A stretch of 52,615 nt of DNA, from NCBI GenBank assembly GCA_024398875.1, contig JAKSIJ010000017.1, positions 1-52,615 of the forward strand, written 5' to 3'. The translations under genes and the position numbers were made by a program. The stretch comes from Fibrobacter sp. (GTDB taxonomy: Bacteria; Fibrobacterota; Fibrobacteria; Fibrobacterales; Fibrobacteraceae). Below are positions 1 to 52,615 of the stretch, piece by piece. The notes under the pieces were generated by a model, which worked only from the letters and a program-made list of their open reading frames with translations, made no database searches and was not told the origin of the DNA. How positions within the stretch are numbered: the stretch's first letter is position 1; each line of letters starts with the position of its first letter.

Positions 1-774
1 AACAGCACTCCCTGTATAAGAATCCGTATTGTAATAAGCGTTTTCGACGGTGCCTTCCATGTTCTCCCCGACCACGCCGCCGACATATCGGTCTCCACTC
101 ACCGCGCCAGTGTTGTAAACCATGCGGACGTCGCCAGCATTCTCCCCGACCACACCGCCAATATGTACAACTCCACTCACCGCGCCAGCGTTGTAAACCA
201 CGCGGACGTTGCCAGCATTCTCCCCGACCACGCCACCGACATACCCATATCCACTCACCGCACCAGTGTTGTAAACGTTGCTGACGGTACCATTCATATT
301 TGTCCCGACCACGCCGCCGACAGTACGCGCTCCCCTGATATAGGAATCCACCACACCCACGTTCTGTACCGCGCCATTGGAAATACACCCGAACAAGCCC
401 ACGACATCTGCATCTTCATCGCTGAAGTACAACCCGCTGATGACATGTCCTGCGCCATCAAATGTCCCTGCATACGGAGTTGGAAGCGTTCCAATGGGGG
501 TCCACTGTGTGAAGTTGGTCCCACTCAATGTTCCGTCGGAAGTGAGCACGCCCACGTTCACCACGATGTCCGCAGTCAACATACCGTTGATGCCAGTCTC
601 GCCGCCATTAACCATCTCGGCAAACTTGTAGAGGTCGCCGCAGGTGCCAATCTGGTAAACCCCTTCAATCTCCGTGAGATTCTCGGGCATCGCGCACGGG
701 ACTTTCTGAGCAAAAACCGCCGTGGAAAAAAGCGCCACAACGGCAAACAAAACTGCACGAACCATCTTTCCCAT
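1..774 (-). CDS. GLUG-repeat secreted surface protein (3' end beyond window)
   Basis: An open frame of 258 codons runs off the left window edge. The start at 774 has an AGGAG ribosome site about six bases upstream. Residues 1-22 form a signal peptide ending in VFAQ. A domain follows that begins with a short Cys-containing segment and a 'TFDGAGHVISGLYF' strand. Glycine-rich repeats of the GLUG type follow (GGVVGxN). Residues 173-198, 199-224 and 225 onward are 26-residue units that are nearly identical in DNA. GLUG repeats are known from beta-helical surface and adhesin-like proteins, so an extracellular or cell-surface role is inferred; binding target unknown. The 998-aa protein at 48606-51602 has the same N-terminal plan. 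The C-terminus, probably linker plus sorting domain, lies outside the window. Confidence 0.85.
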   Translation of the reverse strand, partial: MGKMVRAVLFAVVALFSTAVFAQKVPCAMPENLTEIEGVYQIGTCGDLYKFAEMVNGGETGINGMLTADIVVNVGVLTSDGTLSGTNFTQWTPIGTLPTPYAGTFDGAGHVISGLYFSDEDADVVGLFGCISNGAVQNVGVVDSYIRGARTVGGVVGTNMNGTVSNVYNTGAVSGYGYVGGVVGENAGNVRVVYNAGAVSGVVHIGGVVGENAGDVRMVYNTGAVSGDRYVGGVVGENMEGTVENAYYNTDSYTGSAV

Positions 775-1051
775 CGATTCTCCTTTATGCGGGGACATAA
801 CGCCTCAAATATAGATAATAGCGCCCATTACCTATGGAAGGCTCTATCAAGGAATTTCATACGCGAGACCCGTCCGCATCCAGTTTCTTTCCGTCCCCCC
901 CCTACCACATAAATTTTTTAGGGGATAGGGGTGGAGGAAAGAGGCCTTAGCGAATGTTCGGAATGACGAAACTTTAACGGAATCACGAGGATGAGTGACA
1001 AATGAATCCTTGTTCGTATAGATGGATTAAACAATAACGGAGGTTTTCTTT
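775..1051. other. Intergenic region without recognised gene
   Basis: This stretch separates the GLUG gene from the resolvase remnant. I see the GLUG ribosome site at its left end and a GGAGG-like site before position 1052 at its right end. There is no convincing open frame, tRNA or terminator. Confidence 0.5.
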
Positions 1052-1323
1052 ATGTCAGTGTTCGCCTATGCTCGTGTGAGTTCCGAGGAGCAAAACTTAA
1101 ATCGTCAACTTGACGCATTAGCTCCCTTCATCACAGATAAGCGATACTTGTATTGTGACAAGGCGAGGGAATAGATTCTGCACTTTCCCGTGGAGTAAAA
1201 TTTGGAAGGCGTGAAGTAGTGAAGCCCTTGAACTGGGACTCCACTATTCGATTGGTTGACGAGGAGCATATCACCGCAACCGAGGCCATGAAGATAATGG
1301 GACTTACTCAAACTTTATCATAT
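1052..1323 (+). pseudogene. Serine recombinase (resolvase/invertase) remnant with internal deletion
   Basis: Frame one (1052-1174) reads as the resolvase N-terminus: a beta strand ending in YARVSS, which carries the catalytic serine, then EEQNLNRQLDAL and CDKA, and stops at TAG. A second frame picks up immediately with EGIDSALSRGVKFGRR and a helix-turn-helix (ITATEAMKIMGL), which are the far C-terminal parts of the same family. The middle of the catalytic domain, about 80-90 residues in full-length relatives, is missing, and the join is out of frame. The C-terminal end runs into the 3' end of the convergent toxin gene. A GGAGG-type ribosome site precedes 1052. This is a dead gene that points to past mobile DNA beside the AbiE module. 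Confidence 0.75.
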
Positions 1324-2125
1324 CCGCCAACTGCACAAAATATTCATTGCTCCAAATATCCAGCAACTTGGGATTTTTCACAAACGGCAATACATCGGCC
1401 TTTACCATCTTAATATCGGTGGTCGCCAGTTTTTCCTTAAGCATCTTGGAAAAAAGTTCCTTGTCCATATCAATCTTGGAAAACTCGCTGCATCGCGCCT
1501 GGAAATGAGAGAAATCCAAGGCAACACCCTTTCTGACATACCATTCAAAATCATACCAGTCACGGCCCTTGACGCGCTGCTTCCAATCCCTAAAAATCAA
1601 GGCGTGCATCTTGCCCGCAAAAAGGCAAGGAAGCGTAAAGCAACGGGTCGCAAAGGAGAAGGGCATCAGCGAAAACTTCGATTCCGTTTCAAAACTCAAG
1701 GGTGGATCCGTATCCACTTCAATCTTAATCTTGATACTCTTCATAGACTTGAACTTCAAATCATAAACCGAGGTATCTTCCTTCAAAAACGCAGACTCAA
1801 CTTTACCAAAATTTTTCTTTTGCTTTTTGACAATTACAACATCGAGCCCGGCAGACTTAAATTCATTCACAATGCTGGGGAAATAATCTTCAAAATGGAA
1901 ATCCTCGTTCTTACTCACCAAGGAAAAATCCATATCTTCGCTAAATCGTTCCAACCCGTGAAAAATACGAAGGCACGTTCCTCCGTAGAACGCGGCCTTT
2001 TCAAAAAAGCCTCCGCGCTGCAATCCAGCCAGCGCAATTTGCTGCATGACTTCGTACTCGGCATTACGGCGGTCATTCTCGGAATTGATTGCATAGCCCT
2101 GAACCATCTGTTCAAAAATCGTCAT
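1304..2125 (-). CDS. abiEii: AbiEii-type nucleotidyltransferase toxin (type IV TA)
   Basis: This 273-residue protein has the hallmark nucleotidyltransferase motif: YGGTCLRIF at about residues 48-56, followed by RFSEDMDFSL at about 60-69. The pair matches the GGTxLR...DxD pattern of AbiEii/DUF1814 toxins of the DNA polymerase beta superfamily. In characterised homologues the protein transfers nucleotides and arrests growth, giving abortive infection against phage. It overlaps the upstream antitoxin gene by four bases (ATGA), so the two are translationally coupled. The length is normal for the family and the frame is intact. Its 3' end abuts the resolvase remnant. Confidence 0.85.
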   Translation of the reverse strand: MTIFEQMVQGYAINSENDRRNAEYEVMQQIALAGLQRGGFFEKAAFYGGTCLRIFHGLERFSEDMDFSLVSKNEDFHFEDYFPSIVNEFKSAGLDVVIVKKQKKNFGKVESAFLKEDTSVYDLKFKSMKSIKIKIEVDTDPPLSFETESKFSLMPFSFATRCFTLPCLFAGKMHALIFRDWKQRVKGRDWYDFEWYVRKGVALDFSHFQARCSEFSKIDMDKELFSKMLKEKLATTDIKMVKADVLPFVKNPKLLDIWSNEYFVQLADMIKFE

Positions 2126-2739
2126 TCCAGCATCCTCCTCAACAAATCCACGTCTTGCTTCTTTTTACAGCAGGTTAAAACCTGATTGACTATTGCCACG
2201 TCCATTCTGAAAAACGCATCCATATCCAAACGCAGGTCTGATTCCAGGAATTCGTACATGGCACTTTTAAAACGCGGATGAAGATTGGGCGTACTTACAA
2301 TCAAGTCACACAAGGCCTTTTCCGGCGACGCAATCAAAAAGCCGTAACCATCCTTGACCACGACATTCAAGCCGATGGAATAATACTCTGGAGTTGCCTG
2401 GGTATACAAGAAATTCGCCAGCGAGTTTTCAAAATAGCGAGAATGCTTCAACGTTATGGACTTTACCTGATATACACGCTCAGGGATTAACCCATAATAC
2501 GCAAGAGCCGTTTCCATGGAAACATAGGACGGACCATAGATGTGATTCGCGACCAAGTTCAAATCAATAAGAACCCCACTAACCTCAGGAGCGACCACAT
2601 ACAAACCCTTTTTAAGGCGAATCAACTCGCCACTCTTCTCAAGGGACGACAATTTTCCATTCAGTGCCTTATGTTCGGGAAAGCACCCCTCAAGCGTGGC
2701 GACATCTACAGGAACATTTTTGAAGATTTTCAAATCCAT
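2122..2739 (-). CDS. abiEi: AbiEi-type antitoxin / transcriptional repressor (type IV TA)
   Basis: This 205-residue protein has an N-terminal winged-helix-like segment (around 'LSSLEKSGELIRLKKGLYVV') followed by the AbiEi C-terminal domain, with SMETALAYYGLIPE and the conserved transcription-factor-like core. In the known system AbiEi neutralises the toxin and represses the operon by binding inverted repeats. An in-frame ATG lies five codons upstream at 2754. I prefer 2739 because GGGAAG sits five bases before it, while 2754 has no ribosome site and lies near the predicted transcription start. A large inverted repeat covers the promoter, which fits autoregulation. Confidence 0.8.
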   Translation of the reverse strand: MDLKIFKNVPVDVATLEGCFPEHKALNGKLSSLEKSGELIRLKKGLYVVAPEVSGVLIDLNLVANHIYGPSYVSMETALAYYGLIPERVYQVKSITLKHSRYFENSLANFLYTQATPEYYSIGLNVVVKDGYGFLIASPEKALCDLIVSTPNLHPRFKSAMYEFLESDLRLDMDAFFRMDVAIVNQVLTCCKKKQDVDLLRRMLE

Positions 2740-2756
2740 ATCGACTTCCCGCATTA

Positions 2757-2786
2757 AATATAGTCAATTTTAGAACAGATAATCAA
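2757..2786 (-). promoter_or_regulatory. Predicted abiE promoter
   Basis: Read on the minus strand, TTGATT (2786-2781) and TATATT (2762-2757) are separated by 18 bases. Transcription would start near 2750, leaving a leader of about 11 bases that contains the GGGAAG site. Both boxes lie inside the palindrome. Confidence 0.6.
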
Positions 2787-2821
2787 ATATTTTTTGATTT
2801 TCTGTACGAAATTTGACTATA
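2759..2821. promoter_or_regulatory. 63-bp imperfect palindrome, probable AbiEi operator
   Basis: The outer arms 2759-2771 and 2809-2821 are complementary at 12 of 13 positions. Inner arms (ACAGATAATCAAA against TTTGATTTTCTGT) continue the symmetry to the centre near 2790. AbiEi antitoxins are known to bind inverted repeats in their own promoter, so this is the natural operator candidate. It covers the -10 and -35 of the abiE promoter and also a mirrored rightward promoter. Confidence 0.7.
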
Positions 2822-2823
2822 AA
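2794..2823 (+). promoter_or_regulatory. Predicted rightward promoter in the palindrome
   Basis: On the plus strand TTGATT (2794-2799) and TATAAA (2818-2823) have an 18-base spacer, mirroring the abiE promoter across the dyad. It points toward the transporter gene at 2950. Confidence 0.45.
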
Positions 2824-2949
2824 AGTAGCAGTTTTCCCATTTGTTAGCGGTTCCAAAGTCGAACTGGACATCCTTATTTGACAAAGCCTTTCCAAACAGT
2901 TGTCAAGCATCACCAAACCAATCCCTTGGCATTTTTTTATACTTGTTCC

Positions 2950-4359
2950 ATGGGAAAAAATCGAAGCAGTTTTTCTAGCCAGCTGGGCTTCATCCTAGCC
3001 GCTGCCGCCAGCACCGTTGGCCTTGGCAACATTTGGCGTTTCCCATACCTTGCCGCAAAAGATGGAGGTGGATTTTTCATCCTCATCTATTTGATTGTCG
3101 CCATGACCTTCGGCTTCACGCTGCTCCTCACGGAAATCGCCATCGGCAGAAGGACCCGCCAAGGGCCACTCACAGCCTACGGCAAAATCCACAAAAAATG
3201 GAAGTGGATTGGAACCATCGCCTGCCTCGTTCCCGCCATCATACTTCCCTACTACTACGCTATCGGTGGCTGGGTTCTCAAATACCTTGGCACCTACGTG
3301 ACCTTCAATAGCGCAGCCGCTGCTGAATCCAGTTACTTCAGCTCTTTCATCTCCGACTATTCCGCACTCATCTGGTTTTTCATCTTCCTCATCTCTGTAA
3401 CAGCCATCGTTCTCACTGGCGTAGAAAAAGGCATCGAGAAAGGGAGCAAAATTCTCATGCCCATCCTTGTGGTGATGATTGTCCTCATCGCAGGTTTCTC
3501 CCTGACGCTTTCGCACACGGATGCCGCCACCAACGTCACCCGCACTGGGCTGGACGGGTTCAAGGTCTACCTCATTCCCGATTTCGCAAGCCAAACCACA
3601 AAATCAGTTCTCCTCACGATTATGGATGCCGTGGGCCAGTTATTCTTCTCCATCAGTGTGGCCATGGGCGTCATGGTGGCTTACGGGTCTTACGCCAAGT
3701 CCGATTTTGACATCGGGGCTGCCGCAAAAAAAATCGGGATTTTTGATGCCGCGGTCGCTCTCCTCGCAGGCATGATGATTATCCCCGCCGTGTTCACGTT
3801 CATGGGTCCCGAAGGCATGGCTGCCGGCGGTCCGAGTCTCATGTTTATCACCCTGCCCAAAGTATTCGCAGCCATGGGCTCTATAGTGGGAACCATTGTC
3901 GCCATCATCTTCTTTGCAATGACCGCCATCGCCGCCATCACCTCTGCGGTATCGATGATGGAAGCCATCGTCTCAAGCCTTATGGACGCATTCCACATGT
4001 CAAGGTGCCGCAGTTCCCTGATTGTCACCGCCTACCTTGTGATTATGGGCGCTATCGTCTGCCTGGGCTACAACACCTTCTACTTCGAAGCAGGGCTCCC
4101 CAACGGAAGTTCCGGCCAGATTCTCGACGTCATGGACTTTATCAGCAACTATGTGGCCATGCCTATCGTGGCCCTCGCCACTTGCCTCATGATTGGTTGG
4201 GCTACAAAGCCCGGCATCATCATCAATGAAGTAACTCAGAATAATTTCAAATTTCCGCGCAAAAAGCTTTACCTGGTCATGCTGAAGTACATCTGCCCCA
4301 TCATTTTGGCGTTTATGCTTCTCCAATCCTTTGGAATCCTGGATTTGTTTTTGAAATAG
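2950..4359 (+). CDS. Sodium-dependent amino-acid-type transporter (NSS/SNF family), copy 1
   Basis: This 469-residue polytopic membrane protein has about 11-12 hydrophobic segments. Its first helix carries VGLGNIWRFPYLA, the signature of neurotransmitter:sodium symporters, where the unwound TM1 binds sodium and substrate. The family imports amino acids with sodium; the substrate here cannot be read. The longer in-frame start at 2878 is rejected because the tandem copy begins at the residue matching 2950. The context at 2950 (TATACTTG ending four bases before ATG, no Shine-Dalgarno) is the same in both copies. The downstream gene at 4396 is a close paralogue, so this is a tandem duplication. 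No stop or frameshift is visible. Confidence 0.9.
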   Translation: MGKNRSSFSSQLGFILAAAASTVGLGNIWRFPYLAAKDGGGFFILIYLIVAMTFGFTLLLTEIAIGRRTRQGPLTAYGKIHKKWKWIGTIACLVPAIILPYYYAIGGWVLKYLGTYVTFNSAAAAESSYFSSFISDYSALIWFFIFLISVTAIVLTGVEKGIEKGSKILMPILVVMIVLIAGFSLTLSHTDAATNVTRTGLDGFKVYLIPDFASQTTKSVLLTIMDAVGQLFFSISVAMGVMVAYGSYAKSDFDIGAAAKKIGIFDAAVALLAGMMIIPAVFTFMGPEGMAAGGPSLMFITLPKVFAAMGSIVGTIVAIIFFAMTAIAAITSAVSMMEAIVSSLMDAFHMSRCRSSLIVTAYLVIMGAIVCLGYNTFYFEAGLPNGSSGQILDVMDFISNYVAMPIVALATCLMIGWATKPGIIINEVTQNNFKFPRKKLYLVMLKYICPIILAFMLLQSFGILDLFLK

Positions 4360-4383
4360 GTTCTTCCCCCAGGCATAAATTTC

Positions 4384-4391
4384 TATACTTG
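4384..4391 (+). promoter_or_regulatory. -10 element directly before a start codon (leaderless type)
   Basis: TATACTTG ends four bases before the ATG at 4396. The same eight bases stand at 2938-2945 before the first transporter copy. No Shine-Dalgarno sequence is present in either case, so transcripts probably begin at or next to the start codon. Confidence 0.5.
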
Positions 4392-4395
4392 GGTC

Positions 4396-5805
4396 ATGAC
4401 AAACAATAGAAGTAGTTTTTCCGGACAATTAGGTTTCATTCTGGCTGCTGCCGCTTCCGCAGTGGGCCTGGGCAACATTTGGCGTTTCCCCTACCTCGCC
4501 GCAAAAGACGGTGGTGGATTCTTCATTCTCATCTACTTAATCGTGACGCTGACATTTGGCTTCACGCTCCTCCTCACGGAAATCGCCATCGGTAGAAAGA
4601 CCCGTCAGGGTCCTCTCACCGCCTACGGCATGATTCACAAGAAGTGGAAATGGGTTGGCGTGGTGGCTTGCCTCGTCCCGACCATCATTCTCCCCTACTA
4701 CTGCGTCATTGGCGGATGGGTTCTCAAATACCTGGCCACCTACGTCACCTTCAATAGTGCCGCTGCCGCAGAATCCAGTTTCTTCACCGGATTCATTACC
4801 GCCTACTCTCCTCTGGTGTGGTTCGTCATCTTCTTCGTCTTTGTAGCGGCCGTCATTCTCGCCGGCGTGGAAAAGGGCATCGAGAAGGTGAGCAAAATTC
4901 TCATGCCCATTCTCGTGGTGATGATTGTCCTCATCGCAGGTTTCTCCCTGACGCTAGAGCACACAGATGCCGCCACCAATGTCACCCGCACCGGTTTGGA
5001 CGGCCTCAAGGTCTACCTCATCCCCGATTTCGCAAGCCAAACTCCGAAATCCGTCCTCATCACCATCATGGATGCGGTTGGTCAGTTGTTCTTCTCCATT
5101 AGCGTTGCCATGGGCATCATGGTGGCCTACGGCTCCTACGCCAAGCCCACCGCCAACATCGGCGCCGCCACCAATAGAATCGAATTTTTCGATACGGCCA
5201 TCGCTCTCCTCGCCGGTATGATGATTATTCCCGCCGTGTTCGCATTCATGGGTTCTGAAGGTATGGCATCCGGTGGTCCGAGTCTCATGTTCGTCACCCT
5301 CCCCAAGGTGTTTGTCGCCATGGGCTCTACCGTAGGCACCATCGTCGCTATCGTCTTCTTTGCAGTGACCGCAGTGGCAGCCATTACCTCCGCCATGTCC
5401 GTGATGGAAGCCATTGTTTCGAGCTTTATGGACGCCTTCCACATGTCCAGACGCCGTAGCTCCGTCATCATCACCATCTATACCCTGATTATGGGCGCCA
5501 TCGTGTGCCTGGGCTACAACACCTTCTACTTCGAAGTTGGCCTCCCCAACGGAAGCACCGGCCAGATTCTCGACATCATGGACTTTATCAGCAACTATGT
5601 GGCAATGCCTGTGGTGGCCCTCGCAACCTGCCTCATGATTGGCTGGGTCACAAAGCCGGGCATCATCATCGACGAAGTGACCTTGAAAAAATTCAAGTTC
5701 CCCCGCAAACGGCTTTATCTGGCCATGCTGAAGTTCATCTGCCCTGTCATCTTAGCACTGATGATTCTCCAGTCCTTCGGCTTCCTGGATTTGTTCTTGA
5801 AATAA
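4396..5805 (+). CDS. Sodium-dependent amino-acid-type transporter (NSS/SNF family), copy 2
   Basis: This 469-residue paralogue of the preceding gene has the same length and helix layout and is near-identical over TM1 (VGLGNIWRFPYLAAKDGGG) and the TM6-TM8 region. It begins 36 bases after the first copy stops and carries its own TATACTTG element, so it may be transcribed separately. Differences are mostly conservative (for example the extracellular loop after TM3 and the segment near residues 250-265), so the copies may differ in substrate preference or affinity. A strong intrinsic terminator follows at 5889-5918. Confidence 0.9.
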   Translation: MTNNRSSFSGQLGFILAAAASAVGLGNIWRFPYLAAKDGGGFFILIYLIVTLTFGFTLLLTEIAIGRKTRQGPLTAYGMIHKKWKWVGVVACLVPTIILPYYCVIGGWVLKYLATYVTFNSAAAAESSFFTGFITAYSPLVWFVIFFVFVAAVILAGVEKGIEKVSKILMPILVVMIVLIAGFSLTLEHTDAATNVTRTGLDGLKVYLIPDFASQTPKSVLITIMDAVGQLFFSISVAMGIMVAYGSYAKPTANIGAATNRIEFFDTAIALLAGMMIIPAVFAFMGSEGMASGGPSLMFVTLPKVFVAMGSTVGTIVAIVFFAVTAVAAITSAMSVMEAIVSSFMDAFHMSRRRSSVIITIYTLIMGAIVCLGYNTFYFEVGLPNGSTGQILDIMDFISNYVAMPVVALATCLMIGWVTKPGIIIDEVTLKKFKFPRKRLYLAMLKFICPVILALMILQSFGFLDLFLK

Positions 5806-5888
5806 ATTCAGCCCAGACGGCGCAAGCCGCGCAAGCGGCGTGAACGTCGTCGGCATGAAAATTGCCATCGAAGTAATCGCAAAAATTT

Positions 5889-5918
5889 AGCCCGAGCAAC
5901 CTCGGGCTATTTTTTTTT
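5889..5918 (+). terminator. Intrinsic terminator between convergent genes
   Basis: The stem AGCCCGAG (5889-5896) pairs with CTCGGGCT (5901-5908) across a CAAC loop and is followed by a run of nine T residues with one A. The opposite side is A/T rich, so it may also serve the convergent gene ending at 5917. Confidence 0.85.
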
Positions 5919-7089
5919 ACAGTCCCAGTTCCTCGTCCGTCAAGTAGCAGGCGGGGTCTTCTGCCCAGAAGTCTCCAGTCACGGCTTCGGCTCGGGTGCG
6001 GAAGTTGCCGTTACAGAGTCCAAGGTAAGGGCACTTGGGGCAGCGTCCCTTCAGAATGGGTTTGCGGTTCTTGAGGCCCGCCATGATGGGGTTGGACTCG
6101 TCGCTCCAAATCTCGCCAAAACTGCGCTCCCGCACATTCCCGAGGGTGATGTATTGGGTGAACTGGTCCGGATGCACATTTCCGATGCTGTCGATGTTCC
6201 CGAAGGCCATGCCGCTACGGTTGCCTCCATTCCGGCTAATCAAATCCAGCACGATTTTCGCCCGCTCCGGGTCTTCCCGCTTCATGCGGAGGTAGAGGTA
6301 GACGGCATCAGCGTGATTGTCCACCGTCAAGATTTCCTTGTTGATACCGCGCTTCTTGAAGTCCAGCGTGCGGTCAATGATGAGGTCCATGGCCCTGCGG
6401 CTTTCCTCATGGTTCAGGTCCCGCTCAATCATGGCGCTGCCGCGACCGCTGTAAACCAGGTGATAGAAGCACACCCGGTCGATGTTCTCCTGCTCCAGCA
6501 AATCAAAGATGGCGTTCAAATCCTGAACGTTGTCTCGCGTAATGGTGAACCGGAGGCCCACCTTCTGGTCTGTAGCCACGCAGTTCCGGATGCCTCGAAT
6601 AGCCAGTTTATAGGCGCCGGCGACTCCGCGGAACTTGTCATGAGTGGCTTCACATCCATCCAAACTAATACCCACATAGCCAACGCCCATGTCCTTCAAC
6701 TTCTGGGCAACATTTTCCGTAATGCAGGTGCCATTGGTGCTGATGGTGGGGCGGATGCCCTTACTGGCGGCGTAATTGGCCAACTCAAAAAAATCTGGAC
6801 GGAGCAATGGTTCGCCACCACTGAAAAGCAGCACTGGCACATGAAAATCCGCCAGCTGGTCAATGAGCTTCATGCCCTCTTCGTGGGTGAGCTCGTTCTG
6901 ATACTTGATGGCCTCGGACCGCGCATAGCAATGGACGCACTTCAAGTTGCAGGTCTTGGTGCTGTTCCACACCACAACCGGACCCCTACCCGGCCCCACC
7001 CCATTCTTGGATTCGTGGGCATTGGGCTCGTAACGCAGGGAATCGCCAAAATTCGGCGCATCCATCAAAAGTTTGGTAATGCTAATCAT
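5917..7089 (-). CDS. Radical SAM/SPASM-type protein, AhbC/NirJ-like
   Basis: This 390-residue protein has the radical SAM cluster motif CNLKCVHCY at about residues 47-55 and the SAM-binding GGEP at about 88-91. A C-terminal auxiliary-cluster region (CPKCPYLGLC followed by CNGNF-RAEA) ends in DPACYLTDEE. That ending is characteristic of AhbC/NirJ-type enzymes acting on siroheme-derived intermediates of the alternative heme or heme d1 route. I infer 12,18-didecarboxysiroheme deacetylase-like chemistry, but related peptide-modifying SPASM enzymes remain possible. I use 7089 rather than an upstream ATG at 7146 because the family N-terminus begins ISITKL and TATCTTTC stands just before 7089. No other heme gene is adjacent. 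Confidence 0.75.
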   Translation of the reverse strand: MISITKLLMDAPNFGDSLRYEPNAHESKNGVGPGRGPVVVWNSTKTCNLKCVHCYARSEAIKYQNELTHEEGMKLIDQLADFHVPVLLFSGGEPLLRPDFFELANYAASKGIRPTISTNGTCITENVAQKLKDMGVGYVGISLDGCEATHDKFRGVAGAYKLAIRGIRNCVATDQKVGLRFTITRDNVQDLNAIFDLLEQENIDRVCFYHLVYSGRGSAMIERDLNHEESRRAMDLIIDRTLDFKKRGINKEILTVDNHADAVYLYLRMKREDPERAKIVLDLISRNGGNRSGMAFGNIDSIGNVHPDQFTQYITLGNVRERSFGEIWSDESNPIMAGLKNRKPILKGRCPKCPYLGLCNGNFRTRAEAVTGDFWAEDPACYLTDEELGL

Positions 7090-7201
7090 ATGGCGAAAGA
7101 TAGTTTTTTTAGGAATTGCTATCACTATTTTGCCCATTTTGAACATAACAAAATAGGTTTAATACATACAAACTTAATGGAATTTATATAAATTGTATTA
7201 C

Positions 7202-9352
7202 ATGAAGAAGACCATCATCTTTACGACGTTTCTTGCTCTAGCCACCGTGGTTAATGCGGCGACCTTCTACCTCAACCATGCCGGTTATGACGCCAATGGG
7301 GCAAAATCCATCGTCATCAAATCCAATGGGCTCACTGACGGGGCATCCTTTGAACTCGTAGCCTACAGTGACCAAGGAAGTTCTACGGTGTATACAGGGC
7401 ACCTCAATGCCGGCGTAAATCCAGACAATTGGATTCAAGGCGATTCACTCTTCTATGTTGCCGACTTTTCCAGCTGGACAACACCAGGGACCTATTTTAT
7501 CAGGTTTGACGAAGAAACAACACTCGGCACCATGACCGCCATCTCCAATTTTTTTGAGATTGACGAAAACCTCATGGCGGATTCGACTTTCTTAAAAGTG
7601 CTGAATTACTTCTATAATGACCGTGCTACAAATTACGCAAAAACCGCCTACATCTATGGCGGGGACTACCAATCTGTAGATGTTCACGGGGGGTGGTACG
7701 ATGCGTCCGGTGACGCTAGCAAATACCTTTCCCACCTCTCCTACGCAAACTATCTGAATCCGCAACAGATTCCTCTCACCGTTTGGGCTTTGGCATTCAC
7801 CGCCGAAAAGAATCCCAAGTATCTGGAATCCATAGGCAAGCAGGAATCCACCAAAGCGGAAGCAGTCTATGGCGCAGATTTCTTGGTACGCATGCTATCA
7901 GATGAAGGCTTTTTCTACATGACCGTATTCGACAACTGGGGTGGCGGCAGTTTCTACCTCTGTGAATTTACAGGTTCCGACGGCATCAAAAGTTCCAATT
8001 ACCAAACAGCGTACCGCCAAGGTGGAGGCATGGCCATCGCGGCCCTCGCGCGTGCATCTGCACTAGGAATTGATGGCGAATTCACATCCGCCAATTACCT
8101 GGAAGCAGCAAAAAAAGGATTTGAACATCTAGAGTCCAAACAAGTCCTTGGTGGTAGTTGCGAATACTGCAACGACGGAAAGGAAAACATCATCGACGAC
8201 TATACAGCTCTCTTGGCTGCCCTGGAACTCTACAATGCCACCAAGATTTCGAGTTATATGTTACTGGCACGGACAAGAGCCGAACATTTGGCAGGTCGTT
8301 TAAGCGACGATGGCTATTTCTGGAGCGATAACGACAAAAAACGTCCCTTCTGGCACGCTAGCGATGCAGGGCTTCCGTTGGTCGCTTTGGTGCGCTATTT
8401 GGAATTAGAAAAAGACGCGTCCAAGGCTAGTGCAATCAAAGTGGCAGCAAAGAAGCACCTCGATTGGATGCTGACGGTCACTTATGACAACGGAACGAAT
8501 CCCTTTGGCTACGCTCGTCAGGCTTATAAAACAGAATTTACAGCGAACAGCAAGACCGAGGCTCACATCAAGGAAGGGTATTTCATTCCGCATGACAATG
8601 AATCCGGCTACTGGTGGCAAGGGGAAGACGCTCGCATAGCCTCTCTCGCGGCGGCTTCCGTCTATGCTTCCCGCATTTTGAAATACAGCGATTCCACAAG
8701 CGCCTACAAATACGCTGCAAACCAGCTGGATTGGGTTTTGGGCAAGAATCCTTACAACATGAGTTTCATGAAAGGCGTTGGGAAAAACAATCCCGCTAAT
8801 TATAATGGTACCCGTCTAAGTTTGACTCTTGTAGGCGGCATCGCCAATGGTATTACAGGATATAATATAGATGGTTCAGGCATTGCTTGGAACGATTCTA
8901 GAATCTATGAAAATAGTTGGGACAGTTGGCGCTGGGTGGAACAGTGGATTCCCCACAGCACCTGGTTCTTGATGGCCCTTTCCACACGATATGATGAAGT
9001 CAAGACACAAGCTGCACCAGAGCCTAGCAGCAGTTCCAGCAGCCAAGGTGGCGACGAACCCTCTTCCAGCAGTTCTAGTGATGAACCCAGTAGCAGTTCC
9101 AGCGGAGGCGATGCCATCGTTGTGGCAAGCGCAATTCCGCAATTGCACATTTCTACCGCAAACCGCGTCCTCACTATTGACGGAGATATTTCTCTGCAAG
9201 GAAAATCCTTCCACATCGTGAACATGATGGGGCAAGTGGTTCACAACGGGACTCTTACCGCAGGCAGTAACTCCATCCAGCTGAACAACCTAACTGGAGT
9301 GATGTTCGTCCAAATTCCGGGATTTGCATCCCAGAAAATTTTGGTGAAATAG
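7202..9352 (+). CDS. Secreted glycoside hydrolase family 9 endoglucanase
   Basis: Residues 1-19 are a signal peptide ending in VVNA. An Ig-like CelD_N domain follows (about 20-120), then the GH9 (alpha/alpha)6 barrel (about 130-600). The catalytic-base region reads GGWYDASGDASKY. The C-terminal catalytic region contains the acid-bearing stretch around YENSWDSWRWVEQW. A poly-serine linker (about 610-640) leads to an 80-residue C-terminal domain ending in KILVK, of the type used for sorting in FCB bacteria. The enzyme is expected to cut cellulose or mixed-linkage glucan outside the cell. The start at 7202 is chosen for the signal peptide; a TTG nine bases earlier is unlikely. It is the only obvious polysaccharide-degrading gene of its kind here. 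Confidence 0.92.
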   Translation: MKKTIIFTTFLALATVVNAATFYLNHAGYDANGAKSIVIKSNGLTDGASFELVAYSDQGSSTVYTGHLNAGVNPDNWIQGDSLFYVADFSSWTTPGTYFIRFDEETTLGTMTAISNFFEIDENLMADSTFLKVLNYFYNDRATNYAKTAYIYGGDYQSVDVHGGWYDASGDASKYLSHLSYANYLNPQQIPLTVWALAFTAEKNPKYLESIGKQESTKAEAVYGADFLVRMLSDEGFFYMTVFDNWGGGSFYLCEFTGSDGIKSSNYQTAYRQGGGMAIAALARASALGIDGEFTSANYLEAAKKGFEHLESKQVLGGSCEYCNDGKENIIDDYTALLAALELYNATKISSYMLLARTRAEHLAGRLSDDGYFWSDNDKKRPFWHASDAGLPLVALVRYLELEKDASKASAIKVAAKKHLDWMLTVTYDNGTNPFGYARQAYKTEFTANSKTEAHIKEGYFIPHDNESGYWWQGEDARIASLAAASVYASRILKYSDSTSAYKYAANQLDWVLGKNPYNMSFMKGVGKNNPANYNGTRLSLTLVGGIANGITGYNIDGSGIAWNDSRIYENSWDSWRWVEQWIPHSTWFLMALSTRYDEVKTQAAPEPSSSSSSQGGDEPSSSSSSDEPSSSSSGGDAIVVASAIPQLHISTANRVLTIDGDISLQGKSFHIVNMMGQVVHNGTLTAGSNSIQLNNLTGVMFVQIPGFASQKILVK

Positions 9353-9356
9353 AATG

Positions 9357-9385
9357 TAGACAATCCTTTCTGATTTTTCTACATT
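9357..9385 (+). promoter_or_regulatory. Predicted tRNA-Ser promoter
   Basis: TAGACA (9357-9362) and TACATT (9380-9385) are separated by 17 bases, and the mature tRNA begins 10 bases after the -10 box. Confidence 0.65.
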
Positions 9386-9395
9386 AGGTACCATC

Positions 9396-9480
9396 GGAGA
9401 GATGCCGGAGTGGTTGAACGGGCCGGCCTCGAAAACCGGAGACTCTAACAGGTTCGAGGGTTCGAATCCCTCTCTCTCCT
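9396..9480 (+). tRNA. tRNA-Ser (CGA)
   Basis: The acceptor arm GGAGAGA (9396-9402) pairs with TCTCTCC (9473-9479). The T arm is GAGGG-TTCGAAT-CCCTC. The anticodon loop CTCGAAA gives anticodon CGA, and a long variable arm marks a class II tRNA. CCA is not encoded. Two oddities are visible: the base after the acceptor stem is T rather than the usual G for serine tRNAs, and the last pair of the anticodon stem is C-A. Confidence 0.9.
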
Positions 9481-9551
9481 TTATAAAAAAGGTGGACCCC
9501 ACAGGGGTCTGCCTTTTTTATACAAACAGCACAAGTGGGATGAGAACCCTC
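9466..9551 (+). repeat. 86-bp direct repeat, copy 1 (tRNA 3' end plus terminator)
   Basis: From the last 14 bases of tRNA-Ser through the terminator to GAGAACCCTC, the sequence recurs without change at 9665-9750. Confidence 0.9.
9485..9519 (+). terminator. tRNA-Ser terminator (bidirectional)
   Basis: AAAAAAGG and GACCCC (9485-9500) pair with GGGGTC and CCTTTTTT (9504-9519) around an ACA loop. A second identical copy stands at 9684-9718. Confidence 0.8.
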
Positions 9552-9664
9552 GAAGAGGCGTTCGATTAACAGCGCCAGAGCGCAGCAAAGAAGGCGCTGT
9601 TAAAGCTTTCGGCAATAGCCGAAACCCGGAGGGCCACATGCGAATAGCAAGAGCATGTGGGCTC
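9552..9664. repeat. Three consecutive hairpins between the direct repeats
   Basis: Perfect stems are seen at 9566-9576/9593-9603 (11 bp), 9607-9613/9618-9624 (7 bp, AATA loop) and 9634-9641/9653-9660 (8 bp). No coding potential is convincing. This fills the 113 bp between the two copies of the tRNA-tail repeat. Confidence 0.7.
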
Positions 9665-9750
9665 ATCCCTCTCTCTCCTTTATAAAAAAGGTGGACCCCA
9701 CAGGGGTCTGCCTTTTTTATACAAACAGCACAAGTGGGATGAGAACCCTC
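9665..9750 (+). repeat. 86-bp direct repeat, copy 2
   Basis: This copy is identical to 9466-9551, including the tRNA-Ser 3' end and the terminator hairpin. It ends just before the 3' end of the convergent permease gene, whose transcripts it may terminate. Confidence 0.9.
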
Positions 9751-9761
9751 TATTTCACTAC

Positions 9762-10661
9762 CTACATCTTTGAAAGCGTCAAAAGCACCGCGCCCACAAG
9801 AATCACAATTGTAGAAATGGTGAGCTTTTTGCGGCCCTGCTTGGTAGCGTATTCGCCAAAGACAAACACACCCCACATCTGGTTCACCACCAGGTTCAAC
9901 TGCAGTAGTGGATAGCCTACGGCATAGCCGAACATGCCGTCATCGGCAATGGCCCAGAAAATTGCCAGCGTACCCAGCATCCAAATGATACCTGACCCGA
10001 GGGCAAACAGCGTGGGAACAGGCGGATAGCCAAAGCTCTTTCTTTGCTTCAATGTGAGAATGGCCACCAGCACCACGCTGGCAGCGCAAACGCCTACAGA
10101 GAACGGGAAAAGGAACTCCATATCCCCCATTTCACTGAACTTGTAAGGAATGAGGTATGTGCCAAATACGGCACCGGAAAGAAGGGAGCGCCATTTTTTC
10201 CAGATGGAAGTCTTGGACTTGCTTACCGGAATCCAGATGCCTATAATCATGCAAGCGATGGCGGGGACAGAAAAATAAAGTGCCGTAGGTTCCTGGAAAA
10301 TAACGACGCCACTGAAGAAAGAAAGGAGGATACTCACGCTCATGGAGCGAAGGCCAGTACCTGCCAAATCCTGTTCCGCCTGAACCGCCCAGAAGCACAA
10401 GGCACCACCAATCACCCAGAGGCAGCCACACAGAACGCCAACAGGATTCAGGTTGAATTCTCCCGTGACGCAAGTAATGACAGCAGAGCAGAGCATCGCT
10501 CCTATTGCCATCACGGCAAGAAAAGCCCAAGACGAATAATTCGGATATTTCTTGAGCGGAACCATGTAGGTTCCAAATGCGGTAATGCCGATGAGGACAC
10601 CGATGAGACTGAGCAAGTTACTTTCCAATGCAGAACCCCGCAAAAATTGATTGTAAAACAT
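9762..10661 (-). CDS. GRP-family sugar permease (DMT superfamily)
   Basis: This protein of about 299 residues has ten hydrophobic helices arranged as two similar halves, typical of the glucose/ribose porter branch of the drug/metabolite transporter superfamily. The first helix reads GTYMVPLKKY, and later helices contain YLIPYKF and GYPLLQLN, all common in this family. It probably moves a monosaccharide across the inner membrane; the substrate cannot be read. The ATG at 10661 overlaps the end of mnmE by 44 bases. A TTG or internal start just after the mnmE stop is a real alternative. It is the last gene of the leftward run. Confidence 0.75.
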   Translation of the reverse strand: MFYNQFLRGSALESNLLSLIGVLIGITAFGTYMVPLKKYPNYSSWAFLAVMAIGAMLCSAVITCVTGEFNLNPVGVLCGCLWVIGGALCFWAVQAEQDLAGTGLRSMSVSILLSFFSGVVIFQEPTALYFSVPAIACMIIGIWIPVSKSKTSIWKKWRSLLSGAVFGTYLIPYKFSEMGDMEFLFPFSVGVCAASVVLVAILTLKQRKSFGYPPVPTLFALGSGIIWMLGTLAIFWAIADDGMFGYAVGYPLLQLNLVVNQMWGVFVFGEYATKQGRKKLTISTIVILVGAVLLTLSKM

Positions 10662-11994
10662 CCTCGGACGAAATCTCGCCCACTATGCTCTGGAGGGCAC
10701 GCCGCACCAGTTGCATTTCAAAAGCCAAAAGTTCCACCGCAGGATTTTTGCGAATGAGATCCAAAGCGCGGTCAATTCCCGCCAAGGCATCTTCCAAACA
10801 AGCCTTTTCCCGCTCGCTGGTAATCCACAAATCCTCGGGATTTTCATTTTCCTTAAACAAGCGGCTATTAAGAGTGGCGGCCAAGGCATCTACGCCGAAG
10901 CCCGTTTTGGCGGAAACAGAAATAGATTTCGGGCCCTCGGGAGCCGCAGTCGCGGACTTCGCGCCCCACAAATCCTGTTTCGTCAAAACCACCAAATCCG
11001 GAGTCGACTGGGCCTGCTCTGCAGGCGACATCGGCGTTGCGGGCAAAAGCGACGTCGCAGACGATTGCGTCGCGCCGTCCAGCACCAGAATTTTCAAGTC
11101 CGCCTCTTCCAAAATCTCGCGGCTCTTTTCCATACTGAGCGCATCCAAAGCGTCGGTGGCCTTGTCTGCAATGCCCGCGGTATCTACCAGACGGATTTCT
11201 CCGCCCGCTAAAAAGAGGCGCACCTCCACAAAGTCCCGCGTTGTGCCCGGAATGTTCGAAACGAGAATGCGGTCTTCGCCCAAGAGGGCGTTTGCAAGGC
11301 TGGACTTGCCCGCATTGGGTGCGCCATACAGCACTACCAGAGGAAGGCGACCTAGAGCGGCTTTCCCGCGGAAACTTTTCGCGATAGATTCCACACTTTC
11401 CCGAATGGCAGCAATCTTTTTGCCCCAGGTGGCGTAATCCGGGTCCGCTTCCTCTTCTGCGAAATCCACGTCCAGCTCGAGCCTTGCCGAAATATCCTTG
11501 ATTTGCTCCGTCAGCACCTTCACTTTTTTTGAAAGTGCGCCACTGAGCAGGCGGTGAGCATTTTTCAGTTCCGCAAGATTCGCGCTGTGAATCACGTCGG
11601 CAACAGATTCCGCCTGAGAAAGATCCATTTTCCCGTTCAAAAACGCGCGACGAGTGTATTCCCCAGGCTCCGCAAGACGCACACCGTCCACACTGCGAAT
11701 GGCCTGCATCAGTTCCCGAACAATCAGCGGATTTCCGTGAGGATAAAGTTCCAGCACATCTTCGCCGGTGTAGGAATTGGGCCCTTCGAAAAAGATGTAG
11801 AGCAGGCTATCGATGACATTCCCGTTTTGACGCGCCGTTCCCAAATTGGCCTGCCGCGGTTTCAAACTTGCCTCGGCTGCAGTGCCGAACAAAAACTTTA
11901 CCACCTCCCGAACTTTGGAGCCACTCACACGCAATGCCGCCACAGCGCTTACGCCAGCGGGAGTCATGGGAGCTACGATAGTCTGGGAGTTCAT
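10618..11994 (-). CDS. mnmE: tRNA modification GTPase MnmE
   Basis: This 458-residue protein has an N-terminal tetrahydrofolate-binding domain (TIVAPMTPAGVSAVAALRVSG at the start, GEYTRRAFLNGKMDLSQAE near residue 115). The central G domain carries P-loop GAPNAGKSS, switch PGTTRD, DTAGI and TKQD. The C-terminal helical domain ends in FCIGK with the essential cysteine. With MnmG it builds the carboxymethylaminomethyl group on wobble uridine 34 of several tRNAs. Length and all motifs are normal. It follows fabZ after about 40 bases and overlaps the permease gene. Its presence among lipid A genes probably reflects co-transcription only. Confidence 0.96.
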   Translation of the reverse strand: MNSQTIVAPMTPAGVSAVAALRVSGSKVREVVKFLFGTAAEASLKPRQANLGTARQNGNVIDSLLYIFFEGPNSYTGEDVLELYPHGNPLIVRELMQAIRSVDGVRLAEPGEYTRRAFLNGKMDLSQAESVADVIHSANLAELKNAHRLLSGALSKKVKVLTEQIKDISARLELDVDFAEEEADPDYATWGKKIAAIRESVESIAKSFRGKAALGRLPLVVLYGAPNAGKSSLANALLGEDRILVSNIPGTTRDFVEVRLFLAGGEIRLVDTAGIADKATDALDALSMEKSREILEEADLKILVLDGATQSSATSLLPATPMSPAEQAQSTPDLVVLTKQDLWGAKSATAAPEGPKSISVSAKTGFGVDALAATLNSRLFKENENPEDLWITSEREKACLEDALAGIDRALDLIRKNPAVELLAFEMQLVRRALQSIVGEISSEDVLQSIFAGFCIGK

Positions 11995-12035
11995 ACTAAA
12001 AATCTAATAAAAAGGGGTTGGCATGATTGGCTATT

Positions 12036-12518
12036 TCAAATCATAGCCGCAGCGAATTCCGCCTCACACACAAGCGTCTCGCCCACACGAACTGTACCCA
12101 CATACTTGAAAATGTTACTGCGGGCGGCAATCATCTTCACTGCAATTATTAAATCCGCCGGCGGCACCACGGGATTTTTGAATCTGCATTTCTCAATCCC
12201 CATAAACGCGGGTCGTTTGCCCACCACATCTTTTTCTTTGGCAATTTTCGTGAGGAGCGTTGCCACCTGGGCCATGGCCTCCACCTGCAAAACTCCGGGC
12301 ATGATGGGATTTCCCGGAAAGTGCCCTTCAAAGAAAAATTCCTTCCCTGTCAAATGGCAAGCTGCAGCCATATCGGGTTCTGCACCCTCTACAGAAAGCG
12401 AAATCACTTCATCCACAAAAGCAAATGGAGCCTTTTGCGGAAGGAATTCATGCACAATTTCTCCATCATAGAGAACGCCGGGAACAGTTGATTTTTTAAG
12501 GGTTTCCAAGAGAGACAT
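12036..12518 (-). CDS. fabZ: FabZ-like 3-hydroxyacyl-ACP dehydratase
   Basis: This 160-residue hotdog-fold protein has the dehydratase signature GHFPGNPIMPGVLQVEAMAQ, with the catalytic His in GHFPG and the Glu in QVEAMAQ. It removes water from 3-hydroxyacyl-ACP in fatty acid synthesis. The start at 12518 (MSLLETL) is preferred to an upstream ATG at 12566, which lies deep in lpxC. It still overlaps the lpxC 3' end by 23 bases. In several FCB-group bacteria LpxC and FabZ are fused; here they are separate but overlapping, which is consistent with a shared ancestry of that arrangement. Confidence 0.9.
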   Translation of the reverse strand: MSLLETLKKSTVPGVLYDGEIVHEFLPQKAPFAFVDEVISLSVEGAEPDMAAACHLTGKEFFFEGHFPGNPIMPGVLQVEAMAQVATLLTKIAKEKDVVGKRPAFMGIEKCRFKNPVVPPADLIIAVKMIAARSNIFKYVGTVRVGETLVCEAEFAAAMI

Positions 12519-13524
12519 AAGGGAGTAACTTCTCCAGAATTTGGCGATGACTGATATGACCACCATTCAAAATTTCCAGACGGATTTTTGGAAGCGCAGG
12601 AACAACAAAGGAAAGATCTCCCAGCAAATCCAAAATCTTATGGCGGGCAGGTTCTTCAAGGACGCGATACGGAGCCGCGGCAGTTTTGTCAACATCTTTG
12701 AGGGCGTTAGCCGCGGCGGCACTGGCAGCATCTGCATCGGGCAAAAGCAGGCCGCAATGCGCATCTACGCCCTGCAACATTCCCGCTTCACAGGCAGCTT
12801 TATACTCCGCCTCAAAAATAAAAGTGCGAGCGCTGAAAATGGAATACAAATCTTCTGCGGAATAAATGGAAACCATAGCAGACGAATTCCATCCGGAAGG
12901 TCGCGTGACGGTATATTCCACCTCAAAAGTTTCCGCCGGACTCATCTTTATGTAGCCGTAAGGCTTTCCGCCGGGAATTGCTGCACCTGTCTTCGGGTCC
13001 GTAGGAACCAAATCCCAAGCAGCTGTCACAGGAGCCTCATAAAAGGATAATTCCTCCGGCACGCCAGCCTCCCGACGTAAACCGCACAAGAACGGGAGGG
13101 CACTGCCATCTAGCAGAGGAATCTCTGCCGCAATCTCGGAACCAGAGACTTCCGCCGCGGCATTTTCCGCGGGAGCCGTATTCGCACCAACCCTCACATC
13201 AAAGCTTCTGGTAGGCCACATGAGGAACACGGGCGCCAAATGCTCCGGGCCCGAAAGAACCAAGGACTTTATCGCAATTTCACGACCCGCAACAGCTCCG
13301 CAAGCAGAATCCGCGGCCTCATAAATCGTGGTCCGCGCCACGGAATGCTTCAGTTCAGGATAAAGTTTGTATGCATCAGTGCTGTAAAAAGTTTTGCTGC
13401 CTGCAAACCACGTCACTCGCGGCGGCTTCTGTTCATCCCGCGGGTGGATGTCGATTTGAACTTCTGCATTTTTCAAGTTCAACGAAGGAGACGAAAACTT
13501 TACTGTCTTGATACAATGCCGCAT
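12496..13524 (-). CDS. lpxC: LpxC, UDP-3-O-acyl-N-acetylglucosamine deacetylase (divergent)
   Basis: This 342-residue zinc amidase carries out the committed step of lipid A synthesis. The zinc ligands are visible: His in SGPEHLAP, and His and Asp in EEPARHKILDLLGD. The DGSALPF and ARTF motifs and the C-terminal GGH support the family. The usual N-terminal GxGLHSG signature is not recognisable and the central insert is long, so this is a divergent member. It starts where lpxD stops (TAATG overlap) and overlaps fabZ, forming lpxD-lpxC-fabZ. Confidence 0.87.
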   Translation of the reverse strand: MRHCIKTVKFSSPSLNLKNAEVQIDIHPRDEQKPPRVTWFAGSKTFYSTDAYKLYPELKHSVARTTIYEAADSACGAVAGREIAIKSLVLSGPEHLAPVFLMWPTRSFDVRVGANTAPAENAAAEVSGSEIAAEIPLLDGSALPFLCGLRREAGVPEELSFYEAPVTAAWDLVPTDPKTGAAIPGGKPYGYIKMSPAETFEVEYTVTRPSGWNSSAMVSIYSAEDLYSIFSARTFIFEAEYKAACEAGMLQGVDAHCGLLLPDADAASAAAANALKDVDKTAAAPYRVLEEPARHKILDLLGDLSFVVPALPKIRLEILNGGHISHRQILEKLLPYVSLGNP

Positions 13525-14612
13525 TACTTATCCATCATTCGGAGCCGCACGACGGAGCGACGCCACTTTTCAATATCTACTGCAGGGAATCCTGCAACTG
13601 TCTTGCCAGCGGGAACATTCTTCGTCACGCCCGCTTTTGCAGCGATGCGAGCGCCCTTCCCGATGGTCAAATGGCCTGCGGATTGGGCGCCTCCCGCGAA
13701 TTCAACGTCATCTTCCACCGTCACGGTGCCTGCGATTCCCGACTGGGACGCCATATAGATGTTATTCCCGAGAACGCAGTTGTGTGCAATTTGCACGAAG
13801 GAATCGAAATGACAATTGTTCCCGATGGTGGTGGGAGAAACAAAGCCTGCAGCTACAACGGTATTGGCCCCGAAACTGCAGCCATTTCCGATGCGGACAC
13901 CCGCCAAATGCGGCACCATCCTGCGTTCGCCCTCGTATTCGTAAAATCCAAACCCGCGGGAGCCAATGACAACGCCCGCCTGAAAAATGCAGCCCTCGCC
14001 CACGATGACATTGGGATAAATCGTGACGTTTGCTTCCAGTTTGCAATTGGCGCCAACGGTAGCGCCCGCCATAATTACGCAGTTCGGGCCCACAACTGCA
14101 TTTTCGCCCACGTTGCCTTCCACAACAGCAGTGGGATGAACTTTTGCGGAAGCGGCGATGCCACAATCCGCAGGAGCCGCGATCCGAGATTCAGCAATAG
14201 CCGCGGCCCGATGTAAATTCGCGGCGTCCCGAGATTCCACAAATTCCTTCAGAAATTCCACCATCACATGATAGGGATTTTTCACCGGCACGACGCACTT
14301 CACCTGCGGTAGCATTTTTTTGAAAGCAGCCGCATCCATGCCCAGATTATCCGGTACGAAAATGAGGCCCGCGCGAATTTGAGACAGCGCCGCCTCTGAA
14401 ATTCCAAAAGCATTGGTCTCGCTTTTCTGCGTTGTTCCAGCCCAAAAGCAGACATCTGCGGGGCCCGCTTTTTCTACCGAGGCAAAGCCTGTAAGCTCGA
14501 AATCCGCGAAGGCATCGCCCGAAGAAGAAGCGTCGTCCGAGAAAGATGCACCATCCGAAAACCCAGACGACCGCATCCAACCCATCACCGTGGAAAGAAG
14601 CACTGGCTGCAT
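13524..14612 (-). CDS. lpxD: LpxD, UDP-3-O-(3-hydroxyacyl)glucosamine N-acyltransferase
   Basis: This 362-residue protein has an N-terminal uridine-binding domain of unusual, serine/alanine-rich composition (first about 110 residues). A left-handed beta-helix of hexapeptide repeats follows, with GSRGFGF and the catalytic HNCVLG (VQIAHNCV). It adds the second acyl chain to the lipid A precursor. A TTG at 14615 is also possible; the ATG at 14612 follows GGGGGA. The start overlaps the lipid kinase stop (TGATG), indicating coupled translation. Normal family length is about 340. Confidence 0.92.
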   Translation of the reverse strand: MQPVLLSTVMGWMRSSGFSDGASFSDDASSSGDAFADFELTGFASVEKAGPADVCFWAGTTQKSETNAFGISEAALSQIRAGLIFVPDNLGMDAAAFKKMLPQVKCVVPVKNPYHVMVEFLKEFVESRDAANLHRAAAIAESRIAAPADCGIAASAKVHPTAVVEGNVGENAVVGPNCVIMAGATVGANCKLEANVTIYPNVIVGEGCIFQAGVVIGSRGFGFYEYEGERRMVPHLAGVRIGNGCSFGANTVVAAGFVSPTTIGNNCHFDSFVQIAHNCVLGNNIYMASQSGIAGTVTVEDDVEFAGGAQSAGHLTIGKGARIAAKAGVTKNVPAGKTVAGFPAVDIEKWRRSVVRLRMMDK

Positions 14613-15574
14613 CAATCCCCCAGCGCTAGCATCTGGACTTGGTTCGCAAATTCGATGGTGACTTTTCCGCCCAGTTTTCCGCTCAAATCCTCGCCGTCCA
14701 ACTGCAGAAATTCATCGGGCTGGATTTCCAATTCCAGGCGGTGGACTTTTTCCGACTTGAGAAAATACTTTTTGTAAATGCGGCCCACCAGGGGTATGTT
14801 TCCGAGGGCGATGGCGAACATAAAATTCAGCATGTTGGGTACGTCCACCACTTCCAAAAATCCGTCGTCCATTTTGGATTTGTAGAAGGGGTTGGCGCCG
14901 CTAGCAAAACTGGGGATGTTGCCCACAATCACTGTGCGGTGGCCTGCCAAATCCTTGGTGTGGGATTTCCCGTACTTGTCCACCGTGGTGAGAGTTCCCT
15001 GCTGCAGCACGTATTTGCGGTCGGCAAAGAACCGCCGCACATAATGGAGTTTGTTTGCAATGACAGAGTTGGAAGCAATAACGCCCTTGGAGCGGTCCTG
15101 GTTGAAATCGTGAGCAATGCGGGCATCGATGCCGCCTGAAAAATAGTTGGCCAGAGCGTAACTGCCATTCACTTTCCAAATATCAAAGGGAATGGCTTCC
15201 GCACGCAAAAGCCGCCGCACCAAGAACAAGAGGCCTTTATCCACAAAGGGCTTGTACAAGTGGAGCACGCGGGCCAAATCGTTACCCGTTCCCAAAGGAA
15301 TCAGACCAATTTTCACTTTGTTCGCAAATTCGGAAGCTAGCATGGTGGAAAGCACCGCCGAAACAGTTCCGTCACCGCCCACCGCAATCAAGGTTTCCGT
15401 ATTCGCAAGCGCATTCAGAATCTGCTCCTTCATGCCCTCGTACTGGGTGAACTCCGCCTTCCATTCCTCATCCTTAAACCCCATGGAATCCATGATTTCA
15501 GGCAAAAACTGGTGGATGACCTTACCCTGGCCGCCACCGCTAATGGGATTTATGAGGAAAATAAACTTCATCAT
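14612..15574 (-). CDS. Diacylglycerol kinase-family lipid kinase
   Basis: This 320-residue protein has the DAGK catalytic domain. It opens with INPISGGG, carries the nucleotide loop VGGDGTVS at about residue 64 and the motif PLGTGNDLAR at about 97. Relatives phosphorylate diacylglycerol or related membrane lipids at the cytoplasmic face, recycling lipid for phospholipid synthesis. The start overlaps the stop of the upstream carbonic anhydrase-like gene, and its end overlaps lpxD. It therefore sits inside the lipid A operon, which fits a membrane lipid role. A second ATG three bases later is equally possible. Confidence 0.88.
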   Translation of the reverse strand: MMKFIFLINPISGGGQGKVIHQFLPEIMDSMGFKDEEWKAEFTQYEGMKEQILNALANTETLIAVGGDGTVSAVLSTMLASEFANKVKIGLIPLGTGNDLARVLHLYKPFVDKGLLFLVRRLLRAEAIPFDIWKVNGSYALANYFSGGIDARIAHDFNQDRSKGVIASNSVIANKLHYVRRFFADRKYVLQQGTLTTVDKYGKSHTKDLAGHRTVIVGNIPSFASGANPFYKSKMDDGFLEVVDVPNMLNFMFAIALGNIPLVGRIYKKYFLKSEKVHRLELEIQPDEFLQLDGEDLSGKLGGKVTIEFANQVQMLALGD

Positions 15575-16086
15575 CAGGCCTTACGAAGCTTGTCCTTCAC
15601 CTCAACATAGCGGGCCACGCCGTCTGCCACGCTCTTGATTTCTTCCATCATGAGTTCGCGGGCGATGTGGGCCGGAGCCCCCACAATAAGGGAGTTTTCC
15701 GGAAATTCCTTATCTTGAGTGACAAGAGCGCCAGCACCAACGATGCAATTCTTTTTGATGTGGGCCCCGTCCATAACGATGGCTCCCATGCCGATGAGGG
15801 CGTTGTCGTCCACCGTGCAGGCGTGAAGCACCGCGTTGTGCCCGACAGTGACATTATTCCCCACCACAATTCCCTTTCCTTCGGAAACGTGGAATGTTAC
15901 ATTATCCTGGATGTTGGTGCGCTCTCCCACTTGAATGGGAGCCAAATCCGCCCGGAGCACAGCATTGTAGAAAACGGAGGAATCCTTGCCAATGGTCACA
16001 TCGCCCACCAGCCGTGCGCCTTCCGCCACAAAAACGTTCTCCCCCAATTGGGGTTTCTTTCCGTCAAACTCTATTAAAGATGCCAT
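15574..16086 (-). CDS. Gamma carbonic anhydrase-family protein (YrdA-like)
   Basis: This 170-residue protein is built of hexapeptide repeats forming a left-handed beta-helix. It shows NAVLRADLAPIQVG, NIQDNVTFHV, GHNAVLHAC and VGAGALVTQ, with the metal-binding histidines in the positions usual for the family. Such proteins bind zinc or iron at subunit interfaces; activity varies and is often unproven. TATACATTG stands just upstream of the ATG and there is no well-spaced ribosome site, so this is another leaderless-type start and probably the operon's first gene. The intergenic gap to the divergent ZIP gene is 93 bp. Confidence 0.88.
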   Translation of the reverse strand: MASLIEFDGKKPQLGENVFVAEGARLVGDVTIGKDSSVFYNAVLRADLAPIQVGERTNIQDNVTFHVSEGKGIVVGNNVTVGHNAVLHACTVDDNALIGMGAIVMDGAHIKKNCIVGAGALVTQDKEFPENSLIVGAPAHIARELMMEEIKSVADGVARYVEVKDKLRKA

Positions 16087-16179
16087 ACCCTCAATGTATA
16101 TTTTATGGAACTCACAATTTTAATGGGTTGGCAAAAATAGGCCGTTTCTGGCATTAAACCCGCAATATCAGGTAAAAAC

Positions 16180-16920
16180 ATGACTCAGGTTTGGATTTCA
16201 GCAGCAGGACTTTCCATCGCCACCATGATTGGGGCATTCCTCGGGCTATTCATCAGGAATCTCTCCCACAAGTGGAACGATGGCATCATGGGATTCTGCG
16301 CGGGTGTCATGCTGGCCGCCGCGATTCTCGGGCTGTTGGTTCCCGCCGTGGAACTGGCCGGCAGAAGCAGCTGGTGGATTGTAATCGTTGGCGTCATCGC
16401 CGGAACCCTCTTCCTCAACGTTCTAGATTTGATTACGCCACACCTCCATACAATCACGGGCCTGGATGCCGAGGAGCACAAGAACAACGCCCGACTCAAC
16501 AAAGTTCTTTTGTTCGTAATGGCCATCGCGCTCCACAAACTGCCGGAGGGCATCGCCACAGGCGTGGGCTTCAACGCCGAGGATTTGCACGATGCTTGGG
16601 CGGTCACCTTCGGAATCGCCCTTCAGAACATTCCCGAAGAAATGATGATTGTGGCCCCACTTCTCGTCGTGGGCGTCCGCAAAATCCGCACGATTTTCAT
16701 CTCCCTCGCCATTGCGGCTCTAGAGGTGGTTGGCGTGTGGATTGGGTATGGAATCGGAGCCATCTCCCTCCATTTTCTGCCGGCAATGCTCGCCTTTGCG
16801 GGCGGCGCCATGCTCTACGTGGTGAGCGACGAGATGATTCCTGAAACCCATGCCCACGGCTACCAGAAAATCGCCACCTACGCCCTGATTGCAGGGTTCA
16901 TGCTGATGATGTTTATATGA
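16180..16920 (+). CDS. ZIP-family divalent metal transporter
   Basis: This 246-residue membrane protein has eight hydrophobic segments. The metal-coordinating motifs are HKLPEGIATGVGF in TM4 and QNIPEEMMIV in TM5, matching the bacterial ZupT/GufA branch of the ZIP family. It should import zinc and possibly iron or manganese into the cytoplasm. A hydrophilic His-containing loop lies between TM3 and TM4 (HLHTITGLDAEEHK). It is a single gene with no partner on the same strand. Confidence 0.9.
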   Translation: MTQVWISAAGLSIATMIGAFLGLFIRNLSHKWNDGIMGFCAGVMLAAAILGLLVPAVELAGRSSWWIVIVGVIAGTLFLNVLDLITPHLHTITGLDAEEHKNNARLNKVLLFVMAIALHKLPEGIATGVGFNAEDLHDAWAVTFGIALQNIPEEMMIVAPLLVVGVRKIRTIFISLAIAALEVVGVWIGYGIGAISLHFLPAMLAFAGGAMLYVVSDEMIPETHAHGYQKIATYALIAGFMLMMFI

Positions 16921-16939
16921 AGACTAGCGAATGTATGTT

Positions 16940-17425
16940 CTATGCGAAATAATATCCGCGACAATCATTCAGCATTTGTCCAAACGCAGCTACTTTCATA
17001 TAGCTGTTAAGCATATCTTCTAATTTTAGTTTGTCTAGAAAATCTCTTGGAGAAATCGCAAAGAGAACATTCGGAAAATGCTTCAAGTTGCCCGTAACAA
17101 GTGAAGCCCTCTTGTTTTGGTGAGTAAGAGCAACTTCGTAGAAAACAACATCCTTCGGATCAGGAAGAGTGATGCCACTTGCAGGCGTATCCACATGAAT
17201 AGCGATATTTGCTAGGAAAGTCACCGCCTCTTCAATTTGTTTCTGATTCAGTCCAAATTTTGGGCGTTCAAGTACTTCTCTATATTCTGCAAGAATAGCG
17301 TCATTAACTAGAACCTTAAAATTCCCTGCATAAGCCCGTTTCAAAATTTCAACGACAGGAGAATTTTCATTTTTTGTTATAAGCGCAGAAACAATAACGT
17401 TCGTGTCTAAAACGGCGTAAATCAT
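16940..17425 (-). CDS. PIN-domain toxin, type II TA
   Basis: This 161-residue PIN-family nuclease has DTNVIVSAL at residues 7-15 with the first catalytic Asp, a Glu in AEYREVL, LPDPKDVVFYEVAL with further acidic residues, and VTGNLKHFP. This is the pattern of the 'putative toxin-antitoxin system toxin, PIN family'. Such enzymes cleave RNA using magnesium. It lies 11 bases after the RelB/DinJ-like antitoxin gene and shares its promoter, so the two form an operon. The C-terminal 20 residues extend past the usual end. Confidence 0.82.
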   Translation of the reverse strand: MIYAVLDTNVIVSALITKNENSPVVEILKRAYAGNFKVLVNDAILAEYREVLERPKFGLNQKQIEEAVTFLANIAIHVDTPASGITLPDPKDVVFYEVALTHQNKRASLVTGNLKHFPNVLFAISPRDFLDKLKLEDMLNSYMKVAAFGQMLNDCRGYYFA

Positions 17426-17436
17426 ACCCCCCCCCG

Positions 17437-17730
17437 TTACTTACCAGCACGAGTGGCTGCAATTTCAGCATCAATATCTCTAGCGCTCATATTCGCCGCT
17501 TCTCCCTTCTGAACCTGCCTTCTTAACGCGTCAAAGGCCGCCCAACCGGGGTTTGCGCTGTACTGGGCTCTAGGTTCACGCATTTCAAACGGGATTCCAC
17601 GCTCCGCCACAATACGCTTGAAAAACACTCGAACCGCAGTGGGGATGTCCATGCCGATGCTCTCCAGCACTTCCAATGTCTGACTTCTCAGTTCTTCTTC
17701 CATTCGAATTTGCATGACAGTCGTTTTCAT
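17437..17730 (-). CDS. RelB/DinJ-type antitoxin
   Basis: This 97-residue protein starts with a ribbon-helix-helix segment (MQIRMEEELRSQTLEVLESIGMDIPTAVRVFFKRI) typical of RelB/DinJ, followed by an acidic, flexible C-terminus that would wrap the toxin. The start at 17730 has AGGAG eight bases upstream; a longer reading frame from 17781 would include the promoter. RelB/DinJ antitoxins usually pair with RelE/YafQ toxins, but here the partner is a PIN nuclease. It probably represses its own operon. Confidence 0.82.
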   Translation of the reverse strand: MKTTVMQIRMEEELRSQTLEVLESIGMDIPTAVRVFFKRIVAERGIPFEMREPRAQYSANPGWAAFDALRRQVQKGEAANMSARDIDAEIAATRAGK

Positions 17731-17752
17731 AAAAAAACTCCTTTGAAATACA

Positions 17753-17781
17753 AATATAATACAAACCTTTACAAAAAGCAA
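17753..17781 (-). promoter_or_regulatory. Promoter of the RelB-like/PIN operon
   Basis: On the minus strand TTGCTT (17781-17776) and TATATT (17758-17753) are separated by 17 bases, upstream of the AGGAG site and the start at 17730. Confidence 0.65.
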
Positions 17782-17895
17782 GCTATATCATTCAAATAAG
17801 GGGTGCGCTTTGCGGGAATTTAGTTCCACACAACCACATGAAAACTGGCGCATTTTTTCATGGCGACCACCCCTTTTTCTAAATTTGGTGCCACT

Positions 17896-20643
17896 ATGGA
17901 AACTCGTTATAATTCTAAAGAAGTCGAAGCCCGCTGGCATGCCACATGGGCCGAAAAGAACAGTTTTGCACCGAGCGGCAAAGGCGAGCCCTTCTCCGTC
18001 GTAATCCCGCCCCCGAATGTTACTGGCGCCCTCCATCTGGGCCACGCTCTGAACGACACCCTCCAAGATATTTTGGTACGCTACCGCCGCAAGACTGGCC
18101 GCGACACGCTGTGGATTCCGGGTACGGACCACGCAGGCATCGCAACGCAGGCCGTTGTGGAAAAGCGCCTTTTCCAGGATGAACACAAGACCCGCCACGA
18201 CATTGGCCGCGAAGCCCTCGTGGAACGCATCTGGAAGTGGAAGGACGAATACGAAGCCCGTATTACGAAGCAGCTCAAGAGCCTCGGCGTGAGTTGCGAC
18301 TGGAGCCGTCAGCGCTTTACGCTGGACCCGGTCTGCGCGAAGGCCGTGCGCCATGCATTCTTCAACCTTTTCAAGAAGGGACTCATCTACCGCGGCAAGC
18401 GACTCGTGAACTGGGACACCAAGCTCCAAACCGCCGTGGCCGATGACGAAATCTACTACGAAACCGTGAAGGGCCACTTCTGGACGTTCAAGTATCCTCT
18501 GGCCGACGGTTCGGGATTCATCCCGGTCTCCACAACCCGCCCGGAAACCATCATGGGCGATACGGCCCTCGCCGTGCACCCCAGCGACGAACGCTATGCA
18601 CAGTTCATCGGCAAGACTTTGAAGGTTCCGTTCGTGGACCGCGAAATCCCGGTGATTGCAGATGCCATCCTCGTGGACAAGGACTTCGGTACCGGTTCCG
18701 TGAAGGTGACTCCGGCACACGACCCCAACGACTACGCGACGGGCCTCCGCCACAAGCTCCCGATGATCAATATCATGAACGACGACGGAAGTCTGAACGA
18801 AAACGCAGGCAAGTTCCAGGGCCTCAAGGGACAGGCTGCCCGCGACGCCGTCGTGGCAGGCCTCGAAGAACTCGGACTTCTCATCAAGGTGGAAGACCAC
18901 GAAATGCAGGTCGGCCACTCCGACCGTTCTAAGACTGTGATTGAGCCGTACCTCAGCGACCAGTGGTTCGTGAAGATGGACGTGCTCGCCGAAAACGCGA
19001 TGAACGCCGTGAAGTCCGGCGAAATCAAGATTCTCCCGGAACGTTACGCCAACAAGTACCTCGACTGGCTCGCCGAAAAGCGCGACTGGTGCATCAGCCG
19101 TCAGCTCTGGTGGGGTCACCGCATTCCTATCTGGCACACCGACGCAAGCGAAGACGAACTGAAGAAGGCCTTCGGCAACCGCGAAGACATCTTCTTCTAC
19201 AAGGCCGAAAACGGCGGTTACCTCGTCTGCAGCCAGGAAGAAAACCTTAAGGAAGACGCAGTGCCCGGCCACATTCTCAAGCAAGAAGAAGACGTGCTCG
19301 ACACCTGGTTCAGTAGTGGTCTCTGGCCGCACTCCACCATGGGCTGGCCGGAAAACACCGACACACTCAAGAAGTACTACCCGACCTCCGTCTTGGTCAC
19401 GAGCCGCGACATCATCACCCTCTGGGTCGCCCGCATGGTGCTCTTCAGCCAAGAGAACATGGGCATGGTTCCGTTCCACACGGTGTACATCCACCCGAAG
19501 ATTCTGGACGGCAAGGGCCAGACCATGAGCAAGTCCAAGGGCAACGGCGTTGACCCGATGGATATCGAAGAGAAGTACGGCACCGACGCGCTCCGCTTCG
19601 TGATGACAAGCCTCTGCACCGACAACCAGGACGCTCGCCTTCCGGTGAAGGACGAAAAGCTGGAAGACGGACGCATCATCAAGACAAGCGAAAAGTTCGA
19701 AATCGGCCGCAACTTTGCGAACAAGATTTGGAACGCCTGCCGCTTCCTGTACCCGCACTTGGAACAGGCCGGCGCACTTGCTGCTGAACTCCCCATGGAC
19801 AAGAGCTTGTTCGCCCTCGAAGACAAGTGGATTCTTAGCCGCCTGCAGACGACCATCAAGAATTCAACCCGCATGCTCGAGGAATACCACTTCGCAGAAC
19901 TCGCCGGTTACCTCTACCGCTTTGTGTGGGACGACGTTTGCTCTAGCTACCTCGAAATCAAGAAGGCCGTGATCAACCGCGAAACGCTTGACGCCGAGAA
20001 GAAGAACGCCATGGCGATTCTCAGCCACGTGCTGAAGAACGTGATTGACCTCCTCCATCCGGTGATGCCGTTCATCACGGAAGAACTCAACGGCATCCTG
20101 TTCCAGGGTTCCGAACTGGTGATCAGCCGCCCATGGCCCAAGGCCGACGAAAGCCTCGTGAGCGCAGACATCGAGAAGGCATTCGACCGCGCATTCGCCG
20201 TTGTCGAAGGCGTCCGCGGCGTCCGTGGCCGTTACAGCGTCTCCCCCGCCACCAAGCTCAAGGCCGTGGTGAGCGTCGACGACAGCGCGACGGAAGCCTC
20301 CATGAAGGATTGCGAAGCCATCATCACGGAACTCAGCGGACTCGAAAGCCTCGCCATCGCCGTGAAGGCCGCGAAGCCGAAGTTCAGCGCATCGGCCGTC
20401 GTGCCGGGCGGTGAACTCTACATCCCGCTGGAAGGCATCCTCGACCCGGCCGCCGAAATCGCCCGCCTGGAAAAGGAAATCGAAAAGGCCAAGGGATTTG
20501 CCGCAAGCATCGAGAAAAAGCTCAGCAACGAAAAGTTCGTCAGCGGCGCCCCGGAAGCCGTGGTGAACGCCGAACGCACCAAACTCGCAACGCAGCAGGA
20601 TATCATTGCCAAGTGCCAAAAGGCGCTCGAGGAACTGAAGTAA
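17896..20643 (+). CDS. valS: Valyl-tRNA synthetase
   Basis: This 915-residue class I synthetase has the HIGH-type motif PPPNVTGALHLGHAL near the N-terminus, the editing domain (about 200-340), KMSKS as TMSKSKGNGVDP at about residue 545, the anticodon-binding domain, and a C-terminal coiled coil of Lys/Glu/Ala residues. It charges tRNA-Val. The start METRYNSK is chosen over 17860 because it matches the family N-terminus and follows TAAATTTG. Codon use is strongly biased toward AAG, GAA, CTC and CGC, unlike the adjacent AT-richer accessory genes. The last 26 codons recur, diverged, at 23258-23336. Confidence 0.97.
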   Translation: METRYNSKEVEARWHATWAEKNSFAPSGKGEPFSVVIPPPNVTGALHLGHALNDTLQDILVRYRRKTGRDTLWIPGTDHAGIATQAVVEKRLFQDEHKTRHDIGREALVERIWKWKDEYEARITKQLKSLGVSCDWSRQRFTLDPVCAKAVRHAFFNLFKKGLIYRGKRLVNWDTKLQTAVADDEIYYETVKGHFWTFKYPLADGSGFIPVSTTRPETIMGDTALAVHPSDERYAQFIGKTLKVPFVDREIPVIADAILVDKDFGTGSVKVTPAHDPNDYATGLRHKLPMINIMNDDGSLNENAGKFQGLKGQAARDAVVAGLEELGLLIKVEDHEMQVGHSDRSKTVIEPYLSDQWFVKMDVLAENAMNAVKSGEIKILPERYANKYLDWLAEKRDWCISRQLWWGHRIPIWHTDASEDELKKAFGNREDIFFYKAENGGYLVCSQEENLKEDAVPGHILKQEEDVLDTWFSSGLWPHSTMGWPENTDTLKKYYPTSVLVTSRDIITLWVARMVLFSQENMGMVPFHTVYIHPKILDGKGQTMSKSKGNGVDPMDIEEKYGTDALRFVMTSLCTDNQDARLPVKDEKLEDGRIIKTSEKFEIGRNFANKIWNACRFLYPHLEQAGALAAELPMDKSLFALEDKWILSRLQTTIKNSTRMLEEYHFAELAGYLYRFVWDDVCSSYLEIKKAVINRETLDAEKKNAMAILSHVLKNVIDLLHPVMPFITEELNGILFQGSELVISRPWPKADESLVSADIEKAFDRAFAVVEGVRGVRGRYSVSPATKLKAVVSVDDSATEASMKDCEAIITELSGLESLAIAVKAAKPKFSASAVVPGGELYIPLEGILDPAAEIARLEKEIEKAKGFAASIEKKLSNEKFVSGAPEAVVNAERTKLATQQDIIAKCQKALEELK

Positions 20644-20664
20644 TTCGCAAGGCGAAAGCAGTTT

Positions 20665-20698
20665 AAAAGAGGACGTCCATCAGGGCGCCCTCTTTTTT
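20665..20698 (+). terminator. valS terminator
   Basis: AAAAGAGG (20665-20672) with an inner CG and CC pairs with GG, CG and CCTCTTTTTT (20681-20698) around ATCA. The same outer stem sequence occurs after the valS-tail copy at 23381-23416. Confidence 0.8.
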
Positions 20699-20707
20699 GC
20701 ATTTAAC

Positions 20708-20986
20708 TTACTTTCCGAATAAATCTGAATGCGAGCCTGTAGCAGTCGCCGAAAGAATCAATTCATCGTTGAAAATTTGATACATCAAAAGCCAATCAGG
20801 TTCAATATGACATTCCCTAAAGTCAGACAAAGCCCCTGCCAATTGATGGTCTCGATTTTTTGGCGAAAGAGACTCTCCCCTAGACAACTTATCCAAGACT
20901 TCGATTAATTTGTTTAAGTTCTTACCGCGTTTTTGCATAATCCTGACATCATGTTTCATGCGACTGGTGTACTTAATTTGGTACAA
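20708..20986 (-). CDS. YafQ-family mRNA interferase toxin
   Basis: This 92-residue RelE-fold protein has the YafQ pattern: YQIKYTSRMKHDVRIMQKRG, then HQLAGALSDFRECHIEPDWLLMYQI, and a terminal TGSHSDLF with the catalytic His. YafQ cleaves mRNA within ribosomes. It follows the DinJ-type antitoxin gene with a gap of three bases and depends on it for expression. The pair is the first content after valS, inside the proposed island. Confidence 0.9.
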   Translation of the reverse strand: MYQIKYTSRMKHDVRIMQKRGKNLNKLIEVLDKLSRGESLSPKNRDHQLAGALSDFRECHIEPDWLLMYQIFNDELILSATATGSHSDLFGK

Positions 20987-20989
20987 AGG

Positions 20990-21253
20990 CTAATCCTCCA
21001 ACATAGAGGCAACGGCATCCGCCGCCGTGGCATAAGGGCCATGGAGATTTTTGCGACTCCGAGTATCGTTAATCGCCTTCTCCAAAGACAAATCTTCTGG
21101 AGCATGGCGAACATCAAAAGGAATACCATTATGTTCAATGGCAAAAGTCAGAAAAATTCGAATTGCCGTAGAGGTGTCCATGCCAAGCGACTGGAACAAA
21201 TCGTCCGACTTCTTTTTCAGGTCGTCATCGACCCTCATTTGCAATGTAGCCAT
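20990..21253 (-). CDS. DinJ/RelB-family antitoxin
   Basis: This 87-residue antitoxin starts MATLQMRVDDDLKKKSDDLFQSLGMDTSTAIRIFL, the ribbon-helix-helix dimerisation and DNA-binding segment of DinJ. Its C-terminus binds the toxin. The start at 21253 is set by AGGAG seven bases upstream. An in-frame start at 21292 is less likely because it lies at the promoter -10/-35 spacer. It is presumably the repressor of its own operon. Confidence 0.9.
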   Translation of the reverse strand: MATLQMRVDDDLKKKSDDLFQSLGMDTSTAIRIFLTFAIEHNGIPFDVRHAPEDLSLEKAINDTRSRKNLHGPYATAADAVASMLED

Positions 21254-21274
21254 AATCAAGCTCCTTTTTCCGTA

Positions 21275-21303
21275 AATATATACAATTTGCATTTACAAGT
21301 CAA
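21275..21303 (-). promoter_or_regulatory. Promoter of the DinJ/YafQ operon
   Basis: On the minus strand TTGACT (21303-21298) and TATATT (21280-21275) have a 17-base spacer, a near-consensus sigma-70 type promoter. Confidence 0.7.
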
Positions 21304-21469
21304 TGAAATGGAACGAAAACGTATTGACGATTCAAAAGTATTTCAATAAAATCGAATACACGACACACAAAAAGTTCTTTTTTTGACGATTTTTAGACAA
21401 CCGTTGATTTTTTGTCTTTCGTTTGATTATCTTTAAGGTGACATAATTTTAGAGTTCGCTCTTATTCTG

Positions 21470-21616
21470 GACCTGAAAAACGACCAAAATTTCATCCATC
21501 CAGGAATAAGGCAGACGCTCACACCCCAATGGTGTGGGTCGTTTGCACTTATCGGATGGAAGGTTACTTGGTCGTTACCTCAGGTCAATAGGTGCTTACG
21601 ATTCCGCACTTTTTTT
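21470..21616 (+). ncRNA. Structured RNA candidate, copy A
   Basis: Nested complementary pairs span the element: GACCTGA 21470-21476 with 21580-21586, AACGACCAA 21479-21487 with 21568-21576, CATCC 21493-21497 with 21554-21558, and a 20-bp stem 21506-21525 with 21531-21552 carrying a bulged T at 21539 and A at 21547. A short hairpin GTGC/GCAC with ACGAT in its loop then runs into seven T residues (21610-21616), a terminator form. Parts of the apical stem and the terminal hairpin recur at 52350-52551 on the other strand with compensatory changes. No reading frame of note overlaps. The function is unknown; it could be an independent RNA or a leader of the lipoprotein gene. Confidence 0.65.
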
Positions 21617-21679
21617 GTGCGAAAAAAGCTAACGCCTAGGGTAAGATCGACTCCGCAGTTTTTTACAACGGAGAAAACG

Positions 21680-22225
21680 ATGAAAAAGAAAAACCTCATT
21701 CTCGCAGTAGCAATCCTTACTGCCATGGCATCCACCTTTACCGCCTGTGGCGGAGACACGTTCACCGATCCTCGAGATGGACAGAAATACAAGACCGTCA
21801 AGATTGGCGATCAAGTATGGATGGCCGAAAATATAGCCTTCAAAACAACCAATAGCATTTGCTATTTAGATGATGATAGTGAATGTTCAAATGGACGATA
21901 CTATCCATTCTCAGTAGCACTCGCCGTATGTCCAGAAGGATGGCATTTGCCTTCAAAATCAGAGGCAGCAAAATTCATCAATAAGCTAATTAAAGAAAAA
22001 CGGGATTTAAAATCAACTCATGGTTGGTATGATTCGAGAACTGAGAATTTTGAGAGTACAATGGGCGATGTATTATTGTTGACCAGCACATACGGCCATG
22101 TGATAGAGCAACTTCACGATGGTATCAAGCCAGAAATTTGGGAGGCCAGTCGCATCGGAAGGTTTAGCGATAAAAAAATCGCAGTTCGTTGTGTCACTGA
22201 TGCGGAATACAATAAGGAGGAGTAA
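21680..22225 (+). CDS. Lipoprotein with Fibrobacter major paralogous domain
   Basis: This 181-residue protein has a lipoprotein signal peptide ending in STFTAC, then the FISUMP domain: FTDPRDGQKYKTVKIGDQVWMAENI, a CYLDDDSEC loop, CPEGWHLPSKSE and a closing VRCV. The family is greatly expanded in Fibrobacter and its function is unknown. The fold resembles C-type-lectin-like/FGE-type modules. The start at 21680 has GGAG eight bases upstream. Its stop lies five bases before the next gene, so it heads a three-gene cluster downstream of the structured RNA. Confidence 0.88.
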   Translation: MKKKNLILAVAILTAMASTFTACGGDTFTDPRDGQKYKTVKIGDQVWMAENIAFKTTNSICYLDDDSECSNGRYYPFSVALAVCPEGWHLPSKSEAAKFINKLIKEKRDLKSTHGWYDSRTENFESTMGDVLLLTSTYGHVIEQLHDGIKPEIWEASRIGRFSDKKIAVRCVTDAEYNKEE

Positions 22226-22229
22226 CCTT

Positions 22230-22463
22230 ATGACGAAAACATATTCATTGTTGTTGAATGTTAAGGTTGAATCTAAAGAAACTGCTGATGGAAAGAAAGT
22301 TCGCTCATATTCTTTTAAAGCATGGAAAGATGGGAAGATTACCAAGAATGCGAGGGCGTTTAATTGGACGGATTCTATAACGCAAAGTAAATCAGGAAAA
22401 ATGAAAGAACTGGGAAAATTTATTTTTGAAGCTGCGCAACAAATTGCGAGAGAGGAGGAATGA
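22230..22463 (+). CDS. 77-aa protein of unknown function
   Basis: A small charged protein (MTKTYSLLLNVKVESKETAD at the start) with two predicted beta strands, a central KAWKDGKITKN turn and a C-terminal helix ending in EEE. I do not recognise a family. A strong ribosome site AGGAGG precedes the ATG at 22230, and the gene is spaced four bases from both neighbours' reading frames, so it is very probably translated. It is co-directional with the lipoprotein and the GIY-YIG-like gene. Base composition is AT-richer than valS. Confidence 0.7.
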   Translation: MTKTYSLLLNVKVESKETADGKKVRSYSFKAWKDGKITKNARAFNWTDSITQSKSGKMKELGKFIFEAAQQIAREEE

Positions 22464-22466
22464 TTT

Positions 22467-22988
22467 ATGTCTGTAAACTTCACTATTCATGGACCTTTTG
22501 TTGTTCCTACCGCACCGAAAAAAATTAAGGGTGGAACAATCTCAATTCCTCAGTTGAAAGATGTTAATGCTACATTATGGAAATCAGCACCTTTCTCTGA
22601 ATACGCCAATAAGAAAGGCTGCTATGTTTTTGCGAATGCCGTGACACGAGGATCTAAGCCAATTTATGTAGGCAAAACGAATATCTCCTTCAAGGACGAA
22701 TGCTTTTCAACGCACAAGAAAGCTATGCTCAATGACTTTCTTGCTTGTGCCACTAAAACGGGCTTGCAAATATACTTTGTTGTTCTTAATAATCGGAAAG
22801 ATTGTCCAGAAGAAATAGATCTTTGTGAAACCTTGCTTATTCAAAAATGTAAGGATGCCAGCAAGTATTTATTGAATATCAGAAAGTTGTCCGAAAAATT
22901 CACCATTGATGGCGTTCATGGTCCCAAAAACCCAGGAAAGCCGACTTGCGATGTATTGAATTTCAAGAAATGTCTCAACATTAAATGA
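22467..22988 (+). CDS. GIY-YIG-like protein
   Basis: This 173-residue protein contains GCYVF at residues 51-55 and PIYVGKT at 65-71, the two halves of the GIY-YIG nuclease motif. A Glu at position 121 within CETLLIQK occupies the place of the metal-binding Glu. The usual Arg of the first helix is not obvious (KDECFSTHKK is found there). This is a probable nuclease domain, possibly with weakened activity. The GAGAGGAGG site before 22467 sets the start. It is the third gene of the island cluster. Related solitary GIY-YIG proteins occur in mobile and defence contexts; a role here is inference only. Confidence 0.65.
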   Translation: MSVNFTIHGPFVVPTAPKKIKGGTISIPQLKDVNATLWKSAPFSEYANKKGCYVFANAVTRGSKPIYVGKTNISFKDECFSTHKKAMLNDFLACATKTGLQIYFVVLNNRKDCPEEIDLCETLLIQKCKDASKYLLNIRKLSEKFTIDGVHGPKNPGKPTCDVLNFKKCLNIK

Positions 22989-23257
22989 AGAACCAATGAT
23001 GTTAAAGTTGATTGCTCCGCTATATTCGCGGGGTTGTCCTAAAAATCAAGGGTAATTCATATATCGTAGGCTATCCGATTCTTTGGTGGCTGAATGAAAT
23101 TGTTGAGTCAGTTATCTTGATGAAATAAATTTGCGTTAGGGATTGCGATCCTTTGGGGCGGAGATTTGCAAGCAAGGCCACGTTCTAAAAGGTGAGTCTG
23201 GACGCGCAGCGCCTTGAATTACCCTTGGAATATAGCCCAACCCCGGCGAAGCCGGGG
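22989..23257. repeat. Structured noncoding element C with interrupted terminal inverted repeats
   Basis: GCTATATTC (23019-23027) and CAAGGGTAATTCA (23047-23059) are perfectly complementary to GAATATAGC (23228-23236) and TGAATTACCCTTG (23215-23227). On the right the two are contiguous; on the left 19 bases separate them. GGGGTTG (23030-23036) can also pair with CAACCCC (23238-23244), which would form a pseudoknot. A CCCCGGC-GAA-GCCGGGG hairpin ends the element. Its right half (23129 onward) shares ordered blocks with 48313-48565. No reading frame is convincing. Confidence 0.65.
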
Positions 23258-23336
23258 GAACGCCGAACGCACCAAGCTCGCAACGCAGCAGGACATCATC
23301 TCCAAGTGCAATAAGGCTTTGGAAGAATTGCGCTAA
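23258..23336 (+). pseudogene. Displaced or duplicated valS 3' end (last 26 codons)
   Basis: The 79 bases align without gaps to 20565-20643, with 65 identities, and translate to NAERTKLATQQDIISKCNK-ALEELR-stop, the valS C-terminus. The first 36 bases differ at only one position, then divergence rises. A valS-like terminator follows. It has no start codon and is not a gene by itself. Confidence 0.85.
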
Positions 23337-23380
23337 ACACTACATCTGCCGCAAGGTTCTTTGCAAGCCACAAATACGGA

Positions 23381-23416
23381 TTTAAAGAGGTGTTCCCAAC
23401 AGAGCTCCTCTTTTTT
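23381..23416 (+). terminator. Terminator after the valS-tail copy
   Basis: TTTAAAGAGG (23381-23390) pairs with CTCCTCTTTTTT (23405-23416). The outer stem resembles the valS terminator at 20665-20698. Confidence 0.65.
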
Positions 23417-23465
23417 CATATCATTATATACCTCGAAATAGTTCCGTGGAATGGCATTCCTTGCG

Positions 23466-24422
23466 TTACCTACGATTTATTTCCTGTTCTTGACTTTTCT
23501 TCAACACCTCGTCTAGCGTAAATTCTTCCTGTGTAAAGAAAAAGGTGTTCTTCCCCAAGTCCTGGAGCGAAGCCCCGAAATGGTAAGCCGTATCGTCGAT
23601 AAATAAGAATCGGTCATGCATGCCATAACTGGGTTTAATTTCAATAGGGCAATTAGCGTATTGCGCATTATAGGTTGACATGTCCACCTCAAAGACCTTG
23701 CTTTTGTCGTAGGTGTAGATAGTCACGGAAACACCCCTATCCCGTTTGAGCATCATTGCCAAAACTTTTTCGTTTACATACCTATCAACCAAAACGATAC
23801 GTTTCCTTGCCTGACGAATCAGACCGCAAACAAACACATATGCGTCAAACTCTTGATTGTTATAAAAAAGGCCTTTATTTTTCAACTCACCATGATCCAT
23901 AGCCTCAAAAATCACATCAAATTTGTGTTCATGGTCAAGCAGACGTGCATCTTGCTCTACTTCTTTACATTCCACATGATTTAACCGACTGATCAAGCCT
24001 CCGTTCTGCATCATAAGATGGCGCATTGAAACAAAAGCATCCATAATCTGAAGAGATACACGAACCGCAATTTCACTCCGCAGGACCGACGCAAGCATCG
24101 CAACTCCCTGTTCTGTGAATGCATACGGCAGTTTTCTGACCCCGCCCCAACTTGAAGTCACAATTTGTGACTTCAAGTTTTGCCCCTCATTACCAATAGT
24201 AGGCAGTTCACTACGAATCAGTTGAAAACAATTCCTTTCCGGAAAACGTTCAATGTTACGTTTGACAGCCTGATTTAGAGCCTTCGTTTCAACGCCGTAA
24301 AGCACTGCCAGGTCACGATCCAGCAACACCTGCTTGCCACGAACAATCCGAATCATCTTCTCTATACCCGACTCCACAGGCATATTTACGCCGATTATTG
24401 CCTTTTTTCCGTCATCTTTCAT
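23466..24422 (-). CDS. ORF6N-domain DNA-binding protein
   Basis: This 318-residue protein has an N-terminal ORF6N domain (residues about 15-110: LLDRDLAVLYGVETKALNQAVKRN, RFPERNCFQL, and LPYAFTEQGVAMLASVL), a module common in phage antirepressor-like and mobile-element proteins. The C-terminal half contains a phospholipase-D-like stretch (VLVDRYVN, then MHDRFLFIDDTAYHFGAS), as in many chromosomal ORF6N proteins. The start at 24422 follows GGAG. A terminator-like hairpin with six T residues ends 18 bases before the start codon, suggesting attenuation. The function is not established. Confidence 0.8.
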   Translation of the reverse strand: MKDDGKKAIIGVNMPVESGIEKMIRIVRGKQVLLDRDLAVLYGVETKALNQAVKRNIERFPERNCFQLIRSELPTIGNEGQNLKSQIVTSSWGGVRKLPYAFTEQGVAMLASVLRSEIAVRVSLQIMDAFVSMRHLMMQNGGLISRLNHVECKEVEQDARLLDHEHKFDVIFEAMDHGELKNKGLFYNNQEFDAYVFVCGLIRQARKRIVLVDRYVNEKVLAMMLKRDRGVSVTIYTYDKSKVFEVDMSTYNAQYANCPIEIKPSYGMHDRFLFIDDTAYHFGASLQDLGKNTFFFTQEEFTLDEVLKKSQEQEINRR

Positions 24423-24440
24423 TTTTACTCCATACAATGC

Positions 24441-24504
24441 AAAAAACCGACTCTTGTTATATAAAAAGCACCCATTATTCATTGGGGATATAACAAAAAG
24501 TCGG
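24441..24504 (-). terminator. Terminator-like hairpin in the ORF6N gene leader
   Basis: Arms 24447-24462 and 24488-24504 form a stem of about 16 bp with one bulged base. Read on the minus strand the stem is followed by TTTTTT (24446-24441), 18 bases before the start codon at 24422. A small CCCA/TGGG stem sits in the loop. Confidence 0.65.
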
Positions 24505-24705
24505 CTTTCAGTCGATCTAGGCTTGTGGCGAGACCCTCACCACCAGTGCCTGTTACGACAAATATACAAAAAAAGGAAATAGAAAGGCCTAATCAAAAAT
24601 AAAGTGACTCGCAACCCGTTTAGCATCAACATTTCAAGAAATCCCAAAATTAGGAAGTCCCCGGGCTTCCTAATTTGTCTATATTCTGAAAGACCAAGGT
24701 TCCCC
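24505..24705. promoter_or_regulatory. Divergent intergenic region with an 11-bp palindrome
   Basis: AAATTAGGAAG (24647-24657) and CTTCCTAATTT (24666-24676) are perfect inverted repeats with an 8-base centre. They lie immediately upstream of a TATATT -10-like box (24680-24685) for the esterase gene. This is a candidate operator; nothing else recognised. Confidence 0.5.
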
Positions 24706-25617
24706 ATGTCCAAAACCAGTGAAAAATACCGTGTCGAATGGCTTGCTGCCGACAAAGCCCGCGATGAGGGGCTTACGGAGCCAGCGGACGTCATCGCCGT
24801 CAAAGACATTCCCTATGGCGAATTCGGGGCCTGGAATCTGCTGGATTTGTACATGCCCAAGGCGTCGCAAAAACTTCCGGTAATCGTCAGCATTCACGGT
24901 GGCGCCTTCGTCTACGGGCAAAAAGAAACCTACAAGTTCTACCTCATGAGCCTTGCCGAACGTGGATTTGCCGTGGTGAATTTCAATTACAGGCTCGCTC
25001 CCGAATACAAGTTCCCGGCAGCCCTGGAAGACACCGATGCCGTTTTGCATTGGATTTTCGACAACGCCGCAAAATACAATCTGGATACCGCTAACATTTT
25101 CATGGTCGGAGATTCCGCAGGGGCGAATTACGCCGCCCTCTACACCATCTACTGCATCAATCCGGAATACGCCCGCAAAGTGCAGCGCGCATCCATAGCT
25201 TGGTTTGGAGCGCCCGCTAGAATCAATCCGCCGGCGGGTTTTGCACCGCGGGCCGTTGCCCTCAACTGCGGCGTTTACGACCTGACGGAATACCGCGACA
25301 ATCAAGCCGACACCATGCAGGATCTTTTCGGCGAGCATCTGCAGGAATGCTGCGAATATCTGAACGTGATGAATTATCTGACTCAAGACTTTCCGCCAGC
25401 ATTCGTGATGACTGGTGAATACGACTTTCTGAAATCGCAAAACCTGCAAATGAGCGTAGCTCTTTCAAAACGGAACATTCCTCACGTTTTCAAATGCTAT
25501 GGCAACAAGGAAACCCGGGAAATCTCCCACGTATTCCACGTGAACATGAAACTCCCCCTCGCACACCTTTGCAACGATGAAGAATGTATATTCTTTAAGG
25601 GACACACCAACGCATAA
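24706..25617 (+). CDS. Alpha/beta hydrolase (esterase/lipase, HSL-like)
   Basis: This 303-residue protein has the oxyanion-hole motif HGGAFVYG at about residue 65, the nucleophile elbow GDSAGANYA at about 142, the Asp region TGEYDFL at about 235 and the His in ISHVFH near the C-terminus, a complete catalytic triad of the hormone-sensitive-lipase/carboxylesterase group. There is no signal peptide, so it is cytoplasmic. The substrate is unknown; short acyl or acetyl esters of sugars are possible. The start at 24706 is chosen for the AAGG upstream and the -10 at 24680. It is followed after 9 bases by a metallo-beta-lactamase-fold hydrolase, probably one operon. Confidence 0.87.
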   Translation: MSKTSEKYRVEWLAADKARDEGLTEPADVIAVKDIPYGEFGAWNLLDLYMPKASQKLPVIVSIHGGAFVYGQKETYKFYLMSLAERGFAVVNFNYRLAPEYKFPAALEDTDAVLHWIFDNAAKYNLDTANIFMVGDSAGANYAALYTIYCINPEYARKVQRASIAWFGAPARINPPAGFAPRAVALNCGVYDLTEYRDNQADTMQDLFGEHLQECCEYLNVMNYLTQDFPPAFVMTGEYDFLKSQNLQMSVALSKRNIPHVFKCYGNKETREISHVFHVNMKLPLAHLCNDEECIFFKGHTNA

Positions 25618-25626
25618 GGAGCCCCC

Positions 25627-26445
25627 ATGCGTCAGAAACTGATTATCACAATAGCTCGCGCCTTCTGCATTCTGGGATTTTTCGCCCTGAATGGCTGGGC
25701 GGAAGACAATTTCAAAATTCTGAAAGTGGACGATAACACCACCGCCTATTGGATTCAGGACAATGCACAAGAGATGCTGAACCCGCCCAAACTCTTCGGC
25801 GAAGCAAGCGAAGCCCTCTTCACCCAACTGAATTTGACACAGGGCGTCCCGGCCTCCATGGGGACATTCCTCCTCAAAGCCGATGGCGAATACATCCTTT
25901 TCGATACAGGCCTCGGCAGGGAACGGGGGCAGCTTTTCACCCAGCTCGCCAAACTAGGAGTCAGCCCCGATTCCATCAAGAAAATCTACATCACCCACAT
26001 GCACCTGGACCACATTGGTGGCCTCATGAGTGGCGGCAAGAAGAATTTCAAAAATGCCACGCTATACATCAGTCAAGTGGAATTCGACGCTTGGACCAAG
26101 GAACTTCCCAACAACGACTTGCAAAAGGAAGTGGCAAAGGTCTACAAGGGAAACATTAATTTGTTCAAATTCGGTGACACGCTCCCCCACCAGATTCTCG
26201 CCATGGATGCCGCAGGCCATACTCCCGGCCACACCGTTTTCCAGAAGGGAAACCTCCTCATCGTCGGCGATTTGATGCACGGTTACGCTTTGCAAATAAA
26301 CCACCCTGAAATCAATTCCAACTACGACAAGGATAAGGAAAATTCCATCAAGGCTCGGCGCTATTTTCTGGATTACGCACAAAAGAACAAACTGACCATG
26401 GGCGGGATGCACTTCCCCGCTCCTGGATTCCAAAAAAACTGGTAA
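25627..26445 (+). CDS. Exported metallo-beta-lactamase-fold hydrolase
   Basis: This 272-residue protein has a signal peptide (residues 1-25, ending NGWAED) and the metal-binding motif THMHLDHIGG at about residue 119, followed by AGHTPGHT, GDLMH and a final GGMHFPAPG His. All five usual zinc-ligand positions appear present. It resembles quorum-quenching/AttM-type and other periplasmic metallo-hydrolases. The substrate is unknown. AAGGAG lies upstream of the ATG, and it sits nine bases after the esterase gene, so joint action on esters or lactones in the envelope is possible but unproven. Confidence 0.87.
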   Translation: MRQKLIITIARAFCILGFFALNGWAEDNFKILKVDDNTTAYWIQDNAQEMLNPPKLFGEASEALFTQLNLTQGVPASMGTFLLKADGEYILFDTGLGRERGQLFTQLAKLGVSPDSIKKIYITHMHLDHIGGLMSGGKKNFKNATLYISQVEFDAWTKELPNNDLQKEVAKVYKGNINLFKFGDTLPHQILAMDAAGHTPGHTVFQKGNLLIVGDLMHGYALQINHPEINSNYDKDKENSIKARRYFLDYAQKNKLTMGGMHFPAPGFQKNW

Positions 26446-26769
26446 TTTTTCCAAAAGCGCATAAACCGCTTAAAATATTGTATATTTATAAGCGTCTCTA
26501 TCAACCCTTCCGACAGCGTTGCAAGCTCATCAACGGGAATCTTTGGGCTAGCCGGGTGACGAATCCGGTGTCGCAGAACGGGAAGGAGATCCATTCTTGC
26601 GAAATGCGCAGGCCGAGGGGATGAAACCACCTGCTGCGTCGCAATACAAAATCCCATACCAGAACTCATTGAATCATATTGCCTTGTTTTCACAAGACAA
26701 CCCTGCATCTCTTTCGAAAAAACGGGATTTTCGCCAATTTTGTTTTTTGGAGAGAATAAATAAAAATTA
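26446..26769. other. Intergenic region, no confirmed gene
   Basis: The stretch holds a TATATTTA box near 26481. It also has complementary blocks CCCTTCC (about 26502) and GGGAAGG (about 26580), with CGACA/TGTCG inside them. A minus-strand frame crosses it, but I recognise no domain in it. It could be a small structured RNA or decayed coding sequence. Confidence 0.35.
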
Positions 26770-26798
26770 TTGACAAGTAAATAAAAATTATTTATAAT
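26770..26798 (+). promoter_or_regulatory. Perfect-consensus sigma-70 type promoter
   Basis: TTGACA (26770-26775) and TATAAT (26793-26798) have a 17-base spacer. Transcription would start near 26805, at the head of the decayed toxin/antitoxin operon. Confidence 0.8.
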
Positions 26799-26799
26799 T

Positions 26800-27017
26800 A
26801 TGTATGAAATTGTATTCAACTGCTGACTCAAGAATTAACCCAATTTGGCCCAATCCGTTCCAATTGGCCGAACTATGGGATGATCGTTGGAACCAGAACA
26901 CACCATTGCCACTTGTCTCACAAATGGGTAGCATGCTGGGTTGAAACAGAACAAGGTATTCAAGTGGAGGTAACATATGTTGGCAGTCGTGAGAGCGCCC
27001 CGTATGCAAAAAACTGA
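26800..27017 (+). pseudogene. Decayed RelE/HigB-type toxin
   Basis: ATG at 26800 opens a frame reading MYEIVFN that stops after eight codons. A different frame from 26823 to 27017 then reads LTQELTQFGPIRSNWPNYG, HHCHLSHKWVACWV and VEVTYVGSRESAPYAKN-stop, the C-terminal two-thirds of RelE-like toxins that partner XRE antitoxins. About 25-30 residues between the parts are missing, and the frames do not match, so the toxin is a remnant. Its end overlaps the antitoxin start by 14 bases, as in intact operons of this type. The upstream promoter is perfect consensus. Confidence 0.75.
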
Positions 27018-27393
27018 GCCAGTCTGCTTCTCTATTCAAGGAGAGGTTCCCGAATATGTAATGAAATTTCTTCGACGCAAATTTGCCGACATAAGAATAA
27101 TGGATACCACCCCTATTCCAAAAGATAGCGATGCAAATGACTATGATGAAGAACTTATTCGTTGGGAAGACTCAAAACTGCAAAAAGATATCCTTGCCAC
27201 AATGACTCCGGGAGGCAACCTCAAGCTCCTCCGCACCACCTTCAAGATGACCCAACGGGAACTGTCCGAAAAGACAGGCGTCGCCGTCCAAGCGATTTCC
27301 GCCATGGAACGCGGGCGCGCCCCCATCGGTCGCAAGATGGCGCACAAACTGGCAGATGCGCTGGGGACTAGCTACAGAAACCTGTTCTGGTAA
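27004..27393 (+). CDS. XRE-family antitoxin/repressor
   Basis: This 129-residue protein has a C-terminal helix-turn-helix (LKLLRTTFKMTQRELSEKTGVAVQAISAMERGR, about residues 70-105), typical of Xre/HipB-like repressors. Its N-terminal segment is of the sort found in antitoxins of RelE-type pairs. The start at 27004 lies inside the toxin remnant, and GTAACATATG-type sequence precedes an alternative start at 26977. With the toxin broken, this is an orphan antitoxin; it may still repress its own promoter or neutralise toxins elsewhere. Confidence 0.8.
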   Translation: MQKTEPVCFSIQGEVPEYVMKFLRRKFADIRIMDTTPIPKDSDANDYDEELIRWEDSKLQKDILATMTPGGNLKLLRTTFKMTQRELSEKTGVAVQAISAMERGRAPIGRKMAHKLADALGTSYRNLFW

Positions 27394-27446
27394 GGGAAAC
27401 GAGCAAAAATTTTAACATACGAATTTGAATTTTTTATTCTTTCACC

Positions 27447-28079
27447 ATGACTAAGAAACTACTCCTTCTCGCCATAGCAGCCCTATTCCTCTGCAGTTGC
27501 TTCACACCCAGTCGCGTTGAGCCTTCCGTCAAGGAGTATACCTTCAACAACATGGGGCGCACTTACGTGAGCAGCAGGACTGTTTTCATTCCCGTTCCTC
27601 TCCCGCTCAAGTACGAGTTCGGCGGATCTTGGGACATCCGCTTCAACGCCTTCTCCCTGGAGCAGGAATTTTTCTCATTCTTCGTTCTGAAAGACAACAA
27701 GAAAATCGGAATCCGAGGTGCGCGAAAAGACTATTTCGCCCAGGACTCAACCTTTACCGCCCCCTTTGACCTAAGCGACGAGGAATTCGTCATGTACTAC
27801 CTGAACTGGGACATGAATTATTGGGAAGGGCTGGCAGCCAAAACCACCGATGCAATAACAGGACACAAGATAAACTACACCGCAGGCCAGGCTACATACA
27901 ATTCCGAAAAGAAATACGGAACCATCAGACGTTCCCTGCCCGACAGCAAAACCTGCACTCTGGCCAGCATCCAGAAAAACGACTACATCTACATGATTAC
28001 TGGCATGACGTCCCTCGACGATAGTGACGACATGTGCGAAGTCATTGCGGAAATCTGGGAAGATCGAGCCGAATTTTAG
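27447..28079 (+). CDS. Predicted lipoprotein of unknown function
   Basis: This 210-residue protein has a lipoprotein signal peptide with lipobox LCSC (Cys near residue 17). The mature part is mixed beta and polar, with motifs YEFGGSWDIRFNAFSLEQEF and WDMNYWEG, and four further cysteines near the C-terminus are few. I recognise no family. TATTCTTTC precedes the ATG by four bases with no ribosome site, again a leaderless-type start. It precedes the SNF2 helicase gene by 41 bases, which has its own promoter. Confidence 0.75.
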   Translation: MTKKLLLLAIAALFLCSCFTPSRVEPSVKEYTFNNMGRTYVSSRTVFIPVPLPLKYEFGGSWDIRFNAFSLEQEFFSFFVLKDNKKIGIRGARKDYFAQDSTFTAPFDLSDEEFVMYYLNWDMNYWEGLAAKTTDAITGHKINYTAGQATYNSEKKYGTIRRSLPDSKTCTLASIQKNDYIYMITGMTSLDDSDDMCEVIAEIWEDRAEF

Positions 28080-28082
28080 TAC

Positions 28083-28111
28083 TTGCCCATTTGAGCACTT
28101 TTTGCTATATT
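28083..28111 (+). promoter_or_regulatory. Promoter of the SNF2 helicase gene
   Basis: TTGCCC (28083-28088) and TATATT (28106-28111) are separated by 17 bases. The ATG at 28121 lies nine bases beyond the -10 box, so the transcript is predicted to be leaderless or nearly so. Confidence 0.7.
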
Positions 28112-28120
28112 TCGGCACCT

Positions 28121-31100
28121 ATGGATTTTGGGCGATTTGGCAATACCTGGTGGGCAAAAAAATGGCTGGAGGCATTACTCTCCACAGCCAGCGAAGACGC
28201 CGTCACCCAAGGCATCCGCTTTGCGGAACGTGGCCAAGTCACCAGCATCGATATCGTAGATAACCGCGTCATCGCCGTAGTGAAAGGCCCCAACGGAGGC
28301 GCCCACAACAACTACATGGTCTTCCCGAAATTCCCGCTGGAAAAATCCAGCATCTTCGTGAACCTCCTGAAGCAGCAGCCCGCCGAACTTCTAGCCCTAA
28401 AAAACGGCGCCATCAACCCTTCGCTGGAACTGATTCTCTCGAAAAGCGGGCTCAAGCTGTTCGATGGTCCCGAGGCTGTGAAGATGGGTTGCGACTGCCG
28501 CGACCCGCTGCCCTGCAAATATCTGGTAGCCACCTTCCTGAAAATCGCGGAACAAGCCAGCCAAAATCCATACGTGCTGTTCAAGATTCACGGTCTGGAT
28601 TTGGAAATCTACAAGGATTACAACCCAAGCGAATCCACAGCAACCGCCGAATTGGACGCCCCCTCCGAGGCTTCCATCGTGCGAACCTTGGGTGGCGCAA
28701 GCAAACTGCTGGAAGCCACAGCCCCCACTTTTGACGACGACCGCAGCGACAGCCTTTTCCAGACAGACAACGCAAACAATGGTGCGGGCAATTCCTTCGA
28801 CAGCTTTGAAAACCGCACTCCTCCCCAGCGCCTGCCAGAATTCAAGTTCAGCGAATGGAAGGACTACTCCCGCATTCTCCCGACCATGCTGCAAAACTTT
28901 CCGAAGTTCTGCCCCGCAGGCAATTTCCGCAAGAGCTTCGTGGACGAACTGGAGGCCTGCCGCAAATTCTTCGCCGACTACGAATCCTTCGAAGTTTTCG
29001 CCGAGCACTTCCGCGCCTACAACGCCAAAACCTTCCTCATGGAAAACGAATGCCTCCGGGTTTTCCACAAAAGCGGCTGGCACTGGAATTTCGAGCAATC
29101 CAGCCAAGAAGCAGGCGCCCCAAACGGGCGAAAAATCATCAAGAGCGACCTCACTGTACCAAACATCATGGGCGCCCTCTGCTGCCTCTCCGCAGGGAAT
29201 TTCTCCTGGCACCACTACACCGTCCGCTACCTCCATTTGCTATTGCAAGTGGCCTTCCACCTGGTGCGCACAGGCGCCATCTACCCGCAAGTTTTCTGGA
29301 CCCGGAAAGACACCGCCCAAATGCGCTGGCTCCCGGCAGAAATGCTCCCCGACATCCTCTCCATCGTCGCGGACCTGGAAGTCGCCGCCCCCAAAATGTT
29401 CGCCTGGACCAGCAAAGAAGAGGAACACCTTGAACTGGCCGAGCCCGCGGAACACCTGCTGAGCCTCTTCATCGGCCAACTCCTGCGATTCGCCCGCACC
29501 TACAAAACCCCGCTGAAAACCAACCACGGGAACCTCCTGAGCTTCTTCTTCGACTGCATTTCCGGCAAACTCGCCAGCAGCGGACAATCCATTCCCGCAA
29601 AAATCCAACAGTGGTTCTCCGTCTACAGCAGCCTGGATTTCAGGACCCAAATCCTCTTCAGTTGTTATGAATGCGGTGATGAGGTGGGGTTGGAAGTGTA
29701 CGTACTCGCCGACCCAGGAACGCAAAATGCAAGCAGCGATGTTCAAACCGCAAGCAGCGGCGATCAAACCGCCGGCCAAAACCGCACGCCTCTCGCGGAA
29801 CTTTTTGAGAATAACGACTCGCGCCTCCTCTCCATTCTAAACGTCTTGAATGGTGTAGCGGATAGCTTCAAACCGATGGACGCCTACCTCAGCCGCCGCG
29901 CCAGTTCCCCCATTCTCATGAAGGGCAGCGTTCTTCTGGACTTTTTGCAGGATTGCCTCAAGAAGTTGGAAATCTTTGGCATCCAGACGGAAATCCCAAA
30001 AAATCTGCTGAACATCGGAAAGCCCAAGCCCAACATGCGCATTCAAGGTAGCATCAGTTTCGGGGCATTTTCCGCAAACGATCTTCTGGATTTTGATTGG
30101 GAAGTGGCTATCGGGAACGAGCATCTTTCCGCCGAAGAATTCCTCGCCCTCGCAGAACAAGCCGACGGACTTTTGAAATACAAGTCCGAATACGTGCAGG
30201 TGACGGAAGAGGATTTGCAGAATCTCCGCGACCGCATTGAAGGGAAAACCGCCCGTGACGAAGTTTCGAGCAAAGACGACGCCGACGCGGTCTCGACCCG
30301 CGATGGCGACGCAACCTCCCGCGATGGCGACGCGGCCAACGCCAGCGACAGCAACACATTCGAACCAGAATTCACCCAGGCAAAACTTCTGCAGGCCTGC
30401 TTCACCGGCGAATGCGACAACATTCCCATCGAGCTCACCTCGGAAACCAAAGCCCAAATCGATGCCTGGCGCGCGGAAACAGAAGTCGCACTGCCCGAAA
30501 ATCTGACGGCCACTCTCCGCCCCTATCAAATCCGGGGCTATTCTTGGATGTACAAGAATCTGGAAATCGGCTTTGGCTGCATTCTCGCCGACGACATGGG
30601 CCTCGGCAAAACCCTCCAAGTCATCACCTTCCTCCAGAAAATGCGGGAAGAGGGAAAGTTCGTCCAAAAGAAGGCGCTAGTTGTCATGCCCGCAGGCCTT
30701 CTCTGCAACTGGCAGGTGGAAATTCAGAAATTTGCGCCAGGCCTCACCTTCTCCGCATACCATGGCGGCAGCCGGAATCTGGATAAATTCAACACCGACA
30801 TTCTCCTCACCACCTACGCCACCTTCCGTCGGGATTACGACGAACTGAAGGAAAGAGAATGGCAGGTCATCGTCATCGACGAAGCGCAGAACATCAAGAA
30901 TGCGGATAGCGAACAAAGTAAACTTTTGCGGGCCATGCAGGCGCCCATGAAAATCGCCATGAGCGGCACCCCTGTGGAAAATCGCCTCATGGAATTCTGG
31001 ACCATCATGGATTTCTGCAACCGCGGTTTCCTCCCGAGTCCTACAGAATTTCGGGAAAAGTTCGAGACACCCATCCAGAAGAACAACGACGCAAGAGCCG

Positions 31101-31996
31101 CAGAGACCTTCCGGAAGATTACCGCACCCTTCATGCTGCGCCGTCTCAAAACGGACAAGAACATCATCAGCGATTTGCCGGATAAAATCATCCAGGATGA
31201 ATATGCGGAACTCACCAAATCCCAGGCGGCTCTTTACAAGCGCACCCTGGACCGCTTCATCGCCCAGCTGGAAGAAGAGCAGCAGTTGAGCGAACTGGCC
31301 CACGATAGTCACGCCCTCTTCAAGCGGAAAGGCATCATCCTCCAGATGATTCTCGCCCTGAAGCAAATCTGCAACCATCCCAAAACATTCCTCAAAGGCG
31401 CGGGTGGCACCATGCCCGCAAGCGGCACTATACCCGCAAATAATGCCGCCTCTGTAGAGGATTCCGGCAAACTCCAGATGCTCCTTTCGCTGCTCACCTC
31501 CATTCAGGAGCAGGGCGAAAAGACTCTCATCTTCACGCAGTTCGCCGAGATGGGAGAACTGCTGAAAGAAACCATCGAAAAGGAACTGGGACTTTCCGCC
31601 CACTTCTATCATGGCGGCTGTACACAGACGCAGCGCAATTTCATGGTGAAGGATTTCCAGGAAAATCCCGATTCCAAGATTCTCATTCTCTCCCTGAAAG
31701 CAGGCGGCACTGGCCTCAACCTCACCGCCGCAAGCCAGGTGATTCATTACGATTTGTGGTGGAACCCCGCCATCGAAGCCCAGGCCACCGATCGCGCCTT
31801 CCGCATCGGGCAAACCCGCAACGTTCAAGTCCACCGCTTCATCACCAAGGGCACCTTCGAAGAGAAAATCAACGCCCTGCTGGAAAAGAAGCGGGCCATC
31901 TCCGAAATGACCGTCAGCGCCGGCGAAACCTGGCTCACCGATTTGGACGACAAGGCCCTCGGCGAAGTCTTCGGGCTAGACAACAGCCTGCTATAA
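28121..31996 (+). CDS. SWIM-domain SNF2/Rad54-family helicase
   Basis: This 1291-residue protein has an N-terminal SWIM-type zinc-finger region (CDCRDPLPCKY at about residue 124), a long linker region with several hydrophilic low-complexity patches, and a C-terminal SNF2 ATPase. The ATPase shows Walker A in DDMGLGKTLQ, DEAQ in VIDEAQNIKN, SGTPVENRLMEFWTI, and helicase C motifs AGGTGLNLTAA and QATDRAFRIGQ. Bacterial SWIM-SNF2 proteins are presumed double-stranded DNA translocases, with roles in transcription or genome maintenance proposed. The final SWIM ligand is Tyr instead of the expected His (CKY), so zinc binding may be altered. Start 28121 is set by the family N-terminus and promoter spacing. 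Confidence 0.93.
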   Translation: MDFGRFGNTWWAKKWLEALLSTASEDAVTQGIRFAERGQVTSIDIVDNRVIAVVKGPNGGAHNNYMVFPKFPLEKSSIFVNLLKQQPAELLALKNGAINPSLELILSKSGLKLFDGPEAVKMGCDCRDPLPCKYLVATFLKIAEQASQNPYVLFKIHGLDLEIYKDYNPSESTATAELDAPSEASIVRTLGGASKLLEATAPTFDDDRSDSLFQTDNANNGAGNSFDSFENRTPPQRLPEFKFSEWKDYSRILPTMLQNFPKFCPAGNFRKSFVDELEACRKFFADYESFEVFAEHFRAYNAKTFLMENECLRVFHKSGWHWNFEQSSQEAGAPNGRKIIKSDLTVPNIMGALCCLSAGNFSWHHYTVRYLHLLLQVAFHLVRTGAIYPQVFWTRKDTAQMRWLPAEMLPDILSIVADLEVAAPKMFAWTSKEEEHLELAEPAEHLLSLFIGQLLRFARTYKTPLKTNHGNLLSFFFDCISGKLASSGQSIPAKIQQWFSVYSSLDFRTQILFSCYECGDEVGLEVYVLADPGTQNASSDVQTASSGDQTAGQNRTPLAELFENNDSRLLSILNVLNGVADSFKPMDAYLSRRASSPILMKGSVLLDFLQDCLKKLEIFGIQTEIPKNLLNIGKPKPNMRIQGSISFGAFSANDLLDFDWEVAIGNEHLSAEEFLALAEQADGLLKYKSEYVQVTEEDLQNLRDRIEGKTARDEVSSKDDADAVSTRDGDATSRDGDAANASDSNTFEPEFTQAKLLQACFTGECDNIPIELTSETKAQIDAWRAETEVALPENLTATLRPYQIRGYSWMYKNLEIGFGCILADDMGLGKTLQVITFLQKMREEGKFVQKKALVVMPAGLLCNWQVEIQKFAPGLTFSAYHGGSRNLDKFNTDILLTTYATFRRDYDELKEREWQVIVIDEAQNIKNADSEQSKLLRAMQAPMKIAMSGTPVENRLMEFWTIMDFCNRGFLPSPTEFREKFETPIQKNNDARAAETFRKITAPFMLRRLKTDKNIISDLPDKIIQDEYAELTKSQAALYKRTLDRFIAQLEEEQQLSELAHDSHALFKRKGIILQMILALKQICNHPKTFLKGAGGTMPASGTIPANNAASVEDSGKLQMLLSLLTSIQEQGEKTLIFTQFAEMGELLKETIEKELGLSAHFYHGGCTQTQRNFMVKDFQENPDSKILILSLKAGGTGLNLTAASQVIHYDLWWNPAIEAQATDRAFRIGQTRNVQVHRFITKGTFEEKINALLEKKRAISEMTVSAGETWLTDLDDKALGEVFGLDNSLL

Positions 31997-32144
31997 AGAC
32001 CCATCAGCAGTTTCAGCCCAACCAAACTGTATCCAAAACTTTACAAATTTTCTGTAAAACCCCGACTTTTCCCTCATTTCACTGCCCGGTCACCCTCCTC
32101 GAGACCTCAAAACCTGCTTTCATGTGCTAGATTTGCGGGCGAAA

Positions 32145-33278
32145 ATGGCTTGGACCATTATCACATGGACGTCTATAGGGCTTCTTGCCCTATTCGGGCT
32201 CTTCTACTTGTGGCTAGAAGTGCGGTTTTACGTTGCGCTCGGGAAAGTCCGGGAGGGCACCGCCGATGTAGAACCGCGACCCAAGGTCAGCATTCTCATC
32301 GCCGCAAAGGATGAGGGCGCCGGGATTCGGGCTACTCTGGATTCCATTTTGGCCCAAGACTACTCCGGAGACTGGGAAATCTGGGTGGCGGACGACCGCA
32401 GTACCGATGAAACTCCCCAGATTCTGGCGGATTACGCCCAGAAACATCCCGAAAAGCTCCACGTTCTCACAATAAAAGAGATTCCCGAGGGAGTTAGCCC
32501 CAAAAAGAACGCCATCAGCAAGATGATTGAGGCCTGCAGTGGAGAGATTCTCTGCCTCACGGACGCAGACTGCATCGTCCAACCCAGTTGGGTAACAGGC
32601 ATCGTCCGGGAGTTTGAGCCAGGCATAGAACTGGTGGCCGGACACTCCTACATCCCCACCTCCAAAAAATCACCTATTATAATATGTATGCAGGCGGTGG
32701 AAACCCTCATCTACCGCGTAGCAGGGACCGCGGGCCTGGCCATGCACCTCCCCCTCACCAGCACGGGGAACAACCTGGCCTACCGCAAAAGTTTCTTCAA
32801 CAGCGTGAACGGCTTTGAAAACGTCATCAAAATCCAATCCGGTGACGACGATCTGCTCATGCAAAAGCTGGCCACAAACCGCCCCGAAGCCATGCGCTAC
32901 TGCATCACCCCGAACACCTTCGTCACCACCAACGGGAAGGAGACCCTGAAGGAACTCTGGGAGCAACGCAAACGCTGGGCCTCCAAGACCATCTATTATT
33001 CCCCAAAAATCGTCTTTGTGCTCTCCATGGTGTTCCTTTTCCTCACCATGCAGTGCGTCACCTACATTCTCGCTCCATTCAGTTTCGAGGTGCTTTTGGC
33101 AGTAATCATCGCCTTTGCCCTCAAATGCGCGGGAGATATGATTTTAATTGTTCGCGGGCTCAAGATTTTCAGGCAGGAGCACCTCCTCAAATGGTGCATT
33201 CCCGTAGAAATCCTGCACGCCCCCTTTACCGTGCTGGCCGTGCTTTTCGGCCTGTTCGGTCGTTTCAAGTGGAAGTAA
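32145..33278 (+). CDS. Membrane-anchored family 2 glycosyltransferase
   Basis: This 377-residue protein has an N-terminal membrane helix (residues 5-27), a GT-A fold domain (VSILIAAKDEG, ADDRST, LTDADC as the metal-binding DxD), and the (Q/R)xxRW-type motif EQRKRW at about 290. Two or three C-terminal helices follow. It transfers sugar from an activated donor, probably at the inner face of the membrane, to lipid or polysaccharide. Start 32145 follows TAGATTTG by nine bases; a GTG at 32124 overlaps that element. It ends one base before topB starts. Confidence 0.87.
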   Translation: MAWTIITWTSIGLLALFGLFYLWLEVRFYVALGKVREGTADVEPRPKVSILIAAKDEGAGIRATLDSILAQDYSGDWEIWVADDRSTDETPQILADYAQKHPEKLHVLTIKEIPEGVSPKKNAISKMIEACSGEILCLTDADCIVQPSWVTGIVREFEPGIELVAGHSYIPTSKKSPIIICMQAVETLIYRVAGTAGLAMHLPLTSTGNNLAYRKSFFNSVNGFENVIKIQSGDDDLLMQKLATNRPEAMRYCITPNTFVTTNGKETLKELWEQRKRWASKTIYYSPKIVFVLSMVFLFLTMQCVTYILAPFSFEVLLAVIIAFALKCAGDMILIVRGLKIFRQEHLLKWCIPVEILHAPFTVLAVLFGLFGRFKWK

Positions 33279-33279
33279 A

Positions 33280-35703
33280 ATGAAAACTCTTATTATTGCA
33301 GAAAAACCCAGTGTTGCCGCCGATTTGGTGAAAGTCCTTGGAAGCAAGAACTTCAAGAAAGGTACCGGCGTGTATGAAAGTGAAGACACCATCGTAAGCC
33401 ATGCCGTTGGACACCTGGTGACCATTGCCGACCCCAAAGATATTGACGAACGCTACAAGGCCTGGGACATGAAGACTCTCCCCATGATTCCGGAGAAGTT
33501 CCCCCTGGTGGCAAGCCCCACTACAAAATCCCAGCTTTCCATCCTCTCCAAACTCATCAAGCGGAAAGATGTGGACACCATCGTGAACGCCTGCGATGCG
33601 GGCCGCGAAGGTGAACTGATTTTCTTCTACATCCTGGACTACGTGCTCAAGGGCAAGTTCAAGGGCAAAACCTTCAAGCGCCTCTGGATGCAGAGCATGA
33701 CCCCCACCGCCATCAAGGAAGCATTTGCGAACCTCCGCACCGACGAAGAGATGCAGAACCTGCGGGCCGCAGCCCTCTGCCGTTCCGAGGCGGATTGGTT
33801 GGTTGGCATGAATGGTAGCCGCGGTCTTACCGCCTACAACAGTTCCATGGGCGGCTTCCAGATTACTCCCTGCGGACGCGTGCAGACCCCGACACTCGCC
33901 ATCATTGTGAAGCGGGAAGAAGAACGCCACCAGTTTGTGCCGCAGCAGTTCTGGACGGTCACTGCCGATTTCGAAAATAGCGGCAACACCTATCAGGGCA
34001 AGTGGTTCTCCGGCGAGGGCAAGGACCGCGTCAAACAGATTTTTGACGAGAAAAAGGCCAAGGAAATTCTGAAGAAGTGCAAGGGGAAAAACGGTTCCAT
34101 TCAGGAAACTACCGCTCCCAGCCAGCAGAAGTGCGGACAGCTCTACGACTTGACCACACTCCAGCGCGAAGCCAACAACCGCTTCGGTTTCAGCGCAAAA
34201 ACCACCCTCAGCATCGCCCAGAGCCTGTACGAACATTACAAGGCCACCACCTATCCTCGTACCGACAGTCGTTGCCTTCCGGAAGACTACATCGCGCCCG
34301 TGAAAGCAACCCTCGGGAAGATTACCGGCAGCCTTTCCAAGTTCGCGAAAGAGGTGCTGGACAACAACTGGGTGAAAAAGACACCCAAGGTTTTTGACAA
34401 CTCGAAGATTTCCGACCACTTCGCCATCATCCCTACAGGTGTCACGCCCAAGGGACTGAGTGAAGCAGAAGAAAAAGTCTACACCATGATTTGCCAGCGG
34501 TTCATCGCCGTATTCTACCCGCCTGCAGAATACCTGAATACCACCCGAATCACCACGGTTGAAAAGGAGACTTTCCTCACCGAAGGCAAGATTTTGGTGA
34601 AGCCCGGGTTCAAGGCCGTCTATGGCAAGGATAGCGATGACGAATCCAACATCCCGCCAGTGAAGGGGACTGCCGCAAAGACGGCGGACATCGCCGCAGA
34701 AGAGGATTTCACCAAGCCTCCTGCCCACTACACCGAAAGCACGCTTCTTTCCATGATGGAAAGTGCCGGCAAGCTGGTGGAAGACGACGAACTTCGCGAC
34801 GCCATGAAGGAACGAGGCCTTGGGACGCCTGCCACCCGCGCCGCCATTATTGAAAAGCTGGTCAGCGACAAATATGTGGTCCGCGATGGAAAGGAAATGA
34901 TTCCGACGGCAAAAGCCTTCGACCTCATCAAAGTTCTCTCCGCCATGAACTGCGAAGCCCTCACCAGCCCGGAACTCACCGGCGAATGGGAATACAAGAT
35001 GGACCTCATTTCTCGCGGCAAGGAATCTCGCGAGAACTTCATGAAGGGCATTGTGGACATGACCCGCGCCATGGTGAAAAACATCAAGGGCTTCAAGGAA
35101 GAAAACACCGAGGGCGAAGCCAGTTTCAGCCCGGTGAATGGCAAGAAGGTTTTTGAAACCGTCAGCCGCTACAAGACGGAAGACGGAATCATCATCCGCA
35201 AGATTCTCGGCGGAAAGCACCTCAGTGAAGATGAAATCGTGGAACTTCTCACCAAGCGGAAAATCGGCCCCCTCACAGGGTTCCGCAGCAAGAAGGGCGC
35301 AGAATTTTCTGCAGTGCTTACCATCAACGCCCAAAACAAGGTGGAGTTCGTCTTTGAAGAAAAGCCGGAGGAAATCGAGGTGGGCGCCAAGGTGGGCGAA
35401 TCTCCTGTAGATGGCACCGCCGTATTTGAAACCCTTACCGGATACGTCTCCCAGAGCTACATTGACAAGCAACCCAGCGGAATCTCCCTCCCAAAAATCC
35501 TCTGCGGCAAGGAACTCCCTCTGGAAGCCATCCAGAAGATGCTTGCCGGACAGAAGACGGAACTCATCAAGGGCTTCCGCAGCAAGTCCCACCGGCTGTT
35601 TGACGCCTACATCTACCTAGAGAAGGGTAAGATAAAATTTGAATTCCCGCCCAGAGATTACACCAAGCGCCGTTTTGTGAAGAAAACTAAAAGCGAGGGT
35701 TAA
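33280..35703 (+). CDS. topB: DNA topoisomerase III (type IA)
   Basis: This 807-residue protein begins with the Toprim domain (LIIAEKPSVAADLVKVL, DAGREGELIF with catalytic acidic residues), then GRVQTPTL and the active-site tyrosine in TTYPRTDSRCL. The C-terminus has two topoisomerase C-terminal repeat modules (about 600-680 and 700-790). It passes single DNA strands and resolves linked or recombining DNA. SD-like GGAAG precedes the start. Family length is typically 650-800, so this is at the long end because of the two C-terminal modules. Confidence 0.95.
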   Translation: MKTLIIAEKPSVAADLVKVLGSKNFKKGTGVYESEDTIVSHAVGHLVTIADPKDIDERYKAWDMKTLPMIPEKFPLVASPTTKSQLSILSKLIKRKDVDTIVNACDAGREGELIFFYILDYVLKGKFKGKTFKRLWMQSMTPTAIKEAFANLRTDEEMQNLRAAALCRSEADWLVGMNGSRGLTAYNSSMGGFQITPCGRVQTPTLAIIVKREEERHQFVPQQFWTVTADFENSGNTYQGKWFSGEGKDRVKQIFDEKKAKEILKKCKGKNGSIQETTAPSQQKCGQLYDLTTLQREANNRFGFSAKTTLSIAQSLYEHYKATTYPRTDSRCLPEDYIAPVKATLGKITGSLSKFAKEVLDNNWVKKTPKVFDNSKISDHFAIIPTGVTPKGLSEAEEKVYTMICQRFIAVFYPPAEYLNTTRITTVEKETFLTEGKILVKPGFKAVYGKDSDDESNIPPVKGTAAKTADIAAEEDFTKPPAHYTESTLLSMMESAGKLVEDDELRDAMKERGLGTPATRAAIIEKLVSDKYVVRDGKEMIPTAKAFDLIKVLSAMNCEALTSPELTGEWEYKMDLISRGKESRENFMKGIVDMTRAMVKNIKGFKEENTEGEASFSPVNGKKVFETVSRYKTEDGIIIRKILGGKHLSEDEIVELLTKRKIGPLTGFRSKKGAEFSAVLTINAQNKVEFVFEEKPEEIEVGAKVGESPVDGTAVFETLTGYVSQSYIDKQPSGISLPKILCGKELPLEAIQKMLAGQKTELIKGFRSKSHRLFDAYIYLEKGKIKFEFPPRDYTKRRFVKKTKSEG

Positions 35704-35738
35704 CAAAGGGACGTCATTACAAGTAAGAAATTATAGAC

Positions 35739-35812
35739 GCATTGCGAGCAAAGCACCCAAGCAAGGGATAACGAACGTCATTGCGAGGAGTGCGAAGCAC
35801 GACGTGGCAATC
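35739..35812 (+). repeat. REP-like intergenic element (CGTCATTGCGAGG...CGTGGCAATC)
   Basis: CGTCATTGCGAGG at 35776 runs through AGTGCGAAGCACGA to CGTGGCAATC near 35811. CATTGC and GCAAT ends can pair and CGTGCTTCGCACT forms an inner hairpin. A partial copy lies at 35739-35775. The same ends recur in inverse orientation at 48120-48155. Confidence 0.65.
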
Positions 35813-35833
35813 TAAAGAAGTAAGAACCGGCAA

Positions 35834-37084
35834 ATGAAAAACAAACTCTTCACATTATGTTTTTTCATAGCGCTTCTTTGCGCGGTCTTTGCCGGTGCCG
35901 ACGAAGTTTCCACGTCTGAGGTAACTGCAGCGGAAAACAGCGCCGCGCCCGAGGCATCTACCGCGGTGCCCGAGGCATCTGCCGCCAGTACAACCGTCGA
36001 CACAGCTGCCACAACGGACACAGCAGCAATCGACAGCACGCCCTATGGCCTCCCCAAAGAACTGCTCCCGCTGTGGGATTCCCTCACCATCAAGCAAAAA
36101 GCCGCCCAAATGGTGATGGTCTACTTCTCTCCCGCAAAATTCCTCATCGAAAATGAATTCGGCGCCGTCCTCGTCATGAAAAATCACTTGAAGGATGTAG
36201 ATTCCTTCAAAGAAAAGCTTCAGGCCGCCAACGACGGGCTCCGCATTCCACTTCTTGTTGCAACAGACCAAGAGGGCGGTCGCGTAAACCGTCTCGGGAA
36301 TATCTCTGAACAATGGAAAGACGCCCCCAGCGCAAAAGAAATGCGTGAAATGCCAGGCGACTCCATCGCAGAGATTGCAAAAAGCATCGGCGCTGAACTG
36401 CACGCCCTCGGCATCAATCTGAATCTGGCCCCAGTCCTTGACCCCGCCAAAGATCACCGCGGCAAAAATTCATTCATCGAAGAAAGCAAGCGCTCCTGGG
36501 ATAAAGACAGCACAAGCGTTGAAAAAGTCCGCGCCTTCGTGAAGGGCATGCGAGAAAGCGGAGTCTCCTGCGTTTCAAAGCACTTTCCGGGCTATGATTC
36601 CTGGACCAACAGCGACCATCAAATCGCCATCAGTTCCAGCCCGAAAAAGAAGATGACAGAAAACTACCACTTCTTCCTAAATCTCGCCGAAGACATTCCC
36701 GTCACCATGATGAGCAGCGTGCGTTTTGTCCGGGTTTCCAGCCGGCCCGCAGTATTCGAGCCTAAAATCGTGCGCATGGCCCGAAAAATGTCTCCCGACA
36801 TGGTGATTCTCACCGACGACCTGTGGGGCGTTTCCCTGCGCGCCTGGATTAGCGGCACCGAGCGCGTCACCAGCAAAAACTATCCTCGTCGCGATTTCCG
36901 CAAACTCATTCTCACCGCACTCAACGCCGGGAACGACATGTTCATGATTACTTATCCTGCCAAAGCGGTAGAGATGGTGAAATACTTGGAACAACTAGCC
37001 AAGAACGAGAAATACAAGACCCGCATTGAAGAATCCGCCGCCCGCATTCTCAAACTGAAATATAAGGCGGGTCTGCTTCAGTAA
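35834..37084 (+). CDS. Exported glycoside hydrolase family 3 (NagZ-like)
   Basis: This 416-residue protein has a signal peptide (1-22), a low-complexity Ala/Thr/Ser linker (23-70) and a GH3 N-terminal (TIM-barrel) domain. ATDQEGGRVNRL, KHFPGYD, SDHQ and the nucleophile region VILTDDLWG are visible. That is the beta-N-acetylhexosaminidase (NagZ-like) pattern, though the usual second His of KHFPGHG is Tyr here. An intact second GH3 domain is absent, as in NagZ. It may trim cell-wall or other GlcNAc-containing glycans in the periplasm or outside. It is separated from topB by a REP-like region and is transcribed alone. Confidence 0.87.
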   Translation: MKNKLFTLCFFIALLCAVFAGADEVSTSEVTAAENSAAPEASTAVPEASAASTTVDTAATTDTAAIDSTPYGLPKELLPLWDSLTIKQKAAQMVMVYFSPAKFLIENEFGAVLVMKNHLKDVDSFKEKLQAANDGLRIPLLVATDQEGGRVNRLGNISEQWKDAPSAKEMREMPGDSIAEIAKSIGAELHALGINLNLAPVLDPAKDHRGKNSFIEESKRSWDKDSTSVEKVRAFVKGMRESGVSCVSKHFPGYDSWTNSDHQIAISSSPKKKMTENYHFFLNLAEDIPVTMMSSVRFVRVSSRPAVFEPKIVRMARKMSPDMVILTDDLWGVSLRAWISGTERVTSKNYPRRDFRKLILTALNAGNDMFMITYPAKAVEMVKYLEQLAKNEKYKTRIEESAARILKLKYKAGLLQ

Positions 37085-37096
37085 GAGCACCACCAA

Positions 37097-37147
37097 CAGC
37101 AATAGTCGCGACATTTTTTGCGTGATCATCAGCAATAGCCGCGACAT
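37097..37147. repeat. 18-bp direct repeat
   Basis: CAGCAATAG(T/C)CGCGACAT occurs at 37097-37114 and 37130-37147, between the convergent GH3 and exonuclease genes. It occurs here only as a pair; no function is evident. Confidence 0.55.
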
Positions 37148-37164
37148 CCATTACGCCCGCAGAC

Positions 37165-37704
37165 CTATTTCTTCAGATTTTTCACTTCCTTCATCACTCC
37201 CTCCTCACCCACCTTGCCTAAGGCGAGTTTCAGGATTTCTGCCGCAGCCAAAGTATCATCCATGGCCCGGTGGTGATTGAAGTCCGGCAAATTCAAGGAT
37301 TCCGTCAAGTTGTGGAGGCTATAACTCGGGAGCCCTGGGAATACACGGCGGGAAAGTTTCACCGTGCAAAGTCTCGGCGGATCAAAAGGAATACAGCACC
37401 GCTTCAATTCCGCCTTCATCATCTTGAAATCGAACTGCACATTGTGGGCTACAAAAATGCGGTCCTTCAGCAATTCCGCAATATGTTCCCCCACAGCACT
37501 GAACTGCGGCTTCCCCTGCACCATCGCTTCCGTAATGCCCGTCAACTGGACAACAAAGGGCGTGATATAAGTTCCCGGATCAATCAGCGTGTGGTAGGTG
37601 TCCACCACCTCGCAACCATCCACCAGTGCAACGCCCACCTCCATAATGCGGTTGGCATCCTTCGCCCCTCCAGTTGTTTCTACATCAACAACGGCAAAGC
37701 GCAT
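37165..37704 (-). CDS. DnaQ-like 3'-5' exonuclease
   Basis: This 179-residue DEDDh exonuclease has Exo I as VDVETTG, Exo II as HNVQFD and Exo III as HHRAMDD, with all catalytic residues present. It is standalone and of the size of an epsilon-like or RNase T-like enzyme, and could act in DNA proofreading or repair. It begins three bases after the stop of the secreted protein gene upstream on the same strand, so it is probably co-transcribed with 37708-38292. Confidence 0.88.
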   Translation of the reverse strand: MRFAVVDVETTGGAKDANRIMEVGVALVDGCEVVDTYHTLIDPGTYITPFVVQLTGITEAMVQGKPQFSAVGEHIAELLKDRIFVAHNVQFDFKMMKAELKRCCIPFDPPRLCTVKLSRRVFPGLPSYSLHNLTESLNLPDFNHHRAMDDTLAAAEILKLALGKVGEEGVMKEVKNLKK

Positions 37705-37707
37705 AAA

Positions 37708-38292
37708 CTACTGAATGGGAATATCAATTTCCAGCGTTTGATGGCCAGCCTTGTTCTCAATGCGGGCCTTCATGACTTTCACCTTTGGACGGCTGTAAAC
37801 AGGCACCACCAGCAGGTTGGAAACTCCCGCATCTTCGCTAGGTTCCGCCTGGGTATCCGAAACGGTCTTCGTGAAAATCGGGTTCTTCCCCTTATCGTAA
37901 ATGGAATAGGTCAAATCACGGGGTAAGCCCTTCTTGATTTGATTGGTAGGCACCTGGAAATAGATGATGCCACCCTTTGGCACCTTACGCACGCTATCCT
38001 TGATTTCTTCTTCGGTAGCAAGGTCCGCTTCCATGGCTATGCGCACATTCTTCTTCAGTTTTTCTGCACTCTCGTACAGCACACTCACATTGAACTTCAT
38101 GTCTTCCGGCACCGCCGAGGAACGTACATCCCGAATATTCTTATTGTTCTGGTAATACTCCCAACGGCCATTATCGTGGAGAATCACCGTAGCCCCGTTG
38201 GAGGCGGTGGCAATAATATCTTCGGCAACAGAAAAAGTGGTCAAAATTCCTAGAGCAACCACGGCCACTTTCGCAAAAGAAGAAAACTTCAT
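37708..38292 (-). CDS. Exported protein of unknown function
   Basis: This 194-residue protein has a signal peptide (1-23, ending FSVAED). The mature start NGATVILHDNGRWEYY recalls the DUF3157-type motif. The remainder is mostly beta, with KVPKGGIIYFQVP and a final DIPIQ. The start at 38292 follows GGGAG; an ATG at 38304 is less likely. The function is unknown. It is followed three bases later by the exonuclease gene. Confidence 0.7.
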   Translation of the reverse strand: MKFSSFAKVAVVALGILTTFSVAEDIIATASNGATVILHDNGRWEYYQNNKNIRDVRSSAVPEDMKFNVSVLYESAEKLKKNVRIAMEADLATEEEIKDSVRKVPKGGIIYFQVPTNQIKKGLPRDLTYSIYDKGKNPIFTKTVSDTQAEPSEDAGVSNLLVVPVYSRPKVKVMKARIENKAGHQTLEIDIPIQ

Positions 38293-38347
38293 AAAAACTC
38301 CCAAATGAACCCCCTTAATATAATCTTTAAGGGGCGAATTGGTTCAC

Positions 38348-39145
38348 TTAGAAACGGATAAACAGCTCTATCAGGTAGCCCGTTTCGCGGCCAAAGAGGT
38401 TTCCGCGGTTGGTTTCATATGCCAATCCTATACGAGTCGGCAGATTTTCCTCAAAAAACACCCGAGAAATGGCCCCACGAACTTTCACGCCGGAATAATC
38501 ATCTTTTTGACCCTGGTAGCGCCGTTCCATATTCAGGTTCAGGGATTCCTGAAGCCGCTTGCGGTAGAGAATAGCGGACTCGTACTCCCACTTTCCCGGT
38601 TTATACACCAGGGAGGCAACTGCGCCCCATTCCGCTCCAGGTTCAAAATCATGCCGCGGAAATGATTTCAGCAAATCCAGGGAGCCCGAAAGCAGGAGTC
38701 TTTCAGAGAAAGGATAAAACAACAAGAAGTTGGTTTCCAGACCATGAAAGATTTCATCCCGATCTCCGCCAAAAGACCGCATGCGGTATGTCGCGCCAAT
38801 CCCAAAATGCTTTGCGGGCACATACTTCATTCCAAAATAGCTGGCATTGAAACCGTAAGTCTGCAAATTCAGGTAGCCATGAATTTGTTCAAAATGCGAA
38901 GCCTCATAAAGGTAACTCACCGTCCTGAAAGAGGTGCTAGCCCACAAGCTCACACGCTTATTGAAGGCGAATTCACCGCGGGCATCCACATCGCCCGAAT
39001 AAATATCATCCATGACGCTTGCCGCATATCCCAGCATCAAAGAGCGTTCCGGATAACGTATGGGCAACGCATGTTCCAGCGCATTTCCCAAGGAAACGCA
39101 CCACAGCACGCCAATTGCGACATATTTCAAAAATCCAGTCCTCAT
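38348..39145 (-). CDS. Predicted outer-membrane beta-barrel protein
   Basis: This 265-residue protein has a signal peptide (1-22, ending LGNA) and many alternating strands (for example YGFNASYFGMKYVPAKHFGIGATYRMRSF), and ends in ELFIRF with a C-terminal Phe, all as expected for a small outer-membrane barrel. It starts by overlapping the CotH-like gene stop (ATGA), so the two are coupled. I recognise no specific family and infer it partners or is exported with the CotH-like lipoprotein. Confidence 0.75.
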   Translation of the reverse strand: MRTGFLKYVAIGVLWCVSLGNALEHALPIRYPERSLMLGYAASVMDDIYSGDVDARGEFAFNKRVSLWASTSFRTVSYLYEASHFEQIHGYLNLQTYGFNASYFGMKYVPAKHFGIGATYRMRSFGGDRDEIFHGLETNFLLFYPFSERLLLSGSLDLLKSFPRHDFEPGAEWGAVASLVYKPGKWEYESAILYRKRLQESLNLNMERRYQGQKDDYSGVKVRGAISRVFFEENLPTRIGLAYETNRGNLFGRETGYLIELFIRF

Positions 39146-40362
39146 TCCAGATTCTCGTCAATCCATTTCACTCTATTTCTAATCCATGTTTTCAATGTTT
39201 CCACAGCATCGTCGTAGGAATCGTAAGTCTCGTAATACATCCAATTCTGTGTAGTCGTAAGAATTGGCCATTTCTTGAAATCATTTTCCGCCACCTTTCT
39301 AAGCATTTTGGCATACACATCCACCGTATCCACCAAACTCGCAAAATCTTTCCGATGGTCCTTCCAATATTCTTTCACATGCTTCTCAAAAGTTTCATTA
39401 GCAAAGAACCTTGGGTTCCATGCCCGGCCCCGTTTCAGCCATCCCGTGTACATGAGCCCGTTATCTGGATGACCATAAGCTACATCCATATCCCATGTTG
39501 GTCCCATCCGAATCACGCCATCCCGTTCCCAAGTGAAAAAAGTGCTCAGGTAATAACTATCCGTATTCCTACCAAATTCCTGAATCCAGTAAAAACGCAA
39601 ATAAGCCTCTTCATCTATCCATTTATCAAATGCTGTGTCCAAAAGAAAAGAGCTTTTCCGGAGATAGCGTTCAAAATCATTCATAAAATTCTGAAAGTCC
39701 GTCACAATGGAATCCGTGGTGTTATGGGGATAATGGATTTTAATAGGTCGGTCAGAATCCAATCGAACAACATTTTTCTCCCCATTCTTCGTGGATATTT
39801 CCGCCAAGACAGCTGTTCCATTTTTAGAAATATTCACTCGATTTTTCCCGGCCTTGATGTGCTCCGTCACTTGATAAATACCCATGTATTCCCGATTCAA
39901 GTAGAGCTCCACAAACTCCCCCTGAACTGCGTAGGGCTCCCCCAGCATTTTTGCAACTTTATATGAAATCTGATTTCGTAAAAAAGTCCGGTCTGCAAAA
40001 TTGGAAATCAAATCCCAGTCATTATCCGCAGGCATTCCAAACAGCTCCATGTCCTCTTCCAGAATCAACTTCATGGAGTATTTGGCCATCGTATTGAAAG
40101 AGGTATTTCCACGCCCCTTTAAATGTGCATCATAAACCGGAGAAACGGGGCCATGCTCGCCATAAATTTGGAATTTGGCAGGGTGCTCCGTTTCGTGATC
40201 CTTGATATCCTTATAATCTTCCGTCTCCACAACCAAGCGTGGCAAGCCTGCATAAGGATACTCCCCGTCATTCATGGGCAAGTAATCTGGATTCGATTCC
40301 GTCTCCTGCCAGACACAACCAGCAAGAAAAACACTCACGACGAAGTAAACCAGATAACGCAT
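39142..40362 (-). CDS. CotH kinase-family lipoprotein
   Basis: This 406-residue protein has a lipoprotein signal (lipobox LAGC) starting at 40362. The CotH protein-kinase-like domain follows, with KGRGN, NDWDLISNFADRTFLRNQ, VELYLNREYMGIYQVTEHI and TWDMDVAYG. These match the atypical-kinase motifs of spore coat CotH. Such domains phosphorylate serine or threonine of extracellular proteins; in Fibrobacter-type bacteria their targets are unknown. An upstream in-frame start at 40506 is rejected. It is the first gene of a two-gene unit with the barrel protein. Confidence 0.85.
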   Translation of the reverse strand: MRYLVYFVVSVFLAGCVWQETESNPDYLPMNDGEYPYAGLPRLVVETEDYKDIKDHETEHPAKFQIYGEHGPVSPVYDAHLKGRGNTSFNTMAKYSMKLILEEDMELFGMPADNDWDLISNFADRTFLRNQISYKVAKMLGEPYAVQGEFVELYLNREYMGIYQVTEHIKAGKNRVNISKNGTAVLAEISTKNGEKNVVRLDSDRPIKIHYPHNTTDSIVTDFQNFMNDFERYLRKSSFLLDTAFDKWIDEEAYLRFYWIQEFGRNTDSYYLSTFFTWERDGVIRMGPTWDMDVAYGHPDNGLMYTGWLKRGRAWNPRFFANETFEKHVKEYWKDHRKDFASLVDTVDVYAKMLRKVAENDFKKWPILTTTQNWMYYETYDSYDDAVETLKTWIRNRVKWIDENLE

Positions 40363-40412
40363 ACCTCTGGAAAATAGAAAAATCCTATCTTTCTTCAGGT
40401 AAGGATAACTAC

Positions 40413-41372
40413 ATGTCTGGGAAAATCCGCTTTGCTCCAAGCCCCACCGGCTACCTTCACGAAGGCCACCTGCTTTCGGCGCTTTACGTGTGGGCCGCAG
40501 CCGCAAAATGGGATTTAAAAATTCACCTCCGCATTGAAGATCACGATAGAAGTAGGGCCCGAGAGGAATACATCACAGGCATCAAAGAGGATTTAGATTG
40601 GTTTGGATTCCACTACGATTCGGAAAGCATCCAGCGGGACCACGAAGAAGCCTACCAAGCAGCTCTACAAAAACTAGAAGCCGCACATCTTGTGTATCCC
40701 TGCTATTGCAGCCGCAAGCAGTTGGAAGCGGAAAATCCGAAAAGTGAAACCGGAGAAATCATTTATCAGGGGAAGTGCCGAGGGCAATTCACAATTCAAA
40801 ATTCACAATTTAAAATTGGGGCCGCGGGCTCTTCGCAATTCACAATTCAAAATTCACAATTTAAAATTGAAACCGCGGGCAATAACATTCCAGACATCAT
40901 CGCTCCCCACAATCTCCGGTTTAAGGTTACAGACAAAGTAATTCACTGGAACGATTTGCGCTTAGGCTCCTTCAACGAAAATCCGAAACTGCAATGTGGG
41001 GACTTTCCCATCCGGGATCGGGACGGTCAATGGACCTACCAGTTCGCCGTTTGCGTAGACGACATCAACGAGAGCATCACCCACATCGTCCGCGGCGAAG
41101 ACATCCGAAACTCCACCGCACGGCAAATCATGCTCATGCAAACCCTCGGGCGGGATGTCCCTCCCCTATACCTCCACCACCCCCTCATCAGTGATTCCAG
41201 TGGGAAAAAACTGTCAAAACGTGAGCTAGCTCACAGTCTCTGTCAAGACCGCGCCGCAGGCACCACGCCCGAGGAACTTCTCGGACGGGTATGCTACAAG
41301 GCAGGATTTGCAAGTGACGCTTCTCCGCTCCCTTTAAAACAGGCACTTTCCTTAATTCAAAAGAAATTGTAA
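40413..41372 (+). CDS. gluQ: Glutamyl-Q tRNA(Asp) synthetase with in-frame repeat insertions
   Basis: This 319-residue class I synthetase lacks an anticodon domain. HIGH is APSPTGYLHEGHL (7-19), zinc ligands sit in YPCYCSRK and KCRG, and the KMSKS-type loop is KKLSKREL. It glutamylates queuosine on tRNA-Asp. Immediately after KCRG there are two copies of an AT-rich 34-bp unit (40785-40818 and 40836-40869) that add about 34 residues (QFTIQNSQFKI twice) in frame. Relatives are about 290-300 residues, so the insertion accounts for the extra length. AAGGA precedes the start at 40413. Whether activity survives is not known. Confidence 0.92.
   Translation: MSGKIRFAPSPTGYLHEGHLLSALYVWAAAAKWDLKIHLRIEDHDRSRAREEYITGIKEDLDWFGFHYDSESIQRDHEEAYQAALQKLEAAHLVYPCYCSRKQLEAENPKSETGEIIYQGKCRGQFTIQNSQFKIGAAGSSQFTIQNSQFKIETAGNNIPDIIAPHNLRFKVTDKVIHWNDLRLGSFNENPKLQCGDFPIRDRDGQWTYQFAVCVDDINESITHIVRGEDIRNSTARQIMLMQTLGRDVPPLYLHHPLISDSSGKKLSKRELAHSLCQDRAAGTTPEELLGRVCYKAGFASDASPLPLKQALSLIQKKL
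40785..40869 (+). repeat. Tandem 34-bp AT-rich repeat inserted in gluQ
   Basis: CAATTCACAATTCAAAATTC and the following 14 bases occur identically at 40785-40818 and 40836-40869 (offset 51 bp, 17 codons), each followed by a GC-rich CCGCGGG block. Similar AATTCACAATTC motifs are frequent in noncoding repeats of other bacteria. Confidence 0.85.
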
Positions 41373-41407
41373 GATACGGTAGCCCCAAAAAAAGGTATAT
41401 TCAGAAT

Positions 41408-44400
41408 ATGCCTGAAATGAAGCCGTTCGCTACACTTTCCAAGATTTCGCAAGAAGCACTCGTTTTTGATTCCAAAGACCGCCTGTTGAATTTTTCACCA
41501 AAAGGGGAATTCCAGACACCTCTACTGCCAGAAGCAGGCGATCAGTTCCTTGAAAAGTGGCGCAAGGCAAACGGACCTCTCCCCTTAGACGCGTTCCTCC
41601 CAGAATCTGCCTCTTTCACTGCACAACAAAAGTGCAGTTTAGCGGAACAATTTTTAGCTGTCTTTAATGAAAAGGTGGAAGACTCCAACAGTTCCGACTT
41701 ATTCCTCCTCCTTGGATTCTTAAAAAGCTCCGGAAACCTCGCCCCCAGCCTTCTCATCCCTGTAGATGTAAATCCCGGAAATAAAACGGTGGCACTAGCA
41801 TCCCGCAAGCCCATAGAGAACATCGCCCTGCGAGAGACCTTGAAGGGAAAGGTGAACCTACCTAAGGTGGAAGACGCCACCACCGATGGGAATTTCAGTG
41901 CAAGTCTCTACTTCGACCTTTTTGAACAAGCTTTAGCAGAGCGTCCCGACTGGAAATTTACACGTCACGGCATCTGCCTCGCATTCTTTGATGCAACTGA
42001 ACTCACACTGAAAAAACGATTTGCCGATGGATTTGACGAAACAAGAGTGAACAACTCGGTCTTCTTCAATTCCGTCCTCACAGACCAGGGCTTTGATGCG
42101 GCGGATTCCATTTTTGAGAATGCGGTCTTTGACCAGATTTACAAACCGGCAGACCACTACTTCCTCTATACCACGGATTCCCACACCACAAAAGTGGCTT
42201 TAGATGCTCTGAATGAAAAGAATTCCATCTATGCCATTCAGGCTCTACCTGGTACCGCAAAGATGAAACTTGCGGCAAATATCGCTGCAGAAAATATTGC
42301 CCTGGGGAAGCGCACGCTGGTAGTTTCTCGCCGTGCTGTTACCACGCAGGCTTTCAACAGCGCCATCAAACCTGCCCGCACCTTTACCGGCCCAGACCGC
42401 GAGGTCGCCCAAAAAGATTTGCAAACCGCCTGGGATTCCTTTGCCAGCTATTATCAGGCAGTCAATCGTGACATCCCCGGCGCAGAAACTTCTCTTGCAA
42501 ACCTGCTAAAGGAATTCATCCAGGCGCCTCCTTCCAAGCAAAAATATCCAGACGCCATCTTCCGCAACGTGGCAAGCCTGAACTACGCCTCCTTCAAGGA
42601 AGTCCGCGCCGGTATGGCGAAGCTCACCAAGATTCAGGCCGAAGACAACGGCGATGCTTCTCAAAAGCATTTCCAGAAAATTAAAGTCCCCATCCTCACG
42701 CCCGAAAAGAAGGCCGAACTGGTGGAGGCCATCCGGAAGACCGCCGAAAGCACCATCGTGCTCAAGCCCTTTGTGCAGGCATTGTCTCAGACCAATATCT
42801 TCCCTGCCGGAGTTTCCCTCGGTGCTCTCTGCGACGCCTTGCGGCTATTGCCCGCAAACTTCAACAGCAAGACGCCCGTCTTTGAAGGCTGGCACCTGAA
42901 GGGCAAAGGCTGGACCGATTTCCAGGAACCTTTGCATGCGCTGCCAGAAGCCGGTGAAAAGTGGACAAAGTATCTCCGGGAATCAGCAGATATCTATAAC
43001 GAGGAAGCCCTGGACGAAAACTTCCGAGAGGCCCGTGAAGAGTTCGCCTCCAGCATGAAGGGTTCCTTCAAGAGTTTGTCTGAGCATTACCGCAACTCCA
43101 AAAAAGCTCTTCTCAAGGCAATCTACAACCCCAACGAAGTCAAAAATGACGAGCAGTTGCTGGAATATATTGACGCCTTTATCGAGATCCAGGACTGCAG
43201 AAAGTCATACAACGCAGCCTCTGCCCTAGCCCGCAATATGCTTGGAAAAGACTGGCTTGCGGAAGAAACGAATTGGTCGGATTTGCAGACCAAGATGAAT
43301 TTCATCTTCGACTTCCGGGATGCACACAAGAACTCTTCGGAGTTGGACTTGCTGCTACTCCTCCTGGAACAATGGCATACGTTGCAGGAATTCCAGCCTC
43401 AGTTCAAGGAACTGGCTAAAGCGGCAGAAGACATGAAGGGACCCGTAGAGGTGATTTCCCGCGGTCTCCGCATTACGCCACCCCTGGAAAACCAGCCTGT
43501 AGAAAACTGGATTGACGAGGTCCAGAGCTGGAACGAAAGTTGGGACAACTTGGGCAATGGAGCTCAACTGGACGCCACCTTCAGAATTCTCACAGACAAA
43601 GGTTGCACAGGCCTTGTCGCCTACATTCAAGGCGATGGACACATTAACAGCGATTTCATCCAAGCATTCTCTCGTTTCTGGGCTGGCGCATTTATCCAAA
43701 AGGCTACTCAGGCTGTACCGGATTTATTCAGCCTTCCACCCAAGGCACGCACCCAAAAGGGAAACGAGTTCCGCACGACGCTAGACACGTTCTGTGATTC
43801 CAATTTCAAACTCATCCATTCCATCATAGAGAAAAAACGCGGCAGTCTGATTCATGTTTCTCTGGAACAGAGCCTGACCCTCCCACAGAATCTCCGCTTC
43901 GACACAGCCATCGTTCTAGACGCAGATGCCATTTCTGTAGTGGAATCCCTGCCCATAGCAGCCATCGCCGAAAAACTGATTTTTATTGGCGATCCCCATG
44001 TCCCCGCATTGGAACCTCAGCCGCTTGATGGGTTTGCAGAAGAGGCCGAAACAAAGCATTCCGATTACTTTAAAAACAGCATTCTCCTATGGCTCCTCCG
44101 TCGTGGAGTCACCACGCGAGAAACCTGGCTCTGCGGAAATTATGCCGATGTGGATTTGGTGGAATTTGCAAACGAAAAGATTTACAACCACGGGATTCAT
44201 CAGTTCCCCATGCCTACCCGCGAAAGAAGCAGAAGCCAGAGCATCAAGGTTGTTCCGGACAAGGTTCTCGCCGTAGCGGAAGTCGCAGTCCAGCATGCCG
44301 AAAAGCACCCCGGACAGTCGCTAGGCATTGTCGCCTTCCATCAGTCCACCTGCATTGAAATCGAGGCCGCCATCAAGGCGCTCCTGCCGCAAAATTCCAA

Positions 44401-45505
44401 TGCCGCAAGATTTTTCACCAAGGGTAATCCCTTCGTCAGCTACTACGTCAAGACTCCGGACAGAGCCGTTGACAAGTACCGCGACGTGGTCATCGTCTGC
44501 GCAGAAGCCGAAGGTTGCGAAAAATCCATTTTCGAGAACAAGATTGCTGTTTGCACGACCCTTGCGAAGCAGGAACTACAAGTATTCATTTCTGAATCCG
44601 ACATGAAGAAGCGCCCCATGGGCCGAACCAACCTATTCTGGGATTGGATTTCCTATCTGCAGAAGGATTTGGTTTTTGATATTCCCGACGCATCACAAAT
44701 CGGTTCCGTTCTCAAGCCCATGATTATGGATGTGCTCCGCAAGGAACAACTCCACTACGAAGATTTCTATGCCCGCGGGGGCATTCCCATTGGCCCCGTA
44801 GTAGTAGACGCCAACAATCCCAAGCGGTTCCTGGCGCTCATCGAAGATGACTGCACCACAGAACGTTTCCGCGAATCCGTGGAAGACCGTCTTTATGTCC
44901 GTCACGACATGCTTCGCCAAATGGGTTGGAAGGTAATCAGTCTCTGGCTACCCGCCTGGTTTACCTCCAACGATGATGAAGTCAGCCACATCCTCGCTAC
45001 CATTGCCGTGGAACAAAGCGTAGCACCTCCCGCCCTTGAAGGCGAAGAAGAAGCCGCAATCGAAGAGGAAGAGTCCGAACTCCGCATCGAGCCCTACATG
45101 ATGAGCAACCCCAAAATCGAAGGGACTAGCCACGCAAGGCCCCTTATGGAGTTGGCTGCACAATCCATCATTGCGCAGATGAAGTTCTATGTGGATTACG
45201 AGGCTCCCATTCATGAGGAACTTTTGCAAAAGCGCCTCTTGGACCTTCACAAAGAAAGAGAGGTATCACCCGCACTGGCGCAACATCTGGCCGATTCTGT
45301 CAAGGAAGGCATCCAGAGAAAACGTTTCATCAAGACGGGCAAGTTCTTCTATTCCATGAAGAATCCGCCTGTGGTGCTCCGCGACCGCAGCGGCCTCCCC
45401 GACAGCGACCGCAAACTGGTTTACGTCTCTCCGGAAGAGCGTGCCCTGATTCCCAGTTCCATGGATGACCGCGAAATCAAGCAAATACTTGGGTTACTGG
45501 AATAA
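41408..45505 (+). CDS. SF1 helicase-like protein with degenerate ATPase motifs (DUF4011/DUF3320-type)
   Basis: This 1365-residue single open frame shows the layout of large superfamily I helicase-like proteins: N-terminal domain, helicase core, Vsr-like endonuclease segment (about 1150-1190, 'RLYVRHDMLRQMGWKVISLW'), and a DUF3320-like C-terminal module (about 1230-1290). The core's usual GxPGTGK(S/T) is LPGTAKMK (about 281), the Walker B DEA(S/Q) is LDADAIS (about 836), and GDP survives in FIGDPHVPAL (about 861). The distal arginine motif is unrecognisable. This suggests a DNA-bound but ATPase-inactive protein. The start at 41408 follows TATATTC by six bases. Function unknown; some relatives sit in defence-type loci. 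Confidence 0.8.
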   Translation: MPEMKPFATLSKISQEALVFDSKDRLLNFSPKGEFQTPLLPEAGDQFLEKWRKANGPLPLDAFLPESASFTAQQKCSLAEQFLAVFNEKVEDSNSSDLFLLLGFLKSSGNLAPSLLIPVDVNPGNKTVALASRKPIENIALRETLKGKVNLPKVEDATTDGNFSASLYFDLFEQALAERPDWKFTRHGICLAFFDATELTLKKRFADGFDETRVNNSVFFNSVLTDQGFDAADSIFENAVFDQIYKPADHYFLYTTDSHTTKVALDALNEKNSIYAIQALPGTAKMKLAANIAAENIALGKRTLVVSRRAVTTQAFNSAIKPARTFTGPDREVAQKDLQTAWDSFASYYQAVNRDIPGAETSLANLLKEFIQAPPSKQKYPDAIFRNVASLNYASFKEVRAGMAKLTKIQAEDNGDASQKHFQKIKVPILTPEKKAELVEAIRKTAESTIVLKPFVQALSQTNIFPAGVSLGALCDALRLLPANFNSKTPVFEGWHLKGKGWTDFQEPLHALPEAGEKWTKYLRESADIYNEEALDENFREAREEFASSMKGSFKSLSEHYRNSKKALLKAIYNPNEVKNDEQLLEYIDAFIEIQDCRKSYNAASALARNMLGKDWLAEETNWSDLQTKMNFIFDFRDAHKNSSELDLLLLLLEQWHTLQEFQPQFKELAKAAEDMKGPVEVISRGLRITPPLENQPVENWIDEVQSWNESWDNLGNGAQLDATFRILTDKGCTGLVAYIQGDGHINSDFIQAFSRFWAGAFIQKATQAVPDLFSLPPKARTQKGNEFRTTLDTFCDSNFKLIHSIIEKKRGSLIHVSLEQSLTLPQNLRFDTAIVLDADAISVVESLPIAAIAEKLIFIGDPHVPALEPQPLDGFAEEAETKHSDYFKNSILLWLLRRGVTTRETWLCGNYADVDLVEFANEKIYNHGIHQFPMPTRERSRSQSIKVVPDKVLAVAEVAVQHAEKHPGQSLGIVAFHQSTCIEIEAAIKALLPQNSNAARFFTKGNPFVSYYVKTPDRAVDKYRDVVIVCAEAEGCEKSIFENKIAVCTTLAKQELQVFISESDMKKRPMGRTNLFWDWISYLQKDLVFDIPDASQIGSVLKPMIMDVLRKEQLHYEDFYARGGIPIGPVVVDANNPKRFLALIEDDCTTERFRESVEDRLYVRHDMLRQMGWKVISLWLPAWFTSNDDEVSHILATIAVEQSVAPPALEGEEEAAIEEEESELRIEPYMMSNPKIEGTSHARPLMELAAQSIIAQMKFYVDYEAPIHEELLQKRLLDLHKEREVSPALAQHLADSVKEGIQRKRFIKTGKFFYSMKNPPVVLRDRSGLPDSDRKLVYVSPEERALIPSSMDDREIKQILGLLE

Positions 45506-45540
45506 GCCCACACGCAACAAACCTCGCGAGACAAAAATTT

Positions 45541-45570
45541 AAAAGGCAGGTCATCGACCTGTCTTTTCTT
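45541..45570 (+). terminator. Terminator after the helicase-like gene
   Basis: AAAAGGCAGGTC (45541-45552) and GACCTGTCTTTT (45556-45567) pair around ATC. A weaker related stem with AAAGGCAGGCC lies at 45593-45620, near the end of the convergent SPOR gene. Confidence 0.75.
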
Positions 45571-45635
45571 AGTTTTACAACAACACTAAATTTAAAGGCA
45601 GGCCAACAGGGTCTGTCATTTCCTCTCACTAAAAA

Positions 45636-46043
45636 CTAGCGCACCTTCACTACAAACGCAGGAATGTTATATGCAGAAAGTTCGCGGGCCTTGTCGTCAG
45701 CAGCCTTCTTGTTGTTCCAACCGCCAGCACGAAGTTTGTAGAAGGGAGCATTAAAGACCATCTGGATGGTATAGCCGGTGCTCGCCTCCAACTGAGCCTT
45801 ACGGCGCTGGGCAGCGTCAAAGTCTGCCACAGCCTCAAACTGCAGCATAAAATAGCCTTCGGACTTTTCCTTAGTGGCCCCAGCCTTCGCGGCCGCCATC
45901 ACCGGGTCCGTAGAAGACGTATCTCGCAGCGAAGCGCTCAATTCCGGCTTGTATTCATTCCCGCGGAAAAGAGTATCCATATCAGTGGGATCATTAGCAA
46001 AGGCAAGAGTCGCCAAGAACAATGTAGCCAAGATTTTTTTCAT
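45636..46043 (-). CDS. SPOR-domain envelope protein
   Basis: This 135-residue protein has a signal peptide (1-16, ending LAFA), a spacer and a C-terminal SPOR domain (about 63-135: GYFMLQFEAVADFDAAQRRKAQLE, then YKLRAGGWNNKKAADDKARELS). SPOR domains bind denuded glycan strands of peptidoglycan at division sites. TATATTTG ends four bases before the ATG at 46043, so a leaderless start is likely, and the longer frame from 46070 is rejected. Confidence 0.82.
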   Translation of the reverse strand: MKKILATLFLATLAFANDPTDMDTLFRGNEYKPELSASLRDTSSTDPVMAAAKAGATKEKSEGYFMLQFEAVADFDAAQRRKAQLEASTGYTIQMVFNAPFYKLRAGGWNNKKAADDKARELSAYNIPAFVVKVR

Positions 46044-46166
46044 AGCCCAAATATAACTATTGGAAGTCAAAAGAGCGATTTTTGCGCAATAAACACCACA
46101 ACAAAGAGAACTTTTTTCTCAAAAAAACGTACAAAAGAGTATATTTAAGAAAAAAGGAGAAATTTT

Positions 46167-48002
46167 ATGAGCAGAAATTTTTCAAGACTCGCCCTACTGC
46201 CCCTGGCAATTGTCATTTTCCCCTTCTGTTTAGCCTCCTGCTCTAGTGGAGGAAACTCAACTGATTCTGGAATGAGCGACAAAGAATACAGGGATTACCT
46301 CGCCTCCACCGAAGTTCAGAGTGATTTGGAACTTTTCTACGAATTCGCATTGAAGGCAGACAATCTAAAAATGTCCATCATTTTGGCAATGACCGATGGC
46401 GACGAATTTTTCAATGACGAAGTCGATGAGGATGAAGCAGATTCCATCTTTTTGCTCATGGAAGAAATCATCCAAAAAGGTGACGAGTACGAAGAAGCAC
46501 TGCTGCGCCTGGAGAACAGCAAGTTTTTCAACACCGCAACACCAACATCCCTAAAGAAGGGACTCGAAGGGATGGGTCTTGTCAAAGCCGGCAAGGATTT
46601 ACTCAATGAATGCAGAGGGGCCGGGCAAACCGTTCGTGAATGGACGATGGAAGTTTTCCTTTCCGATGGGGTGAAGAGTGATGCCAACCGCAAAGCCTTA
46701 TTTAACGAACTTTCCAGTGAATTAAAGCAGGGTGCCTCCGATTACAAGGAATGGTGGAGGAACTTCAACGCAGGAGAATATGACGCTTCTTCAGGACGCA
46801 TTTTCAACGCCTTTTTAACAGGAACAAGTAGAGCTTCAGAAGCATTTGCTTCCGAAGCCGGCTTGAGACGGCTAGACAATTCAGCAGTCTTTACTTCCAT
46901 CGGTCCTCGCCTTTTAGAAAGCGGATTCAATCTCATTGTAGAAGCTACAGGCAACATCATTCCCGGAGCAATGAGCATTGGCGTGAATATCGGGGCCAAT
47001 GCCGTAAAAACTGTTGAGATTTTAGCAACAGCCGCCGGGAGAAAAATTTCTGACATTTCAGCAGATATTGCAGAAGGCATCCTGAACATGATTCCAGGAT
47101 ACGGCGACGTAAAGGCGACCATCGACATGATTCCCTCTGCCGAGGAAGTCAAAGCCACCATAAACACCTTTAAAAATTACATTGAAGATAAAATCAATAG
47201 CTACTCAGACCCATCAGAAGTTGACGTAGCACGAATTTCCTATGACGATGAAGATGAAACAGAAGCCAAGGTTCTAGTAGCCATCGACCAGGGGTCCGGC
47301 AAGGCTACCCTTTCCTTCGGAAGTGCGACGGACAATTCCGTCTCTGCCAATTTGCCAGAAGGCAATTACATCGTAACCGCAGTCGATGAAGAAGGCGACA
47401 AGTTCACAGAAGAAATTTCATTAGAAGCCGGCGATATCATTGAAAAAACAATAGAGACAAACGAAAGCGAGATTCTGGAAGAGTTGGTCAGCAGTTCATC
47501 AACAAGATTCAACGATGACGAGGAAAGCTCCAGTTCCAGAAGGCACGACTTTGACTTTGATGACGAAAGCTCCAGCTCCGAAAAATCAGAGTCTGAACTC
47601 TGTGACCCCTACGAACTGGGCCAAGAAGGTTATACAAATTGCCTATTTATTGGCGAGTGGACGCCTAAAAAACTATCTATCACCTGTGAAACGTACAACG
47701 AAAATTACGACTATAGCGATGGAACAGGCGCTAATTGCACGCTCACTTTCAAAAATAACGGAATTGGATTTTGGCACTGCACTTATGATGATGGTGATGA
47801 AGAAAGAACTGAATTTGAGTACAACGTAGATCTAACAAGCGCTTTGCCCGAATTGTCAATGGATGACGGAACAGGAACATCCGTTGTCACAATAACATTG
47901 TTGGGACAAGAAAGCAATGGTGAGTTTTATCTCAGTTACAACTCATCTTCCAAAGATGCAAACGGCGAAAAGTGCTACGAAAACTACTCCTTCACGCGGT
48001 AA
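46167..48002 (+). CDS. Large lipoprotein with Ig-like and C-terminal modules
   Basis: This 611-residue lipoprotein has a signal peptide ending LASCSS. An acidic helical region follows (about 30-300, with a helical repeat GEYDASSGRIFNAF and a segment near IPGYGDVKATIDMI). It has a carboxypeptidase-regulatory/PEGA-like beta domain (about 350-430), a Ser-rich linker with repeated SSSS (about 435-475), and a final lipocalin-like domain (LFIGEWTPKKLSI onward). I recognise no functional family. A ribosome site GGAG precedes the start at 46167. It stands alone between the SPOR gene and a terminator at 48068. Confidence 0.75.
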   Translation: MSRNFSRLALLPLAIVIFPFCLASCSSGGNSTDSGMSDKEYRDYLASTEVQSDLELFYEFALKADNLKMSIILAMTDGDEFFNDEVDEDEADSIFLLMEEIIQKGDEYEEALLRLENSKFFNTATPTSLKKGLEGMGLVKAGKDLLNECRGAGQTVREWTMEVFLSDGVKSDANRKALFNELSSELKQGASDYKEWWRNFNAGEYDASSGRIFNAFLTGTSRASEAFASEAGLRRLDNSAVFTSIGPRLLESGFNLIVEATGNIIPGAMSIGVNIGANAVKTVEILATAAGRKISDISADIAEGILNMIPGYGDVKATIDMIPSAEEVKATINTFKNYIEDKINSYSDPSEVDVARISYDDEDETEAKVLVAIDQGSGKATLSFGSATDNSVSANLPEGNYIVTAVDEEGDKFTEEISLEAGDIIEKTIETNESEILEELVSSSSTRFNDDEESSSSRRHDFDFDDESSSSEKSESELCDPYELGQEGYTNCLFIGEWTPKKLSITCETYNENYDYSDGTGANCTLTFKNNGIGFWHCTYDDGDEERTEFEYNVDLTSALPELSMDDGTGTSVVTITLLGQESNGEFYLSYNSSSKDANGEKCYENYSFTR

Positions 48003-48067
48003 ACCTTCTACGCCTTAGAAAATAAATCGTCGTAATTACCGCAATTTCCGTAATTGAAAACACAAAA

Positions 48068-48097
48068 GTCCCCGAAGCGGTTAACTTCGGGGACATT
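48068..48097 (+). terminator. Terminator after the large lipoprotein gene
   Basis: Perfect 10-bp stem GTCCCCGAAG (48068-48077) / CTTCGGGGAC (48085-48094) with a short downstream T-rich tail. The weak T run lowers certainty. Confidence 0.6.
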
Positions 48098-48119
48098 TTA
48101 ATACGTCAGATTCCGCTTT

Positions 48120-48155
48120 GATTGCCACGGACCATTTCAGGGCCTCGCAATGACG
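48120..48155 (-). repeat. REP-like element, second copy, inverse orientation
   Basis: Read on the minus strand this segment begins CGTCATTGCGAGG and ends CGTGGCAATC, the same ends as the copy at 35776-35812, with a different centre. Confidence 0.6.
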
Positions 48156-48269
48156 TTGCAGAATTACGCCTTCACAGTCGTGAATGCGAAAGCCTCGCCT
48201 TACGCATTTGTCGTCTTCGAGGAACTTCATTTCGCGAACGTAGAGTTCTTCTTTTTTAGGGCGTTCCCC

Positions 48270-48605
48270 TCCTTGGTGGCCATGCGCACTAAACAACAAG
48301 TTGTTAAGTGCTGTCCGCCCACTTCGTGGGTCGGGCTATATTTGACGCCTTCGGCGTCTGCGGCATCGCCTCAGCAATGAAAACAAGCAAGCTTGTTTTC
48401 GTTGCATTCGGCTCGCACGCTGTTTAGGGGTAGCCGTCTTCGCCACGCTCGCCGCCCACCTCATAAAACGGCGCCACAGCACCGCCCCAAGGGGTCACTT
48501 ATAGAACACTTGGGAGTTTACTCCCTTAGTGTTCTTATCCCCTTTGGGGAATCCCTAACGCAAATGGGCGGGCTTACGCCCGTCCCCCAAAAAGTTGTTG
48601 AAAAT
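48270..48605. repeat. Hairpin-rich noncoding block, including dispersed element D
   Basis: Perfect hairpins are visible at 48286-48311, 48318-48330, 48344-48358 (a C-UUCG-G tetraloop), 48379-48400 (10-bp arms), 48503-48535 (8 plus 5 bp), 48537-48551 and 48570-48581. No gene is recognisable. The stretch 48313-48565 is element D, which on the minus strand shares ordered blocks with the element at 23129-23257. Confidence 0.7.
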
Positions 48606-51602
48606 TTATTTTATGCTAAATTTCTGAGTATAATTTTCTATTCGTATCAGATAGTTGCCTGCCCGCGGTATAACAATATTGAAATTAGCCAATTCAACGA
48701 GCCCCATTTTCAATACTTTTCCCTGCATGTCAAAAATTGCATAAGCAGAACCAACTTTTGCTCCCGCAATCTGAACTCCGCGATTAAGGGTTTTCACAGT
48801 AAACGGTGCATTCACAGATATGCTAATCGGCATACTACTAGAATTACACGGTTTATTCGGGTTTCTTATGGTTAGTTTGATTTTATACACATTGCCGTTA
48901 ACCGTCAAAGAATCCGTTTCAACAGTCCCATTACATACAAGATCCCTGTAGGTTTCGGGAACCGTTCCGTAAATAGACAGATCAATTCCAGATTTTTCCA
49001 CCTTTAGGAACGGAATGTCATAACTTTCGCGAACATAACTTTGGACATCTCTAAATATTATTGTTTCCATCCAATCGTTTATACCGAGCGTTTGTTCTAG
49101 ATTTCCATATATGACAATTTTGTTAGAAGATGACGAAGTTGTTTTACTTGAACTACTCGACAAAGCTATAGAACTACTACTTTTTACAGAACTCGATGAT
49201 TTTGGAGCACTGCTGGAACTTGATTTAGCAATACTGCTAGAACTACTTTCAGGATTCTTCGAATACTTCGCTGTAATAGTAATATCACTTACAACCGAGA
49301 TTTCAGTTCCTGCAGTTCCGATTTTATTGTCACCATTATAATAAGCATCAAAAGTATAGCCATCCTTTTTAGGCGCAGTCGGCAAAACGTAGGTTTCATT
49401 TTCTTCAACCTTAACACTATCTATTTTCTCATCATTTGGTCCAACAACCTTAACGATATAGGTAATTAATTCTTCAAACAAAGCCTTAACCGTTAAGTTT
49501 TCTGTCACATTTGCAAAAGTAGCGTTCCAACCAACAAATTTATACCCCTCACGAGCTACATTTGTAGGAGCTACAGCAGCACCACCATAAGGGACCATCT
49601 GCTCGTCAACGATATCAATTCCATTCATGAAGGTAACTTTGTATTCCATTTTAGTAGAATCATAGCTGGCTGTATATGCGGTTGCTTCGGTTACATAATC
49701 AAGTGCGGGTTTCCATCCCTTATGTGTATACATCCACTCTGCCGTTGCAGTTCGCGAGGGAACCTTGCTACAACTTGGTATTACGCCATAATCAAAGGAC
49801 GCCGATTCTATCAATGTCCCGTCAAAGTCTTTAAATGAAATTGAATAAGAACGCAGAGTAGAATCGTAAACTGCATAATAATCAAAATCTTCAACGGCAT
49901 TCGAAGGTTCTGCATTCCAACCCTTGAAAGTATAAGTATATTGAGCGGTCGTTTCTTTTGTAGGAACATCACCTTCATAAGAGACTATACTGCCGTGCTG
50001 ATACTGTTTTGTTTGCAGCAATGTCGTCTTTGAATCCGTGTTGAAGAAATTGATAGTCCAATAGACATCGCTTGCCTCAACATAAACCGCATTCACGGTT
50101 TGATCCGCAGTAAAGATTGTTGACGGTTTAACCTTGACATCTTCGGAGTTATACCAACCTTTAAAAATGAAGTTTTCGGCGGGCTCTGGGTTATCAGGGA
50201 ATGTTGCTAGCCCTTTGTAATTCGTGTAGCGATTTGAAGTTACGCCGTCATCATTGAAGACAACTTTATAAATGGGAAGAGAATCTTCATTTGCAAATGT
50301 CGGGTATCCATCCGTCCCCCGAGTCCACACACCACTATTTTCTTCAGTTCCATTTGTGGTGTTAAGCATCCAAGCGAATTGGTCTTTCTGCATGTTAGCC
50401 GTCGTCATGCCAGAAACATTTGTGACTGTCCCCGATTTAGACCCTATTGCAGAACAAACTGTACCCAAAGCAGAACAAGCGGCAATTATATCTGAATCAT
50501 AATGACTGTTAATGATTTGAGCAGAACTTGTATTTTTTCCAGCGACGCCGCCTCGTGTTCCTAAAGTTCCGATAGATAATGCTAGTGAATAGGAGTTTTT
50601 CACTTCTGCAGAAGAAGTTTCATTGTACCCCACAATGCCGCCTACATAGGCACTGATATTGGAGTAAGTAGAGTTGTAGATTGCAGATAGACTCCCTGTG
50701 TTAGCACAGTTGTTAATTGAACTAATATTGTATGCAGCTATACCGCCTACGTAAGAGGTTGTATTTGCAAATCCATGATTTGAAGATAAATTGCCACTAT
50801 TCGAGCAGTTTCTAATGATACCTTTGTTAGATGCTGCGATTCCGCCGGCGAAGGAATGTACTTCAGCGTAAATTTTTGGAAGAGTTACGCTGCCACTATT
50901 TTTACTTTTATCCACCAAACCTGTATTATATCCGACTACACCACCAGAATATTGAATCATGTTGAGTCTAGTAGGTGTATCAGTATCTTTAACAGATGCT
51001 TTATTAAATGAGGTAGTGATTGTTCCATTGTTATGCCCCACAATCCCACCTATGTAGATGGATGTTGAATCTTCCTTCTTATATACGGCTTCCACCTTAT
51101 TATTGTTTTCGACATCTTGAATTAAGCCTTCATTGTGAGCAACAAAACCGCCCGCACGAAAACTTCCTCTAATAGAGCCCGAATTTGTTCTTAAATTTTT
51201 TACAACACCACCTGATTCCAAAGCTCCAACAATTCCTGCAATGGATACACTATCCACATAAATTCCATAAATTGTGTATCCCGCTCCGTCTAAGATACCT
51301 GCAAACTGATGTTGCGTATCTTTGCCGATCGGAGTCCATTTTACGGTGCATTTTGCGCTGTTATTTTTTCCGAATACTATATCATTTCCAAGAACCGCAT
51401 TTATGGTTGTTTTTCCGCCATTTACTTGTGCAGCAAACCAAGCGAGTTCATCCGCAGTTGTGATGACATAAAAAGGTTTCCCATCTATCTTCTTCATATT
51501 TTCTGGTTCCGAAGTGGACCCAGTCCATGCCGCGGCAACAGCATTACTTGCGAGCAAGGCTATCAAAGAGAATATCATCAAATGCATCTTCATCAAATTC
51601 AT
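48606..51602 (-). CDS. GLUG/InlB-repeat secreted surface protein
   Basis: This 998-residue protein has a signal peptide (ending NAVAAAW) and a domain like that of the protein at 1-774 (VITTADELAWFAAQVNGG, FAGILDGAGYTIYGIYV). Several GLUG-type repeats follow (GGIVGHNNGT, GGVVGYNTG, GGIAASNKG). InlB-type beta repeats (FKGWYNSEDVKVKP and similar, four or five of them) come next, then a poly-Ser/Lys linker and a C-terminal sorting-type domain ending in YTQKFSIK. It is probably an adhesin or surface scaffold. The start at 51602 is the third codon of the frame and is best spaced from AAGGAG. It overlaps the stop of the upstream gene, so they are co-transcribed. Confidence 0.9.
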   Translation of the reverse strand: MNLMKMHLMIFSLIALLASNAVAAAWTGSTSEPENMKKIDGKPFYVITTADELAWFAAQVNGGKTTINAVLGNDIVFGKNNSAKCTVKWTPIGKDTQHQFAGILDGAGYTIYGIYVDSVSIAGIVGALESGGVVKNLRTNSGSIRGSFRAGGFVAHNEGLIQDVENNNKVEAVYKKEDSTSIYIGGIVGHNNGTITTSFNKASVKDTDTPTRLNMIQYSGGVVGYNTGLVDKSKNSGSVTLPKIYAEVHSFAGGIAASNKGIIRNCSNSGNLSSNHGFANTTSYVGGIAAYNISSINNCANTGSLSAIYNSTYSNISAYVGGIVGYNETSSAEVKNSYSLALSIGTLGTRGGVAGKNTSSAQIINSHYDSDIIAACSALGTVCSAIGSKSGTVTNVSGMTTANMQKDQFAWMLNTTNGTEENSGVWTRGTDGYPTFANEDSLPIYKVVFNDDGVTSNRYTNYKGLATFPDNPEPAENFIFKGWYNSEDVKVKPSTIFTADQTVNAVYVEASDVYWTINFFNTDSKTTLLQTKQYQHGSIVSYEGDVPTKETTAQYTYTFKGWNAEPSNAVEDFDYYAVYDSTLRSYSISFKDFDGTLIESASFDYGVIPSCSKVPSRTATAEWMYTHKGWKPALDYVTEATAYTASYDSTKMEYKVTFMNGIDIVDEQMVPYGGAAVAPTNVAREGYKFVGWNATFANVTENLTVKALFEELITYIVKVVGPNDEKIDSVKVEENETYVLPTAPKKDGYTFDAYYNGDNKIGTAGTEISVVSDITITAKYSKNPESSSSSIAKSSSSSAPKSSSSVKSSSSIALSSSSSKTTSSSSNKIVIYGNLEQTLGINDWMETIIFRDVQSYVRESYDIPFLKVEKSGIDLSIYGTVPETYRDLVCNGTVETDSLTVNGNVYKIKLTIRNPNKPCNSSSMPISISVNAPFTVKTLNRGVQIAGAKVGSAYAIFDMQGKVLKMGLVELANFNIVIPRAGNYLIRIENYTQKFSIK

Positions 51603-51604
51603 AA

Positions 51605-52276
51605 TCATTTCTCCTTATTAGACAACATATAACCGATAACAAGATTGTCCAAAATTTTGGGAATGTTCTGATTCCAACCCCATTTTGGATATTCATTCAA
51701 ATCACGCCTACAAGCAAAAACCGAATAAGCTCTTTCGATATTCATAAACACCGACAGTTGCCTTTCTCTATTATGAAATGTGTATTGTGAATTCTTTTCA
51801 AAAAAATCCAAAGTGAATTTACGATCAATAGGTACCACCAAACTCGGAAGAAAAAAATGAAGCGTCTTGGAAAATGTCACAAGTTTTGATTTTTTTTGCG
51901 TTAAACTTAAGTTATCAAAAAGGCCTTCGAAAAGCCTTTGATCTATTTCATCAAAATTCTGAATTTCCTTTGACTGCAACTTTTTTAAGGTCGTTTTGTT
52001 CTTTTGAATAGATTCAAAAAATTCCTCATATTTACATAGCTTCGCTCCCCTAGAGTCCATATTCCAAGCTTTAAGGGTAACATAAACAAGTTTTACATAA
52101 TCATCACTGAATCTATCTTTAGAGGAAGTTTTCATCATCATTTCATACAATAATCTTCCTGGATCAAGAACCCTGTAATCAGTAGACGTTTTCTGGAGAT
52201 ACTTTTGAATATCTTTTTCCCTAGAAAAAGATTTTTCAAGTTTATTTAAAAACTCTGTGACCATTTTTTCAGCCAT
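51605..52276 (-). CDS. Unrecognised 223-aa protein upstream of the GLUG gene
   Basis: A mostly helical protein (MAEKMVTEFLNKLEKSFSREK at the start), with a central FDEIDQRLFEGLFD and the conspicuous LVVPIDRKFTLDFF, then many aromatic and charged residues. It has no signal peptide, so it is cytoplasmic. I recognise no family. The start at 52276 is set by GGAGG five bases upstream; an ATG at 52288 is less well placed. It overlaps the GLUG gene start, so the two are one operon; a structured RNA lies upstream. A regulatory or modifying role for the surface protein is a guess only. Confidence 0.6.
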   Translation of the reverse strand: MAEKMVTEFLNKLEKSFSREKDIQKYLQKTSTDYRVLDPGRLLYEMMMKTSSKDRFSDDYVKLVYVTLKAWNMDSRGAKLCKYEEFFESIQKNKTTLKKLQSKEIQNFDEIDQRLFEGLFDNLSLTQKKSKLVTFSKTLHFFLPSLVVPIDRKFTLDFFEKNSQYTFHNRERQLSVFMNIERAYSVFACRRDLNEYPKWGWNQNIPKILDNLVIGYMLSNKEK

Positions 52277-52349
52277 AACAGCCTCCATCGTTTACACCGC
52301 TGGAATTCGACTCTCGTCCCGCAAGGAACCACATCATTTTTCTGGAAAC

Positions 52350-52551
52350 AAAAAAAGGCGCAGATCGTTGCGTTTACCTAGATGAGGCTGTGCATGCCTA
52401 ATAGACGATAAACACAAACGACCCACGCCCCAAACGGGCTGTTGCCCTTGGTCTATACGACCAAAAACCGACCGAAAAGTCGGCACGACAAACTGAAGCA
52501 TACCATAAAAACGGCATACCTGCGTGAGCGTTCGTCCTGTTCCCGTCTATT
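52350..52551 (-). ncRNA. Structured RNA candidate, copy B
   Basis: Read on the minus strand, AATAGACG (52551-52544) pairs with CGTCTATT (52407-52400). ACGAACG and CTCACGC (52535-52522) pair with GCGTGGG and CGTTTGT (52428-52414) with a bulged T. Between them are hairpins CCGAC/GTCGG, GGTC/GACC and GGGC/GCCC. A terminal hairpin CGCA-ACGATC-TGCG then leads into seven T residues (52356-52350). The GTGGGTCGTTTG block and the ACGAT-loop terminator match copy A at 21470-21616. The outer part, up to the window edge, may continue further. Confidence 0.6.
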
Positions 52552-52615
52552 TGAAATTTGGGCCTATATGACATTTGGGTACCTAAATTCTTTCTAAGCC
52601 CTTGCCACTAAAGGC

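Follow-up and report, generated by a model that had tools for sequence, protein, structure and literature searches.

GluQRS of Fibrobacter carries, directly behind its last putative zinc-binding cysteine, a loop in which unrelated repeat families accumulate throughout the genus. In the window (the whole stretch of Fibrobacter sp. DNA analysed here, 52,615 nucleotides) the gluQ gene for this glutamyl-Q tRNA(Asp) synthetase contains two copies of a heptamer array that is present in frame and is of a kind dispersed through the genome; the loop has turned over at this one site throughout the genus, its repeats are associated with the repeat content of the remaining genome, and like inserts occur in other genes. 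The best explanation, to which we give a probability of roughly 0.8, is that dispersed repeats come and go in a disordered protein loop, tolerated as long as they pass the filter of the reading frame. Rickettsia and Wolbachia are the best-known cases of selfish-looking repeats put to in-frame use in proteins, and gluQ shows junk-like DNA becoming protein sequence in the gut genus Fibrobacter. With dozens of species in which one loop has passed through several repeat families, the route of entry, the tolerance of the protein and the birth of peptide segments become testable. No paper on repeats in Fibrobacter genes or on this GluQRS loop was found in the open-licence literature, which is weak evidence for unpublished status.

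Identity of the gluQ product

The gene runs from an ATG at 40413 to 41372 on the forward strand and encodes 319 residues. TIGR03838 is the best NCBIfam match (236.1 bits, E 4.5e-70), and this GluQRS model is preferred over the GluRS model (gltX_bact, 191 bits); the protein is of the short form without an anticodon domain, Pfam tRNA-synt_1c is found in it, and the E. coli GluQRS structures 1nzj and 4a91 are among its PDB matches. The curated TIGR03838 cut-off of 276.7 is not reached; three relatives with short loops score 243-259, likewise under the cut-off, and the insert is therefore not the sole cause of the low score.

The segment C97-x-C99 ... Y118 ... C122 (40701..40778, forward strand) forms a putative zinc site: these four residues, putative zinc ligands by analogy with E. 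coli GluQRS, are invariant in 20 aligned Fibrobacter proteins, and the codon of C122 occupies 40776-40778. The core residues of a class I synthetase are intact, and in the same 20 sequences the zinc-type cysteines and the HIGH-like and KMSKS-like motifs are invariant or nearly so. Two full-length TGT-family genes are present in the same genome (G000:C12:19386-20462 and G000:C56:114279-115352). Judged by sequence, the window gene is a member of the GluQRS family with a predicted role in Q-glutamylation, and the enzyme would stay active with the insert. Far upstream in the window, at 62-276, TRF reports a separate tandem repeat of 78 bp in 2.8 copies.

The repeat insert in the window

The hypervariable loop lies between C122 and P165 (residues 123-164; 40779..40904, forward strand) and measures 42 residues, as against 8-9 in the shortest relatives. 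Sequence inspection and a genome pattern search place in it two identical AATTCNN-type arrays on the forward strand, each of four heptamers plus 5 nt and 33 bp long (40786..40818 and 40837..40869), the first beginning 7 nt past the codon of C122; the insert starts two codons after this residue. TRF describes the same region as a 51-bp tandem unit in 1.9 copies (40784..40880, forward strand), made up of the array and a spacer ending in CCGCGGGC, with a score of 173, and gives 57 to each of the 14-bp (2 x heptamer) arrays. The extended copies, 40784-40829 and 40835-40880, are 46 nt long, 93% identical and 51 bp apart from start to start; their identical core is the first 35 nt (40784-40818 and 40835-40869), and the initial annotation, which had described identical 34-bp units at this distance, was right to within a base. 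It had also put some 34 added residues after a zinc-type cysteine with both units in frame; relative to the shortest loops the excess is approximately 33 residues, and both units share the single open frame of gluQ, read as QFTIQNSQFKI-(6 aa)-QFTIQNSQFKI.

In an AlphaFold2 model built from the gluQ alignment (mean pLDDT 79), the only run of at least three residues with pLDDT below 50 is 123-161, the insert; in this predicted model the loop is disordered. Some sites look like CRISPR repeats and spacers, a reading that was rejected on inspection, since their spacers resemble one another and the arrays are built of heptamers.

An assembly artefact is unlikely, as a second assembly (G027) carries the insert with differences of its own and L031 (‘Horse_feces19’) has the same loop peptide; the loops of other Fibrobacter species also recur across several assemblies. 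For annotators, repeat-like stretches in conserved Fibrobacter genes can be genuine inserts and not assembly errors. The insert is not common to all relatives, as an anciently fixed insertion might have been: only G027, the closest relative found (95% protein identity), shares it, and other species have different loops. On the preferred reading, a dispersed AATTCNN array of four heptamers and about 5 nt would have gone to fixation, in frame, in the disordered loop behind the zinc site, and a tandem duplication of the 51-bp unit would have followed before the lineages of the window genome (G000) and its sister G027 separated.

Diversity of the loop across Fibrobacter

Of 80 Fibrobacter genomes searched, 77 have a complete gluQ; none was recovered in G006 and G023, and that of G078 is cut by a contig end. 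With the loop delimited by the motifs YxGxC and P[HY]x[LT]R, the shortest has 8 residues and the longest 58 (median 16; 15 or more in 42 of the 77 genes), and the rest of GluQRS hardly varies in length: in 74 of the 77 genes YxGxC keeps one and the same residue number. The loops contain arrays of at least four heptamer families, GAGACGA (H1), CGAGGYK (H2), GAAGTCG (H3) and AATTCNN (H4), and several non-periodic, hairpin-type repeats. By labels given by eye and not blind, 41 of the 77 loops are repeat-like (H1 13, H2 3, H3 3, H4 5, other repeats 17) and the remaining 36 either short or unassigned, the short partial cases L050, L053, L026 and L062 being weak. The initial annotation missed this hotspot: the case is broader than a single insertion, the gluQ loop being variable across the genus and populated by several repeat families.

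In 19 of the 21 loci with a detected heptamer array, and across four families, the first array starts at nucleotide 370-375 of the coding sequence (378 and 380 in the others), and the heptamers have the same orientation in all 21, with none reversed. H1-H3 are without stops on both strands, yet their orientation in gluQ is uniform. Outside Fibrobacter, 14 gluQ-like genes of the same family and order were read by eye: 12 have a short loop and two lack the zinc segment. The enlarged, hypervariable loop after the last zinc-type cysteine of GluQRS (YadB) is a feature of Fibrobacter that was found in none of the sister genera examined.

A quick tree of the 77 gluQ sequences with the loop excised (74 inner branches, 36 starred, 19 open) calls for at least 25 changes of loop class; H1 by itself changes 12 times, H4 four times and the non-periodic repeats nine times. 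Closely related species may carry other repeats in the loop, or none. Which family a loop carries is associated with what the genome holds: with the gluQ copy removed, a family is denser in the rest of the genome where gluQ carries that family, with AUC values, obtained from rounded genome sizes and the by-eye labels, of 0.83-0.92 for five families (H1 0.85, H2 0.92, H3 0.83, H4 0.83, R3 0.84). For H1 the median density is 8.6 per Mb in genomes with this family in gluQ versus 1.6 per Mb in those without. The H3 pattern is present in four of the 80 genomes, three of which have H3 in gluQ. There are counter-examples: in G072 gluQ is the only place with H3, in G050 and G037 the family assigned to the loop is almost absent from the genome, and G057 is at background. 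Tree-corrected independent pairs for H1 number 3.2 for and 0.5 against (median p 0.375), too few for significance, and for H2, H3, H4 and R3 the pairs were likewise too few.

On the preferred reading, the Fibrobacter loop would repeatedly have gained, replaced and lost whichever dispersed repeats abounded in the genome, and would accept any in-frame hydrophilic sequence. The process would be mostly neutral, with selection probably filtering only for frame and a hydrophilic reading.

Dispersal of the repeat families

The unit is not restricted to gluQ; such a restriction would have spoken against the initial annotation. With up to three mismatches allowed, the 33-mer has 12 matches in its own genome, two in gluQ and ten elsewhere, as compared with none for the reversed control, and the matches are therefore not due to chance. 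A looser AATTCNN pattern, AATTCNNAATTCNNAATTCNNAATT, has 54 matches in the window's genome and 42 in G027, the top two of the 80 Fibrobacter genomes in which the family patterns were counted; reversed controls gave none except for one match in G006. Most H4 sites examined in the own genome are intergenic or at the edges of open reading frames, with some inside genes, which bears out the earlier view of a repeat that has entered a gene. Many of the intergenic AATTCNN arrays in this genome (L098-L103, L117) are followed by a GC-rich inverted repeat of about 25 nt and further AATTCAT heptamers, as if the arrays were a portion of a larger composite element.

Array length is nearly constant: 17 of the 30 H4 arrays measure 32-33 bp and 16 of the 26 H1 arrays 30-31 bp. 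The modal number of heptamers is four in both, all of these counts coming from search patterns that left out arrays below about three units. Expansion in place by slipped-strand events in a low-complexity loop, with the likeness to genome repeats arising by convergence, would be in keeping with some non-coding arrays that differ by exactly one heptamer between the sister genomes. The near-constant array length disfavours pure slippage, the genomes concerned have further, scattered copies of the families in their loops, and non-periodic hairpin repeats share the loop; we regard this origin as very improbable. The arrays more probably spread by copying.

Copying of the REP type, in which a RAYT or IS200-type (Y1) transposase mobilises repeats into genes, seems to us barely credible. 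A Y1_Tnp match is present in 27 of the 80 genomes, the window's own having one partial copy (profile positions 3-93 of 121); several repeat-rich genomes (among them G007, G018, G054, G067, G069 and G075) are without a match, although their incompleteness may hide a copy, and heptamer arrays are direct repeats, not palindromes. As a general mover, such a transposase is unsupported.

In-frame repeats in other genes

Like inserts were found in further proteins of the window's genome. In a CobA-HemD fusion (L104:2000-3727, contig C8) an H4 array splits the CobA match into two stretches; others lie in the linker that joins CbiX to a precorrin-2-dehydrogenase domain, in frame in the C-terminal tail of HisS (the tail being shorter in G027), and in the protein of locus L113. 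This last protein (L113:1414-2247, L125:1605-2714, L126:1817-2587 and L160:1721-2752) has no Pfam match in the copies scanned. From its sequences, the linker of the L113-type protein appears to be a second hotspot like that of gluQ, with different dispersed repeats in different species.

Outside gluQ, four H3 loci were retrieved from G067 and G075, a set that left out two loci of G018 and one further locus of G075; all four lie in open reading frames, one of them UvrA-like, one RlmL-like and two orthologous to the gene of the L113 protein. The RlmL-like gene (L124:952-2511, G067) has several repeat-like inserts beside its H3 array. Of 26 H1 sites picked from the listed places in G007 (20) and G008 (6), eight are in Pfam-supported proteins (RsmG, a helicase, GrpE, a glycosyltransferase, YidC, LigA, an EF-G-like protein and a SNF2 helicase), with the placement in grpE and yidC, where the array is N-terminal to the matched domain, depending on a correct start codon; one is in an L113-type protein (L160), and several others are ambiguous, in or near the starts of open reading frames.

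Comparison of the own genome with G027 shows how such arrays change. CobA-HemD has three units of 17 residues versus two in G027 (L196), and the L113 protein three versus five. These two genes share the 17-residue period of the 51-bp unit of gluQ, and their unit number shifts in multiples of 51 bp. Among the non-coding arrays, two show a difference of a single 7-bp heptamer between the two genomes. With 7-bp changes outside genes and 51-bp multiples in two genes, the reading frame would act as a filter on changes in array length, a conclusion drawn from few cases. The initial annotation had supposed that the repeat entered and expanded within gluQ, possibly as an ongoing process: entry and in-frame duplication hold good, and a change in unit number, absent from gluQ itself (two units in each genome), is seen in the two other genes. 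No target-site duplications were evident in these comparisons and a clean empty site was not found; the loops look replaced rather than simply inserted.

Hairpin-type loops and the 107-bp element

Heptamer loops and hairpin-type loops behave in opposite ways. The loops of G000 and G027 are identical at 107 of 123 nt and are less conserved than their flanks (96.8%), whereas several pairs of species share non-periodic loops that are closer than the gene around them: 116 of 117 nt versus 84% in the flanks for G054 and G069, 90 of 90 versus 79% for G009 and G053, 60 of 60 versus 91.5% for G070 and G064, and 63 of 63 versus 92.7% for G008 and G001. G064 has G019 as its sister in the tree, and the loop of G019 is a different one. 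In the 3.9-kb pair from G054 and G069 the longest exact match is 122 nt and spans the loop, the next being 32; the corresponding figures for G009 and G053 are 98 and 43, and in both pairs the exact match extends at most 6 nt beyond either edge of the loop. Loop identity of 99-100% at a flank identity of 79-84%, in two species pairs, is outside what plain neutral drift predicts. The shared non-periodic loops suggest either constraint on the element or an exchange specific to the locus.

Under the latter reading the loop would be a cassette site, its DNA passing between species as a unit by loop-limited recombination or a homing-like insertion. The near-identical loops of G054/G069, G009/G053 and G070/G064 despite diverged flanks speak for it, as do the different loop of G019 and the roughly 30 matching nucleotides of G009 and G053 that fall outside the dispersed part. 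The inner parts of the L007, L011 and L065 loops are themselves dispersed repeats, of about 107, 57 and 40 bp, but gluQ copies match one another best, the element of the L007 loop at 100% compared with 96-97% for the best copy outside gluQ. For the 107-bp element, five other groups of orthologous loci allow a comparison with the mean of the two flanks, and the element is the more conserved (0.89-1.00) in nine of nine pairs, not all independent, which speaks for slow change of the element and not of gluQ; the opposite behaviour of the heptamer loops also counts against a cassette, and we know of no enzyme or target site for such an exchange. We hold it to be unlikely, though conceivable, and would extend no greater credit to its fuller form, in which the zinc-side loop of Fibrobacter GluQRS is a landing and exchange site, whole repeat-made loops are swapped between species independently of the gene flanks, and similar sites exist in other proteins. 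If true, this would be natural loop shuffling in an ordinary metabolic enzyme. The orthologous sites of the element are L202/L206, L204/L208/L209, L210/L217, L211/L219/L220 and L201/L218.

A function of the hairpin-type repeats as DNA or RNA elements under constraint, such as mRNA structures or binding sites, which would be maintained both within and between genes with the peptide as a by-product, would fit the slow change of the 107-bp element at orthologous sites and the folding of the L007 and L011 loops, which is better than that of shuffled sequences (z -3.6 and -3.0). The one H1 heptamer loop tested is without RNA structure (z +2.5), which speaks against this cause for H1 loops, and the change of repeats between close species argues against constraint in gluQ; we consider such a function quite improbable, and tolerated turnover remains the preferred explanation.

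Comparison with known repeat systems

The Rickettsia palindromic elements (RPEs) are described, in the portion of the source drawn on here, as lying in open reading frames without breaking the frame and at solvent-exposed positions; for RPE-4, RPE-6 and RPE-7 some orthologues bear an RPE of another group close by, the possibility of hotspots is taken up, and in R. japonica the genes with RPEs and the positions are conserved in spotted fever group genomes (PMC3767692). To the extent of that account, the Fibrobacter repeats resemble the palindromic elements of Rickettsia and Wolbachia in being dispersed, in lying within many genes and in keeping the frame. They differ in kind: RPEs are palindromic and 100-150 bp long, the repeats of Fibrobacter are direct heptamer arrays of 30-33 bp (33 bp in the window) and other small repeats, and among the Fibrobacter repeats only the 107-bp element, from other species, comes near the RPE size. 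Unlike RPEs as there described, several unrelated-looking families occupy in turn the same codon position of one gene.

In heterocyst-forming cyanobacteria, STRRs reportedly occur within the RNase P RNA gene. Direct heptamer arrays dispersed across the genome, as in Fibrobacter, are of the STRR type. Those studied in Nostoc and Xanthomonas are, in the sections consulted, G-rich and G4-forming, dispersed, mostly of four units in Xanthomonas, and intergenic for 68% of the Nostoc set and 89-93% in Xanthomonas, with a minority intragenic (PMC4692102). The Fibrobacter arrays share the dispersal and the prevalence of four units; they differ from what is reported there in being AT-rich or GA-rich, in lying in frame in housekeeping enzymes, and in alternating with hairpin repeats at one site. 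Going by these comparisons, the presence of several families at one site appears to set Fibrobacter apart from both RPEs and STRRs.

The RU/MITE-like repeats of enterobacteria, of about 100-170 bp, can be intragenic and can encode peptides, according to the part of the source used (PMC2759123). Within that limit, the 107-bp element of L007 and L013 is similar to them in size and the heptamer arrays are not, the sequences and the host being different.

What the first reader, a model, noticed from the sequence alone, without database searches (positions are those of the whole stretch)
41408..45505. Full-length SF1 helicase-like protein with every ATPase motif eroded
The 1365-codon frame is open, with clear Vsr-like and DUF3320-like modules. 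Yet Walker A is LPGTAKMK, Walker B is LDADAIS, and the arginine motif cannot be found. A long, intact reading frame suggests selection for a non-catalytic role such as a scaffold or sensor, rather than decay.
Basis: partly seen in the sequence, partly recalled or inferred. Interest (0 to 1): 0.6.

Follow-up and report, generated by a model that had tools for sequence, protein, structure and literature searches.

The report
Family-wide dead helicase-nuclease, still conserved
Fibrobacter and related genera carry, at one fixed chromosomal site, a large protein related to anti-phage DNA helicase-nucleases whose ATP-using and DNA-cutting residues are gone in every copy examined, yet selection still strongly preserves it, so it probably works as a non-enzymatic scaffold.

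Summary
Window 41408-45505 (+) is an intact 1365-aa frame related to the DUF4011 / SF1 helicase / MTES_1575 (Vsr-like) nuclease / DUF3320 proteins (PADLOC PDC-S37, 316 bits; ProA; Hhe). Its ATPase motifs are degenerate. No orthologue has intact motifs: in 91 aligned orthologues from 7 Fibrobacteraceae genera, the Q-motif Gln, both P-loop glycines, the Walker B Asp and Glu, the motif V Gln and Glu and the arginine finger are retained in 0 of 91. dN/dS is 0.03-0.16. The gene is near-universal in the genus (78 of 80 genomes), sits directly downstream of gluQRS across genera, and forms one 100/100-supported group apart from motif-intact relatives. AlphaFold2 (pLDDT 88.7) keeps the Upf1/UvrD-like fold. 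Conservation has shifted from the catalytic core to the helical insert and C-terminal winged helix. Best explanation: an ancient, vertically inherited pseudohelicase/pseudonuclease co-opted as an ATP-independent scaffold, comparable in kind to RecC/AddB. The partner is unknown. It does not replace RecC, because Fibrobacteraceae have RecB- and RecC-like genes of their own.

The parts
41408..45505 (+). Pseudohelicase/pseudonuclease gene, 1365 aa (P0001)
   Evidence: Open frame; PDC-S37 316 bits; 91 aligned orthologues
41435..42127 (+). N-terminal DUF4011-like region (res. ~10-240)
   Evidence: PDC-S37 profile stretch 125-344 covers most of it; orthologue L097 passes the DUF4011 cut-off; AF2 model
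42140..42382 (+). RecA-like domain 1A with degenerate Q motif (TDSHT, res. 256-260) and P-loop (ALPGTAKM, res. 279-286)
   Evidence: AF2 strand 274-279, loop, helix 285-298
42395..43837 (+). Long helical insert (res. ~330-810) carrying most of the newly conserved residues (W495, W502, W519, R524, R543, W616, E619)
43838..44017 (+). Degenerate Walker B and motif III (LDADAIS...GDPHVP, res. 811-870)
   Evidence: highest dN/dS of the folded segments, 0.141
44090..44662 (+). RecA-like domain 2A with motifs IV, V and VI lost (res. 895-1085)
44705..45007 (+). MTES_1575/Vsr-like nuclease fold with catalytic Asp (G1129) and His (R1153) sites lost; E1146 and D1148 kept (res. 1100-1200)
   Evidence: Pfam 33.1 bits; C-terminal model weakly matches 3r3p and 3hrl
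45008..45034 (+). EQSVAPP linker motif (VEQSVAPPA here, res. 1201-1209), near-invariant in orthologues, not seen in intact relatives
45128..45502 (+). C-terminal winged-helix / DUF3320-like region (res. 1241-1365), the most conserved part
41388..41402 (+). Conserved promoter-like AAAAAAGGTATATTC ending 5 nt before the ATG (probably a leaderless mRNA)
   Evidence: TATATT conserved in 34-35 of 36 orthologues; same motif upstream of other genes in this genome
40413..41372 (+). gluQRS-like glutamyl-tRNA synthetase paralogue directly upstream; synteny marker
   Evidence: Pfam PF00749; upstream in 14 of the 15 orthologue loci fetched from other genera

Best explanation
A DUF4011/PDC-S37-type SF1 helicase-nuclease (the intact relatives are known or candidate anti-phage proteins) was fixed next to gluQRS in an ancestor of Fibrobacteraceae and lost both its ATPase and its nuclease centre before the genera diverged. 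It has since been kept as an ATP-independent structural platform: the two RecA-like domains and the nuclease fold persist as a scaffold, while the long helical insert and the C-terminal winged helix bind a partner (protein or nucleic acid). Shown here: homology, loss of both catalytic centres in all orthologues, a single degenerate group in the tree, fixed locus, purifying selection, retained predicted fold, and the shift of conservation to insert and C-terminus. Inferred: loss of activity at the bench, the scaffold role, and the partner-binding surfaces. The partner and process are unknown.
For: Family. Catalytic residues 0/91 at Q-motif Gln, P-loop G1 and G6, Walker B D and E, motif V Gln and Glu, arginine finger and nuclease Asp; intact comparators 9-10 of 10 at the same columns. 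Single degenerate group, 100/100 support. Near-universal in the genus (78/80), present in 6 other genera, same place downstream of gluQRS. dN/dS 0.03-0.16; all folded domains 0.05-0.14. AF2 pLDDT 88.7, pTM 0.74, best matches Ighmbp2 and Upf1 Z 19-20 and UvrD Z 18.7. Within-set conservation profile inverts: intact has Walker B segment 0.74 and C-terminus 0.39, degenerate group has 0.52 and 0.71; 40 newly conserved positions, many in the insert. Precedent: AddB and RecC use inactivated SF1 helicase domains as scanners (PMC4824097).
Against: No partner, phenotype or expression data. P-loop Lys is kept in 73/91, and acids at D838, E1146 and D1148 are invariant, so weak nucleotide or metal binding is not excluded. 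Net charge is -35 with no strongly basic domain, which does not favour simple nucleic-acid binding. The gene was not found in some genera of the family (g14, g15, g16, g20) or in G164, so it is not needed everywhere. The two conservation sets differ in taxonomic depth, so only within-set profiles may be compared.
Confidence: 0.62

Rival explanations
1. Recent or ongoing decay: a defence gene that has lost its motifs and is on the way out.
For: Motifs lost; 2 copies are interrupted (L006 one TAG; L171 frameshift).
Against: Loss shared by 91 aligned orthologues over 7 genera, dN/dS 0.03-0.16, full length in nearly all, fixed synteny.
Confidence: 0.02
2. It keeps a changed catalytic activity: P-loop Lys285 (73/91) with Asp838 supports non-canonical NTP binding, or Glu1146/Asp1148 keep metal-dependent chemistry.
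For: K285 mostly kept; D838, E1146 and D1148 invariant; P-loop topology kept in the model.
Against: Both P-loop glycines, nearly always the Ser/Thr, the Mg-binding Asp, the arginine finger and the nuclease Asp are gone; an 11-member subset has Trp in place of the P-loop Lys and still shows low dN/dS (L007-L010 pairs).
Confidence: 0.1
3. It is still an anti-phage factor, acting without catalysis as a sensor, decoy or guard.
For: Its closest relatives are anti-phage or candidate defence proteins; motif-intact relatives persist in two Fibrobacter genomes.
Against: Fixed housekeeping neighbourhood (gluQRS, SPOR), near-universal in the genus, low dN/dS, no match in phages or viral contigs and only partial 21-25% matches in plasmids. 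Defence genes are usually patchy (established knowledge).
Confidence: 0.15
4. It replaces RecC as the inactive SF1 subunit of a RecBC/AddAB-type complex.
For: Same kind of object: inactive SF1 helicase plus inactive nuclease fold.
Against: The sampled genomes have RecC-like and RecB-like genes elsewhere, whether or not they carry this gene (RecC-like in 17 of 18, RecB-like in 18 of 18; below the curated cut-offs, but E <= 1e-57 for RecC and <= 1e-94 for RecB in 17).
Confidence: 0.02

Closest known systems
PADLOC PDC-S37 / DUF4011-DUF3320 SF1 helicase-nucleases (with Hhe and ProA)
   Same: Collinear architecture: DUF4011-like N-terminus, SF1 core with long insert, MTES_1575 nuclease fold, DUF3320-like C-terminus
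   Different: ATPase motif residues and the nuclease Asp/His are lost; chromosomal, fixed, genus-core rather than patchy; about 1365 aa against 1537-2157 aa for the full-length comparators fetched
RecC and AddB (inactive SF1 subunits)
   Same: SF1 fold without the motifs, kept by selection; inactivated helicase domains used as scanners (PMC4824097). RecC also has an inactive nuclease fold (own knowledge)
   Different: Different SF1 branch and nuclease family; no known partner; Fibrobacteraceae have separate RecB/RecC-like genes
Utp25 pseudohelicase
   Same: Helicase fold with vestigial motifs and a retained role (PMC9539457)
   Different: DEAD-box, eukaryotic, ribosome assembly

Membership tests
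PDC-S37 / DUF4011-SF1-MTES_1575-DUF3320 family (homology) | Collinear profile match over most of the length | tested here: met
   PDC-S37 316 bits in 3 stretches, profile 125-344, 395-856, 1077-1487; orthologue L097 445 bits
PDC-S37 / DUF4011-SF1-MTES_1575-DUF3320 family (homology) | Pfam DUF4011, MTES_1575 and DUF3320 above cut-offs | tested here: inconclusive
   P0001: MTES_1575 33.1 bits (cut-off 38.2), DUF3320 14.2 (25), no DUF4011; L097: 44.4, 32.3 and 22.6, all above cut-off
PDC-S37 / ProA / Hhe as active SF1 helicase | Intact Walker A, Walker B and arginine finger | tested here: not met
   0/91 for P-loop G1 and G6, Walker B D and E, and arginine finger; 10/10 in comparators
PDC-S37 / ProA / Hhe as active nuclease | Catalytic Asp and His of the Vsr-like site | tested here: not met
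   Asp 0/91, His 1/91; comparators 10/10 and 7/10
NCBIfam ProA (NF058533) / Hhe (NF042953) | Curated equivalog cut-off | tested here: not met
   210 bits against 1500; 74.5 against 2000
Superfamily 1 helicase fold | Two RecA-like domains with SF1 topology | tested here: met
   AF2 pLDDT 88.7; Z 19.7 to Ighmbp2, 19.2 to Upf1, 18.7 to UvrD; a predicted model only
Pseudoenzyme (pseudohelicase) | Kept by selection without the catalytic residues | tested here: met
   dN/dS 0.03-0.16 and 0/91 catalytic residues
Pseudoenzyme (pseudohelicase) | No measurable catalysis | not testable with these tools
   Needs an ATPase/nuclease assay
RecC (TIGR01450) | Sequence match to the family | tested here: not met
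   In G000 the RecC model matches only C1:356360-359728, not the window on C9

The most novel reading that the evidence does not exclude
An anti-phage-type helicase-nuclease was domesticated in the Fibrobacteraceae ancestor into a core, doubly catalytically dead scaffold protein with an unknown cellular role: a bacterial pseudohelicase/pseudonuclease family born from the DUF4011 defence lineage.
Probability: 0.5. Interest if true: 0.68.

Novelty: new variant of a known kind. Interest (0 to 1): 0.56.

Why it matters
To my knowledge, large pseudoenzymes derived from defence helicase-nucleases that have become core genes are rarely documented in bacteria. With about 90 orthologues, a fixed locus and motif-intact relatives in the same genus, this one gives a clean comparison of what an SF1 helicase-nuclease fold is kept for once catalysis is gone. 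It also warns that profile-based annotation (PADLOC PDC-S37) could call a dead core gene an anti-phage protein in nearly every Fibrobacter genome.

Tried and rejected
Recent decay: rejected by dN/dS and distribution. RecC replacement: rejected, RecB- and RecC-like genes found elsewhere. Mobile or phage carriage: no match in phages or viral contigs, only partial 21-25% matches to distant DUF4011-type proteins in plasmids. A transitional orthologue with intact motifs in other genera: none; G097's hit is a 245-aa fragment of an intact-type gene, not an orthologue. An apparent shifted GKT in L103/L104 (LPGTDGGKT, LPGTDNGKT) is two residues out of register and lacks the first P-loop Gly, so I do not read it as an intact Walker A. 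My first reading, that Walker B Glu became Ala, was an alignment slip; the gapless alignment gives D to L and E to D. phmmer against PDB gave nothing useful. Foldseek with the C-terminal piece gave no match at E <= 0.001. Literature searches found nothing on this protein.

Full report
Observation. The frame 41408-45505 (+) is open over 1365 codons. PADLOC PDC-S37 matches at 316 bits in three stretches, NCBIfam ProA at 210 bits and Hhe at 74 bits. Pfam gives only sub-threshold MTES_1575 and DUF3320. The orthologue L097 passes the Pfam cut-offs for DUF4011, MTES_1575 and DUF3320, and the motif-intact relative P0002 from G033 shows DUF4011, AAA_11, AAA_12 and MTES_1575. The architecture is therefore established, partly through relatives.

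Distribution. One full-length copy lies in G000 and the gene is present in all 36 genus relatives sampled first (G015 only a contig-edge fragment), at 39-51% identity over full-length copies. A profile search of 167 phylum genomes finds it in 78 of 80 genus genomes and in 15 genomes of six other genera of the family (g17, g18, g19, g21, g22, g23). It was not found in g14, g15, g16, g20, in one g23 genome (G164) or in other families (G097's hit is a fragment of an intact-type gene). The two genus genomes without it are 65% and 71% complete. Record L031 names the genus as Fibrobacter. The gene follows gluQRS and faces a SPOR-domain gene in most genus loci inspected, and gluQRS is directly upstream in 14 of the 15 orthologue loci fetched from other genera. 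At the gluQRS-like loci inspected in genomes without the gene, no relative was found. This is vertical inheritance at a fixed site.

Motifs. Ninety-one aligned orthologues (90 genomes; G123 appears twice, as L031 and L164) were compared with ten motif-intact relatives from Haloferax, Vibrio, Aristaeella, Bacteroides, Azospirillum, Salinibacter, Hymenobacter, Klebsiella (Hhe) and two Fibrobacter genomes. Retained in the orthologues: Q-motif Gln 0, P-loop G1 0, G6 0, K7 73, S/T8 3, Walker B Asp 0 (Leu in 90), Walker B Glu 0 (Asp in 91), motif IV Arg 1, motif V Gln 0 and Glu 0, arginine finger 0 (Leu 82, His 9). Nuclease: Asp 0, His 1, while Glu1146 and Asp1148 are kept in 91. Both catalytic centres are therefore gone everywhere. 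Intact relatives lie elsewhere in G033 and G006.

Phylogeny and selection. The degenerate group is one side of a 100/100 branch, compatible with one loss (midpoint root, so the direction rests on the motifs being ancestral to SF1 helicases, which is established knowledge). NG86 dN/dS is 0.028-0.158 for ten close pairs, 0.061 for window versus L031, pooled 0.078. By region it is 0.054 in the C-terminus, 0.07-0.08 in insert, 2A and nuclease fold, and 0.141 in the Walker B segment. Two copies are interrupted (L006 TAG, L171 frameshift); both are draft genomes and these may be assembly errors.

Structure. AlphaFold2 on residues 1-1200 with 40 orthologues gives pLDDT 88.7 and pTM 0.74. The strand / P-loop / helix arrangement persists (274-279, 280-284, 285-298). 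Best structural matches are Ighmbp2, Upf1 and UvrD at Z about 19-20. The C-terminal piece (pLDDT 85.6, pTM 0.50) weakly resembles Vsr/EDxHD-type endonucleases and winged helices (no match at E <= 0.001).

Where conservation went. In intact relatives the Walker B segment is the most conserved part (0.74) and the C-terminus is low (0.39). In the degenerate group the order is inverted (0.52 and 0.71). Forty positions are newly conserved, many of them Trp/Arg in the helical insert, plus the EQSVAPP linker. The sets differ in breadth, so I compare profiles within each set only.

Mechanism. The most economical reading is a structural platform that no longer needs ATP, with partner-binding surfaces on the insert and the C-terminus. 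The precedent is the inactivated SF1 domains of AddB and RecC used as scanners (PMC4824097); Utp25 is a eukaryotic pseudohelicase precedent (PMC9539457). A direct RecC-replacement role is made very unlikely by the presence of RecB- and RecC-like genes. A residual defence role cannot be excluded, but neighbours, near-universality and selection look like housekeeping.

Promoter. AAAAAAGGTATATTC ends 5 nt before the ATG, with TATATT kept in 34-35 of 36 orthologues inside an otherwise variable spacer. The same motif lies 1-42 nt upstream of several other genes in the genome. This suggests a dedicated promoter and a leaderless mRNA; it is inferred, not shown.

Limits. No expression, partner or phenotype data. 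Other phyla were not searched with the profile, apart from plasmid, phage and viral collections and one narrow genome-contig scan. AF2 predicts folds and cannot show activity or its absence.

Noticed in passing
window 41388-41402: AAAAAAGGTATATTC directly before the ATG, its TATATT conserved in 34-35 of 36 orthologues; a Fibrobacter promoter-like motif placed so that the mRNA would be leaderless.
   Followed up: partly
window 40785-40875: gluQRS carries an in-frame, duplicated low-complexity insert (CAATTCACAATTCAAAATTCACAATTTAAAATTG, giving QFTIQNSQFKI twice) that is absent from the L065 gluQRS.
   Followed up: partly
L038 (G033) and L040 (G006): Motif-intact PDC-S37-type proteins (1407 and 1216 bits) in only two of the 36 sampled Fibrobacter relatives, at other loci than the dead core gene.
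   Followed up: partly
L006; L171: Interrupted copies of the core gene: one in-frame TAG in G028 and a frameshift in G116.
   Followed up: partly
L103, L104: Genus g23 copies have a displaced GKT after the P-loop (LPGTDGGKT / LPGTDNGKT), two residues out of register.
   Followed up: partly
G000:C1:356360-363762: RecC-like and RecB-like genes in tandem; they match below the curated cut-offs, so the Fibrobacteraceae RecBC is divergent.
   Followed up: no
L119 (Aristaeella lactis plasmid); L120 (Bacteroides finegoldii plasmid): Intact DUF4011/DUF3320 helicases next to a serine/threonine kinase gene and a reverse transcriptase gene respectively; possible defence neighbourhoods.
   Followed up: no
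window 46167-48002 versus L062-L077: Downstream of the SPOR gene most genomes carry a protein of about 1500 aa on the opposite strand (cluster c1); the window has an unrelated 611-aa lipoprotein-like gene there instead.
   Followed up: no
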